From Methanobacteriota archaeon (GTDB lineage: Archaea; JAADCQ01; Methanopyri; Methanopyrales; Methanopyraceae): a DNA stretch of 41,509 nucleotides. The position numbers and the translations under genes were made by a program. Within the stretch, counting starts at the first letter, position 1. Each line of letters starts with the position of its first letter. The stretch lies in NCBI GenBank assembly GCA_027064305.1, contig JAMOPY010000031.1:1-41509 (forward strand). The letters are read 5' to 3'. The notes beneath the pieces are model-generated. The model was not told where the DNA came from. It saw only the letters and a list, made by a program, of their open reading frames with translations, and did no database searches. Shown in pieces: positions 1-41,509 of this stretch.

Positions 1-22
1 CCGATACCGATCCTGGGGCTGA
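1..22 (+). CDS. Possible 3' tail of an upstream gene
   Basis: A reading frame open from the window edge ends in TGA at 20-22, reading RYRSWG. The next gene starts at a TTG five bases later, the kind of spacing seen throughout this compact region. Only six codons are visible, so this may be chance. Confidence 0.25.
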
Positions 23-26
23 TAGC

Positions 27-764
27 TTGCGCGGTGCCGCCGCTGCGGCGATCGTTGCGCTCCTGCTCGCGGCGCTGATCCCGGCCGAATCGCAGGTGCT
101 GCCCCCGCCCCCTCCCGCACCGCCGGCACCGAGCGCGGGCGAATCATCGGGCGGAGGTGGAGGCGGCGGTAAGGGCGGCGGCGCGGGTCACGCGGCGCCC
201 CCTCCAGCCTCACACCCCGCCCCGGCCCCTCCGAAGCAGGAGCACGGGTCGAAATCCTCGGGCCGGGGCGGGGGAGGACACGGTGGAGGGGGCGCCGCGC
301 ACGGCGGCTCCCACGGGAAGCACTCCGGTGGCGGCGGAGGCGGCGGTAAGGGCGGCGGTGGTCACGGTGGCGGTCACGGCCCGGGGTCGAGCGCCGGGGG
401 AGGCGGAGGTGGCGGCAAGTCCGCCGGTGGCGGTCACGGGGGCGCGTCCGGCGGCTCCGGTGGGAGCGCCGGAGGGATCCTGAGGACGCTGTTCGGTGGT
501 GGCGGCGGCAAGTCCGGTGGCGGCGGTAAGGGCGGCGGAGCGTCCGGCTCGGTGGGGCGCGCGATCAGTCACGCGGTGATCAAGGTGGTGTCGGGCGTGA
601 AGGAGGCGGGCAAGAAGGTGAGTGAGGCCGTGCGACGGGCGGTGCGCGGGCTGAGCCGGATCACGGGGGCGCGTCCGGGCACGGTGGGGTGGATCCTGGC
701 GGCCCTACTGTCGTCGGCCGCGCTGGGCTCCGGACTGTACGCGTGGTTCCGGCGGTACCGCTAA
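27..764 (+). CDS. Gly-rich secreted, C-terminally anchored surface protein
   Basis: The 245-residue product has an Ala/Leu-rich hydrophobic N-terminus (about residues 2-20), read as a signal peptide. A Pro-rich stretch follows, then about 130 residues dominated by Gly with His, Ser and Lys. Runs of five to seven Gly followed by Lys recur at least four times. Near the C-terminus is a Lys/Arg-rich amphipathic part (about 180-215), then a membrane segment beginning GWILAALLSSAALG and a basic tail FRRYR. This suggests a cell-surface protein with the repeat domain outside and the tail inside. The TTG at 27 was chosen because it starts the signal peptide; the frame stays open to the window edge, so a longer form is possible. 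Its stop (TAA, 762-764) overlaps the stop of the opposing gene by two bases. Function is unknown. Confidence 0.75.
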   Translation: MRGAAAAAIVALLLAALIPAESQVLPPPPPAPPAPSAGESSGGGGGGGKGGGAGHAAPPPASHPAPAPPKQEHGSKSSGRGGGGHGGGGAAHGGSHGKHSGGGGGGGKGGGGHGGGHGPGSSAGGGGGGGKSAGGGHGGASGGSGGSAGGILRTLFGGGGGKSGGGGKGGGASGSVGRAISHAVIKVVSGVKEAGKKVSEAVRRAVRGLSRITGARPGTVGWILAALLSSAALGSGLYAWFRRYR

Positions 765-2053
765 TCGCCGGCGAGCTGCTCGGCGCACTCGCGGGCGTGC
801 TCCAGCACCTCCTCCTCGTCCACGGTCGTCACGCGCCCGTTCCTGACCACCGGCTCCCCGCCCACGAGCACGTGCTTGACGTCGGCCCCGGTCGCCGAGT
901 ACACGACGTTCGAGGTCGGGCTGTGGCACGGGTTCATCCTCGGTGAGCTTCCGTCCAGGATGACCAGGTCGGCGGCGTACCCCTCCTCGATCCTCCCGAT
1001 TTTTTCCAGCGAGTACACGCCCTCGGCCCGGCTCGTGGTCATTCTCAGGATCTCCCGGGCCCTCGTCGCGGTCGGGTCGCCGCGATCCACCTTGTGCAGC
1101 AGGGCGGCCAGCTTCATCTCCTCGAGCAGGTCCAGGTTGTTGTTGCTGGCGCATCCGTCGGTGCCGAGCGTGACGGTGGCGCCCCGCTCGAGCAGGTCCG
1201 GGACGGGGCTCACGCCCGAGGCGAGCTTCATGTTGCTGGCCGGGTTGTGGGAGACGATGACCCCGCGGCGGGCGAGCGTGTCGATCTCGTCGTCCGTGAG
1301 CCAGACGCAGTGGGCGGCGATGACGTCATCGCCCAGGAGCCCGAGCTCGTCGAGGTACTCGACGGGTCGGCGCCCCGTTTCCTTCTTCACCTGCCGGACC
1401 TCGTCCCGCGTCTCCGCGACGTGGATCTGAATCCTCACGCCCCACTCGTCCGCGAGTCGCCGGACCTCGCGCAGGAGCTCCTCGGAGCAGGTATAGGGCG
1501 CGTGCGGGCCCAGCGAGACCTCGATCAGGTCCTCCAGCCCGTGGCACTTGCGGTAGATTCGGCGCGTCTCCCGGAGCTCCTCCTCGCGCTTGTCCTCGTC
1601 GCCCAGGTCGATCATGCCGTGCGAGATGACGGCCCGGATGCCGGCCTCGGCGTACGCCTCCGCGACCGCGCCCATGTAGAAGTACATGTCCACGAGGCAG
1701 GTGGTGCCCGACCTCAGCGCCTCCACGGCGGCCAGGGCGGCCCCCCACCGGCACTTCTCCGCGTCCAGCCGCTCCTCCCGGGGCCAGATCTCCTCCTCCA
1801 GCCACCGCATGAGCGGGAGGTCGTCGGCGATCCCGCGGAGGAGGGTCATCGGGCCGTGCGTGTGCGTGTTGATCAGGCCGGGTAGGATCACGTCGCGCTC
1901 GTCGAGGGTGAGCTCGTCCTCCCAGTCCTCGGAGGCCTCCAGCTCCTTCCGGGTGCCCACGAACGCGAACCGGCCGTCCTCGATGAGCAGGCCCGCGTCC
2001 TCGATCGTCTCGTCCGGGGTCAGGAGCACGCCGCCCAGCACGGCCAGCCGCAT
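761..2053 (-). CDS. dadD: 5'-deoxyadenosine / S-adenosylhomocysteine deaminase (amidohydrolase)
   Basis: The 430-residue product is a cytosolic amidohydrolase of the MTA/SAH deaminase family (DadD in methanogens), which deaminates 5'-deoxyadenosine, S-adenosylhomocysteine and methylthioadenosine, by-products of SAM use. Visible metal ligands are HTH at residues 64-66 in the context GLINTHTHGPMTLLRG, the later His in IQIHVAET, the His in IAAHCVWL and the Asp in TLGTDGCASNNN. The substrate motif PHAPYTCS and SHNPASNMKL are also present. The ATG at 2053 gives the usual family N-terminus (MRLAVLGGVLLTPDE). An in-frame upstream extension exists but lies across hisG and was rejected. The gene is divergent from hisG with about 60 bp between starts, containing an AT-rich GGTTAATAG. 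Family assignment is firm; exact substrate preference is not visible. Confidence 0.88.
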   Translation of the reverse strand: MRLAVLGGVLLTPDETIEDAGLLIEDGRFAFVGTRKELEASEDWEDELTLDERDVILPGLINTHTHGPMTLLRGIADDLPLMRWLEEEIWPREERLDAEKCRWGAALAAVEALRSGTTCLVDMYFYMGAVAEAYAEAGIRAVISHGMIDLGDEDKREEELRETRRIYRKCHGLEDLIEVSLGPHAPYTCSEELLREVRRLADEWGVRIQIHVAETRDEVRQVKKETGRRPVEYLDELGLLGDDVIAAHCVWLTDDEIDTLARRGVIVSHNPASNMKLASGVSPVPDLLERGATVTLGTDGCASNNNLDLLEEMKLAALLHKVDRGDPTATRAREILRMTTSRAEGVYSLEKIGRIEEGYAADLVILDGSSPRMNPCHSPTSNVVYSATGADVKHVLVGGEPVVRNGRVTTVDEEEVLEHARECAEQLAGD

Positions 2054-2113
2054 GCGCGCCCGCCCCGGCGAGGTTAATAGCGGCGGGGGCCGCGGCCCCG
2101 CCGGGGTTCCCGG

Positions 2114-2968
2114 ATGATAACCGTAGCGGTGCCGAACAAGGGGCGCCTGCACGAGCCGGCGCTGAACCTCCTGGAGCGGGCGGGGATCCGGGTCGAGGAG
2201 CCGATCGGCCGGCGGTTGAAGGCCGAGACCAGCGACCCCGAGGTCGAGGTCATGTTCGTCCGGGCGGCCGACATCCCGCGGCTGGTGGAGGAGGGCGCGG
2301 CGGAGCTGGGGATCACCGGTCACGACCTGGTCGTGGAGTCCGGGGCCGAGGTCGAGGAGCTGCTGGACCTGCGGTTCGGTCGGGCCAGGATGGTGCTGGC
2401 GGTCCCGGAGGAGTCCGACGTGGAGCGGCCGGAGGACCTGGAGGGGTGCACCGTCGCCACGGAGTTCCCGAACATCGCGCACCGGTACTTCGAGGAGGAG
2501 GTGGGCGTGGAGGTGGAGGTGGTCGAGGTGACGGGGGCCACGGAGGTCATGCCGCGGATCGGGGTGGCGGACGCGATCGTCGACCTGAGCAGCACGGGCA
2601 CGACGCTGCGCGTGAACCGGCTGCGCGTGGTGGACGAGATCCTGCGCACGTCCGCCCGGCTCGTCGCGCACCCGGACGCGGTGGAGGACGAGACGGTGCA
2701 GCGGATTCGGCTCTCGCTGGAGGGCGTGCTCAACGCGGAGGGCAAGAAGCTGATCATGATGAACGTGCCGCGGGACCGGCTGGACGAGTTCCGGGAGCTC
2801 CTTCCCGGCGTGACCGGACCCACCGTCTCGGAGCTGCTGAGCCGGGAGGACATGGTCGAGCTGTACGCGGTGGTGGACGAGGAGGAGGTCTCGAACGTCA
2901 TCCTCGAGGCGAAGCGGCTGGGGGCGGAGGGGATCCTGGTCCTGCCCATCGAGCGGATGATCCCGTAA
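2114..2968 (+). CDS. hisG: ATP phosphoribosyltransferase, long form
   Basis: HisG catalyses the first step of histidine synthesis, joining ATP and PRPP. The 284-residue protein starts ITVAVPNKGRL, the typical N-terminus, and carries the PRPP-binding loop DLSSTGTTLR near residues 157-166. About 75 C-terminal residues (ending VSNVILEAKRLGAEGILVLP) match the regulatory domain of the long, HisZ-independent form, so feedback inhibition by histidine is expected. ATG at 2114 is the natural start. The stop TAA at 2966-2968 directly abuts the stop of hisA on the opposite strand. Confidence 0.95.
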   Translation: MITVAVPNKGRLHEPALNLLERAGIRVEEPIGRRLKAETSDPEVEVMFVRAADIPRLVEEGAAELGITGHDLVVESGAEVEELLDLRFGRARMVLAVPEESDVERPEDLEGCTVATEFPNIAHRYFEEEVGVEVEVVEVTGATEVMPRIGVADAIVDLSSTGTTLRVNRLRVVDEILRTSARLVAHPDAVEDETVQRIRLSLEGVLNAEGKKLIMMNVPRDRLDEFRELLPGVTGPTVSELLSREDMVELYAVVDEEEVSNVILEAKRLGAEGILVLPIERMIP

Positions 2969-3694
2969 TCACCGCTCTATCAGCTCCAGCAGCGCCGTCG
3001 GGTCGATGTGCCCCCGGTACAGGGCCGTGCCGAGCACCACCCCGTGCGCCCCGGCCTCCCGGACCGTCTTCACGTCCTCGATCGTGGACACGCCCCCCGA
3101 GTAGAGCACGGGGCGCTCCGTGAGCTCCGTGACCTTCCGCACCAGCCCCTCGTCGATCCCGCGCTCCCGACCCTCCCGGTGCACGGCCGTGACCAGGAAC
3201 CCGTCCACCCGCCCCTCGAACCGCTCGACGGCCTCCTCCAGGCCGACCCCGGTCTCCTCCTTCCAGCCCCGGACGAGCACCTGGTGCTCCTCGTTCACGT
3301 CCAGCGCTACGAACGCCTCGACCCCGTGCTCGCGGCACACGTCCAGGATCTCCTCGAACTCCTCCTCGTCGGTGAAGGCCACGGTGCCCAGGATCAGCCG
3401 GTCGGCCCCCAGCCCGGCGAGCTCCTCGGCGCGCTCGGCGGACCGGATCCCTCCCCCGACCTGCACCCCGGCATCGACCTCCTCGCAGATCCTCCCGATG
3501 ACCTCCGAGTTGTCCCCCTCACCCCGCGCCGCGTCGATGTCGACCACGTGGATCCAGGGGAAGAACTCGGCCCACTGGCGCGCGGTCTCCACGGGATCGT
3601 CCGACTCGAACTTGACCCTGCTCGGGTCACCGCCCTCCAGCTGGACGCACTTGCCCCCTAACACGTCGACGGAGGGGATCACGACGAAGGTCAC
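2969..3694 (-). CDS. hisA: ProFAR isomerase (histidine biosynthesis)
   Basis: HisA is the (beta/alpha)8-barrel isomerase that opens the ribose of ProFAR in the fourth step of histidine synthesis. The 241-residue product has the N-terminal catalytic Asp at residue 10 (VVIPSVDVLGGKCVQL), the second catalytic Asp at 132 (FVALDVN) and the phosphate-binding Gly motifs VGGGIRS and LYSGGVS. The length is normal. The start is GTG at 3694, 12 bases after the guaAB stop on the same strand, so the two are probably co-transcribed. It faces hisG tail-to-tail. Confidence 0.95.
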   Translation of the reverse strand: MTFVVIPSVDVLGGKCVQLEGGDPSRVKFESDDPVETARQWAEFFPWIHVVDIDAARGEGDNSEVIGRICEEVDAGVQVGGGIRSAERAEELAGLGADRLILGTVAFTDEEEFEEILDVCREHGVEAFVALDVNEEHQVLVRGWKEETGVGLEEAVERFEGRVDGFLVTAVHREGRERGIDEGLVRKVTELTERPVLYSGGVSTIEDVKTVREAGAHGVVLGTALYRGHIDPTALLELIER

Positions 3695-3706
3695 GGGTCC
3701 GCCCCC

Positions 3707-4651
3707 TCACTCGAACTCGATCGTCGCGGGCGGCTTGGGCGTGAGGTCGAACAGCACCCGGGTCACGTCGGGCACCTCGCTCGTGATCCGATCCTGGATC
3801 CGCCGGAGCACCTCCCACGGGACCTCCGGCACGTCCGCGATCATGGCGTCGATCGACTCGACGATCCGCACCGCGACCACCCATCCGTAGTCCCGCTGGT
3901 CCCCCTTCACCCCCGTCGCCTTGCAGTCCAGGAGCGCGGCGAACGCCTGCCAGGGCCGCTCCATCTTCCCCTCCTCCACCGCCCGCTCCACCTCCTCCTC
4001 CACGATCGCGTTCGCCTCCCGCACGATCTCCACCTTCTCCGGCGTGACCTCACCCAGCACCCGCACCGCCAGGCCCGGACCCGGGAAGGGCATCCGCTCC
4101 ACGATCTCCTCCGGGATCCCCAGGTACCGGGCCACCTCCCGCACCTCGTCCTTGTACAGGTCTCGCAGCGGTTCCACCACGTCCAGCTCCAGCCGCTCGG
4201 GCAGCCCGCCCACGTTGTGGTGCGACTTGATCCCCCGCTCCGACTCGATCACGTCCGGGGCGATGGTCCCCTGCACCAGGACCTCCGCCCCCTCCTCCCG
4301 CGCGACCCGCTCGAACACCTCGATGAACTTCTCACCGATGATCCGCCGCTTCTCCTCCGGGTCCGTGACCCCGCGCAGCGCCTCGAAGAACTCGTCCGCC
4401 GCCTCCACGAACCGAAGGTTCAGCCCCAGCTCCTCCTCGAGCACCCGACGCACCCGCTCCGGCTCACCCTTCCTCATGAACCCGTGGTCCACGAACACGC
4501 ACACCAGGTTCTCGCCGACCGCCCGGTGGGCCAGCACCGCGGCCGTGGTGCTGTCCACGCCCCCGGAGACCGCGATGATGGCCTTTCGGTCCCCGATCTC
4601 CCTCCGCAGCCGCTCCACGGCCTCCTCCACAAACTCCTTCGGGTCGAACAT
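3707..4651 (-). CDS. guaAB: GMP synthase, ATP-pyrophosphatase subunit B
   Basis: This is the synthetase half of the split archaeal GMP synthase, converting XMP to GMP with ammonia supplied by a separate glutaminase subunit that is not in this window. The 314-residue protein shows the PP-loop SGGVDST at residues 29-35, [23 protein letters not shown], the [12 protein letters not shown] motif and the C-terminal dimerisation part ending PPATIEFE. It lacks the glutamine amidotransferase domain found in bacterial GuaA. The ATG at 4651 (MFDPKEF) was preferred over a GTG at 4768 that would run antisense to the divergent gene. It is followed by hisA. Confidence 0.93.
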
Positions 4652-4673
4652 CGACCGTCCCCCCGGGGCGTCC

Positions 4674-6145
<1,472 letters not shown>

Positions 6146-6149
6146 GGCC

Positions 6150-7061
6150 ATGGCCTGGACGCGGAGGGTCCTGGAGGACTGCCTCGGGGTGGGGAGGGAC
6201 GAGCGGCTGCTGGTGCTGACGGACCCGGGGATGGAGGGGCTGGCCCGGGAGCTGTTCGAGGCGGCGCGGTGCGACAGCTCGCTGATGGTCGTCGAGCCCC
6301 GGGAGCGGCACGGGGAGGAACCGCCCGAGCCCGCCGCGGCGGCCATGCGGGCGGCGGACGCGGTCGTCGCGCTCACCTCGTGGTCGATCTCGCACACGCG
6401 GGCGCGGGAGCGGGCGTGCCGGGCCGGGGCCCGGGTGGCCTCGATGCCCGGGGCGACCCGGGAGACGCTGGAGCGGGCCGTGGACGTGGACTACGGGGAC
6501 CTGCGGCGGCGGGCGCGCGAGCTCGCGGAGCGGCTCACCGAGGCCGAGGAGGCCGTGCTGATCACCGGAGACGGGGCCCGGCTGCGCCTGGACCTGTCCG
6601 GCCGGGAGGGGATCCCGGACGACGGGGACCTGCGCGAGCCGGGATCCTTCGGGAACCTGCCGGCGGGCGAGGCCTTCATCGCCCCGGTCGAGGGCTCGGC
6701 CGAGGGCGAGCTCGTGATCGACGGGAGCGTGGCCCCGGACGGGCGCCTGGACGGGCCCCTCCGGCTCCGGATCCGGGAGGGGAGGATCGTCGACGCCGAC
6801 GGTCCCGGGGACCTGGAGTTCCTGCGGCTGGTCAGGGAGGCCGAGGGCGGGGACGTGGTCTGCGAGCTGGGCGTCGGGGTGAATCCCGGCGCCAAACTGT
6901 GTGGAAACCCGTTAGAGGACGAAAAAGCTTTAGGAACCGTGCACGTGGGCTTCGGCGACAACAGCACGTTCGGTGGCGAGAACGCGTCCGAGGTGCACCT
7001 GGACGCGGTGATCGTGCGTCACCGGCTGTACCTGGACGGGGAGAGGGTCTCGCCCCCGTGA
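6150..7061 (+). CDS. M29-family (thermophilic aminopeptidase-like) metallopeptidase
   Basis: The 303-residue protein resembles the C-terminal catalytic part of M29 aminopeptidases: GEAFIAPVEGSAEGELVIDGS, then CELGVGVNPGAKLCGN with a candidate metal-ligand Glu, then HVGFGDNSTFGG and SEVHLDAVI with candidate ligand His and Asp residues. It is shorter than classical M29 enzymes of about 400 residues, mainly in the N-terminal domain. The starting ATG at 6150 follows ribC by four bases. A related possibility is a non-peptidase hydrolase or dioxygenase-like member of the same fold, as the family is broad. It lies in a plus-strand run with ribC, gatC and the marker-16 gene. Confidence 0.8.
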   Translation: MAWTRRVLEDCLGVGRDERLLVLTDPGMEGLARELFEAARCDSSLMVVEPRERHGEEPPEPAAAAMRAADAVVALTSWSISHTRARERACRAGARVASMPGATRETLERAVDVDYGDLRRRARELAERLTEAEEAVLITGDGARLRLDLSGREGIPDDGDLREPGSFGNLPAGEAFIAPVEGSAEGELVIDGSVAPDGRLDGPLRLRIREGRIVDADGPGDLEFLRLVREAEGGDVVCELGVGVNPGAKLCGNPLEDEKALGTVHVGFGDNSTFGGENASEVHLDAVIVRHRLYLDGERVSPP

Positions 7062-7077
7062 CGGGGGTCGTCCGGGC

Positions 7078-7380
7078 TTGGACCGGGAGGAGCTGCGCCG
7101 CCTGCTCGAGCTCGACACGTACCTCTCCCTGGCCTCCGAGCGGGACGACCTCGACGTGCTGGAGGTGCTGGAGGAGACCATGCTGCTCCTGGACGAGTTC
7201 GCGGAGCGCCTGAAGGAGGTGGACGTGGACGAGAAAACCCCGCTGATCGTGGACGAGCCCCGGGAGTTCCGGGAGGACGAGCCGGAGCGCGACCCGGAGT
7301 ACCGCGAGAAGATGCTCGAGAACGCGCCCAAGTCCGAGGACGGGTACGTCGTCGCCGAGCGCGCGCACTGGCTTCGGTAG
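7078..7380 (+). CDS. gatC: Glu-tRNA(Gln)/Asp-tRNA(Asn) amidotransferase subunit C
   Basis: This is a 100-residue, strongly acidic helical protein. The second half follows the GatC pattern: a helix ending ERLKEVDV, a central extended Pro-containing stretch (TPLIVDEP), then REDEP and the conserved end ENAPKSEDGYVVAERA, which wraps around GatA in known complexes. GatC stabilises the GatAB amidotransferase that makes Gln-tRNA and/or Asn-tRNA. The start is TTG at 7078, 16 bases after the preceding stop. GatA and GatB are not in the window. The assignment rests on pattern only. Confidence 0.75.
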   Translation: MDREELRRLLELDTYLSLASERDDLDVLEVLEETMLLLDEFAERLKEVDVDEKTPLIVDEPREFREDEPERDPEYREKMLENAPKSEDGYVVAERAHWLR

Positions 7381-7390
7381 GGGCCGCCCC

Positions 7391-8539
7391 GTGCCCACCG
7401 TCGTCCCCATCGACGAGTTCTGGGACCTGACCGAGGGCGAGCGCCGCGAGGTGGACGCCGTCACCTGCGCCACCGTCGGCCTCATGAGCGGGGTCTACGG
7501 GATCCTCTCCTTCCGCGTGACCGACCCGGGCGAGGTCCGCCGGTTCCGGGAGGTCGAGCTCGAGGGGATCCGCGTTCCCGTCGGTCCCTGCCCCAACGAG
7601 CGCCTGGGACTGGTCGAGTGCCTGGTCCCCGCGACCCTGCGGGGCAGGATCTCCGGGGCCGAGCTCCTCCGACGGATCGCGGCCGGCCGGGAGTTCCACG
7701 CGGTGGCCGTGGCGGACGACGGGACCGAGCACGAGGTCACCGTCGGTCCCGAGGACCTCGACCGCGCGCTCCTGGCCTCCACCCGCACCTGCTTCCGCAA
7801 CTACACGGCCTTCATCCACGACGGCCCCGAGCCCGAGCGGACCATCTTCGCCCCGAGGCCCCTGCGCCCCGGGGAGGCCGCGTTCAGCGGGTGCGGGGGC
7901 TACAACCCGCTGGAGCACGACCCCCGCCTCCGGCTGCACCGACCGGGCCGACGCGTACTCTTCTGCGGCGCCCCCGCCGTGATCACCGGGACCGGGACCC
8001 GAAGCACCCCCGACCGCCCCAACCTGACCCTCCACGCGGACCTTCGCGAGTGCGACCCGCGGTTCATGGGCGAGTACCGGACGGCGGCCGGGCCGGAGAA
8101 CATCGCGGGCGTGGCCTCGGCGATCGCGGTCACGGAGGAGACGCTCGAGTGGCTGGACCGCCGGCACGAGGACGCGGAGCTCCCCGTGGTCCGCCTCTCG
8201 GACCGCCGCCCCGTGGGCTCGGCCCGGTACTCGGACGTCTGGGTGCAGGAGCGGGTGGAGTGGGACCCGTCCCGGTGCGAGAACTGCGACCCGTGCGCCC
8301 TGGAGGAGCGCTGCCCTTACCCGTACTCGGACGTGCGGTCCGGGGACTGCTTCCACTGCGGGTACTGCGCGGAGTTCTGCCCCGCGGTCCGGGTCCGGAG
8401 GGGCGAGCTCGAGGTGGGCGGGGAGCGGTACCGGGTCGTGGCCCGGGAGTCCTCCGCCCACCTGGCCCGGGAGCTCATGCGGGAGGCCGCCGCGGCCGCC
8501 GAGGAGGGGCGAATAGACCTTTTAACGCCCGGCCGATGA
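7391..8539 (+). CDS. HcyBio/DUF39 protein with ferredoxin-like domain (methanogenesis marker 16 type)
   Basis: The 382-residue product combines an N-terminal DUF39/HcyBio-like region (about 1-270; note VDAVTCATVGLMSG, FSGCGGYNPLEHDPR and ITGTGTRSTPDRPNLTL) with a C-terminal iron-sulfur part. The latter shows Cys clusters CENCDPCALEERC (about 295-307) and CFHCGYCAEFCP (about 320-331). This two-part design fits the family called methanogenesis marker protein 16 and enzymes implicated in homocysteine formation from aspartate semialdehyde and sulfide. The GTG start at 7391 is ten bases after gatC. Function within methanogenesis is not established; the link to sulfur assimilation is known only for relatives. 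The nearby YedF-like gene also points to sulfur or selenium handling. Confidence 0.82.
   Translation: MPTVVPIDEFWDLTEGERREVDAVTCATVGLMSGVYGILSFRVTDPGEVRRFREVELEGIRVPVGPCPNERLGLVECLVPATLRGRISGAELLRRIAAGREFHAVAVADDGTEHEVTVGPEDLDRALLASTRTCFRNYTAFIHDGPEPERTIFAPRPLRPGEAAFSGCGGYNPLEHDPRLRLHRPGRRVLFCGAPAVITGTGTRSTPDRPNLTLHADLRECDPRFMGEYRTAAGPENIAGVASAIAVTEETLEWLDRRHEDAELPVVRLSDRRPVGSARYSDVWVQERVEWDPSRCENCDPCALEERCPYPYSDVRSGDCFHCGYCAEFCPAVRVRRGELEVGGERYRVVARESSAHLARELMREAAAAAEEGRIDLLTPGR
8516..8526 (+). promoter_or_regulatory. Possible TATA element before the yedF leader
   Basis: GACCTTTTAAC near the end of the marker-16 gene resembles an archaeal TATA box. Transcription would start near 8550, leaving a leader of close to 290 bases before the GTG at 8836. 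No other element in the gap is as clear. Confidence 0.3.
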
Positions 8540-8835
8540 GGACTCTTGCCCGGCCCTGAGCGGTGAAGAGTGCGGCGCCGACCGAGGCCGTCACGCTCAC
8601 CACCCGGGGGACGGGCGCGAGCCGGCGACCGCCGCCGATGAGCGCCCGGTACGGCGCCCCGGCACAGCCCCGGCGGGCCCCCTCGACGCCGCGCCGCGTC
8701 GGGATGAGAGGGGGTCCCACGGACCGGGGACACCGGTTCTTTCACGACGAAAACACCGCGGTCAATTCCCATAAACGACCGATCGACTGTTCCCGACTGA
8801 CCGACAATCACGAACAATCGCGGGGGAGGACCCGG
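8540..8835. other. Gap of about 300 bp with an AT-richer 3' half
   Basis: No convincing gene. The in-frame extension of the next gene upstream through this gap gives an Ala/Thr/Arg-rich sequence unlike the acidic proteins around it. The last 90 bases (about 8740-8830) are noticeably richer in A/T and contain several ACCGA/CGACCG repeats. A long leader or small RNA is possible but not shown. Confidence 0.4.
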
Positions 8836-9471
8836 GTGAAGCCCGACCGGACGGTGGACGCCCGCGGCGCCGCCTGCCCCGGCCCCGCCGTGATGGTCGC
8901 CCAGGAGCTGGACGAGATGGAACCGGGCCAGGTGCTCGAGGCGCTGGTGGACTCGAAGAGCGTCGCGGAGGACGTGGCCGAGACCGCGCGCGAGAAGGGT
9001 CACGAGGTCCTGAGCGTGGAGGAGTCCGACGACGGCGTGCGCCTCCTGATCCGGGTGTCCGGGGAGGAGTCCGAGGGGGAGGAAGCGCCCGCCCAACCGG
9101 CCCGGATCGACACCGTCATGATCGTCCAGAGCACCGGGACCGCCAACCCGGAGCGGGCGTACGCCACGTTCCTGATCCCCGAGGCCGCGCTCGCCATGGA
9201 CCTCAACGTGATCATCTTCGGGATCATGGACGGGGTCACGGTGCTCGTCGAACGGGAGGCGGAGAGGGTGCGCCACCCGGAGTTCCCGCCCCTGATCGAG
9301 AAGGCGGCCGAGCTCCTGGACCGGGAGAGCGTCGAGGCTTACGCCTGCGAGCTGAGCCTGGAGGCGCGCGGGATCGACCCGGAGGATCTCATGGACGGGG
9401 TGCGAGTGGCCGGGGCTCCCAAGTTCCTGAGCCTCATCACCGACCCGGGTGTGAGGCCGGTTTGGCTATGA
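8836..9471 (+). CDS. yedF: YedF-like TusA-DsrE fusion, selenium/sulfur metabolism
   Basis: Residues 1-80 form a TusA/SirA-like domain with the characteristic CPxP: VDARGAACPGPAVMVAQEL, Cys at residue 14 if GTG 8836 is the start. After an acidic linker (about 82-92), residues 95-211 resemble a DsrE domain (VMIVQSTGTANPERAYATF, then IFGIMDGVTVLV). This order is that of YedF, tied to selenium metabolism in selD-containing genomes, and Methanopyrus relatives use selenocysteine. The likely role is carrying persulfide or selenium on Cys14. GTG 8836 was chosen because it sits right before the TusA motif and is preceded by GGGGGAGG. It overlaps the next gene by ATGA, so both are probably translated together. 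Confidence 0.8.
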   Translation: MKPDRTVDARGAACPGPAVMVAQELDEMEPGQVLEALVDSKSVAEDVAETAREKGHEVLSVEESDDGVRLLIRVSGEESEGEEAPAQPARIDTVMIVQSTGTANPERAYATFLIPEAALAMDLNVIIFGIMDGVTVLVEREAERVRHPEFPPLIEKAAELLDRESVEAYACELSLEARGIDPEDLMDGVRVAGAPKFLSLITDPGVRPVWL

Positions 9472-9785
9472 TCCACGCCGTCATCGCCGGGCTCTCGGCG
9501 GGCGTGGCGCTGGAGTTCGCCCTCCCGGCGATGGTCCGCCGATGCCCGTGGATGTGGCTCTCCGTCGCCGCCGGCGCGGCCGCCACCCTCCTTTGCCCGC
9601 TGCACGCGGTGCGACCGGAGCTCGGGACCGCGGGGGCCGCGGCCGGGCTGCTCACGGGGGTCTCGGCGCTGGCGGTCCGGGTGAGCGAGCTGAGGTCCGG
9701 ACAGCTGGGGTCCCTGGGGTTCTCCCTCCGCGGGGTCGCCCCGTACACGCTGCTCATCTCCCTCGGCACCTACGCCCTCCTCTAG
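9468..9785 (+). CDS. Small integral membrane protein coupled to yedF
   Basis: The 105-residue product is almost entirely hydrophobic, with about three to four membrane segments: around 1-20, 26-46, 50-70 and 83-103 (GVAPYTLLISLGTYALL). The ATG at 9468 overlaps the yedF stop (ATGA), which decides the start over a TTG at 9462. I do not recognise a family. Genes for small membrane proteins beside TusA-like carriers are sometimes transporters of sulfur compounds (YeeE/YedE), but those are much larger, so this is only a contextual thought. Confidence 0.75.
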   Translation: MIHAVIAGLSAGVALEFALPAMVRRCPWMWLSVAAGAAATLLCPLHAVRPELGTAGAAAGLLTGVSALAVRVSELRSGQLGSLGFSLRGVAPYTLLISLGTYALL

Positions 9786-9833
9786 CGCCCAACCTACTTA
9801 CCCGAGCCGGCCGACGGGTCGAGCGGGGCCGGG

Positions 9834-10388
9834 GTGAGCTACTACCGGGAGCTCGCCCGGAGCCTGGTGCGCGAGGCGTCCTGGGCCGCGTTCCAGGGCA
9901 CCGTTCGGGTGATCCGGGGCCGGGTGCTCGCGTACGTGCACGTGACGCGCTCCGGGGCCCGGGTCGTCGTCCCGTCCCGGTTCAGCCCGGGCCTGCGGCG
10001 GGAGCTGCGGCGCGAGGTGTCGGACCGCGTGGCCTCCGAGGGCCCGCTCCGGCTGTACCGCCGCCTGGTCACCCGGCACCTGAGCCGCGCGGTCTCCCTG
10101 CTGCGGGGCGCTCGGTCGCTCGGTCACGTGGCGCGCGGGCCGCGGCTGCTGGCGAGCGTGAGGCTGCGCGGTGACTCGCTGCTGGTCTCGGTGCTGGGCG
10201 CGGACCGGGCCCCCTTCTCCCTGACGCTCGAGTTCCCGCTCCCCTCCCGCCTGGTGTGGGTGCTGGACGCCCCGGACGGGGAGCCGCTCCTGACCCTGTC
10301 GGGGCGGGCGGCGAGGGACGCGCACCGGCTGCTGGAGGGGCTGGCCCGGGCCGGCGTGCGGCCCCGACCCGCGTCGAGCCGCTTTTAG
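9834..10388 (+). CDS. Arg-rich protein of unknown function
   Basis: The 184-residue product starts at GTG 9834 (MSYYRELARSLVREASW). It is unusually rich in Arg and Leu for this acidic proteome, with a likely beta-rich middle (VRVIRGRVLAYVHV, GARVVVPSRF; later ASVRLRGDSLLVSVLGA) and helical stretches around 55-95 and 160-175. No Cys, membrane segment or nucleotide-binding motif is seen. The basic charge would fit nucleic-acid or ribosome binding, which is inference. Its stop at 10386-10388 falls inside CTTTTAG, which may also be the promoter element of hmgA. Confidence 0.65.
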   Translation: MSYYRELARSLVREASWAAFQGTVRVIRGRVLAYVHVTRSGARVVVPSRFSPGLRRELRREVSDRVASEGPLRLYRRLVTRHLSRAVSLLRGARSLGHVARGPRLLASVRLRGDSLLVSVLGADRAPFSLTLEFPLPSRLVWVLDAPDGEPLLTLSGRAARDAHRLLEGLARAGVRPRPASSRF

Positions 10389-10420
10389 CCCGGGCGGGGA
10401 CCGTACCGCGGGGGCTGCGC

Positions 10421-11653
10421 GTGGACGAGGAGCGGATCGAGGAGCTCGCGGAGCGGGTCGCGAAGGGTGAGATCAAGTTCTACGAGGTGGAGGAGTACAC
10501 GGACGGGGACAGCGAGCTGGCGACGGAGGTGCGCCGTCGGGCGGTGGAGAAGCTCACGGGGGCCCGGCTCAAGCACCTCGGGGAGTACACGATCGACGCG
10601 AACCGGGCGATGGACAAGAACATCGAGAACATGATCGGGGCCGTGCAGATCCCGGTGGGGATCGCGGGTCCCCTGCGCGTGCGCGGTGAGTACGCGGATG
10701 GGGAGTACTACGTCCCGCTGGCGACGACGGAGGGCGCGCTCGTCGCCTCGGTGAACCGGGGCTGCTCCGCCATCACCGAGTCGGGCGGGGCGCACGCGCG
10801 GATCGTGAAGGACGCGATGACGCGGGCGCCCGTGTTCAAGCTGCCGAGCGCGCGGAAGGCGCTCGAGTTCGTGGAGTGGGTGCGCGAGCACTACGACGAG
10901 ATCAAGGAGGCGGCGGAGAGCACGACGCGGCACGGGGAGCTGCTCGGGATCGAGGAGTTCATCACGGGGCGTCACGTGTTCCTGCGGTTCGAGTTCGACA
11001 CGAAGGACGCGATGGGGATGAACATGGTCACGATCGCCGTCGAGGAGGCGGTCCGGTGGATCGAGGAGCATCACCCGGACGCCAAGTGCGTGTCCGTGAG
11101 CGGGAACGTGTGCGTGGACAAGAAGCCCTCCTGGCTGAACAACGTGATGGGGCGCGGGCGGACGGTCGTGGCGGAGGTGGAGGTGCCGGCCGACGTGGTC
11201 GAGGAGAAGCTGAAGACGACCCCCGAGGCGATGGCCGAGGTTAACTACCGGAAGAACCTGATCGGCTCGGCCACGGCGGGTAACGTCGGCTTCAACGCGC
11301 ACCACGCGAACATCGTGGCGGCCATCTTCCTGGCGACGGGTCAGGACGAGGCGCACGTCGTGGACGGGTCCACGGGGTACACGACCATGGAGGTGACGGA
11401 GGACGGCGACCTGTACGCGAGCGTGACGATCCCGAGCCTCAACGTGGGCACCGTGGGCGGGGGGACCGGCGTGGAGACCCAGCGCGAGTGCCTGGAGATC
11501 CTCGGCGTGGCGGGCGGGGGCGACCCACCGGGCACGAACGCGCGGGAGTTCGCCGAGGTCGTGGCGGCCGCGGTCCTGGCCGGGGAGCTCTCGCTGATCG
11601 CCGCCCTGGCGGCCGGACACCTCGGACGCGCCCACCGGCTGCTCGGCCGGTAG
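10421..11653 (+). CDS. hmgA: HMG-CoA reductase, class I
   Basis: HMG-CoA reductase makes mevalonate for isoprenoid membrane lipids. From GTG 10421 the product is 410 residues, normal for archaea. Catalytic features are visible: Glu104 in PLATTEGALVASVNRG, Lys in VCVDKKPSWLN, Asp in FLATGQDEAHVVDGS and the C-terminal His in AAGHLGRAHR. The substrate motifs PVGIAGPLRV and SLNVGTVGGGT are intact. There is no N-terminal membrane anchor, so it is soluble. GTG 10421 was preferred to upstream in-frame codons, which would overlap the preceding gene with a Gly/Arg/Pro-rich extension. CTTTTAG about 34 bases upstream may be its TATA element. Confidence 0.95.
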   Translation: MDEERIEELAERVAKGEIKFYEVEEYTDGDSELATEVRRRAVEKLTGARLKHLGEYTIDANRAMDKNIENMIGAVQIPVGIAGPLRVRGEYADGEYYVPLATTEGALVASVNRGCSAITESGGAHARIVKDAMTRAPVFKLPSARKALEFVEWVREHYDEIKEAAESTTRHGELLGIEEFITGRHVFLRFEFDTKDAMGMNMVTIAVEEAVRWIEEHHPDAKCVSVSGNVCVDKKPSWLNNVMGRGRTVVAEVEVPADVVEEKLKTTPEAMAEVNYRKNLIGSATAGNVGFNAHHANIVAAIFLATGQDEAHVVDGSTGYTTMEVTEDGDLYASVTIPSLNVGTVGGGTGVETQRECLEILGVAGGGDPPGTNAREFAEVVAAAVLAGELSLIAALAAGHLGRAHRLLGR

Positions 11654-11670
11654 GGGGGAGACCCGGGCCG

Positions 11671-12417
11671 GTGCGCTGCCGACGGTGCGGCGCCCGGGTG
11701 CGACCCCCCTACCGCTGCCCGCACTGCGACGCCCCCACCTTCCCCTACGCCGCCTTCACGATCGAACCCGACCCGGAGCGGCCCCGGTACGAGGTCGTCT
11801 TCCTCTCCCGGGAGCGCGAGCACCGGGTCGAGCGCGCCCCCGCCGGGGACCCGGACGGCATCCTCCTCCGGAACCTCGCGGAGGAGCTCGGCGAGCTCCT
11901 GAACGCGGCCCGCCCCGAGCGGGTGATCGGCGCGGACACGCCCCCCTGGCTCGTCGATCGCGTCGAGCGCATCGCGGGCGTGGAGTGCGAGCTGCACCGT
12001 GGAGGGCTGGAGTCGGCGGTCGAGCAGCTGCGGACGGAGCTGGAGGCCCGCGACCGGCTGCCGACCGTGGACTCACCCCCGGAGCGGAAGCTCGGGGGCA
12101 GTCACTCGACGATCATCGGGGGGCGCCGGGGCCGCGAGCTGCTCCTGCGCGTGGCCGCCCTCCCCTACGTCAAGCGCGTGATCCCCGGTCGGATCGGGGC
12201 CAAGGGCTCCCGGGGCGGGGGCGGGGTGCGGCTGAAGGTCACCCGCACGGACGAGCGCGGGAACCTGAAGCTCCTGCTCTCCGAGGGCGCCGCCACCCAG
12301 GAGATCTTCCTGGTCACGACGGCCCGGAGCGCCCGGGAGGGCCGCCTGATCGCCCGCCTGGTGGAGCGCGTCATTCGAGAAGCCGCCGCTCCCGCCGCTT
12401 CGGCGGCCGGACGGTGA
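11671..12417 (+). CDS. DUF2103 predicted metal-binding protein with zinc ribbon
   Basis: The 248-residue protein opens with a zinc-ribbon knuckle pair, CRRCGARVRPPYRCPHC, at about residues 2-18. A middle region without known motif follows, and a C-terminal part (about 135-230) matches DUF2103, containing KLGGSHSTIIGGRRGREL and YVKRVIPGRIGAKG. DUF2103 members are listed as predicted metal-binding archaeal proteins without known role. The basic, Gly-rich loop GSRGGGGVRLKV suggests nucleic-acid contact, which is inference. The GTG at 11671 begins right at the zinc ribbon. Its last 47 bases overlap the convergent gene on the other strand. Confidence 0.75.
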   Translation: MRCRRCGARVRPPYRCPHCDAPTFPYAAFTIEPDPERPRYEVVFLSREREHRVERAPAGDPDGILLRNLAEELGELLNAARPERVIGADTPPWLVDRVERIAGVECELHRGGLESAVEQLRTELEARDRLPTVDSPPERKLGGSHSTIIGGRRGRELLLRVAALPYVKRVIPGRIGAKGSRGGGGVRLKVTRTDERGNLKLLLSEGAATQEIFLVTTARSAREGRLIARLVERVIREAAAPAASAAGR

Positions 12418-12871
12418 TCACCGCCAGCGCCCGCTCCCCCTCGCGCGCCAGCACGAGCGCCCGGGACTCGCCCGAGAAGCGGACCCGCTCGTACTCCCCC
12501 CGCAGCTCGTCCAGGTCCAGCCGGCCGACCGCGACCGGCTCGCACCCCTCCGACGTGATCACGTACACCGTGTGGGAGGGGTCCAGCCGGTCCAGGTGCC
12601 GCCGCAGCTCCCCCTCGTAACGCTCGAACCGCTTCATCCGCATCTCCGACATGACCAGCGCCCGCTCGGGCCCCACCGCGATCCACACGTCGTTCCGCAG
12701 GAGCACCCGGGCCTCCCGCGCCAGCGTTCGCAGGTGCCGGACCACCTCGGGCACGTCCGCCGAAGGCGATAACTCCCTCCCCCTCACGCGCTCCACCGCG
12801 TGCAGCGTGGGGACCAGCACCCACCGGTCCGGGTCGAACTCGCGCGTCACCGTCTCGGCCAAGGCGATCAC
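12371..12871 (-). CDS. Protein of unknown function
   Basis: A 166-residue alpha/beta-looking protein from GTG 12871 (MIALAETVTREFDPDRWVLVP). Notable parts are VLLRNDVWIAVGPERALVMSEMRMKRFERYEGELRRHLDRLD in the middle and a basic C-terminus (VRPPKRRERRLLE). No family was recognised. It converges on the DUF2103 gene with a 47-bp overlap and is divergent from the marker-11 gene with 19 bp between starts. The acidic composition and codon use match neighbours, so it is probably a real gene. Confidence 0.6.
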   Translation of the reverse strand: MIALAETVTREFDPDRWVLVPTLHAVERVRGRELSPSADVPEVVRHLRTLAREARVLLRNDVWIAVGPERALVMSEMRMKRFERYEGELRRHLDRLDPSHTVYVITSEGCEPVAVGRLDLDELRGEYERVRFSGESRALVLAREGERALAVITVRPPKRRERRLLE

Positions 12872-12890
12872 CCGCCGGGGAGGGGAACCG

Positions 12891-13853
12891 TTGGAGCTGA
12901 CGCCGGAGGAGGCGCGCGAGCGGTGCCGGGGTAAGGGTTGGGTCAGCCCGTACGAGCGCGTGGCGACGCTCGTGGGGCGGCGCGAGGACCGGGTCCTGCT
13001 CGTGGAGGACCACCCCACGCCCACCGGGTCCGACTGGATGATCCGCCAGTACGCCGCGACGAGCCCCCTCGTCGAGCGCGCCTGGCGCGAGGGTCGCCGG
13101 CACTTTTTCCTCCTCCGGGTGGGTCGCGCGGACCTGCGCCTGGAGCCGGGCGTCCGCGCCGCCGGGGTTGAGCGGGTGGAGGTCACCGACGGGGAGGTGC
13201 GGGTCACCCACGCGGGCCTGGCCGGGGCGGGCGTGGGCGCGACCCTGGCCCGGGGGTGCGCGGAGGGCGTCCTGCGCGTGGAGATCCACGAGGAGGGGGG
13301 CGGGGCCCGGCTGGGGCGCGGGACGGTGGTCACGCCCAAGCTGCGCCGGCTGCTGATCGGGGTGGACGACACGGACACCCGGGAGCGCGGGGCCACCTGG
13401 TCCGCCGTGGACGCGGTGTGCCGGGAGCTGGAGCGGGCGTGGGAGCGCGTGTTCTACTCCCGGCACGTGACCGTGCAGCTGTACCCCGGCGCCCCCGACC
13501 GGACGCAGAACTGCGCGGCGGCCGTGGTGGAGCTCGGGGTGCCGCCGGACCGGCTCGAGGCGGTGAAGGAGGACTTCCTGGACCGGCTCGCGGACCGGTG
13601 CTTCTCCGGGTCCACCTGCGTCGCCTTCTGGGAGGGGCTCGAGGTCCCCCAGGGCGTGCTCGACCTGGGGCACGCGGCCAAGCTCCGGGTCGTGCGACCG
13701 GAGGAGGCGGAGGCGGTGATCGAGCGCGAGGGGATCGAGGTGGTCCCGCTCGGGGAGCGGGATCGGGGCAAGATCGGGGCCGTGGCGGCGCTGGCCTTCA
13801 TCGATCGCCCGGAGCTCGCCGCCCGCGTTCCCAGATCACCCGGCCATCCCTGA
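12891..13853 (+). CDS. Methanogenesis marker 11-like protein (TiaS-related)
   Basis: The 320-residue product begins at TTG 12891, preceded by GGGGAGGGGA. The N-terminal half (LTPEEARERCRGKGWVSPYERV) leads into the motif LIGVDDTDTRERGATWSAV near residues 155-173, the signature shared with TiaS-type proteins. It continues with FYSRHVTVQLYPGAPDRTQNCAAAVVEL and SGSTCVAFWEGLEVP. This combination matches what I recall of methanogenesis marker protein 11, conserved in methanogens with unknown role. TiaS itself modifies tRNA-Ile with agmatine, but this protein lacks the later OB-fold and zinc parts. The last 56 bases overlap the convergent UPF0248 gene. Confidence 0.72.
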   Translation: MELTPEEARERCRGKGWVSPYERVATLVGRREDRVLLVEDHPTPTGSDWMIRQYAATSPLVERAWREGRRHFFLLRVGRADLRLEPGVRAAGVERVEVTDGEVRVTHAGLAGAGVGATLARGCAEGVLRVEIHEEGGGARLGRGTVVTPKLRRLLIGVDDTDTRERGATWSAVDAVCRELERAWERVFYSRHVTVQLYPGAPDRTQNCAAAVVELGVPPDRLEAVKEDFLDRLADRCFSGSTCVAFWEGLEVPQGVLDLGHAAKLRVVRPEEAEAVIEREGIEVVPLGERDRGKIGAVAALAFIDRPELAARVPRSPGHP

Positions 13854-14070
13854 CCACCCGGACGACCCGGTGCAGGGGGATCTCCGCCCCGTACACCCGC
13901 AGGAAGCCCCGCTCCACCCGCTCGATCTCGTCGCCTCGCACCTCCCGGAGCCGGGAGGCGGTGCCGCGGTCCACCACGTAGAAGACGTACCGGGACGGGT
14001 CCTCCCGCGGGTCGTAGAGCATTTTGCTTATAATCTCCCGCAGCTCGGACCGTCCGGCCAACCTCACCAC
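13798..14070 (-). CDS. UPF0248 / DUF504 family protein
   Basis: A 90-residue protein with the family pattern: LREIISKMLYDPREDPSRYVFYVVDRGT, then VRGDEIERVERGFLRV and the ending IPLHRVVRVVRDGRVIWERG. DUF504 members are small archaeal proteins sometimes linked to RNA ligase or RNA repair contexts; their role is unknown. The start is GTG 14070, with GTG 14067 also possible. It overlaps the marker-11 gene tail and is divergent from the next gene with 18 bp between starts. Confidence 0.85.
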   Translation of the reverse strand: MVRLAGRSELREIISKMLYDPREDPSRYVFYVVDRGTASRLREVRGDEIERVERGFLRVYGAEIPLHRVVRVVRDGRVIWERGRRAPGDR

Positions 14071-14088
14071 CCGCGCGGGGCGGTCGGC

Positions 14089-14667
14089 GTGGACCCCAGG
14101 ACCGGGGCCCTGATTTCAACGATCTGCCTCGTGGCCGCCCTGGCCACGGTCCAGTGGGACGTCCTGCTGAACCTACCCACCGCCGTGCACGATCTGATGA
14201 CGGCGGACCGGCTCGCCCACCAGGCGCTCAGCGAGAAGGACCGGGGAGACGCGCTCATGCGGGACGCGTCCCGGGCGGTGTCCGCGGCCGGGTCCAACCC
14301 GCTCGCCGTCCTCGCCGCCGCCCCCCGGATCGTGCGGGACGTGACCGAGGCGTACCGGCACTACGAGAGGTCGCTGCGCCTCGCGGAGGAGGGCCTCCGC
14401 CACCTGGACCGCGGGCTGCGGCTGATCGGGGCCACGAGCGACCCGGAGATCCGGCGCGCCTTGGACCTGATGTGGGAGGGGCTGGCCGGGTACCGGCGCG
14501 CGCTGTCCGAGTTCCACCGGGGCGTCGTCGCGGCGCGCTCGGGGGACTTCAACGCCGCCCTAAGGCACGTGAACGCCTCCTACCGGCTGATGCGGCGGGC
14601 CGATCAGCGGTTCCGGCAGGGGCGCTCGATGCTGGAGGACAAGACCCTGCTCTTCATGGGAGGCTAG
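14089..14667 (+). CDS. Membrane-anchored helical protein of unknown function
   Basis: The 192-residue product from GTG 14089 has one hydrophobic segment near the N-terminus (ALISTICLVAALATVQW, about residues 6-22), then a long all-helical region. The spacing of Ala, Leu and Tyr (AYRHYERSLRLAEEGLRHLD; GYRRALSEFHRGVVAARSGD; ALRHVNASYRLMRRADQRF) suggests TPR-like helical hairpins. It could be a membrane-tethered scaffold. It precedes the COG3044 ATPase gene by six bases, so the two are likely co-expressed. No family was recognised. Confidence 0.65.
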   Translation: MDPRTGALISTICLVAALATVQWDVLLNLPTAVHDLMTADRLAHQALSEKDRGDALMRDASRAVSAAGSNPLAVLAAAPRIVRDVTEAYRHYERSLRLAEEGLRHLDRGLRLIGATSDPEIRRALDLMWEGLAGYRRALSEFHRGVVAARSGDFNAALRHVNASYRLMRRADQRFRQGRSMLEDKTLLFMGG

Positions 14668-14673
14668 GGCGCC

Positions 14674-16059
14674 GTGAGGCGGCTGGAGGAGCGGCTCCGG
14701 GCCCTGCGGTTACCCTCGGGCGTCCGCTGGTGCCCGAGGAGGATGACGGACCGGTCCCGGGGACGGCGGTGGTACGCGGTCCGCGGCTCCGACGCCGTGC
14801 GCATCACCGTCCCGGTGCGCGTGTACCGGCGCGACCTGCGGAAGGTGCCCGAGGGGGCCGAGGACGCGGCCGCGCACCCGATCATCGAGCGGATCAAGCG
14901 GGAGGCGCGGGAGGAGCGCGACCTGTACCCGCTCTCGGGCCGGCTGATCGACTACAAGAAGGCGCGGAAGCTCACCGAGCCGTGCACCGTCGTCCGGCTG
15001 CACGGGTTCCGGACGCCGCCCCTGTGGATGCCGGGGGAGTCCAACCGGGTCCTCCGGGACTCCCGCGAGGTCCTGCTCTCGGTGAAGCTCCTCTTCCCCC
15101 CGGACTGGAGCGATGAGCGCGTGCTGGACGGGGTCTTCACGGCCCTGGACGCGCTGCGGGACGTCGTGCGGTCCGTGCCCCGGCGGGAGATCCTGCGGAC
15201 GTGCCGCGTCGTGCTGGACCAGCGGGAGCTGCGGGAGCGGATGGAGTCGGGCGAGCTGACGCACGAGGGGCGCCGGGTGGTCGCGCTGATCGGGGAGGGC
15301 ACGCGTCCCGCCCGTCGGTTCACGGACGTGCGGCGGCACTACCGGATCGCGGGCCCGAAGCCGGACCCGCACATCCCGTTCGAGGTGCCGGAGGACGAGG
15401 AGGCGGGGCTGGAGCCGCTGGAGCTGAAGCTGCCGTGGACGGGGGAGCGGCGCCGGTTCCTGCCCATTTACGAGGGGGAGATGTTCGCGGTCGCGGGGGC
15501 GAACGCGCAGGGGAAGACGACGCTGATCAACGCGATCGAGTCGGGGAAGGACGATCACGCGCCCGGGGACGGGCGGGAGTACGTGATCACGGTCCGGCGG
15601 ACGGCGCGGGCGGAGGCGGGGATCAAGCGGATGCGGGGGGAGGACGTCAGCCTGTTCTTCCGGGAGCTGCCGCCGGGGTACGAGGGCACGCCGGAGAACG
15701 TGCGCGGCCTGGCCAGCGGCTCGATGAAAATGGCCGCGGAGATCCAGCGGGCGGTGGAGGAAGGGGCGAGGATCCTGTTCATCGACGAGGACAAGGCGGC
15801 CGTGAACCTGCTCGTGCCCGGGATCCTGACGCGCCGGCTGGAGGGCATCCGGACGCTGGTGGAGGTGAAGGACGAGATCACGTCGCGCGGGGTCACGATC
15901 GTCGCGGCGACGGGCGTGCTGGACGACTTCACGGCCGCCGCGGATCGGGCCATCGTGATGGAGGAGCACCGGCCCAAGCCGCTGAACCTGCGGGAGTTCC
16001 GGGCCCGGCTGGCGAGGCACCACGCCGAGCTGGCCCGCCGGTACTCCGAGGCCGGGTGA
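14674..16059 (+). CDS. Predicted ATPase of the ABC class (COG3044)
   Basis: The 461-residue protein has a Walker A loop GANAQGKTTL near residues 274-283 and a Walker B ILFIDEDKAAVN near 366-377. Between them is ASGSMKMAAEIQRAVEEGA, which sits where an ABC signature would be, so the order fits the ABC class. The N-terminal 260 residues match the large family-specific domain (DLYPLSGRLIDYKKARKL, SVPRREILRTCRVVLDQREL). It has no membrane segments. The role of COG3044 ATPases is unknown. The GTG 14674 start is closely spaced to the upstream TPR-like gene. The stop abuts the stop of the opposing EhaR-like gene in TGATCA. Confidence 0.82.
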   Translation: MRRLEERLRALRLPSGVRWCPRRMTDRSRGRRWYAVRGSDAVRITVPVRVYRRDLRKVPEGAEDAAAHPIIERIKREAREERDLYPLSGRLIDYKKARKLTEPCTVVRLHGFRTPPLWMPGESNRVLRDSREVLLSVKLLFPPDWSDERVLDGVFTALDALRDVVRSVPRREILRTCRVVLDQRELRERMESGELTHEGRRVVALIGEGTRPARRFTDVRRHYRIAGPKPDPHIPFEVPEDEEAGLEPLELKLPWTGERRRFLPIYEGEMFAVAGANAQGKTTLINAIESGKDDHAPGDGREYVITVRRTARAEAGIKRMRGEDVSLFFRELPPGYEGTPENVRGLASGSMKMAAEIQRAVEEGARILFIDEDKAAVNLLVPGILTRRLEGIRTLVEVKDEITSRGVTIVAATGVLDDFTAAADRAIVMEEHRPKPLNLREFRARLARHHAELARRYSEAG

Positions 16060-17055
16060 TCAGCCCAGCTTCCCCGCCTCGCCGCGCACCCGCTCCCGCA
16101 TCCGCTCGGACCGCTCGATGAACTCCTCCATCTCCTCCTCCGTCGCCTCTTCCACGACCAGGATCTCGGCCTCGACGCCCGGGTTGACCTCCCGACCCTC
16201 CAGCTCGAAAGCGACCTCCAGGGCCTCCTCCTTCCCGTGCTCGAAGAAGGTCTCCAGGATGGGTAGGATCGCGATCAGGGACGGGGCGGCCACGGCCACG
16301 TCCGCCTCCGGGATGCAGTACTCGTTCCCGTTGAAGGCCACGGCGAGCCCACCACCCTCCCGGACCGCGCGCAGCATCTCCACGTCCGTGATGCTGTCCC
16401 CGATGCACGCGACCTCCTCGACCTCGAGCCCCAGGGACTCGCAGACGTCCTCCACGACCGCCGCCTTCCGGCTCCCGCCCACCACCTTCACCCGCGCGCT
16501 GAACTCGCCCAGGCTCGTCCCCTCCAGGCGGCCCAGGAGCTCGTCCACCCGATCGACGAGCTCACGATCCTCCACCTCGTCCGGCGGGTACAGCTCCAGC
16601 AGCTCCCGCTCGATCTCTCGCACCAGCTCCCGCTCCTCCTCCGAGGGCTCCGGGGCCTCGTCCAGGGGCAGCCGGGTGCAGTACACGTTCCGCTCCGGGA
16701 TGCCCAGCCGGCTGGCCACGGTCAGCGCGTGCTGCTCGTAGCTCGTGGACGCGATGAACTTGGGGCAGGTCAGCTCCCTCACCGTCTCCAGCGCGCCCGG
16801 CGTGAGGTCCGCCTGCTCGGACACCTCCTTAAGACCCTCCTCCGTGACCCCGTGCGCGAGGAGGAAGGGCACGATCAGCTGCAGCGTGGTGCCCGGCTCG
16901 TACCCCTCCCGCCGTTCCTTGAGGTACACGACGTCATCGTACCGGCTGAGCACCTCGAAGATCAGGTCGCCCTCCGGCACGAACCTCCGCATCACCTCGT
17001 AAGCATGGTCCATCGGCGACAGCGGGCCCTCCAGGTCGAAGATCACCGAGCTCAC
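16060..17055 (-). CDS. ehaR: HAD-family EhaR-like protein
   Basis: The 331-residue protein starts VIFDLEGPLSPMDHAYE, a variant HAD motif I (first Asp at residue 7, the second replaced in LEGP). It later has GGSRKAAVVEDVCE and the motif IV-like CIGDSITDVEMLRAV, then FNGNEYCIPEAD. This fits archaeal HAD hydrolases of COG4030, called EhaR where they sit with the energy-converting hydrogenase A cluster. No other eha gene is in the window, so a hydrogenase link is only by name. The GTG start overlaps the previous stop by GTGA; it is the last gene of a six-gene minus-strand run. Confidence 0.78.
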   Translation of the reverse strand: MSSVIFDLEGPLSPMDHAYEVMRRFVPEGDLIFEVLSRYDDVVYLKERREGYEPGTTLQLIVPFLLAHGVTEEGLKEVSEQADLTPGALETVRELTCPKFIASTSYEQHALTVASRLGIPERNVYCTRLPLDEAPEPSEEERELVREIERELLELYPPDEVEDRELVDRVDELLGRLEGTSLGEFSARVKVVGGSRKAAVVEDVCESLGLEVEEVACIGDSITDVEMLRAVREGGGLAVAFNGNEYCIPEADVAVAAPSLIAILPILETFFEHGKEEALEVAFELEGREVNPGVEAEILVVEEATEEEMEEFIERSERMRERVRGEAGKLG

Positions 17056-17555
17056 GACCGCCGCCCCCGGAGCCTCCTGACCGCCCTCCCCAGCCTGGAT
17101 TCAATAAAGTCTATCCTCACGGCGCGCCCGACGCAGTCCGTCTCCAGGAAGTACATGTACAGCATACCCACGACCCGCTCGTCCTGCGCCACCGGGGCCC
17201 CGGCGTCCTCGGGTCCGGGGATCCGCGCGTTCGGCAGCCGGATCGTGAGCTCCCGAGGCCCCACGTCGAGCACCTCCGACAGCACCCACGCGTCCCCTAG
17301 GTGCACCGCGCACGTGCCGGGCCTCGGCTCCCCGGTCGGCGTCACCTCCGACCGCTCCGGGTCCACCCAGTACGCGGCGAACTTGCCCACGGGATCCCGA
17401 AACGCCAGCTCGCAGACCGTCCCCTCCCCGCGCACCCGCTCCGGCGGCTCGCCCGCGAGGCTCGTGACCAGGAGCCGGGCGCCCTCCTCCTCCAGCACGG
17501 CCGTCACCTTGGCCCGCCACCGGCCCCAGGCGAGGGTGGAGCCGGCGCGGAGCAC
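17052..17555 (-). CDS. Protein of unknown function in tRNA/EhaR operon
   Basis: A 167-residue product from GTG 17555, immediately after the THUMP-FtsJ stop and overlapping ehaR by four bases. It looks beta-rich: ARLLVTSLAG, GTVCELAFRDPVGKFAAYWVDP, GDAWVLSEVLDVGPRELTIRLP and a helical basic tail (SRLGRAVRRLRGRRS). The pattern resembles a small barrel such as an OB-like fold, but this is weak inference. No catalytic motif was recognised. Co-translation with its neighbours suggests a role in the same process or merely compact packing. Confidence 0.6.
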   Translation of the reverse strand: MLRAGSTLAWGRWRAKVTAVLEEEGARLLVTSLAGEPPERVRGEGTVCELAFRDPVGKFAAYWVDPERSEVTPTGEPRPGTCAVHLGDAWVLSEVLDVGPRELTIRLPNARIPGPEDAGAPVAQDERVVGMLYMYFLETDCVGRAVRIDFIESRLGRAVRRLRGRRS

Positions 17556-17557
17556 GC

Positions 17558-18634
17558 TCAGCCCTCCTTCCGGGCGACGAGGGTCCGCTCCTTCGGCGTG
17601 TTGTGCTTCAGGAACTCGACGGCCAGCACCTCGTACCCGCGCCGCTCGTACTCCAGCTCGACCTCGGAGACCGCCGTCTCCACGTCCGGGGCCGCGTACT
17701 CGCCCGTTTCCGGGTCCACGGCCAGCTTCACCGTCTGCACCACGAACCCGCCGGGCTCCAGGAACCGGTCCGCGACGTCGAGCGTGATCGCGGCCGCCTC
17801 CGAGTGCACCCGGTTCAGGTCGCTCGTCACCAGGCGCACCCGCTCCGGCACGTCCTCCCCCGAGAGCTCCTCCGCCCGCTTCCGCAGGTGCACCACGTTG
17901 TCCAGCTCGCGAACCCTCGGGTGCAGCTCGCCCGGGTCGACCGCGTACACCTTGCCGGGCCTGAGGCGCCGCGCGAGCTCGTACGTCCAGCCGCCCGGGG
18001 CCGCCCCCAGGTCGATCGCGCTCCAGCCCTCTCGGACCAGGTACGGGTGCCGCTTCAGGAGCTCGCGCAGCTTCAGCTGGGCCCGGGAGATGGGCCGCAT
18101 CCCCGGGCTCCACTTGCGGACGCGCTTGACCTCCTTCCGGACGATCAGGTCGGGCGGGATCACGGCGACGCCGGCCGTGTCCTGCAGCACCTCCACGCGC
18201 ACGACGTAGTCCGGCTCCTCCAGGTCCACGGGGGCCCCGGTCGCCTCCTGAACGGCGGCCCCCACCCGCACCTCCACGTCCCGGCGGCCGAAGGGGGGCT
18301 GACCCCGCTTGCGGCACCGCACGGCGAAGGCGGTGTCCTCGTCCAGCCGGCGCCGGGCCAGGGCGACCGCGGCCCGCTCGATCGCGTCCAGCTCGGCGCG
18401 CACGGTCCGGTGGATGGGGACCGCCCGGGCCACCCAGTCCGTGTCCGCCTCCCGGATCCGCTCGACGATCTCCTCCGGCTCCAGCTCGGAGCGGACGACC
18501 ACGACGCCCTTGAAGTAGGTGGGCTCGACCTCGACGAACGGGTCCTCCTCCCGCAGCAGCCGCTCCAGCTCGGAGACGCACCGGAACTCGAACCCGGCGG
18601 GACAGGTCACGAGGGCCTGGAACGGGGGGATCAT
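17558..18634 (-). CDS. THUMP-domain FtsJ-type 2'-O-ribose methyltransferase
   Basis: The N-terminal 160 residues resemble a THUMP RNA-binding module (LVTCPAGFEFRCVSELERLL; then DTAFAVRCRKRGQPPFGRRD and PDYVVRVEVLQDTAGVAV). The C-terminal half is a Rossmann methyltransferase with the SAM loop AIDLGAAPGGWTYEL (about 209-223), Asp in LVTSDLNRVH and a Lys in VQTVKLAVD, the pattern of RrmJ/FtsJ 2'-O-ribose methylases. Catalytic K-D-K residues are plausible, with the first Lys in AQLKLRELLKRH. The target is unknown; THUMP usually binds tRNA 3' ends, and trpS and endA neighbours favour tRNA. The ATG at 18634 lies one base from the trpS stop. Confidence 0.82.
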   Translation of the reverse strand: MIPPFQALVTCPAGFEFRCVSELERLLREEDPFVEVEPTYFKGVVVVRSELEPEEIVERIREADTDWVARAVPIHRTVRAELDAIERAAVALARRRLDEDTAFAVRCRKRGQPPFGRRDVEVRVGAAVQEATGAPVDLEEPDYVVRVEVLQDTAGVAVIPPDLIVRKEVKRVRKWSPGMRPISRAQLKLRELLKRHPYLVREGWSAIDLGAAPGGWTYELARRLRPGKVYAVDPGELHPRVRELDNVVHLRKRAEELSGEDVPERVRLVTSDLNRVHSEAAAITLDVADRFLEPGGFVVQTVKLAVDPETGEYAAPDVETAVSEVELEYERRGYEVLAVEFLKHNTPKERTLVARKEG

Positions 18635-18635
18635 G

Positions 18636-19757
18636 CTACCAGTCCTCCGGGGCGGGCGGCGCGTCCTCGTGCTGGGAGAGCAGGTCCGGAAGCTCCTCCC
18701 TCGCCCGCTCCCGGGCCTCCTGAAGCTCGCGCAGCAGGGCCTTCAGCTCCCGGGCCACGAGCTCCTTGCACTCCCCGCAGGCGACCTCGCCCTCCCGACA
18801 CTTCTCCCGGAGCTTCCGGAGCTCTCCCTCGCCCAGCCGGTCCGCGAGGTGGTAGACCATCAGCTCGTACACGACGCACTCGTCCGGGTTCCCACCCTTC
18901 TCCCGGTGCTCCTCGAGCGTGGCCCCGCCGCCCGTCTTCGCGCTCCAGACCTTCCGCTCGACCTCCTCCGGCGGATCCGTGAGGAAGATGGCCGTCTTCG
19001 GCTTGCTGCTGGACATCTTCCCGCCGGTCAGCCCGGTCATGAACCGGTGGTAGGTGCTCGCGGGCTTGACCAGGCCCTCCTTCTCGGCGACGTCCCGGGT
19101 GAGGCGGAGGTGCGGGTCCTGATCCACGCCGACGGGCACGAGGACGCGGTGCGGTCCCTCGAGCTCCTGGGGGTGGAGGATGTCGGCCGCCTGGACGATG
19201 GGGGCGAACGCGTGCCCCATGCTGGTGTCACCGGAGAAGCCGTACGTGTTCTTGATCGCGTTCCAGGTGAGGCGCCCGGCGAGGAGCAGGGCCATCCGCT
19301 GGACGGTCTTCCGCTCGGACTGCAGGTAGACCTCGCAGCGTTCCGGGTCCAGGTCCAGGCCCAGGGCCGCGTAGTTCAGGATGTACTCGCGGACGGCCAG
19401 ATCGTGCGCCTCCTCGAGGTCCATGCCGCGCGCGTGGTACGCCTCCAGGTCGGCGATGGGGATGTACACCTTGACGCCCAGCTCCCGCTGGTACCAGACG
19501 AGCTGGTCCACGACGGTCTTGTGCCCCAGGTGCATGCGCCCGCTGGGCATCATCCCGCTGAGGACCGAGACCCGCTCGCCCTCCCGGTACTCCCGCAGGA
19601 ACGCGTCGAAGTCCCGGTGCCCGAAGACGATCCCCCGCTCGACCAGCGGGAAGTCCCGGGGAAGGAGGTCCCTAACCTCCTCGTCGATCGGCTCGATCCC
19701 GAACTCCCGGGTCAGCCGCTCGTAGTCGACCTCCTCGACGTCCCAGGGGTCGATCAG
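18636..19757 (-). CDS. trpS: Tryptophanyl-tRNA synthetase, with non-canonical apparent start
   Basis: Class I synthetase charging tRNA-Trp. The HIGH-type motif is PSGRMHLGHKTV and the KMSKS motif is GGKMSSSKP. GDTSMGHAFAPIVQAADILHP and VGVDQDPHLRLTRDVAE also match archaeal TrpRS. Conserved N-terminal sequence (IDPWDVEEVDYERL and RGIVFGHRDFDAFLREY) is encoded upstream of the first ATG at 19553, so 19553 cannot be the true start. Going upstream to the stop at 19776-19778 there is no ATG, GTG or TTG in frame. The only leads are CTG 19757 and ATC 19754, just after a perfect GGAGGT, or a one-base shift from GTG 19779. The coordinate given uses CTG. It is in the minus-strand run with the HTH gene and THUMP-FtsJ. 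Confidence 0.88.
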   Translation of the reverse strand: MIDPWDVEEVDYERLTREFGIEPIDEEVRDLLPRDFPLVERGIVFGHRDFDAFLREYREGERVSVLSGMMPSGRMHLGHKTVVDQLVWYQRELGVKVYIPIADLEAYHARGMDLEEAHDLAVREYILNYAALGLDLDPERCEVYLQSERKTVQRMALLLAGRLTWNAIKNTYGFSGDTSMGHAFAPIVQAADILHPQELEGPHRVLVPVGVDQDPHLRLTRDVAEKEGLVKPASTYHRFMTGLTGGKMSSSKPKTAIFLTDPPEEVERKVWSAKTGGGATLEEHREKGGNPDECVVYELMVYHLADRLGEGELRKLREKCREGEVACGECKELVARELKALLRELQEARERAREELPDLLSQHEDAPPAPEDW

Positions 19758-19789
19758 GACCTCCGGGATGGCGACTCACCCGCGCCCGC

Positions 19790-20035
19790 TCACTCCTCCA
19801 CGAACTTCTCCTTCACGTAGTCGATGAGGCCCTCCTCCTCCGCCTTCTCGAGGTGGTACCGCACCGACTTCAGCGAGATCCCCTCCTCCTCCGCGATCTC
19901 CTCCTCGTCCTGCCCCAGCACGTACTTGCGCAGGACGATCCGGGCCCGCCGGGCGCTCGTGGTCACGCCCTCCTCCACGAGGTCCCGCGGGTGGCAGGGC
20001 CAGGCCCCGTAGTACGGCTTCTGCTCCTCCGCCAT
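19790..20035 (-). CDS. Small helix-turn-helix protein
   Basis: An 81-residue acidic protein from ATG 20035. Residues about 28-75 look like an HTH of the sigma-70 region 4/LuxR-like or winged type: SARRARIVLRKYVLGQDEEEIAEEEGISLKSVRYHLEKAEEEGLIDYV, where EIAEEEGISLKSVRYHLEKA is the helix-turn-helix. The N-terminus MAEEQKPYYGAWPCHPRDL has no known motif. It sits between endA and trpS on the same strand, so it may regulate this run, but its target is unknown. Confidence 0.72.
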   Translation of the reverse strand: MAEEQKPYYGAWPCHPRDLVEEGVTTSARRARIVLRKYVLGQDEEEIAEEEGISLKSVRYHLEKAEEEGLIDYVKEKFVEE

Positions 20036-20048
20036 TCCCGCGCACCCC

Positions 20049-20558
20049 CTACAGCCTCCTCCACCTCCACCGAACGTACCGGATCCGAGGCTCGGACGGG
20101 TCCTCCACGACGGCCAGGAGGAACTCCTTGCGCACGGAGTGCGCCAGCCGCGTGCCGCGGACCACGTCCCGGGGCGACAGGCGCTCGGACGGCTCGACCA
20201 CCCGAACCACGTATTTAGAGTGTTCCCGATCCGGGTCGCCCTCGTAGACCCGGAACAACCCCCCGTACTTGAACCCCGCCTTCACCACGTACCCACGCTC
20301 GACCAGGTCCCGGTAGACCGCGTACCCCGCGCGGAACCCCGGGACCCGATCCTCGAAGAACTCGACCAGCTCCCCCACCGACAGCGCCTCGCCCGAGGCC
20401 GACCGGGGCTCGATCTCCCCCTCCTCCGCCAGGTACACGGTCTCGAACGGGTTCAGCACGAGCGCGTCGCCGCGCTCCGTGCCGAAATGGTTTTCTTTCA
20501 GCCGCTCGAACCCCTCGAAGAGCGTGCTCCCGCCCTCGAACACCCACGCGACCGGCAA
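20049..20558 (-). CDS. endA: tRNA-splicing endonuclease
   Basis: EndA cuts bulge-helix-bulge introns from tRNA and rRNA precursors. From TTG 20558 the protein is 169 residues. The catalytic triad is visible as Tyr105 (GGLFRVYEGDPD), His113 (REHSKYVV) and Lys144 (SVRKEFLLAVV), with GYVVKAGFKYGG before it, as in the homotetrameric type. The N-terminal domain (FEGFERLKENHFGT) is conventional, so this is a single-unit enzyme, not a fused one. A longer form to 20621 would add a Ser/His/Gly-rich stretch that does not fit the family; GTG 20543 is another possible start. It heads the six-gene minus-strand run. Confidence 0.88.
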   Translation of the reverse strand: MPVAWVFEGGSTLFEGFERLKENHFGTERGDALVLNPFETVYLAEEGEIEPRSASGEALSVGELVEFFEDRVPGFRAGYAVYRDLVERGYVVKAGFKYGGLFRVYEGDPDREHSKYVVRVVEPSERLSPRDVVRGTRLAHSVRKEFLLAVVEDPSEPRIRYVRWRWRRL

Positions 20559-20632
20559 CGGACCACCCCCGTGATGACAGGCCTGCGTCGCGGACCCGCG
20601 GATGAAGACTGAGCCCGGCACTGAGGACCCGG

Positions 20633-21613
20633 GTGAGCCCGTTGCCCAGGTACCGGGGCCGACCCGACCGGTACGTCGCCGCCTGGACGCAGCCCGACCG
20701 GGTCACCGGCGCCGACCGCAGCGTCGTGATCGTCCTCTCCACCCGCGGCTGCCGCTGGTTCCGCGAGACCGGCGGCTGCCACTTCTGCTCCTACCCGCTC
20801 GAGGGCGCGGGCGAGCGGGTCCCACCCGACCTCCTCGTCCGCCAGTTCGAGCGCGCGTACGCCCGGCACCGGCCCGACGGCCCCCACGCGGTCAAGCTCT
20901 TCACCTCGGGGAGCCTCCTGGACCCGGAGGAGGTCCCGGACGAGGCCCTCGAGCGGATCCTGGGACGACTCGCCCGGGATCCGAGCGTCACCGAGGTCTC
21001 CTTCGAGTCCCGCCCCGAGTTCGTGACGGAGGAGCGGCTGGAGCGGGTCACCGAGCTGCTCGACGGGAAGCCGTTCGAGGTGGGGATCGGGCTCGAGACC
21101 AGCGACGACCGGTTGCGGGCGAGCCTGAACAAGGGCTTCGACTTCCGCGCGTTCGCCCGGGCCGTGCGGCGGGTGAGAAGGTTCGGCGGGACGCCGAAGG
21201 CCTACCTGATGCTCAAGCTACCGCCCCTGTCCGAGGCGGAGGCCATCGAGGACACCGTCCGCTCCGCGGTCGACGCCCACCTCGCCGGGTGCGAGCGCGT
21301 GTCCGTCTGCCCGACCACGATCCACCGGGACACCCCGCTCGAGCGGGCCTGGCGCGCGGGCCTCTACCGGCCCCCGTGGCTCTGGAGCTGCGTGGAGGTG
21401 GCCCGGAGGATCAAGGGACTCCTGGGCGACCGCGCGGACGTGCTGGTGGACACGGCCGGCGCCGGAACGCCCCGTGGCCCCTCCAACTGCCGCCGCTGCT
21501 CCCGCCGCGTGGCCCGGGCCCTGCGCCGGTTCACCGTCACCCAGGACGTCGGCGTCCTGGAGGGGCTGGACTGCCGGTGCCGCCGGGTCTGGCGGGCCCT
21601 GCTCGCCGTTTAG
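20633..21613 (+). CDS. Archaeosine biosynthesis radical SAM enzyme RaSEA
   Basis: RaSEA acts with ArcS to turn preQ0-lysine adducts in tRNA position 15 into archaeosine. The 326-residue protein carries the radical SAM Cys triad in STRGCRWFRETGGCHFCSY (Cys40, 49, 52), followed by VKLFTSGSLLDPEEVP, SFESRPEFVTEERL and GIGLETSDDRLRASLNKGF, which match the family. The C-terminus has additional Cys (SNCRRCSRR and LDCRCRRVW) that may bind zinc. The GTG 20633 was chosen as it precedes PRYRGRPDRY by a few codons. It is divergent from endA. The stop overlaps that of the convergent membrane-anchored gene (TTAG). Confidence 0.88.
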   Translation: MSPLPRYRGRPDRYVAAWTQPDRVTGADRSVVIVLSTRGCRWFRETGGCHFCSYPLEGAGERVPPDLLVRQFERAYARHRPDGPHAVKLFTSGSLLDPEEVPDEALERILGRLARDPSVTEVSFESRPEFVTEERLERVTELLDGKPFEVGIGLETSDDRLRASLNKGFDFRAFARAVRRVRRFGGTPKAYLMLKLPPLSEAEAIEDTVRSAVDAHLAGCERVSVCPTTIHRDTPLERAWRAGLYRPPWLWSCVEVARRIKGLLGDRADVLVDTAGAGTPRGPSNCRRCSRRVARALRRFTVTQDVGVLEGLDCRCRRVWRALLAV

Positions 21614-22716
21614 CCCAGCACGAGCCCGAGCGTCAGCGCCGTGACCGCGCAGACGCCGAACACGCCCGCGACCCGGGCCAGCTCCGGTGAGGACAGGAGC
21701 CGGGCGAGCAGCCGCGCCCCGGCGTCGAGGGCCGATCGCAGCAGGTCCGCGGCGGTGACCGCGAGCTCGCGCAGGAGGTCCGGGTTCGTCACGGCGATGA
21801 GGGCGGCCGCCCCCGCGGCGCCCACGATCGCCGCCGCCTCCAGGAGCCCGGTCAGGTCGATGGTGGACTCGGTGACCGCGGGCCCGATCGTCCCCGGCGA
21901 GCCGCCCGTGCCGACCGCTCGGCCCCCGGCGAGCCGCAGCTTGCCGCGGACCTCACCGTACCGGAAGATCCAGACCTCGGGGCAGCCGGCCTCCTTCAGC
22001 AGCTCGATCTGGTGCAGGAGTCGGCCGAGCCTCGGCTCGTGGAGGGCGATGGCGACCTTGCCGGGGTAGAGGGACTGGTACAGGTGGTAGACGTGGACCG
22101 GCCACCAGTCGTCCCGCCCGTACTCGTACGTGTAGGCCTCCACGATGAACCGGTCCACGTACTGGGCGATGGCGTCCCGGTCGATCGAGTACGGGCGCGG
22201 GTTCTCCGGGAGGAGGCAGAAGTACAGCTCCTTGCCCTGCGCGTGCACGAGCTCGGAGATGCGGCGGACGAGGTCCGTGATCGCCTGGGTGGCGAGGCGG
22301 CGCTTCTCCGGGTCGCGGGTCGGGTAGCGGAAGGAGTCGTCGAGGACCACCCCGTCGCAGTAGGGCAGCGCGGCCGTCACGGCGTCCAGGATCTCCTGCT
22401 GCACCTCCGGGTCCCAGGGCCGGTCCCAGCCGTTCCGGCGCTCGAACCCGACGACCCAGGCGTAGACCTTCACGTTCGGGGCGCGGGCCTTGGTCGCGTG
22501 GTAGACCTGCTGGAGCGTGTCGACGCGGGTCGGCGTGCTCACGCCGCGGATGAGGACGGCGACCTTGGTGTAGCCGCTGTCGATGACGTCGGTCACGAAG
22601 TTCTCCACGCCCACGCTGCGGACGGTGCTGCCCCAGGCGAAGACGCCGACCTCCGTGGCCGCGGCCGGCGTGAGGAGGAGCGTTACCAGGGCCAGGTGGG
22701 CCGGCAGGCTCCTCAA
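21610..22716 (-). CDS. Secreted TIM-barrel-like protein with C-terminal membrane region
   Basis: After a signal peptide (MRSLPAHLALVTLLLTPAAATE) comes a domain of about 240 residues. Its strands end in polar motifs typical of glycosidase-like (beta/alpha)8 barrels: TKVAVLIRG, VKVYAWVVGFERRN, CDGVVLDDSFRYP, KELYFCLLPEN, VDRFIVEAYTYEYG and VAIALHEP. Acidic LDD and VEAY could be catalytic, by analogy with putative glycosyl hydrolases. The last 120 residues are Ala/Gly-rich with two hydrophobic segments (AAAIVGAAGAAALIAVT; VFGVCAVTALTLGLVLG), implying a surface anchor. The start is TTG 22716, preferred over TTG 22755 because the shared TATA at 22759-22766 would otherwise touch the start. Substrate is unknown; a role on wall or surface glycans is inference. 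Confidence 0.75.
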   Translation of the reverse strand: MRSLPAHLALVTLLLTPAAATEVGVFAWGSTVRSVGVENFVTDVIDSGYTKVAVLIRGVSTPTRVDTLQQVYHATKARAPNVKVYAWVVGFERRNGWDRPWDPEVQQEILDAVTAALPYCDGVVLDDSFRYPTRDPEKRRLATQAITDLVRRISELVHAQGKELYFCLLPENPRPYSIDRDAIAQYVDRFIVEAYTYEYGRDDWWPVHVYHLYQSLYPGKVAIALHEPRLGRLLHQIELLKEAGCPEVWIFRYGEVRGKLRLAGGRAVGTGGSPGTIGPAVTESTIDLTGLLEAAAIVGAAGAAALIAVTNPDLLRELAVTAADLLRSALDAGARLLARLLSSPELARVAGVFGVCAVTALTLGLVLG

Positions 22717-22758
22717 CGGTGTCCGTCCCCCGGGAAGGGCGGTCGGGTTCCGCAACGG

Positions 22759-22766
22759 TTATAATA
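22759..22766. promoter_or_regulatory. TATA element, possibly bidirectional, between glnA and the surface-protein gene
   Basis: TTATAATA lies in an otherwise GC-rich gap of 134 bp. Plus-strand transcription would start near 22785-22790, upstream of glnA; on the minus strand it is about 40 bases from TTG 22716. It lies inside GGTTATAATACC, a partial dyad with GGT/ACC ends that could let a repressor block it. Confidence 0.55.
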
Positions 22767-22791
22767 CCAAGGGGCGCGCCGTGCTGGGAAT

Positions 22792-22802
22792 CCGGTTACC
22801 GG
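22792..22802. promoter_or_regulatory. Dyad CCGGTTACCGG near the glnA transcription start
   Basis: A perfect 5-bp-arm palindrome around one central T, located where glnA transcription is expected to begin. It is followed at 22801-22814 by GGAA-N6-CTCC, one mismatch from the GGAA-N6-TTCC operator known for NrpR in Methanococcus. Either could be the repressor site. This is inference from position and symmetry. Confidence 0.4.
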
Positions 22803-22850
22803 AAGGAATTCTCCGGGGTGCGCCCCGGCATGGGTCGCGAGGTTTACACG

Positions 22851-24212
22851 ATGGACTTCCGGGAGCGGCGGCGCGAGAACGAGGAGCGGTTGGAGGAGAT
22901 CCGGCGGGAGATCGAGCGGCGCGACGTGAAGTTCATCCGGCTGCAGTTCGTCGACATCCACGGGTTCGTGAAGAACTTCGCGATCCCGGCCGAGCACGTG
23001 GAGGAGGCGTTCGCGGAGGGCGTGCTCTTCGACGGATCGTCCATCGAGGGCTTCGTGAGCATCGAGGAGTCGGACATGATCGCCCTGCCGGATCCGGACA
23101 CGTTCGCGATCCTGCCCTGGCGGCCGCGGGAGGGCAAGGTGGCGCGCGTGATCTGCGACGTGTACTGGCCGGAGGGGAAGCCGTTCGAGGGCTGCCCGCG
23201 CCTGAACCTGAAGCGCGTGATGAACGAGCTGGCCGAGGACGGGTACGTGATGTACTGCGGCCCGGAGTGCGAGTTCTACCTGCTGAAGCAGGACCCGGAG
23301 ACGGGGGACGTGGAGCCGCACGACGAGGGCGGGTACTTCGACTTCTACCCGCTGGACCGGGCCGAGGACATCCGGCGGGAGATCATCTTCGCGATGGAGG
23401 AGTTCGGGCTGGAGGTGGAGATGAGCCACCACGAGGTGGGGCCGGGCCAGCACGAGATCGACTTCAAGTTCGCGGACGCGGTCGCGTCCGCGGACAACGT
23501 GATCTCGTTCAAGCAGATCGTGAAGGCGATCGCCCGGCGGCACGGTGTGATCGCCACGTTCATGCCGAAGCCCCTCTACGGGGAGAACGGGAACGGGATG
23601 CACGTGCACCAGTCCCTGTGGGACCCGCGCACCGAGGAGAACCTGTTCTACGACCCGGACGCGGAGGACCAGTACTACCTGTCCGACGAGGCCCTGTACT
23701 ACATCGGGGGCCTGATGGAGCACGCGCACGCGCTCTGCGCGATCTGCAACCCGCTGGTGAACTCGTACAAGCGGCTGGTTCCGGGCTACGAGGCGCCTGT
23801 GTACATCGCGTGGAGCCCGAAGAACCGGAGCGCGTTCATCCGCGTGCCGGCCGCGCGGGGGAAGGCAACCCGGATCGAGTACCGCTCCCCGGACCCCGCG
23901 TGCAACCCGTACCTGGCCTTCGCGGCGATGGCCGTGGCGGGCGTGGACGGGATCAAGCGGGAGATCGACCCGGGCGAGCCGGTGAACGAGAACCTGTACG
24001 AGATGAGCAAGCGGGAGCGGGAGGAGCTCGGCATCCGAACGCTCCCGGAGAACCTGAAGGAGGCGCTGGAGGCGTTCGAGGAGGACGAGGTCGTGCAGCG
24101 GGCGTTCACCGACCACCTCGTCGAGCGGTGGCTCGAGGTCAAGTGGGAGGAGTGGAAGCAGTACCGGGAGCGCGTCACCAAGTGGGAGGTCCGGAAGTTC
24201 ATCGTGTACTAG
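22851..24212 (+). CDS. glnA: Glutamine synthetase, type I
   Basis: GlnA makes glutamine from glutamate, ammonia and ATP. The 453-residue product shows VKFIRLQFVDIHGFVKNF, FDGSSIEGF (60-68), the metal-binding PECEFYLL, EVGPGQHEIDFK, the ATP-binding GNGMHVHQSLWD and NPLVNSYKRLVPGYEAP. The adenylylation-site region of type I-beta is absent, so it is I-alpha-like. ATG 22851 was chosen because GAGGT stands eight bases upstream and the N-terminus then has near-family length; ATG 22830 is the alternative. The codons end in G much more than those of the next gene. The adjacent nrpR suggests nitrogen repression. Confidence 0.95.
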   Translation: MDFRERRRENEERLEEIRREIERRDVKFIRLQFVDIHGFVKNFAIPAEHVEEAFAEGVLFDGSSIEGFVSIEESDMIALPDPDTFAILPWRPREGKVARVICDVYWPEGKPFEGCPRLNLKRVMNELAEDGYVMYCGPECEFYLLKQDPETGDVEPHDEGGYFDFYPLDRAEDIRREIIFAMEEFGLEVEMSHHEVGPGQHEIDFKFADAVASADNVISFKQIVKAIARRHGVIATFMPKPLYGENGNGMHVHQSLWDPRTEENLFYDPDAEDQYYLSDEALYYIGGLMEHAHALCAICNPLVNSYKRLVPGYEAPVYIAWSPKNRSAFIRVPAARGKATRIEYRSPDPACNPYLAFAAMAVAGVDGIKREIDPGEPVNENLYEMSKREREELGIRTLPENLKEALEAFEEDEVVQRAFTDHLVERWLEVKWEEWKQYRERVTKWEVRKFIVY

Positions 24213-24234
24213 CCCCCGCCGCCCCCCGCCAATT

Positions 24235-24251
24235 GTTACGGGGGATGTAAC
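24235..24251. promoter_or_regulatory. Dyad GTTAC-GGGGGAT-GTAAC just before nrpR
   Basis: A 5-bp inverted repeat with a 7-base spacer that ends one base before the nrpR ATG. The spacer GGGGGAT may also hold the ribosome binding site, so as RNA it would be a small hairpin with that site in the loop. The same dyad with the same spacing occurs at 34039, 39585 and 41024 and in degenerate form at 39798. Confidence 0.6.
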
Positions 24252-24252
24252 G

Positions 24253-25236
24253 ATGAGGGAGCTCGACGTGCTCATCCTCCGCCTCCTCGCCGAGGCCGAC
24301 GAACCCCTCGGCTCCACCCGCCTCGCCGAGCTCCTCCGCGAGCGCTTCGGCCTCGAATACACGACCCGCACCATCCGATACCGACTCCGACACCTCGAGG
24401 AGCAGGGCCTCATCGAGCGCGTCCGCCGCGGCGGCCGCTACGTCGGCGCCCGCCTCACCCCCAAGGGCGAACGCATGCTCAAGCTCGCCACCTCCCACGA
24501 GCGCTCCCGCATGTACCTCTCCATCCTCGAGGAGATGGCCTACCGCTGCACCTTCGACCCCGAACGCGGCCAGGGCACCGTCGTGTGCAACGTCACCGTC
24601 CTCCACCGCGACCACCTCGACGACCTCATCGACGCCGTCGTCGAGACCTACCGCGCCGGCCTCGCCCCCAGCCCGCTCATCGCCATCGAGGAGGAGCCCC
24701 CCACCCCCGACATCCCCGTCCGCCGGGACGAGCTCGTCGTCCTCACCGTCTGCACCGTCACCATCGACGGCGTCCTCCTCAACCACGGCATCCCCACCCA
24801 TCCCGTCTGCGGCGGCCTCCTGTACTACGAGGACCGCGAGCCCATCGGCTTCCAGGAGTACATCCGGTACGAGGGCACCACCGTCGACCCCCTCCACGCC
24901 TTCGTCACCCAACGCATGACCAGCGTCGAGGACATCCTCGACGAGGGCGCCGGCCTCCTCCCCGCCAACGTCCGCTACGTCCCCTGGGCCGCCGCCGACG
25001 AGGTCGACCGCATCGAGACCCAGCTCAAGCGCGCCGACGTGCACGGAATCATCGACACCCCCCGCATCGAGGGCGAGATCCTCGGCCTCCCCCTCCCACC
25101 CCGCAGCCTCGGCATCGCCGCCTGCGGCGGCCTCGTCCCCATCGCCCTCCTCGAGGAGCGAGGGATCACCACCCGCACCTACCCCACCCGCGTCCTCCGC
25201 GACTACCGGGACCTACAAGACGCCCGACGCTACTGA
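24253..25236 (+). CDS. nrpR: Nitrogen repressor NrpR (winged HTH plus one NrpR domain)
   Basis: The 327-residue protein has an N-terminal winged helix (about 1-75; LDVLILRLLAEADEPLGSTRLAELLRERFG and YRLRHLEEQGLIERVRRGGR). One NrpR/DUF128 regulatory domain follows (about 85-325), which in characterised methanogen proteins senses 2-oxoglutarate. Motifs include TVVCNVTVLHRDHLDDLIDAV, LNHGIPTHPVCGGLLYYEDRE and a C-terminal GIAACGGLVPIALLEERG. This is the short architecture with a single regulatory domain. It follows glnA by about 40 bp. The ATG at 24253 is preceded directly by a dyad, suggesting self-control. Codon use shifts sharply to C-ending codons relative to glnA. Confidence 0.9.
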   Translation: MRELDVLILRLLAEADEPLGSTRLAELLRERFGLEYTTRTIRYRLRHLEEQGLIERVRRGGRYVGARLTPKGERMLKLATSHERSRMYLSILEEMAYRCTFDPERGQGTVVCNVTVLHRDHLDDLIDAVVETYRAGLAPSPLIAIEEEPPTPDIPVRRDELVVLTVCTVTIDGVLLNHGIPTHPVCGGLLYYEDREPIGFQEYIRYEGTTVDPLHAFVTQRMTSVEDILDEGAGLLPANVRYVPWAAADEVDRIETQLKRADVHGIIDTPRIEGEILGLPLPPRSLGIAACGGLVPIALLEERGITTRTYPTRVLRDYRDLQDARRY

Positions 25237-25347
25237 ACCCCTCGCCTCATAACCCGCTCCTCATCCCAAACTCAGCCCACCCGCTCCGCTCATCGGGGCC
25301 GAGACCCCGAACCCACCACCCCTTAAACCGCCCGCGGGGGCCCACCC

Positions 25348-26325
25348 GTGACCACCTACGAGACCCTCACCCTCCGCGTCCACTGGGAGGACGGTTACTT
25401 CGAGATCCTCGACCAGACCCGACTACCCCAGGAAGAAGTCTGGCGCGAGTGCCGCACCCACGAGGACGCGGCCGAGGCCATCGAGAACCTCCGCGTCCGC
25501 GGCGCCCCCCTCATCGGCGCCGTCGCCGCCCTCGGCGTCTGGGTCGCCCACGAACGCGGCGAGGACGTGCACCGCGCCATCGACCGCCTCCGCCGCACCC
25601 GCCCCACCGCCTACAACCTCTTCTGGGCCCTCAAACGCATGGAACGCGCCGACGACCCCCGCCGGGAGGCCGAGCGCATCCTCCGGGAGGACGCCGAAAC
25701 GAACCGAAAGCTCGGCGACCACGGCGCCGACCTCCTACCCGACGAGTGCACCGTCCTCACCCACTGCAACGCCGGCGCCCTCGCCTGCGTCGACTGGGGC
25801 ACCGCCCTCGGCGTCGTCCGCTCCGCCGTCTTCCACCAGGACAAGGACGTTCACGTCATCGCCACCGAGACCCGACCCGTCCAACAGGGCGCCCGCCTCA
25901 CCTGCTGGGAACTCACCCGCGACGGCATCCCCGTCACCCTCATCGCCGACACCGCCGTCGGGTACGTCCTCGCGAGCGGCGAGGTCGACGCCGTGATCGT
26001 CGGCGCCGACCGCATCGCCCTCGACGGCTCCGTCGCCAACAAGATCGGGACCTACCAGATCGCCGTCCTCGCCGACCGACACGACGTCCCCTTCTACGTC
26101 GCCGCCCCCACCAGCACCATCGACCCCGAGACCGAGACCGGCGACGACATCCCCATCGAGGAGCGCCCCGAGGACGAGGTCAAGACCGTCCAGGGCCGCC
26201 CCATCGCCCCCGAGGAGGTGAAGGCCCGCAACCCCGCCTTCGACGTGACCCCGCCCGAACTCATCGACGCGATCATCACCGAGCAGGGCGTCGTGAAGCC
26301 CGACGAGGTGGCCGACCTGGTGTAA
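25348..26325 (+). CDS. mtnA: S-methyl-5-thioribose-1-phosphate isomerase family (MtnA)
   Basis: The 325-residue protein matches aldose-ketose isomerases of the MtnA/eIF2B-like fold. Key residues are RVRGAPLIG (about 49-57), catalytic Cys140 in LTHCNAGALA, ETRPVQQGARLTCWEL and catalytic Asp221 in VIVGADRIALDG, then NKIGTYQIAVLA. It isomerises methylthioribose-1-phosphate, and in methanogens may also act on 5-deoxyribose-1-phosphate; the DadD gene earlier in the window fits this salvage. The GTG 25348 is preceded by CCTTAAACCG about 25 bases upstream, a possible TATA. Related ribose-1,5-bisphosphate isomerase is an alternative. Confidence 0.88.
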   Translation: MTTYETLTLRVHWEDGYFEILDQTRLPQEEVWRECRTHEDAAEAIENLRVRGAPLIGAVAALGVWVAHERGEDVHRAIDRLRRTRPTAYNLFWALKRMERADDPRREAERILREDAETNRKLGDHGADLLPDECTVLTHCNAGALACVDWGTALGVVRSAVFHQDKDVHVIATETRPVQQGARLTCWELTRDGIPVTLIADTAVGYVLASGEVDAVIVGADRIALDGSVANKIGTYQIAVLADRHDVPFYVAAPTSTIDPETETGDDIPIEERPEDEVKTVQGRPIAPEEVKARNPAFDVTPPELIDAIITEQGVVKPDEVADLV

Positions 26326-26489
26326 GTTTCGCTCCCCTCGGGCGATCTAAGATCAGGACGAGAGGGGCTTCCTTGATCCCCAACCCCCGAGGAACAGACG
26401 GGCCCGTCAGGGTACACGGACCCGTTCCGCGGGTCGGGTCACGCCTGCGCTCGTGGCTCACCTGAGCCGAGACGCAAGTCGACGAGTAT

Positions 26490-27029
26490 TCACCCCCACA
26501 TCAGTAACCCTCCCCATACCAGCGGGCATGACACCGACACCATCGCCAGCTCACCCTTGGAGATTTCACGTGGTGGTAAATCCCCTTGTACTTCCCTCCA
26601 GTATTCGTTGATTCTCCTTTGCAACACCAGGAGCGGTACGCAGGACACCATCAACGCCACGACTGCGCCGAGCGCGTCCATCCGCGTCTCGGCGTGGAAA
26701 ATCCCCAAGTTGCCAGCGAAGAAGAACCCGAACCACACCGGGTACAGGACCTTGATCGGGCACGGGTTGAGTCCGGCTTCCTCGAGTAACTCGTTGATCT
26801 CCGCGAACTGCTTCCATACCAGGTAGAGGTTGACGAACGGTACGAAAAGCCCGATCGTCCTAAGCACCACGTTAACGTCGCGGTCCAGGTACTCCTTGAA
26901 GTCCCTCCAGTTGCGGTAGAACCAGTAGAATTGGTAGTACCCTCCGGACGCGACCACGAACAGCGTGGTCCTTCCCAACGGTCGAACGTAGGAGCGACCG
27001 TCCGACAAACCGTGCATCCCCGCCTGCAT
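26490..27029 (-). CDS. DUF4234-like membrane protein
   Basis: The 179-residue product has a DUF4234-like N-terminal pattern (LFVVASGGYYQFYWFYRNWRDFKEY) and about four hydrophobic segments, including TIGLFVPFVNLYLVW, YPVWFGFFFAGNLGIF and ALGAVVALMVSCVPLL. The ATG 27029 was chosen over GTG 27080 because the promoter-like GCTTATAACTATTTGG on this strand covers 27063-27078; ATG 27017, preceded by GGCGGGG, is also possible. The codon and base composition are poorer in G+C than flanking genes, so acquisition by transfer is plausible. Function is unknown. Confidence 0.7.
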   Translation of the reverse strand: MQAGMHGLSDGRSYVRPLGRTTLFVVASGGYYQFYWFYRNWRDFKEYLDRDVNVVLRTIGLFVPFVNLYLVWKQFAEINELLEEAGLNPCPIKVLYPVWFGFFFAGNLGIFHAETRMDALGAVVALMVSCVPLLVLQRRINEYWREVQGDLPPREISKGELAMVSVSCPLVWGGLLMWG

Positions 27030-27062
27030 GCGCCCGTGATGGAGAGACCGCCTGACGTCTAG

Positions 27063-27078
27063 CCAAATAGTTATAAGC
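27063..27078 (-). promoter_or_regulatory. TATA-like element for the DUF4234-like gene
   Basis: On the minus strand this reads GCTTATAACTATTTGG, the clearest AT-rich box in the gap between the two island genes. A start of transcription about 25 bases downstream would lie just before ATG 27029. Confidence 0.45.
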
Positions 27079-27117
27079 ACGCGGGTTCGGAAGGGCGGCG
27101 TACGACCCTCAGGAAAG

Positions 27118-27960
27118 CTACCCGGTTATTACGTACTCGAACATATCACATGATACAACTGATGCGTAGATCGCTACTACAGCTGTTACCAAATACACGA
27201 TGATGGAGCCCGACTGTATTCTCGGTGAGCAAATGTACTTACGCCTGGAGAACCATATCCCTATCAGCAACGAATTCGTTAGTACTCCTAAGCTTATTGA
27301 CACGGTTAGGATGTTGTAGTAATACTTGTGAGTCAATAACGTTTCAGTGTTGGTTAAATAAAATATCAGCGTGAACAGCGACACTATCATTCCCCCTACA
27401 AACACATTATAAAACCACATCATAAGAGTTACGTTAAAAGCTGAGTACACGCTGACATACTTGTACATATTGCAGATCTTCTTAATAATGCTGCGGTTTA
27501 CTCTCTGCTTGGACTCGGCTATGAAATTAACACCTTGCCTCTTAAGTCTAAGGTACCACGCTAGCTTACCCAGAATACCCAAGAGACAGGAGTTTACGAA
27601 TATCCAGGTGAGTAGGCTCGTCGATAAGTTCCGTACCCCAGGACACACTGTAGGGCTCTCCCAACCCTTTCCCAGGGCGACGGCAGAGAGTAGTGCTACG
27701 ATGGGTAAACTTATCGGCGGGAAGTCGAAAATACCGTAATACCACACCACCTTCGTAGAGGAAAGCCTAACCCCAGTCTCCTTATCCAATCCACCGTAGG
27801 GACCTACCGTGCCCGATTCCATGGCTTCGTTCACGATCTTCCGTGCCTTCCTCCACTTAACAACAACTATCACTATCGATACGGGCCACAACACTAGTGA
27901 TGCAAAGAAAATGTAAGCGAGGGCGAGGGGCATTAGGTAGGCCTGATGGAGAAAGGACAA
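27118..27960 (-). CDS. Low-GC polytopic membrane protein, likely acquired
   Basis: The 280-residue product has about seven hydrophobic segments, e.g. MPLALAYIFFASLVLWPVSIVIVVV near the N-terminus, ISLPIVALLSAVALG, LLTWIFVNSCLLGILG, YNVFVGGMIVSLFTLIFYL, ILTVSISLGVLTNSLLIGIW and IIVYLVTAVVAIYASVV. Base composition is visibly much lower in G+C than anywhere else in the window. Codons such as ATA, AAT and TTA are common and the protein is rich in Ile, Asn and Tyr, unlike the acidic core. The start is TTG 27960, with ATG 27933 (MPLAL) as alternative. No family was recognised; it may be a transferred gene. Confidence 0.72.
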   Translation of the reverse strand: MSFLHQAYLMPLALAYIFFASLVLWPVSIVIVVVKWRKARKIVNEAMESGTVGPYGGLDKETGVRLSSTKVVWYYGIFDFPPISLPIVALLSAVALGKGWESPTVCPGVRNLSTSLLTWIFVNSCLLGILGKLAWYLRLKRQGVNFIAESKQRVNRSIIKKICNMYKYVSVYSAFNVTLMMWFYNVFVGGMIVSLFTLIFYLTNTETLLTHKYYYNILTVSISLGVLTNSLLIGIWFSRRKYICSPRIQSGSIIVYLVTAVVAIYASVVSCDMFEYVITG

Positions 27961-27967
27961 TGGGCGT

Positions 27968-28110
27968 TTAGCCCCCTGTCAACCACAGGTTCGACGTGGC
28001 CGCTAGGATCGAGTTGGTGCTCCAGTTGAACGCGAAGTCGTAGTACCTCGCTATAATCTTGGAGGCAACGGTTTTTCCCGCGTACTCACGTATCTTCGAG
28101 ATGTACTTGA
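27968..28110 (-). pseudogene. C-terminal gene fragment, CFI-box-like
   Basis: On the minus strand an open frame ends with TAA at 27968-27970 and reads TVKYISKIREYAGKTVASK, then IIARYYDFAFNWSTN, then SILAATSNLWLTGG. This resembles the end of proteins with a CFI-box type C-terminal domain (Cys-rich start, then LR.FRD...G...YY). No start or longer domain is present upstream; beyond about 28110 the sequence looks like another gene's remnant. It is part of the low-GC island edge. The relation to CFI-box proteins is a pattern impression only. Confidence 0.4.
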
Positions 28111-28245
28111 CAGTGGGAAGGCACCGCCTACCGCATGGACGTGGTGCCGATTCGAATGCGGAAGGTGGTAGACCCGCCGGAGGGGCTGCTCAACGACGTA
28201 GAGTTCCTGGAGATGGTGCTGGAGCGGGTGGACGAGCTGCTCTAG
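28111..28245 (+). pseudogene. C-terminal stub of a truncated gene
   Basis: A plus-strand frame from just after a TGA at 28108-28110 reads QWEGTAYRMDVVPIRMRK, then VVDPPEGLLNDVEFLEMVLE, then RVDELL and TAG. It is acidic and uses codons like the core genes, unlike the island next to it. Its TAG directly abuts the stop of the FIST gene in TAGCTA, exactly as intact convergent pairs do elsewhere in this window. This suggests the 3' end of a former neighbour whose 5' part was lost when the island arrived. If translated from ATG 28135 it would be 36 residues. Confidence 0.45.
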
Positions 28246-29514
28246 CTACCGGCCCAGCAGCTCGTTGCCGATGACGAAGAGGGAGACGGTCTGGTTGAGG
28301 TGGGCCAGCGCGCCGCTCTCCGTGTTCCCGATCTCCCCGTAGCAGTTGAACCCGATGATGGGCACGTCCTCGCCGATCTCGCTCCGCAGGAGCTTGACGG
28401 CCCTATCCGTGCTCACGATCTCGTGCCGGGCCACGCAGTTGAACACGATCACGCCCGCGATCTCCTCGGGGTTACCCGCCGCCTGGATCGCGCTCTTCGC
28501 CGCCTCCCGGAACGAGGCCTCCAGGTCGCCCGGCTCCATGATCTCCAGGGTCACCCCCTCCGGGATCTTGTTCAGCGCGACGATCGACCCCTCCGCCGGG
28601 TCCGTCTCCACGCTCGTCCGCAGCACGTACTCCCCGTGCGGCGTGGGCAGCTGGATCCCGAACGGGTAGGTGAACAGGGTCTCCGTGGTCACCTCCTCCG
28701 GCTCCATCCCCAGCGCGTCCGCGTAGACCTCCAGGGCCGGCTCCCCGTCCAGCTCCAGGATCCGCGTCCCCTCCACCTTCGTCACCCGGAACTGGTGCCC
28801 CGTGGGCTCGAACCCGTGGTGGATCGCGTGCCCGCACTTCACCGACGTGAACCACACCCACGTGACCAGCGCGTCCGAGTACACCCGTTTGGCGTCGAAC
28901 GCGTAGCACCGCTCGAGCCGCATGTCGTCACCCGTCAGCCCGCCGAGGATGACCGGGAGCGGGCCGCCCAGCTCCTGCATCACCCCGCGCAGCATGGCGG
29001 CCGTCGCCTCCTGATTCTCCAGGCAGCACAGCCCGTCCGGCATCAGAATCACGTGCGCCGGCGCCGCCCGGGCCAGATCCATGTGATCCTGCGCCCGCAC
29101 CAGCCCCGAGAGCGCGACCAGCGGGTTCGCCTCCACGCTCCGCACCGCCTCCGTGAGCCCGCTCCGACCCACCCGCTCCGGCTCCTCCGAGAGACCCTCC
29201 CGGATCGACAGACCCAGCGCCACGTGCCGGGTCAGCTCCATCGCCATCACGACCACCGAGCCCTCGTGGTACCCCTCCGTGGAGATCTCCCCCGAGGACG
29301 AGACCCCGAACATCAGGAACCGCTTCCCCAGGGGCACCCGCGCCCGGATCGCCCGCTTGAGCTCCCGCCGCACCTCGTCCGGATCGTTCGCCGTCGGCGA
29401 GAACACGCAGAACACCGCGTCGATCGACTCCAAGCCCCACTCCATCGCCTCCTCCAGCGCCTCCTCCGGGTCCCCGGACTCCGACACGCCCACACCGCAA
29501 GTCACGTACGACAC
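28246..29514 (-). CDS. FIST-domain sensor-like protein
   Basis: The 422-residue protein has FIST_N-like features (GVGVSESGDPEEALEEAMEWG, MFGVSSSGEISTEGYHEGSVVVMAMEL, VILGGLTGDDMRLERCYAFDAKRVYSDALVTWVWF). It also has a FIST_C part ending in GFNCYGEIGNTESGALAHLNQTVSLFVIGNEL, with GVIVFNCVARH before it. FIST domains are proposed to bind small ligands, perhaps amino acids, and often feed signalling proteins; here it stands alone with no signalling domain. The start is GTG 29514. A CTTAAG element upstream, duplicated in the gap, likely serves as its promoter. It faces the gene stub tail-to-tail. Confidence 0.87.
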   Translation of the reverse strand: MSYVTCGVGVSESGDPEEALEEAMEWGLESIDAVFCVFSPTANDPDEVRRELKRAIRARVPLGKRFLMFGVSSSGEISTEGYHEGSVVVMAMELTRHVALGLSIREGLSEEPERVGRSGLTEAVRSVEANPLVALSGLVRAQDHMDLARAAPAHVILMPDGLCCLENQEATAAMLRGVMQELGGPLPVILGGLTGDDMRLERCYAFDAKRVYSDALVTWVWFTSVKCGHAIHHGFEPTGHQFRVTKVEGTRILELDGEPALEVYADALGMEPEEVTTETLFTYPFGIQLPTPHGEYVLRTSVETDPAEGSIVALNKIPEGVTLEIMEPGDLEASFREAAKSAIQAAGNPEEIAGVIVFNCVARHEIVSTDRAVKLLRSEIGEDVPIIGFNCYGEIGNTESGALAHLNQTVSLFVIGNELLGR

Positions 29515-29547
29515 CGTTCCTGAACCCCCAAGGGTTGATGGACCGAG

Positions 29548-29585
29548 CCCGGCTTAAGTAGTCGGAAACGATCCGGCTTAAGCCT
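29548..29585. promoter_or_regulatory. Two CGGCTTAAG elements in a divergent promoter
   Basis: CCGGCTTAAGTAG near 29550 and CCGGCTTAAGCCTTAG near 29572 form a near-direct repeat about 23 bases apart, each with a CTTAAG palindrome. The left one, read on the minus strand as CTACTTAAG, is about 35 bases from the FIST start. The right one fits plus-strand transcription toward the secreted-protein gene. Confidence 0.5.
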
Positions 29586-29617
29586 TAGTGACGATCCGAC
29601 GACGGGGGGATGGCCGG

Positions 29618-30550
29618 ATGCGGAACGCGATCCTGGGCGTGCTCCTGCTCCTCACCGCGCCCGGGATCGCACACGCCGACGCGTGGACCCCCGTCACCAC
29701 CGTGCACCTCACCGAACGCACCGAGCTCCGAGCCCTCGACCCGAACACCGTCCAGGCCCACCTCACGGTCAAGCTGGAAGGGTACGGCCTCCAGGGCCGC
29801 ACGCAGGCCACCGTCCACGTCCTCCTCCCCGAGGACGCCGAGCTCCTGAGCGCCCGATGGACCCCGGCGAACGGTGCGCCCACCGAGGTCCAGCCCGCGC
29901 TCATCCAGACCGTAACCTGGCCGGGCACCGTCGACCAACTCGCGAGGACGTTCGCGGTCCTCCACTCCGGCTCCACCCCGTACCTGGACGCGCTCGACGC
30001 CCTGTTCCCGAACCGCCAACCGATCCGCTGGCGGCAGCTGACCTTCCTCCTCCCCGTCGAGGGGCACGGGCGGCACGGCGAGCCCCTGGGTACCCTCGAG
30101 CTCACCGCCCACCTACCCACGCACCGAAGCCCCCAGGGACTCCACTGCCTCGCCTGGCCCATCCCGGTGGCGATCAACCCCTTCTACAAGGTGCGCACCG
30201 ACCGCGTGGGCGTCCTGTTCGCGGCCGTGTACGACCCGGAGGCGAACCGCTGGCGCTGGATCCTCCTCAACCCGGACCGGGGGTCCAGCGAGGTGCTCGC
30301 CGACATCGAGGGGATCTCCCTCTACCTCCGGGTCGGGGAGGACGGGGTGGTCGTGGGTGTCCAACCCGCGGGCCAGCCACCCCGGCTCTCGCTCCCGTAC
30401 GTGCCCGTGCTCCTCGTGCTCGAGGTCCCACCCTTCCCGGCCCCGCTACAGCGGGGCGAGCGCGCGGTCCCGCCCCGCCCACCGAGCGCGGGCACCGAGC
30501 CGCATCCGGCCCCGCTGATCCCGATCGTGCCGATCCGTCGACGGAGGTGA
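29618..30550 (+). CDS. Secreted protein of unknown function with Pro-rich end
   Basis: ATG 29618 starts a clear signal peptide (MRNAILGVLLLLTAPGIAHA); GTG 29588 would add ten basic residues. The mature part of about 290 residues appears beta-rich: TPVTTVHLTERTEL, TVQAHLTVKLEGYG, TQATVHVLLPEDAEL, RWRQLTFLLPVEGHG and LPYVPVLLVLEVPP, ending in a Pro-rich, basic tail (PLIPIVPIRRRR). No recognisable domain or membrane anchor apart from the signal. It precedes cbiD by seven bases, but no functional link is apparent. Codons end in C more than in the core block. Confidence 0.7.
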   Translation: MRNAILGVLLLLTAPGIAHADAWTPVTTVHLTERTELRALDPNTVQAHLTVKLEGYGLQGRTQATVHVLLPEDAELLSARWTPANGAPTEVQPALIQTVTWPGTVDQLARTFAVLHSGSTPYLDALDALFPNRQPIRWRQLTFLLPVEGHGRHGEPLGTLELTAHLPTHRSPQGLHCLAWPIPVAINPFYKVRTDRVGVLFAAVYDPEANRWRWILLNPDRGSSEVLADIEGISLYLRVGEDGVVVGVQPAGQPPRLSLPYVPVLLVLEVPPFPAPLQRGERAVPPRPPSAGTEPHPAPLIPIVPIRRRR

Positions 30551-30557
30551 CGCCGGC

Positions 30558-31754
30558 GTGGAGCGCGACCCCATCCGCCGCATCCCCATCGACCCCCACC
30601 TCGTCCGCCGGGAGCTGGGCGTCGACCTCCCCACCGCCCGCTACCTCATCCGCACCGGCCTCGTGACCACCGAGGGAGCCCGCGTCCTCCGCCGCGGTCC
30701 CACCACCGGCACCTGCGCGACCGCCGCCGCCAAGGCCGCCGCCATCCGCCTCCTCGAGGGGCGCGCGGTATCCACCGTCCGCGTCCGCCTCCCCATCGGC
30801 GCGATCATCGGCGTTCGAGCGCGCCTGATCGAGGAGGACCCGCCCACCGCCGAGGTCCGCAAGCCCGGGAACGACGACCGCGTGGACGCGACCGCCGGCG
30901 CCCGCATCCGCGCCCGCGCGGAACCCCTCGAGGAACCGCGCGTCGAGGTCCGGGCGGGCCCGGGCGTCGGGCGGCTCCCGGACGGGAGGCCGGCGATCTC
31001 CGAGGCGGCGCGGGCGCAGATCCGGGAGAACCTGGCCTACCTGATCGAGCGGTACGGGACGGGACTCCGCGTCACGATCAGCGTGGTGGACGGCGAGAGG
31101 CTGGCCGAGCGGACGCTGGCCCACCGGCACGGGATCACCGGCGGGATCTCGATCCTGGGGACCAAGGGCCTCGTCGACCCCAACTCGGAGGAGGCGATCG
31201 AGGGCACCATCCGCCACGACCTCCGCTACGTCGAGAACGTCCCCTGCCTCGTCACCGGCTACCGCACCCTCCGCGTCGCCACCGAGGAGCTCGGCCTCCC
31301 CGAGACCGACGTGGTCAACTGCCAGGGCCGCTACGACCTCGCCCTCCCCCTCCTCAAGGAGGGCGTCCCCACCGACGACGGCACCCGCCGCTTCGACCGC
31401 GTCCTCATCCTCGGCATGCCCGGCAAGCTCCTCAAGCTTGCCGCCGGCGTGTACAACACCCACGCCCGCGTCGCCGACGCCCGGTACGAGTCCCTCCTCG
31501 CCCGCCTCGTGGAGACCGGCCACCTCAAGGACGCCCAACGCCTCGCCCAACGCGGCCCCGGCACGATGGTCGCCAAGTTCCTCCGCACCCTCGACCCGGA
31601 CACCCGCCGCGACGTCCTCCAACGCACCTGCGAGCTGATCGAACGCCGCGTCCAAGAGGACCACGACCTCCGGTGCGGGTGCGCCGCCTACCTGAAGACC
31701 GACGACGGGATCGAGGTCGTGACCGGCCCCGAATGGCGCCGCCTCGCGCCGTAA
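30558..31754 (+). CDS. cbiD: Cobalt-precorrin-5B (C1)-methyltransferase
   Basis: CbiD adds the C1 methyl in the anaerobic corrin ring pathway, needed for cobamides used by methanogen methyltransferases. The 398-residue product carries the N-terminal signature RRGPTTGTCATAAAKAA (about 46-61). It also has the family's VRKPGNDDRVDATAGA-like segment, GRPAISEAARAQIRENL, the GITGGISILGTKGLVDP motif and LILGMPGKLLKLAAGVYNTH. It starts at GTG 30558. Codon use is mosaic: C-ending codons dominate except for roughly 30950-31170, where G-ending codons like those of the core block prevail. No other cbi gene is in the window. Confidence 0.92.
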   Translation: MERDPIRRIPIDPHLVRRELGVDLPTARYLIRTGLVTTEGARVLRRGPTTGTCATAAAKAAAIRLLEGRAVSTVRVRLPIGAIIGVRARLIEEDPPTAEVRKPGNDDRVDATAGARIRARAEPLEEPRVEVRAGPGVGRLPDGRPAISEAARAQIRENLAYLIERYGTGLRVTISVVDGERLAERTLAHRHGITGGISILGTKGLVDPNSEEAIEGTIRHDLRYVENVPCLVTGYRTLRVATEELGLPETDVVNCQGRYDLALPLLKEGVPTDDGTRRFDRVLILGMPGKLLKLAAGVYNTHARVADARYESLLARLVETGHLKDAQRLAQRGPGTMVAKFLRTLDPDTRRDVLQRTCELIERRVQEDHDLRCGCAAYLKTDDGIEVVTGPEWRRLAP

Positions 31755-31867
31755 CCCCACCGCTTCCCCACGCGACGAGGGCGTTTCCAACCCGAACGAA
31801 GGGAACGCCCCGCGCCCGAACCCGAGCCCCGAAAACCCGCGGGGACCGGCCCACCCGGCCGGGCCCC

Positions 31868-32413
31868 GTGCACGACCGACTACCGCCCGAACTGCGCGAA
31901 CTCCTCAACCGCCTCGAACCGGGCCTCTACACCGCCAGCGCCCGCATCGAGGGACTCCCCGAGCACGACCTCCTCAGCGACGCCCTCCGCGACGCGCTGG
32001 GACGCTCCAGCCGCGCCACCTACCGCGACCTCGTGGACCGCTACCTGGAAACCGTCAACGCACCCCTCGTCCTCCAAGCCTCCGACGCCTTCCAACTCAA
32101 CCAACACGCCCTCCGCGCCCTCCAACGACTCGCCGAACACGTCCCCGTCCTCATCCTCAACCGCGGACACCTCCCCACCGACCACCGCGACCTAACCCGC
32201 GAGCTCGCCGAGATCCCCGGCGCCCACGTGGACGCCGTCTTCGACCACGGAGACACCGTCACCCTCGTCCGCGACCCCCAAACCCTCCTCCGCGCCCTCG
32301 CCACCGCCGGCCTCGCCCTCATGATCCTCCGCGCGACCACCGACAACACCGCCGACTTCTGGGTCCTCACCACCCTCGGACTCGCCGGCCTCGCCGCCTC
32401 CAAACTGGGGTGA
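31868..32413 (+). CDS. Protein of unknown function with C-terminal membrane hairpin
   Basis: A 181-residue product from GTG 31868 (MHDRLPPELRELLNRLEPG). The first 135 residues are soluble and helical with a possible alpha/beta core (HVPVLILNRGHLPTDHRDL; AHVDAVFDHGDTVTLV). The C-terminal 40 residues hold two hydrophobic segments (ALATAGLALMILRA and FWVLTTLGLAGLAASKLG), suggesting a tail-anchored membrane protein. The stretch VPVLILNRGH might be part of a ligand pocket, but no family was recognised. It is four bases from the next gene, a DUF457-like membrane hydrolase, so both may act together at the membrane. Confidence 0.68.
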   Translation: MHDRLPPELRELLNRLEPGLYTASARIEGLPEHDLLSDALRDALGRSSRATYRDLVDRYLETVNAPLVLQASDAFQLNQHALRALQRLAEHVPVLILNRGHLPTDHRDLTRELAEIPGAHVDAVFDHGDTVTLVRDPQTLLRALATAGLALMILRATTDNTADFWVLTTLGLAGLAASKLG

Positions 32414-32417
32414 ACGC

Positions 32418-33452
32418 ATGCGAGCCAGAACCCACATCCTCCTCACCTACCTCCTCACCGCCCCCACCCTCGGCCTCCACCACGCCACCATCACCGCCCT
32501 CGCCACCATCCTCCCCGACCTCGACCACCCCCACTCCCTCGCCGCCTCCCTCCTCCACCCACTCGAACTCCTCACCCGCCGAAACCTCCGCCACGCCCTG
32601 ACCCAACGACTCCGACACCGCGGCCCCCTCCACTGCCCCTGGCCCTGGGCCGCCCTCGCCCACACCCTCTGGACGACCGGCCACCCCCACGCCGCCCTCC
32701 TCCCCCTCGGCGCCCTCCTCCACTGCCTCGAAGACGCCCTCACCACCATGGGCGTCCCCATCGCCTGGCACCGAAAAAACGGCGAATGGCGCTCCATCCG
32801 CCTCTCCCTCGCCCGCATCCCCTCCAACCACTGGGACACCCTCCTCCCACCCCTCGCCCTCGCCATCACCTGGACCACCCTCCTCCTCAACCCCACCGAA
32901 CTGTACCAACTCCACCCCAACCCCACCCTCGAACGCACGTACTGGCACGCCCGCGCCACCCTACTCCAACCCTTCCTCCACACACCCGAAAGCCTGAACC
33001 AGGAAGCCCTCCGCGTCACCAACCACGACCGCCTACCCCACCTCCGAGCCACCCTCCGCTACGACCACGGAACGCGCGAAGTGACCGGCCTCTGGACCCC
33101 CACCGGCTGGATGCACGGCGACGACGGACGCTGGTACCCACCCCCCGACCACGGGCTGCGCGTCCTCGAACTCTCCTACCCAAAAGCCCGCTACCGAGTG
33201 ACCACCACCCACCGCTGGCCCCCACCCCGAAACGCGCTCACCCTGCGCGCCCTCCTCGCCTACGAGCGCCTAACGCCCGAGGAGCTCGAGCGCACCGCCA
33301 GACGCGCCGTCCTCCTCGGACTCACCATCCGCCACGAAGACCACCGCACCGGCCGCCTCCTCCTCGAGGGAAGATGGATCACCGGCGCCGCGCTGTCACG
33401 CCTCCCAAGGCCCACGTGGACGAGGCTATCACTCCTCACGATCCGAGCGTGA
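32418..33452 (+). CDS. Membrane-bound DUF457/YdjM-like metal-dependent hydrolase
   Basis: The 344-residue protein starts RTHILLTYLLTAPTLGLHHA and continues ILPDLDHPHS and QRLRHRGPLHCPW. This H...DxDxP...HRGxxH arrangement is the metal-ligand pattern of the DUF457/YdjM family of membrane-bound hydrolases. Several hydrophobic segments (TITALATILPDL; LLPLGALLHCLEDALT; LLPPLALAITWTTLLL) place the site near the membrane. The C-terminal 150 residues are soluble with WMHGDDGRWYPPPDHGLRVLEL; their role is unknown. The coding strand is extremely C-rich. The ATG 32418 lies just after the previous stop. Confidence 0.78.
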   Translation: MRARTHILLTYLLTAPTLGLHHATITALATILPDLDHPHSLAASLLHPLELLTRRNLRHALTQRLRHRGPLHCPWPWAALAHTLWTTGHPHAALLPLGALLHCLEDALTTMGVPIAWHRKNGEWRSIRLSLARIPSNHWDTLLPPLALAITWTTLLLNPTELYQLHPNPTLERTYWHARATLLQPFLHTPESLNQEALRVTNHDRLPHLRATLRYDHGTREVTGLWTPTGWMHGDDGRWYPPPDHGLRVLELSYPKARYRVTTTHRWPPPRNALTLRALLAYERLTPEELERTARRAVLLGLTIRHEDHRTGRLLLEGRWITGAALSRLPRPTWTRLSLLTIRA

Positions 33453-34080
33453 AACCTCCGCCGGCCGGCTCGGGGTCCCACGACAACCCCCAGCGTCACC
33501 ACCGGGGGGCCATCCTAGCCACCGTCCCCATGCCCTCAACGGAGTAACCGATGCGGAGAAGCCACCCCGGAGAGCCCGACATCAGGGCGTCCGGATAGCC
33601 CGAGCAACCCCGGGCCGGAGAACCGCTCTAACCCCCTAGGGGCCGCCCGTCCGCGACGGCGCAAACGCCCGAAAGGTACGCGAGGCGACCGTAGCCACCA
33701 CCCCCGCGGCCCCGCCACCGCACCCGCGAGCGTACCACCGCAGTTACGGCCGTGAATGGGGACCGCGGGGCACGTACTCGCGACCTCGTTAGCGACACCT
33801 CGAGTGCCCTCCCAGCCGCTCCGGTCACCGAAGGACCACGTCCTGATCCCAGCCACGAGGTCGCGGCCCAGCACGGCAGCCCCTACCCCTGCCGCTGGGA
33901 CCGCCGTCGAGGCTTCGACGTCGAGGATTTCGGACGGTGGTGACGGGACACGCCCAGCGAGACCGCGGCGTTCCCTAGCGCGCGGTATGCGAGAACGTCC
34001 GGCGTCCCGAGCACCCGGCCGGAACGGCCCGGGCGAACGTTACGGTGATCGTAACGGTCCGGGCCGCGGGACCGGGCGGC
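33453..34080. other. Gene-free gap between convergent genes
   Basis: About 630 bp with no believable gene: open frames here give Arg/Pro/Gly-rich or Ser-rich products unlike the acidic proteome. The main feature is the long dyad around 34026-34066. Long gaps between convergent genes are exceptional in this window, where other tail-to-tail pairs touch or overlap. Confidence 0.6.
34026..34066. repeat. Extended hairpin containing GTTAC-GGTGATC-GTAAC
   Basis: The core dyad GTTAC-N7-GTAAC (34039-34055) has flanks that also pair: CGGCCCGG on the left with CCGGGCCG on the right, separated by a few unpaired bases on each side. It can form a long imperfect stem. It lies about 15 bases beyond the stop of the minus-strand gene that ends at 34081, so it could also act as its terminator. 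Confidence 0.55.
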
Positions 34081-35307
34081 CTAGACGACCCAACCGGTGC
34101 CCGCGCCCATGGCGGATAGCAAGATCTTTCCGACCCAAGGCTCCACCAGGGAGCCCAAGGCGAGGAGAGCAGGCCCGAGCACGCCCGGCCAGTACCGGTA
34201 GAACTCCGGCCCGAACTCCTCCACGGCCCGGCACAGCGAGCGCAGGGCCGCGGCGGGGAGAGGCGGCAGCAGGGCGCCCACGACGTTGACCGCGATCCTC
34301 AGCGCCACCCTGTCGAGACGGCGCAGCGCGCCGAGCCCGAGCTCCAGCCTGAGCTCGCGGCGATACATCGCCTCCGCCATTCCCCACCCGGCCCCGATCA
34401 CGATCGTACCGATCGCGCCGGGCCAGAGGGTCGAGGGGCCCCCGAGGAACATCCAGTTGATGAACCTCCTCATCAGCTCCTCCTTGAGCGGCTCCACGAC
34501 GATCCGATCGGCGAGCTCGACGCCCGTCTGGTAGTACTCCCAGACTCCGAGGGCGCGCAGCGCGGTCTTGACGACCAGGTCGTAGAGCCACGCGTAGGGG
34601 TTGAACGAGAGGTACAGCTGGAGCATGAACTGGGCGAGCTGGTAGAGGAAGCAGAGGGTCGCGCCCAGGACCAGCGCACCGGACACGATCCCGGGCACCA
34701 GGGCGACCCACTTCAGGGCCCCCGCCTTGGAGAGCCCGACCATCTCGGCCAGTTTCGTGGGCGAGGGGAGGATCCCGGAACTCTCGCGACCCGCCTGAGC
34801 GCGGGCCGCCTCGAGGAACGCGAGCGCCGGGACCGCCAGCGTCAAGATCCCCAAGGAGTGAAGGAGGTACGAGCCCAGGACGAGCCACGGGTGCAGGAGG
34901 CACCGGACCGCCCTCGCGCTCGCGAGCCCCGACCTCTCGAGGAGATCCCCCAGCCCCTGAGCCCGGGTGGAGAGCTGAAGGCACTCCCACCGGAGAAACG
35001 CCCGCTCGCCGCACTCCCGCAGCAGCTCCACGAGCTCGGCCAGCCGGGAATTGCACCGACGGAGGAACCCGGGGGAAGGGTGCGCAACCTCCAGCAGGAT
35101 CCTACCCTCGGTGGCGTCGTAGACCACCAGCCAGAGGCCCGGCTCATCCCCGAGCCTACCGGACCTCAGCCCGGAGAGCCTGGCGAGATCCTCGCGGGCG
35201 AGGTCAAGCAGCCTCCGAGCCTCCCCGGACGGCAGGGACTCGCGCCGGGTGGCGCCCGTGCGCAGGTCGCAGACGACCCGGTACGCGCCCGACCCATCCG
35301 AGCTCAC
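34081..35307 (-). CDS. Polytopic membrane protein with PrsW/CPBP-like protease motif
   Basis: The 408-residue product has a soluble N-terminal part (about 1-135), then about six to eight membrane segments (e.g. LVLGSYLLHSLGILTLAVPALAFL, ALVLGATLCFLYQLAQFML, AIGTIVIGAGWGMAEA). The sequence VEPLKEELMRRFINW (271-285) has the EExxxR core (E276, E277, R281) of CPBP-type intramembrane proteases, and GWGMAEAMYR further on resembles the second motif of PrsW. A His comparable to the third motif is not obvious. The GTG 35307 start lies inside the preceding gene with 104 bp overlap, so the true start may be further downstream. Protease function is inference from these motifs. Confidence 0.65.
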   Translation of the reverse strand: MSSDGSGAYRVVCDLRTGATRRESLPSGEARRLLDLAREDLARLSGLRSGRLGDEPGLWLVVYDATEGRILLEVAHPSPGFLRRCNSRLAELVELLRECGERAFLRWECLQLSTRAQGLGDLLERSGLASARAVRCLLHPWLVLGSYLLHSLGILTLAVPALAFLEAARAQAGRESSGILPSPTKLAEMVGLSKAGALKWVALVPGIVSGALVLGATLCFLYQLAQFMLQLYLSFNPYAWLYDLVVKTALRALGVWEYYQTGVELADRIVVEPLKEELMRRFINWMFLGGPSTLWPGAIGTIVIGAGWGMAEAMYRRELRLELGLGALRRLDRVALRIAVNVVGALLPPLPAAALRSLCRAVEEFGPEFYRYWPGVLGPALLALGSLVEPWVGKILLSAMGAGTGWVV

Positions 35308-35929
35308 CAGGTCGAAGGCGACGGTCTCCCCCCTCCACCCCCACCCGGACGAGCAGGTCCCAATCGCCCGCGAGGTCGACGACCGGGGCGAGCGTGGTCA
35401 CCCGCCGGGCGAGGTCCCCCAGGGCGGGAGAGGGGAAGTACGTGACGGGCTCGTACAACCGACCCCCGCGGACGAGGAGCACGGGGAGCTCGCGACCCCC
35501 ACGCACGGGCTCAACGGGCACGGCGCGAAGACCGCGCAAGCGGAGCACCAGGTACACGTGCCCGGGATCGAAGGCCACCCGATGCCGAACGAGCCCGTGC
35601 GGCGTCCGGTACTCGACGAGAGCCTCCTCCGGGGTGACCACCGCGCGGAACCCGCCCCCCGGAAACGGCCCGGCAAGGAGAACGAACTCGCACGCACCCG
35701 GGGCGAGCACGAACACGCGGTCAACGGGCCCACCCTGAAGCGCGTCCAGCCGCTCAACGACCCCGACCGTGGCCACCGGAACCGCCCTACCCAGCCCCTC
35801 CCTCTCCAACTTAACGGCCCGACTCACGACGTCGGGAACGAGCACGGTGACACCGAGGGCCGGAGAGACCACCACGACCGCGACCAGCACCAGGAGCGGG
35901 AGCACGGCGCCGGCCGCGCGGCCCCTCAT
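35204..35929 (-). CDS. Secreted protein paired with the PrsW/CPBP-like gene
   Basis: A 241-residue product from ATG 35929 starts with a signal peptide or anchor (MRGRAAGAVLPLLVLVAVVVVSPALG). The mature part is beta-rich (AVPVATVGVVERLD; DRVFVLAPGACEFVLLAGPF; RVAFDPGHVYLVLRLRG; ELPVLLVRGGRLYEPVTYFPS). The last 35 residues (ending RVPAVRGGSEAA) overlap the next gene and look poorly constrained. No family was recognised. Its promoter is clear at 35958-35972. It may be the substrate or partner of the membrane protein encoded after it; this is contextual inference. Confidence 0.65.
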   Translation of the reverse strand: MRGRAAGAVLPLLVLVAVVVVSPALGVTVLVPDVVSRAVKLEREGLGRAVPVATVGVVERLDALQGGPVDRVFVLAPGACEFVLLAGPFPGGGFRAVVTPEEALVEYRTPHGLVRHRVAFDPGHVYLVLRLRGLRAVPVEPVRGGRELPVLLVRGGRLYEPVTYFPSPALGDLARRVTTLAPVVDLAGDWDLLVRVGVEGGDRRLRPGELGWVGRVPGRLRPAHGRHPARVPAVRGGSEAA

Positions 35930-35957
35930 CCCCGGCCCCCATCACTCCGGAGACTCA

Positions 35958-35972
35958 TAACTCCTTAAATAT
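35958..35972 (-). promoter_or_regulatory. TATA box for the 35.9-kb secreted protein gene
   Basis: On the minus strand GATATTTAAGGAG is a near-ideal archaeal TATA element, about 35 bases upstream of ATG 35929. The sequence beside it (ATCGATCGAT region, 35970-35980) is AT-richer than the surroundings. Confidence 0.6.
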
Positions 35973-36007
35973 CGATCGACTCCCCCGGCGCCCGGGGACC
36001 CGAAGTC

Positions 36008-36604
36008 TCAATCCCCATGCCTGAGTTTCCACCGTTCGAGCTCCCAGAGCACGTCCCGCACCCACTCACCATCCCGAGTCTTATGCAAGAGGAGTTTCCG
36101 AAGCACCCGATCCGCGAACCACGCCGGCCACGGTCCCAGCACGGACCGAGCGAACCCCGGCGCCCGCTCCAGCAATTTCTTGAGCCTGGTCGAGCCCGAG
36201 GGTTGAAGCTCGAACGCCAACGAGAGCACCCGAGCCACCCGCTTGTGGCTAACATCCCCACTCGAAGCCTCCTCCACCAGCTTCTCTAAGGCGGCCCGCA
36301 GGTGCCGGACCGCGAGTCGGGCCAGCCGCAGCACGAACTCTTCGGATTGCTCCTCCAACCACCGCACGAAGCTCACGCTCTCGTTCTCCTTCCCCAGGTA
36401 GAAGACTCGGGGCAGATCAAACCCCTTGCTCCGCACGCGCTTGAGGTAGGCCACGTAGTACGGCCCGTAGGTCCGACCGCCAATCCGCCGGTACGTGGGC
36501 TTTAGCTCCGGCTTAACCTCACGACGGTAGACCTCTCGGAGCACGCGCAGGACGCGGATACGCTCGACCGGGTCTTGGGGGATGGGCACGCCCTCCCAGG
36601 TCAC
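36008..36604 (-). CDS. Protein of unknown function, possibly mobile-element related
   Basis: A 198-residue basic, helical protein from GTG 36604. The segment YRRIGGRTYGPYYVAYLKRVRSKGFDLPRVFYLGKEN (about 43-79) resembles the short 'G..YGPYYY......YLG' motif common in small proteins of archaeal and phage mobile elements. The rest is helical, with many Arg and Leu (VRHLRAALEKLVEEASSGDVSHKRVARVLSLAFEL). The 1.1-kb array gap lies directly upstream. A DNA-binding role acting on that array would be attractive but is speculation. Confidence 0.6.
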   Translation of the reverse strand: MTWEGVPIPQDPVERIRVLRVLREVYRREVKPELKPTYRRIGGRTYGPYYVAYLKRVRSKGFDLPRVFYLGKENESVSFVRWLEEQSEEFVLRLARLAVRHLRAALEKLVEEASSGDVSHKRVARVLSLAFELQPSGSTRLKKLLERAPGFARSVLGPWPAWFADRVLRKLLLHKTRDGEWVRDVLWELERWKLRHGD

Positions 36605-37742
36605 GGCCCCGGCCCCCTCACGGGCTCGCCCACACCATTGTAATCACCCCGGAGCTTAAAAAAGTTCCGCCTCCCGACGGGCCCCGGACGCGGGGCCGAG
36701 CACCGGTCACCTGACCCTCCGCCATCCCGCCCCCACCGACACGCCGCTCCCGGGCACCCGTAACCCCCGGCACCCACCCTCGCGCCACCACCCGACCCTT
36801 TCCATTGTAACCACCGGGGAGAAGACCCGAACGACCGCACCACCGCCCGCCCGAGACCACCCAATGACGGCGTGGACGTGGGTGCCTACGGCCCGCGCCC
36901 CATCGGCTCCGGACCCTCACACCTCGATAGAGGCACCCGTAGTGACCCGCCCCACGGCATCGCCGCCTTCCCATTGTAATCACCCAAAGAAGGGCCGGCC
37001 CATCTCAGGCGCACCCTCTCTCACCGCCCTGCACGCCCACGGTCCCTTGCGATTACAATGGACGGGAGCCGCCCCCGCCGGAGGCCGGGATCCCGCACCC
37101 CCGGCTCCCAGCGTGACCACCCGGTCCCGACGCACGGCACCCCGGTCACGACCCTCGACCCCGCGACCGAGTACCCGTACCGCACCGGGGGCCGCGGGAC
37201 CCTCCTCCTCACCGCGGTCGACCCGTCGACACCCACGAAACGTCCCGCCGGGATGGACCCGACGACGGTCACCGCGACCCGCGCCCACTGGGGTGGGGCT
37301 GGAGACCACCCCAACCGGGTCGGCGGCTCGCCCCTGCCGGTGGGCCCGTGGGAGCGGGCACCCTCCGGCCGGCGCGGGTCACCGGGTCGGGCATCCTCCT
37401 CCGCCCGCATCCCATTGTAATCACCGTGAAGAAGGCCCCCAAAACGCCGGTGTAGGACCCCACCGGCGCACCCAACCTTCCCGCCCTTCGCGCCCTATCC
37501 CTCGTGATTACAATAGGAAGGGTCGGCCCACACCCGGGGCCGGGGTAGGACCCCCACACACGATCCCGCGCCCGCCCGAACCCGCCCCGCCGAGTCGTCG
37601 CCCGGCGGGCTCGCCTCGGCGTCGTTGGGCCCTCCCTCCTTCGATTACAATAGAAGGGGGCCGCCCCCACCCGAGGCCGGGGCGCGACCCATTCCCAACA
37701 CTTAACTCCCGCCGCCTCACCGTTCCCCCGGGGGTCGCGCGC
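36605..37742. repeat. 1.1-kb gene-free gap with seven CCATTGTAATC motifs
   Basis: No believable gene. The motif CCATTGTAATCACC or close variants occurs on the plus strand at 36635, 36802, 36971 and 37412 and on the minus strand at 37049-37061, 37504-37517 and 37643-37654. The first three are about 167-169 bp apart. Copies at 36971 and 37049, and at 37412 and 37504, form inverted pairs. The three minus-strand copies share about 45 further bases (a GGGCCGCCC-like then GGCCGGGG-rich stretch). Function is unknown; the core is strikingly AT-rich against very GC-rich surroundings. Confidence 0.75.
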
Positions 37743-38492
37743 GTGAGGTGGGCGCTCCCCCTGACGCTCGCGATCGTCGTCCTCACCCTCCCCACGACCT
37801 CCCACAGCGCCCCGCCCTGGGTGAACCCGGAGGAGCCGGAGCCGGCCCCGCCGACCGACGCGCCCGAGCTGACGCTCACCCCGGACCAGCTGCGGAAGCT
37901 CGAGGATCTGGGCGTCCCGGTGATCTACCTCAACGGGCGGCCGGCGGTCAAGATCCGGCTCGCCCGGGTGAACGCGCCGGAGATCTTCCACCCACGGGAC
38001 GAGCGGGAGCGCGAGCTGGGCCTCCGGGCCAAGCGGTTCGTCGAGGAGCAGGTCCGGCGGGCCGGCGGCTGGGTACGGTGCCGGGCCTACGGGCTCGGTA
38101 AGTACCGGCGGATCATCGCGGACGTGTACCCGGACGACGAGGACGTGACGCTCGCGGAGCTCCTCGTCGAGCACGGGCTCGCCGAGTGGCGGCGGTACCC
38201 CAAGCCCGACCCGCTGCCCGACTGGTTCCCGCGGGAGTTTCGGGCCCGCGTGGCCCGGGTCGTGGACGGGGACACCCTCTACGTCTACGTCCGGGTCCGC
38301 GAGCACCCCGCCGGTCAGCCGGCCGCCGAGACCCACCGCCGGACCGCCGAGTCCACCGAAACCGCCACCGAGACCGGCCGGGAGGTCGTCATCGGCCGGT
38401 ACCGCACCGGGGTCCCCGCCGCGACCGTCGGCGTCGCCGCCCTCCTCGCGGGGCTGGGACTCGCCCTCCTGACCCTCGCCCGCCGATCCTAA
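37743..38492 (+). CDS. Surface-anchored nuclease-like protein with circularly permuted SNase motifs
   Basis: The 249-residue protein has a signal peptide (MRWALPLTLAIVVLTLPTTSHS), a Pro-rich spacer, an SNase-like domain (about 55-188) and a C-terminal membrane segment (VGVAALLAGLGLALLTLARR). SNase motifs are all present but in altered order. VIYLNGRPAVKIRLARVNAPE comes first (Arg72 and Glu80 matching Arg35 and Glu43 of staphylococcal nuclease; the Asp40 position is Asn77). Then come ELGLRAKRFVEEQV and KYRRIIADVY...LLVEHGLAEW (Arg123 matching Arg87). Only then, at the end, comes ARVARVVDGDTLYVYV with Asp175 and Asp177, which normally opens the domain. Activity is plausible but the Asn77 change may weaken calcium binding. 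Confidence 0.75.
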   Translation: MRWALPLTLAIVVLTLPTTSHSAPPWVNPEEPEPAPPTDAPELTLTPDQLRKLEDLGVPVIYLNGRPAVKIRLARVNAPEIFHPRDERERELGLRAKRFVEEQVRRAGGWVRCRAYGLGKYRRIIADVYPDDEDVTLAELLVEHGLAEWRRYPKPDPLPDWFPREFRARVARVVDGDTLYVYVRVREHPAGQPAAETHRRTAESTETATETGREVVIGRYRTGVPAATVGVAALLAGLGLALLTLARRS

Positions 38493-38515
38493 GCCCCGAC
38501 CCGGGGGCCTCCCAC

Positions 38516-39502
38516 TTGCGGTTCCTCCCCGAGGACGCGGTCGAGCGGCTCCTCGACCCCCGGGAGGTCGTGGAGGTCGTCGAGGAGGCGTTCCGGTGCA
38601 AGCCGGAGAGCGTCCTGCCGGCCAAGACCCTCATCGACCTCGGCGACGGCGACTTCCGCACCATGCCCGCCTACTGCCCGGACCTCGGCGCCGCCGGCGT
38701 CAAGATCGTCAACTCGCACCCGCGGAACCCCGAGCGCCACGGCCTCCCCGCCGTCATGGCCGTCCTCGTCCTCCTCGACCCCGAGACCGGCCGACCCACC
38801 TGCGCCCTGGGCGCCACCACCCTCACCGCCCTCCGCACCGGCGCCGTCTGCGCCGTCGCCACCAAACACCTCGCCGACGACCCCCGCACCCTCGGGATCG
38901 TCGGGACCGGCGTCCAGGGCCGCCACCAGACCCTCGTCCACGCCGAGGTCTTCCCCATCGAGCGCGTCCTGGCGTACGACGCCTCGAAAAAGGCCCTCCG
39001 AGACTTCCGCCGCTGGGCCGAGCGCGAGCTCGGGCTCGACGTGACCGAGCTCAGCGAACCCACGTTCGACCGCGCCGACGTCATCATCACCTGCACCCCC
39101 GGCCGGGAGATCGTCCTCAACCCCGACGACGTCCCCGAACGATGCCTGATCAACGCCGTCGGCGCCGACGCCCCCGAGAAGCGCGAGCTCGACGACCGCC
39201 TCCTCCTCAACGCGACCATCGTCGTCGACGACCGCGACCAGTGCGCCGAGGCCGGCGAGGTCAGCGACCTCGTACGGGACGGCCGCCTCGACAAGGACGA
39301 CCTCATCGAGCTCGCCGAGATCGTCCGCGGAGAGACCGAGGTGAACGACGACCTCGTGATCTTCGACACGACCGGCATCGCCCTCGCGGACGTGGCCGTC
39401 GGCGCCCACGTCGCCGAAAAGGCCGAACGACTCGGCGTCGGGATCGAGATCGAACCCTTCGAACTCCCCTGGACCGAACACACCCGAACCCCGGCCCGAT
39501 GA
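38516..39502 (+). CDS. Alanine dehydrogenase / ornithine cyclodeaminase family enzyme
   Basis: The 328-residue product belongs to the mu-crystallin/OCD family. Features are VLPAKTLIDLGDGDFRTMPAY near residues 33-53 (a Lys at 37 in the substrate pocket), VNSHPRNPERHGLPAVMAVLVLLD, ATTLTALRTGAVCAVATKHLA and the NAD-binding loop GIVGTGVQGRHQ (about 127-138). The catalytic Asp may lie in INAVGADAPEKREL. Archaeal members are often alanine dehydrogenases, but cyclodeaminase or related amino acid reductases cannot be excluded. The start is TTG 38516. The first 60 bases use G-ending codons and the rest C-ending ones, a codon shift inside the gene. Confidence 0.83.
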   Translation: MRFLPEDAVERLLDPREVVEVVEEAFRCKPESVLPAKTLIDLGDGDFRTMPAYCPDLGAAGVKIVNSHPRNPERHGLPAVMAVLVLLDPETGRPTCALGATTLTALRTGAVCAVATKHLADDPRTLGIVGTGVQGRHQTLVHAEVFPIERVLAYDASKKALRDFRRWAERELGLDVTELSEPTFDRADVIITCTPGREIVLNPDDVPERCLINAVGADAPEKRELDDRLLLNATIVVDDRDQCAEAGEVSDLVRDGRLDKDDLIELAEIVRGETEVNDDLVIFDTTGIALADVAVGAHVAEKAERLGVGIEIEPFELPWTEHTRTPAR

Positions 39503-39584
39503 GGACCTAATCGGCCGACTGACCGATGATGACCCAGGCCGCCACCGAGGGCCCCGAGACGAGTCGGGCCCCACCACCGAGAAC

Positions 39585-39601
39585 GTTATAATCCTCGTAA
39601 C
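39585..39601. repeat. Dyad GTTAT-AATCCTC-GTAAC
   Basis: Same 5-7-5 layout as the dyad before nrpR; only one arm base differs (GTTAT). The following GATGGGCAGCTCGG also resembles GATGAGGGAGCTCG after the nrpR dyad. Confidence 0.55.
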
Positions 39602-39795
39602 GATGGGCAGCTCGGATACCGCTAGGATTCCTTACCAAAGGGACAACCCGGCCCGACCGGCTTCCGACCTCTAAAGCCCTCCCTGCGGATCAACGCCGCC
39701 CGCCGACCCGCGCAACCAACTTATGCGATGAGCTCGCTGACACGTTCTGGACAGCGTGCGACGAGGCGGCAGGCGCCGCCCCCGCCTCCACCGAA

Positions 39796-39816
39796 TCGTT
39801 ACGCATCCCACAACGA
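39796..39816. repeat. Degenerate dyad ATCGTTAC-GCATCCC-ACAACGAT
   Basis: Outer arms ATCGTT and AACGAT are perfect, with the inner AC/AC positions broken; spacing equals that of the other copies. Flanks GCCTCCACC and GGGTGGGGC also pair, giving a longer imperfect hairpin. Confidence 0.45.
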
Positions 39817-40052
39817 TCACGGGTGGGGCCGCGCCGGGGTCCCAGCCGGCCTCCGCCAGCATCGAGCGCGAGGAGGCGGCCCCCAGCGTCGCTCCCTGAA
39901 AAACCTCCTCAGTGACTCATCAGCGGGAGCGTGATCCCGCGACATCGTTCAGGCAGTTGAGCGCACCCACCAGCGCCCCACGGCGAGCCCGCACCCTCAC
40001 GTACCCGTCCAGGAAGCTTCGCAGCCGTCCCAGAGGCGTGCGCAACCGCCTG

Positions 40053-40355
40053 TCAGTCCACCGCGAAGACGCGTCGGAGCGCATCCCGGACCGCCCTCAG
40101 GCTCTCCCTCTCGGGCCTCGCCCTGTCCAGCACCTCACCGGCCACCGCCGGGGCCAGGGCGCTCGCGTACTCACGGAGCCACCTCACGTCCCTCTCGTAG
40201 TCCTCGACCCCGGAGCACCTCGCCAGCTTCACGGCCCGCCTGACCGCCGCGTGCGAGGGGTACCAGGCGCAGATCGACGCCCAGATCAGCGCCATCGCCG
40301 CCTCAAAGCACCGCGTCACGTCGACGAGGGCATCACCCTCGAGCCTCCAGGCCAC
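40053..40355 (-). CDS. Small helical protein downstream of a CARF-like gene
   Basis: A 100-residue product from GTG 40355, overlapping the previous gene by 40 bases. It is helical (DVTRCFEAAMALIWASICAWYPSHAAVRRAVKLARC) and ends in an Arg/Glu-rich helix (EVLDRARPERESLRAVRDALRRVFAV). There is no clear R-x4-H motif of HEPN nucleases, although its size and context invite that comparison. Function is unknown. Confidence 0.5.
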   Translation of the reverse strand: MAWRLEGDALVDVTRCFEAAMALIWASICAWYPSHAAVRRAVKLARCSGVEDYERDVRWLREYASALAPAVAGEVLDRARPERESLRAVRDALRRVFAVD

Positions 40356-40774
40356 GAACCGGGGCCGGGCTCCCCCTCAACCCCCAGGGATGGCACCTCC
40401 AAGACCGCGATCCCGGTTAGGATCCCCAGAATTTCCAGCCCGGCCCCCGAGACGTCCACGCACAGGCACTCAGACTCCCGCGCCGCCCTCACGATCACGT
40501 CGGACGCGTCCAACACGGCCTCCGGACCGCTACCCAACTCCACCCTCTTCACCCGCTCCAAGCCCAGATCCCGCAGCGCCCGCAGGACCCCGGTCCCGTG
40601 ACCCTTCTCCCGGAGGCAGACCACGACCCGTCCCTTTTCGACCTCGGCGAGCTCCTCCAGCACCCCCAAAACACCGCCAATGGCCTCGATCCCCAGCCGC
40701 TCAACCTCCACGCTGGCCTCCCTCAACCACTCCTCCAGTCGGGAGGAGGGTGGAAACAGGACGGCGGTCCACAA
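40316..40774 (-). CDS. CARF-like Rossmann protein
   Basis: The 152-residue product from TTG 40774 looks like a Rossmann-like sensor: an N-terminal strand (WTAVLFPPS), RVVVCLREKGHGTGVLRALRDLG, and the segment CLCVDVSGAGLEILGILTGIAVLEV (about 104-127). The last recalls the DVSGGTK-type strand-loop-helix of CARF domains that bind cyclic oligonucleotides. The canonical Lys is missing and no effector domain is present. No CRISPR array or cas gene is visible here. The promoter AGTATAAGG on the minus strand is at 40808-40818. This call is tentative. Confidence 0.5.
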   Translation of the reverse strand: MWTAVLFPPSSRLEEWLREASVEVERLGIEAIGGVLGVLEELAEVEKGRVVVCLREKGHGTGVLRALRDLGLERVKRVELGSGPEAVLDASDVIVRAARESECLCVDVSGAGLEILGILTGIAVLEVPSLGVEGEPGPGSWPGGSRVMPSST

Positions 40775-40807
40775 GCTTGCGTCCCCGGGGATACCGCCCG
40801 CTAACTA

Positions 40808-40818
40808 TCCTTATACTT
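40808..40818 (-). promoter_or_regulatory. TATA element for the CARF-like pair
   Basis: The minus strand reads GGAAGTATAAGGA about 40 bases before TTG 40774, a good distance for an archaeal TATA box. No other AT-rich stretch is close. Confidence 0.5.
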
Positions 40819-41023
40819 CCTCACAACCACCCCGGCCCACCACCCACCGAACGGCGGTGAGCCGGCCGCGGATGGGTCAGGAACCCGCTCCCCTCCCCCG
40901 GCTGAGGGCTCCGGAGCGTGTTCTCAGCCCTCGATAGGGGGCCGGCTACCGCCCGGTACCCCCGAGGTACCTGTGACCGCCCACGCGGTAATCAACAACC
41001 CCGGCCCCGCCCGACCCTCAATC

Positions 41024-41040
41024 GTTATGGATACCGTAAC
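41024..41040. repeat. Dyad GTTAT-GGATACC-GTAAC
   Basis: Another copy with 5-7-5 spacing; flanks TC and GA extend the arms to seven bases with one mismatch (TCGTTAT versus GTAACGA). Confidence 0.55.
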
Positions 41041-41489
41041 GACCACCGACGAAGCCGGCCTCCCTCCCGGAAGCTCACCCGCGCCACACCTCCCCGGGCC
41101 CAGCTCCGACCGCCGCGACGTGGCCGGTCACCACGCTACCCCGTCACCGCCAGACCGACGCGGTCGATACGACCGAGGGTCACCGGGGAAAGCGTGGCTA
41201 CACGGGACCGACCCGGCGGGTCCCCGGGTGGGAGGCACCTACCTCGCGTGCGACGAGTCGCCGGGCGCTCCGGGGAGGGAGTTGAGGGGAAGCCTCCCGA
41301 CATCCCAGCGAAGCCCCAACGTCGGCGCGGCCCCCGACCGGCCACATCTCCGATCCATCGTTGGAAAGGGGAGGAGCCCGGTCGCCCACCTCGTGGGAAC
41401 CGCTCCGTAGGGGGCCTGACCACCAACGGCGCGCGACCCGGCTCCCGACGTCAGGTGGCGACCGACCACAACCACAGGCAGGGGAAAGG

Positions 41490-41509
41490 ATGAACCCTGA
41501 CCCGACCCG
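41490..41509 (+). CDS. Possible start of a gene cut by the window end
   Basis: ATG 41490 follows GGGGAAAGG, a plausible ribosome binding site. Six codons are visible (MNPDPT), too few to judge. Confidence 0.25.

What the first reader, a model, noticed from the sequence alone, without database searches (positions are those of the whole stretch)
37743..38492. Circularly permuted, surface-anchored staphylococcal-nuclease domain
All SNase landmarks are present once, but the order is rotated. The RL..xxAPE motif (Arg72, Glu80) and the YxR...LVxxGLA motif (Arg123) come first, and the opening strand with DGDT (Asp175, Asp177) comes last. The N-terminus starts at the strand that normally follows DGDT, so this looks like a circular permutation rather than a truncated tandem repeat. 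The protein also has a signal peptide and a C-terminal membrane segment, so the nuclease would sit on the cell surface. The Asp40 position is Asn77. Motif positions are seen in the sequence; the permutation and location are inference.
Basis: partly seen in the sequence, partly recalled or inferred. Interest (0 to 1): 0.72.

Follow-up and report, generated by a model that had tools for sequence, protein, structure and literature searches.

The report
Naturally rearranged nuclease in Methanopyrus
A probably secreted enzyme of the heat-loving archaeon Methanopyrus appears to be a staphylococcal-type nuclease whose first strand, carrying the metal-binding residues, has moved to the end of the protein, and no other genome we sampled has the parts in this order.

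Summary
Window 37743-38492 (+) encodes one 249-aa protein of a Methanopyrus-group archaeon in which the SNase parts occur once each, in rotated order: RL..NAPE, YxR, GLA, then DGDT. A profile of canonical SNases rotated at the strand 2/3 turn matches it as one domain (75.3 bits). The canonical-order profile breaks into two pieces (55.6 and 13.3 bits). All five Methanopyri genomes share the order, and the DGDT block is as conserved as the core. Six-frame scans find one N-part and one C-part per locus, so no second degraded domain is hidden. AlphaFold2, fed canonical rows that never joined the two parts, gives a compact domain (pLDDT 94.9, pTM 0.88). No SNase inspected elsewhere shares the order, and no listed PDB or viral model aligns end to end at low rmsd. 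The permutation is therefore well supported. Catalysis and surface location are inferred. A signal peptide plus C-terminal membrane anchor also occurs on canonical archaeal SNases, and Asn at the Asp40 position is common, so neither is special. It is a new variant of a known family.

The parts
37743..38492 (+). Permuted SNase gene, 249 aa, GTG start
   Evidence: ORF and translation; Pfam SNase
37743..37811 (+). Probable signal peptide, residues 1-23
   Evidence: Hydropathy, best 19-residue mean 1.49; different but hydrophobic N-termini in G001, G003 and G004
37881..37931 (+). N-terminal helix (residues 47-55) and short extra strand (60-63) in front of strand 3; no conserved metal-site Asp here
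   Evidence: AF2 DSSP; conserved in five genomes
37938..37961 (+). Strand 3 with Arg72 (Arg35 of S. aureus nuclease)
   Evidence: invariant
37971..37982 (+). NAPE: Asn77 (Asp40 position) and Glu80 (Glu43)
   Evidence: Invariant in five genomes; Asn also in canonical relatives
38001..38171 (+). Helix 1, strands 4 and 5 with Arg123 (Arg87), helix 2
   Evidence: C-part profile 58.3 bits at residues 71-151; DSSP
38193..38234 (+). Linker (residues 151-164) joining the old C-terminal side to strand 1; helix 3 of the canonical fold is missing
   Evidence: Alignment and DSSP; resembles YPNEFNPDDW of canonical archaeal SNases
38235..38288 (+). Transposed strand 1-DGDT-strand 2 block with Asp175 and Asp177 (Asp19 and Asp21)
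   Evidence: N-part profile 21.9 bits at residues 165-182; single copy in six frames
38298..38420 (+). Variable Thr/Glu-rich stalk
   Evidence: 22-59% identity among relatives
38421..38480 (+). C-terminal hydrophobic segment followed by basic residues
   Evidence: Best 19-residue mean 2.18

Best explanation
The protein is a naturally circularly permuted SNase-family nuclease. The domain starts just before strand 3 and runs strand 3, helix 1, strand 4, strand 5, helix 2; then a proline-rich linker replaces helix 3 and leads into strand 1 and strand 2 at the C-terminus. Strand 1 closes the OB barrel from the other end of the chain and delivers the metal-binding Asp pair next to Arg72, Glu80 and Arg123. 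It probably arose by tandem duplication followed by loss of the first copy's strand 1 and the second copy's remainder, which leaves the partial double strand 2. It most likely acts as a secreted, membrane-tethered, divalent-metal-dependent nuclease on extracellular nucleic acid. Shown: rotated order, conservation, single copy of each block. Predicted: fold. Inferred: barrel closure, catalysis, location, route of origin.
For: Rotated profile gives one domain hit of 75.3 bits (model 8-113 of 115), while the canonical order gives 55.6 + 13.3; a canonical control protein shows the mirror image. The order is shared by five Methanopyri genomes, two of them single-contig. Strand 1-DGDT-strand 2 is 70-90% identical among genomes, like the core (69-89%), while the following tail is 22-59%. 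One copy of each block in six frames at all five loci. AF2 with canonical fragments entered as separate rows: pLDDT 94.9, pTM 0.88, all five models above 94, with the C-terminal strands at about 97. A viral SNase-like model superposes on 86 columns at 2.1 A while colinear alignments of more than 120 columns are at 7 A or worse, as expected for a permuted order. Catalytic positions R72, E80, R123, D175, D177 all kept.
Against: Contacts between the DGDT block and the core were not measured, since no coordinates or order-independent aligner were at hand. The confident model used an alignment deepened with canonical fragments; with five Methanopyri rows alone only one of five models was fair (pLDDT 70). 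G001 carries a one-base frameshift in the domain and G002 one in the signal peptide, which may be sequencing errors or decay. No activity data exist.
Confidence: 0.85

Rival explanations
1. A truncated tandem repeat: one SNase domain that lost strand 1, followed by the vestigial start of a second domain that does no structural work.
For: The partial double strand 2 shows that a tandem stage is a plausible ancestor.
Against: The DGDT block is under the same constraint as the core in all four genomes compared, whereas the sequence right after it is not; no remnant of the lost pieces in any frame; the model gives the block high confidence within one compact domain.
Confidence: 0.07
2. A domain-swapped dimer: the C-terminal hairpin completes the barrel of a second chain, not its own.
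For: SNase is known to support engineered domain swapping (PMC5347425).
Against: The monomer model is compact with pTM 0.88; no dimer was tested.
Confidence: 0.08
3. A permuted but catalytically dead SNase fold used for binding nucleic acid or protein (compatible with the permutation; a rival only to the nuclease function).
For: Asp40 position is Asn; two genomes carry frameshifts.
Against: All other catalytic and metal positions are invariant, and Asn at this position occurs in about half of the canonical archaeal SNases inspected.
Confidence: 0.2

Closest known systems
Canonical SNase family (Pfam PF00565; thermonuclease Nuc of Staphylococcus aureus)
   Same: All family blocks and catalytic positions except Asp40; OB-barrel fold predicted; Pfam score above cut-off
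   Different: Strand 1/DGDT/strand 2 moved from N- to C-terminus; helix 3 missing; extra N-terminal helix
Secreted, C-terminally anchored archaeal SNases (e.g. loci L029, L030, L167)
   Same: Signal peptide, SNase domain, low-complexity stalk, C-terminal membrane segment, YP...W-like motif after GLA
   Different: Canonical strand order
Plant CAN nucleases (PMC3505149)
   Same: Membrane-associated SNases with an unusual domain arrangement
   Different: Their domain is split by an insertion, with N-part still before C-part; lipid-anchored
Engineered SNase with a duplicated segment (alternate frame folding; PMC5347425)
   Same: Sequence meant to close the SNase barrel in a circularly permuted way
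   Different: Designed; normal and permuted forms compete; the paper says that design was still being tested

Membership tests
SNase superfamily (PF00565) | Sequence score above the curated cut-off | tested here: met
   34.3 bits vs 21
SNase superfamily (PF00565) | Metal/catalytic residues (Asp21, Arg35, Glu43, Arg87) | tested here: met
   D177, R72, E80, R123 conserved; S. aureus numbering from general knowledge
SNase superfamily (PF00565) | Asp40 | tested here: not met
   Asn77 in all five; also Asn in about half of 12 canonical archaeal ORFs, so not a defining feature
SNase superfamily (PF00565) | Strand order beta1-beta2-beta3-alpha1-beta4-beta5-alpha2 | tested here: not met
   Rotated order; hence a permuted variant, not a canonical member
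SNase superfamily (PF00565) | OB barrel closed by strand 1 | tested here: inconclusive
   AF2 pLDDT 94.9, pTM 0.88, contacts not measured
SNase superfamily (PF00565) | Metal-dependent nuclease activity | not testable with these tools
   Needs an assay
Secreted membrane-anchored archaeal SNase | Signal peptide and C-terminal membrane segment | tested here: inconclusive
   Met by hydropathy in the window; G004 lacks the C-terminal segment, G002 has a frameshift in the signal peptide

The most novel reading that the evidence does not exclude
The residual strand 2 copies at both ends compete for one place in the barrel, so the protein is a natural alternate-frame-folding switch whose nuclease activity is gated, for example by temperature, calcium or membrane tethering.
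Probability: 0.07. Interest if true: 0.8.

Novelty: new variant of a known kind. Interest (0 to 1): 0.55.

Why it matters
S. aureus nuclease is a standard model of protein folding, and the permuted forms of it that I know of are laboratory designs. A natural, genus-wide permutant that must fold in one of the hottest-growing organisms known would show where evolution can cut this barrel, and it gives a ready test of whether strand 1 can be supplied from the other end of the chain without losing the active site. It also warns that a canonical profile reports such a protein as a partial SNase lacking its metal site.

Tried and rejected
Degraded tandem domains: looked for in six frames at all five loci, none. 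Candidates elsewhere for the same order: matches lacking the N-part and matches running furthest were fetched and read; all were canonical, frameshifted, cut by an insertion or partial. Relatives in viral contigs, plasmids and phages: no colinear match. First AF2 job with only five Methanopyri rows: mediocre; its alignment held two rows from genome-search loci, which the tool accepted. Genomic neighbours are not conserved enough to suggest a pathway: an ornithine cyclodeaminase-family gene follows in G000, other genes in G002 and G004. Literature searches for a natural permuted SNase found none in the held open-access library.

Full report
What is there. The window is contig C31 of a 1.21-Mb Methanopyrus-group genome (relatives carry the titles 'Euryarchaeota archaeon' and 'Methanopyri archaeon'; that G002 is M. 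kandleri itself is my guess from its size). Positions 37743-38492 (+) encode 249 aa: signal-peptide-like start, acidic proline-rich linker, an SNase-like domain, a Thr/Glu-rich stalk, and a C-terminal hydrophobic segment ending in ARRS. Pfam finds only part of an SNase domain at 70-154, and an NCBIfam model of the nuclease EcnA matches the DGDT strand alone at 165-184, with its own first 23 positions.

Is the order really rotated? I extracted 102 distinct canonical SNases from neighbouring archaea and viral contigs, aligned them, and cut the alignment after strand 2. With the columns in canonical order, the protein matches in two pieces (69-151, 55.6 bits; 166-185, 13.3 bits). With the two halves exchanged it matches as one domain (69-183, 75.3 bits, model 8-113 of 115). 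A canonical protein does the reverse. Neither half-profile exceeds 5.4 bits on 1000 shuffles. The N-terminal region that would hold strand 1 in the normal order is predicted to be a helix, and its residues aligned to Asp19 and Asp21 are not conserved Asp.

Is it one domain or the wreck of two? At all five loci, six-frame scans find exactly one credible strand 1-DGDT block and one RL-GLA block. The DGDT block is as constrained as the core (70-90% identity against 69-89% across the pairs), while the sequence right behind it drops to 22-59%. A vestige would not be expected to keep that pattern. The partial second copy of strand 2 at the N-terminus does suggest that the permutation arose through a tandem duplication; that is inference.

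Structure. With only Methanopyri sequences AF2 gave one fair model of five. With canonical viral SNases added as separate N- and C-fragments, so that no canonical row links DGDT to the core, all five models exceeded pLDDT 94 and the best has 94.9 and pTM 0.88. DSSP elements map one to one onto the SNase fold: strand 3 66-73, helix 1 87-106, strand 4 110-118, strand 5 124-129, helix 2 137-143, then strand 1 165-175 and strand 2 178-182. Helix 3 is absent; the new N-terminal helix 47-55 may fill its place (inference). Order-bound Foldseek finds SNases best, but aligns 96 columns at 3.4 A (TMt 0.57) or slightly more columns at above 5 A; in the viral library 86 columns superpose at 2.1 A, whereas alignments above 120 columns are at 7 A or more. 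This is the pattern expected of a permutation, and it also means that no listed entry of either library has the same strand order. Direct contacts were not available to me.

How widespread? It is the only SNase found in the five Methanopyri genomes, and the order is the same in all five, with G001 broken by a one-base frameshift. A genome-contig scan found only two Methanopyri (the window's own or very near records may be left out there). In 394 genomes of a neighbouring phylum, 176 have SNases. In a sample of 394 archaeal genomes, 152 match the rotated profile, five of them Methanopyri; no listed match outside Methanopyri runs through to the DGDT end of that profile, and the outliers that I fetched are canonical or partial. 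The match lists were cut, so rare exceptions may be missed. Bacteria were sampled only through plasmids, phages and viral contigs.

Function. Arg72, Glu80, Arg123 and the Asp pair are kept, so a Ca2+-dependent nuclease is the likely function. Secreted canonical SNases with stalk and C-terminal membrane segment exist in other archaea (L029, L030, L167), so the likely role, degrading or scavenging extracellular nucleic acid at the cell surface, is shared with them and not new. Gene neighbours differ among strains and give no more specific role.

Prior knowledge. Full-text searches found engineered SNase switches with a designed permuted form (PMC5347425) and plant SNases with an inserted segment (PMC3505149), but no natural permutant. 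The held library omits most subscription journals, so this is not proof of absence.

Noticed in passing
window 36625-37690: Seven short repeats built on GATTACAAT (three on +, four on - including one variant) within 1.1 kb just upstream of the gene. The extended pattern GATTACAATNNNANGG occurs nowhere else in this genome or in four relatives; one plain copy lies upstream of the same gene in G003 (L012:5672).
   Followed up: partly
L005 around 1920-1930 (G001) and L003 around 2145-2155 (G002): One-base frameshifts in two of five homologues, one inside the nuclease domain and one in the signal peptide, in otherwise conserved genes: decay or sequencing error.
   Followed up: no
L013 / L004 (G004): The G004 homologue lies on a 12.8-kb contig near a ParA-like gene and lacks the C-terminal membrane segment; the contig may be a plasmid or provirus.
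   Followed up: no
window 36008-36604 (-): DUF1678 gene next to the nuclease in G000 and G002 (Pfam) and a similar ORF in G003, with changed relative orientation in G002.
   Followed up: partly
window 8532-8587 (+): C/D box guide RNA sR47 exactly at Rfam's gathering score.
   Followed up: no
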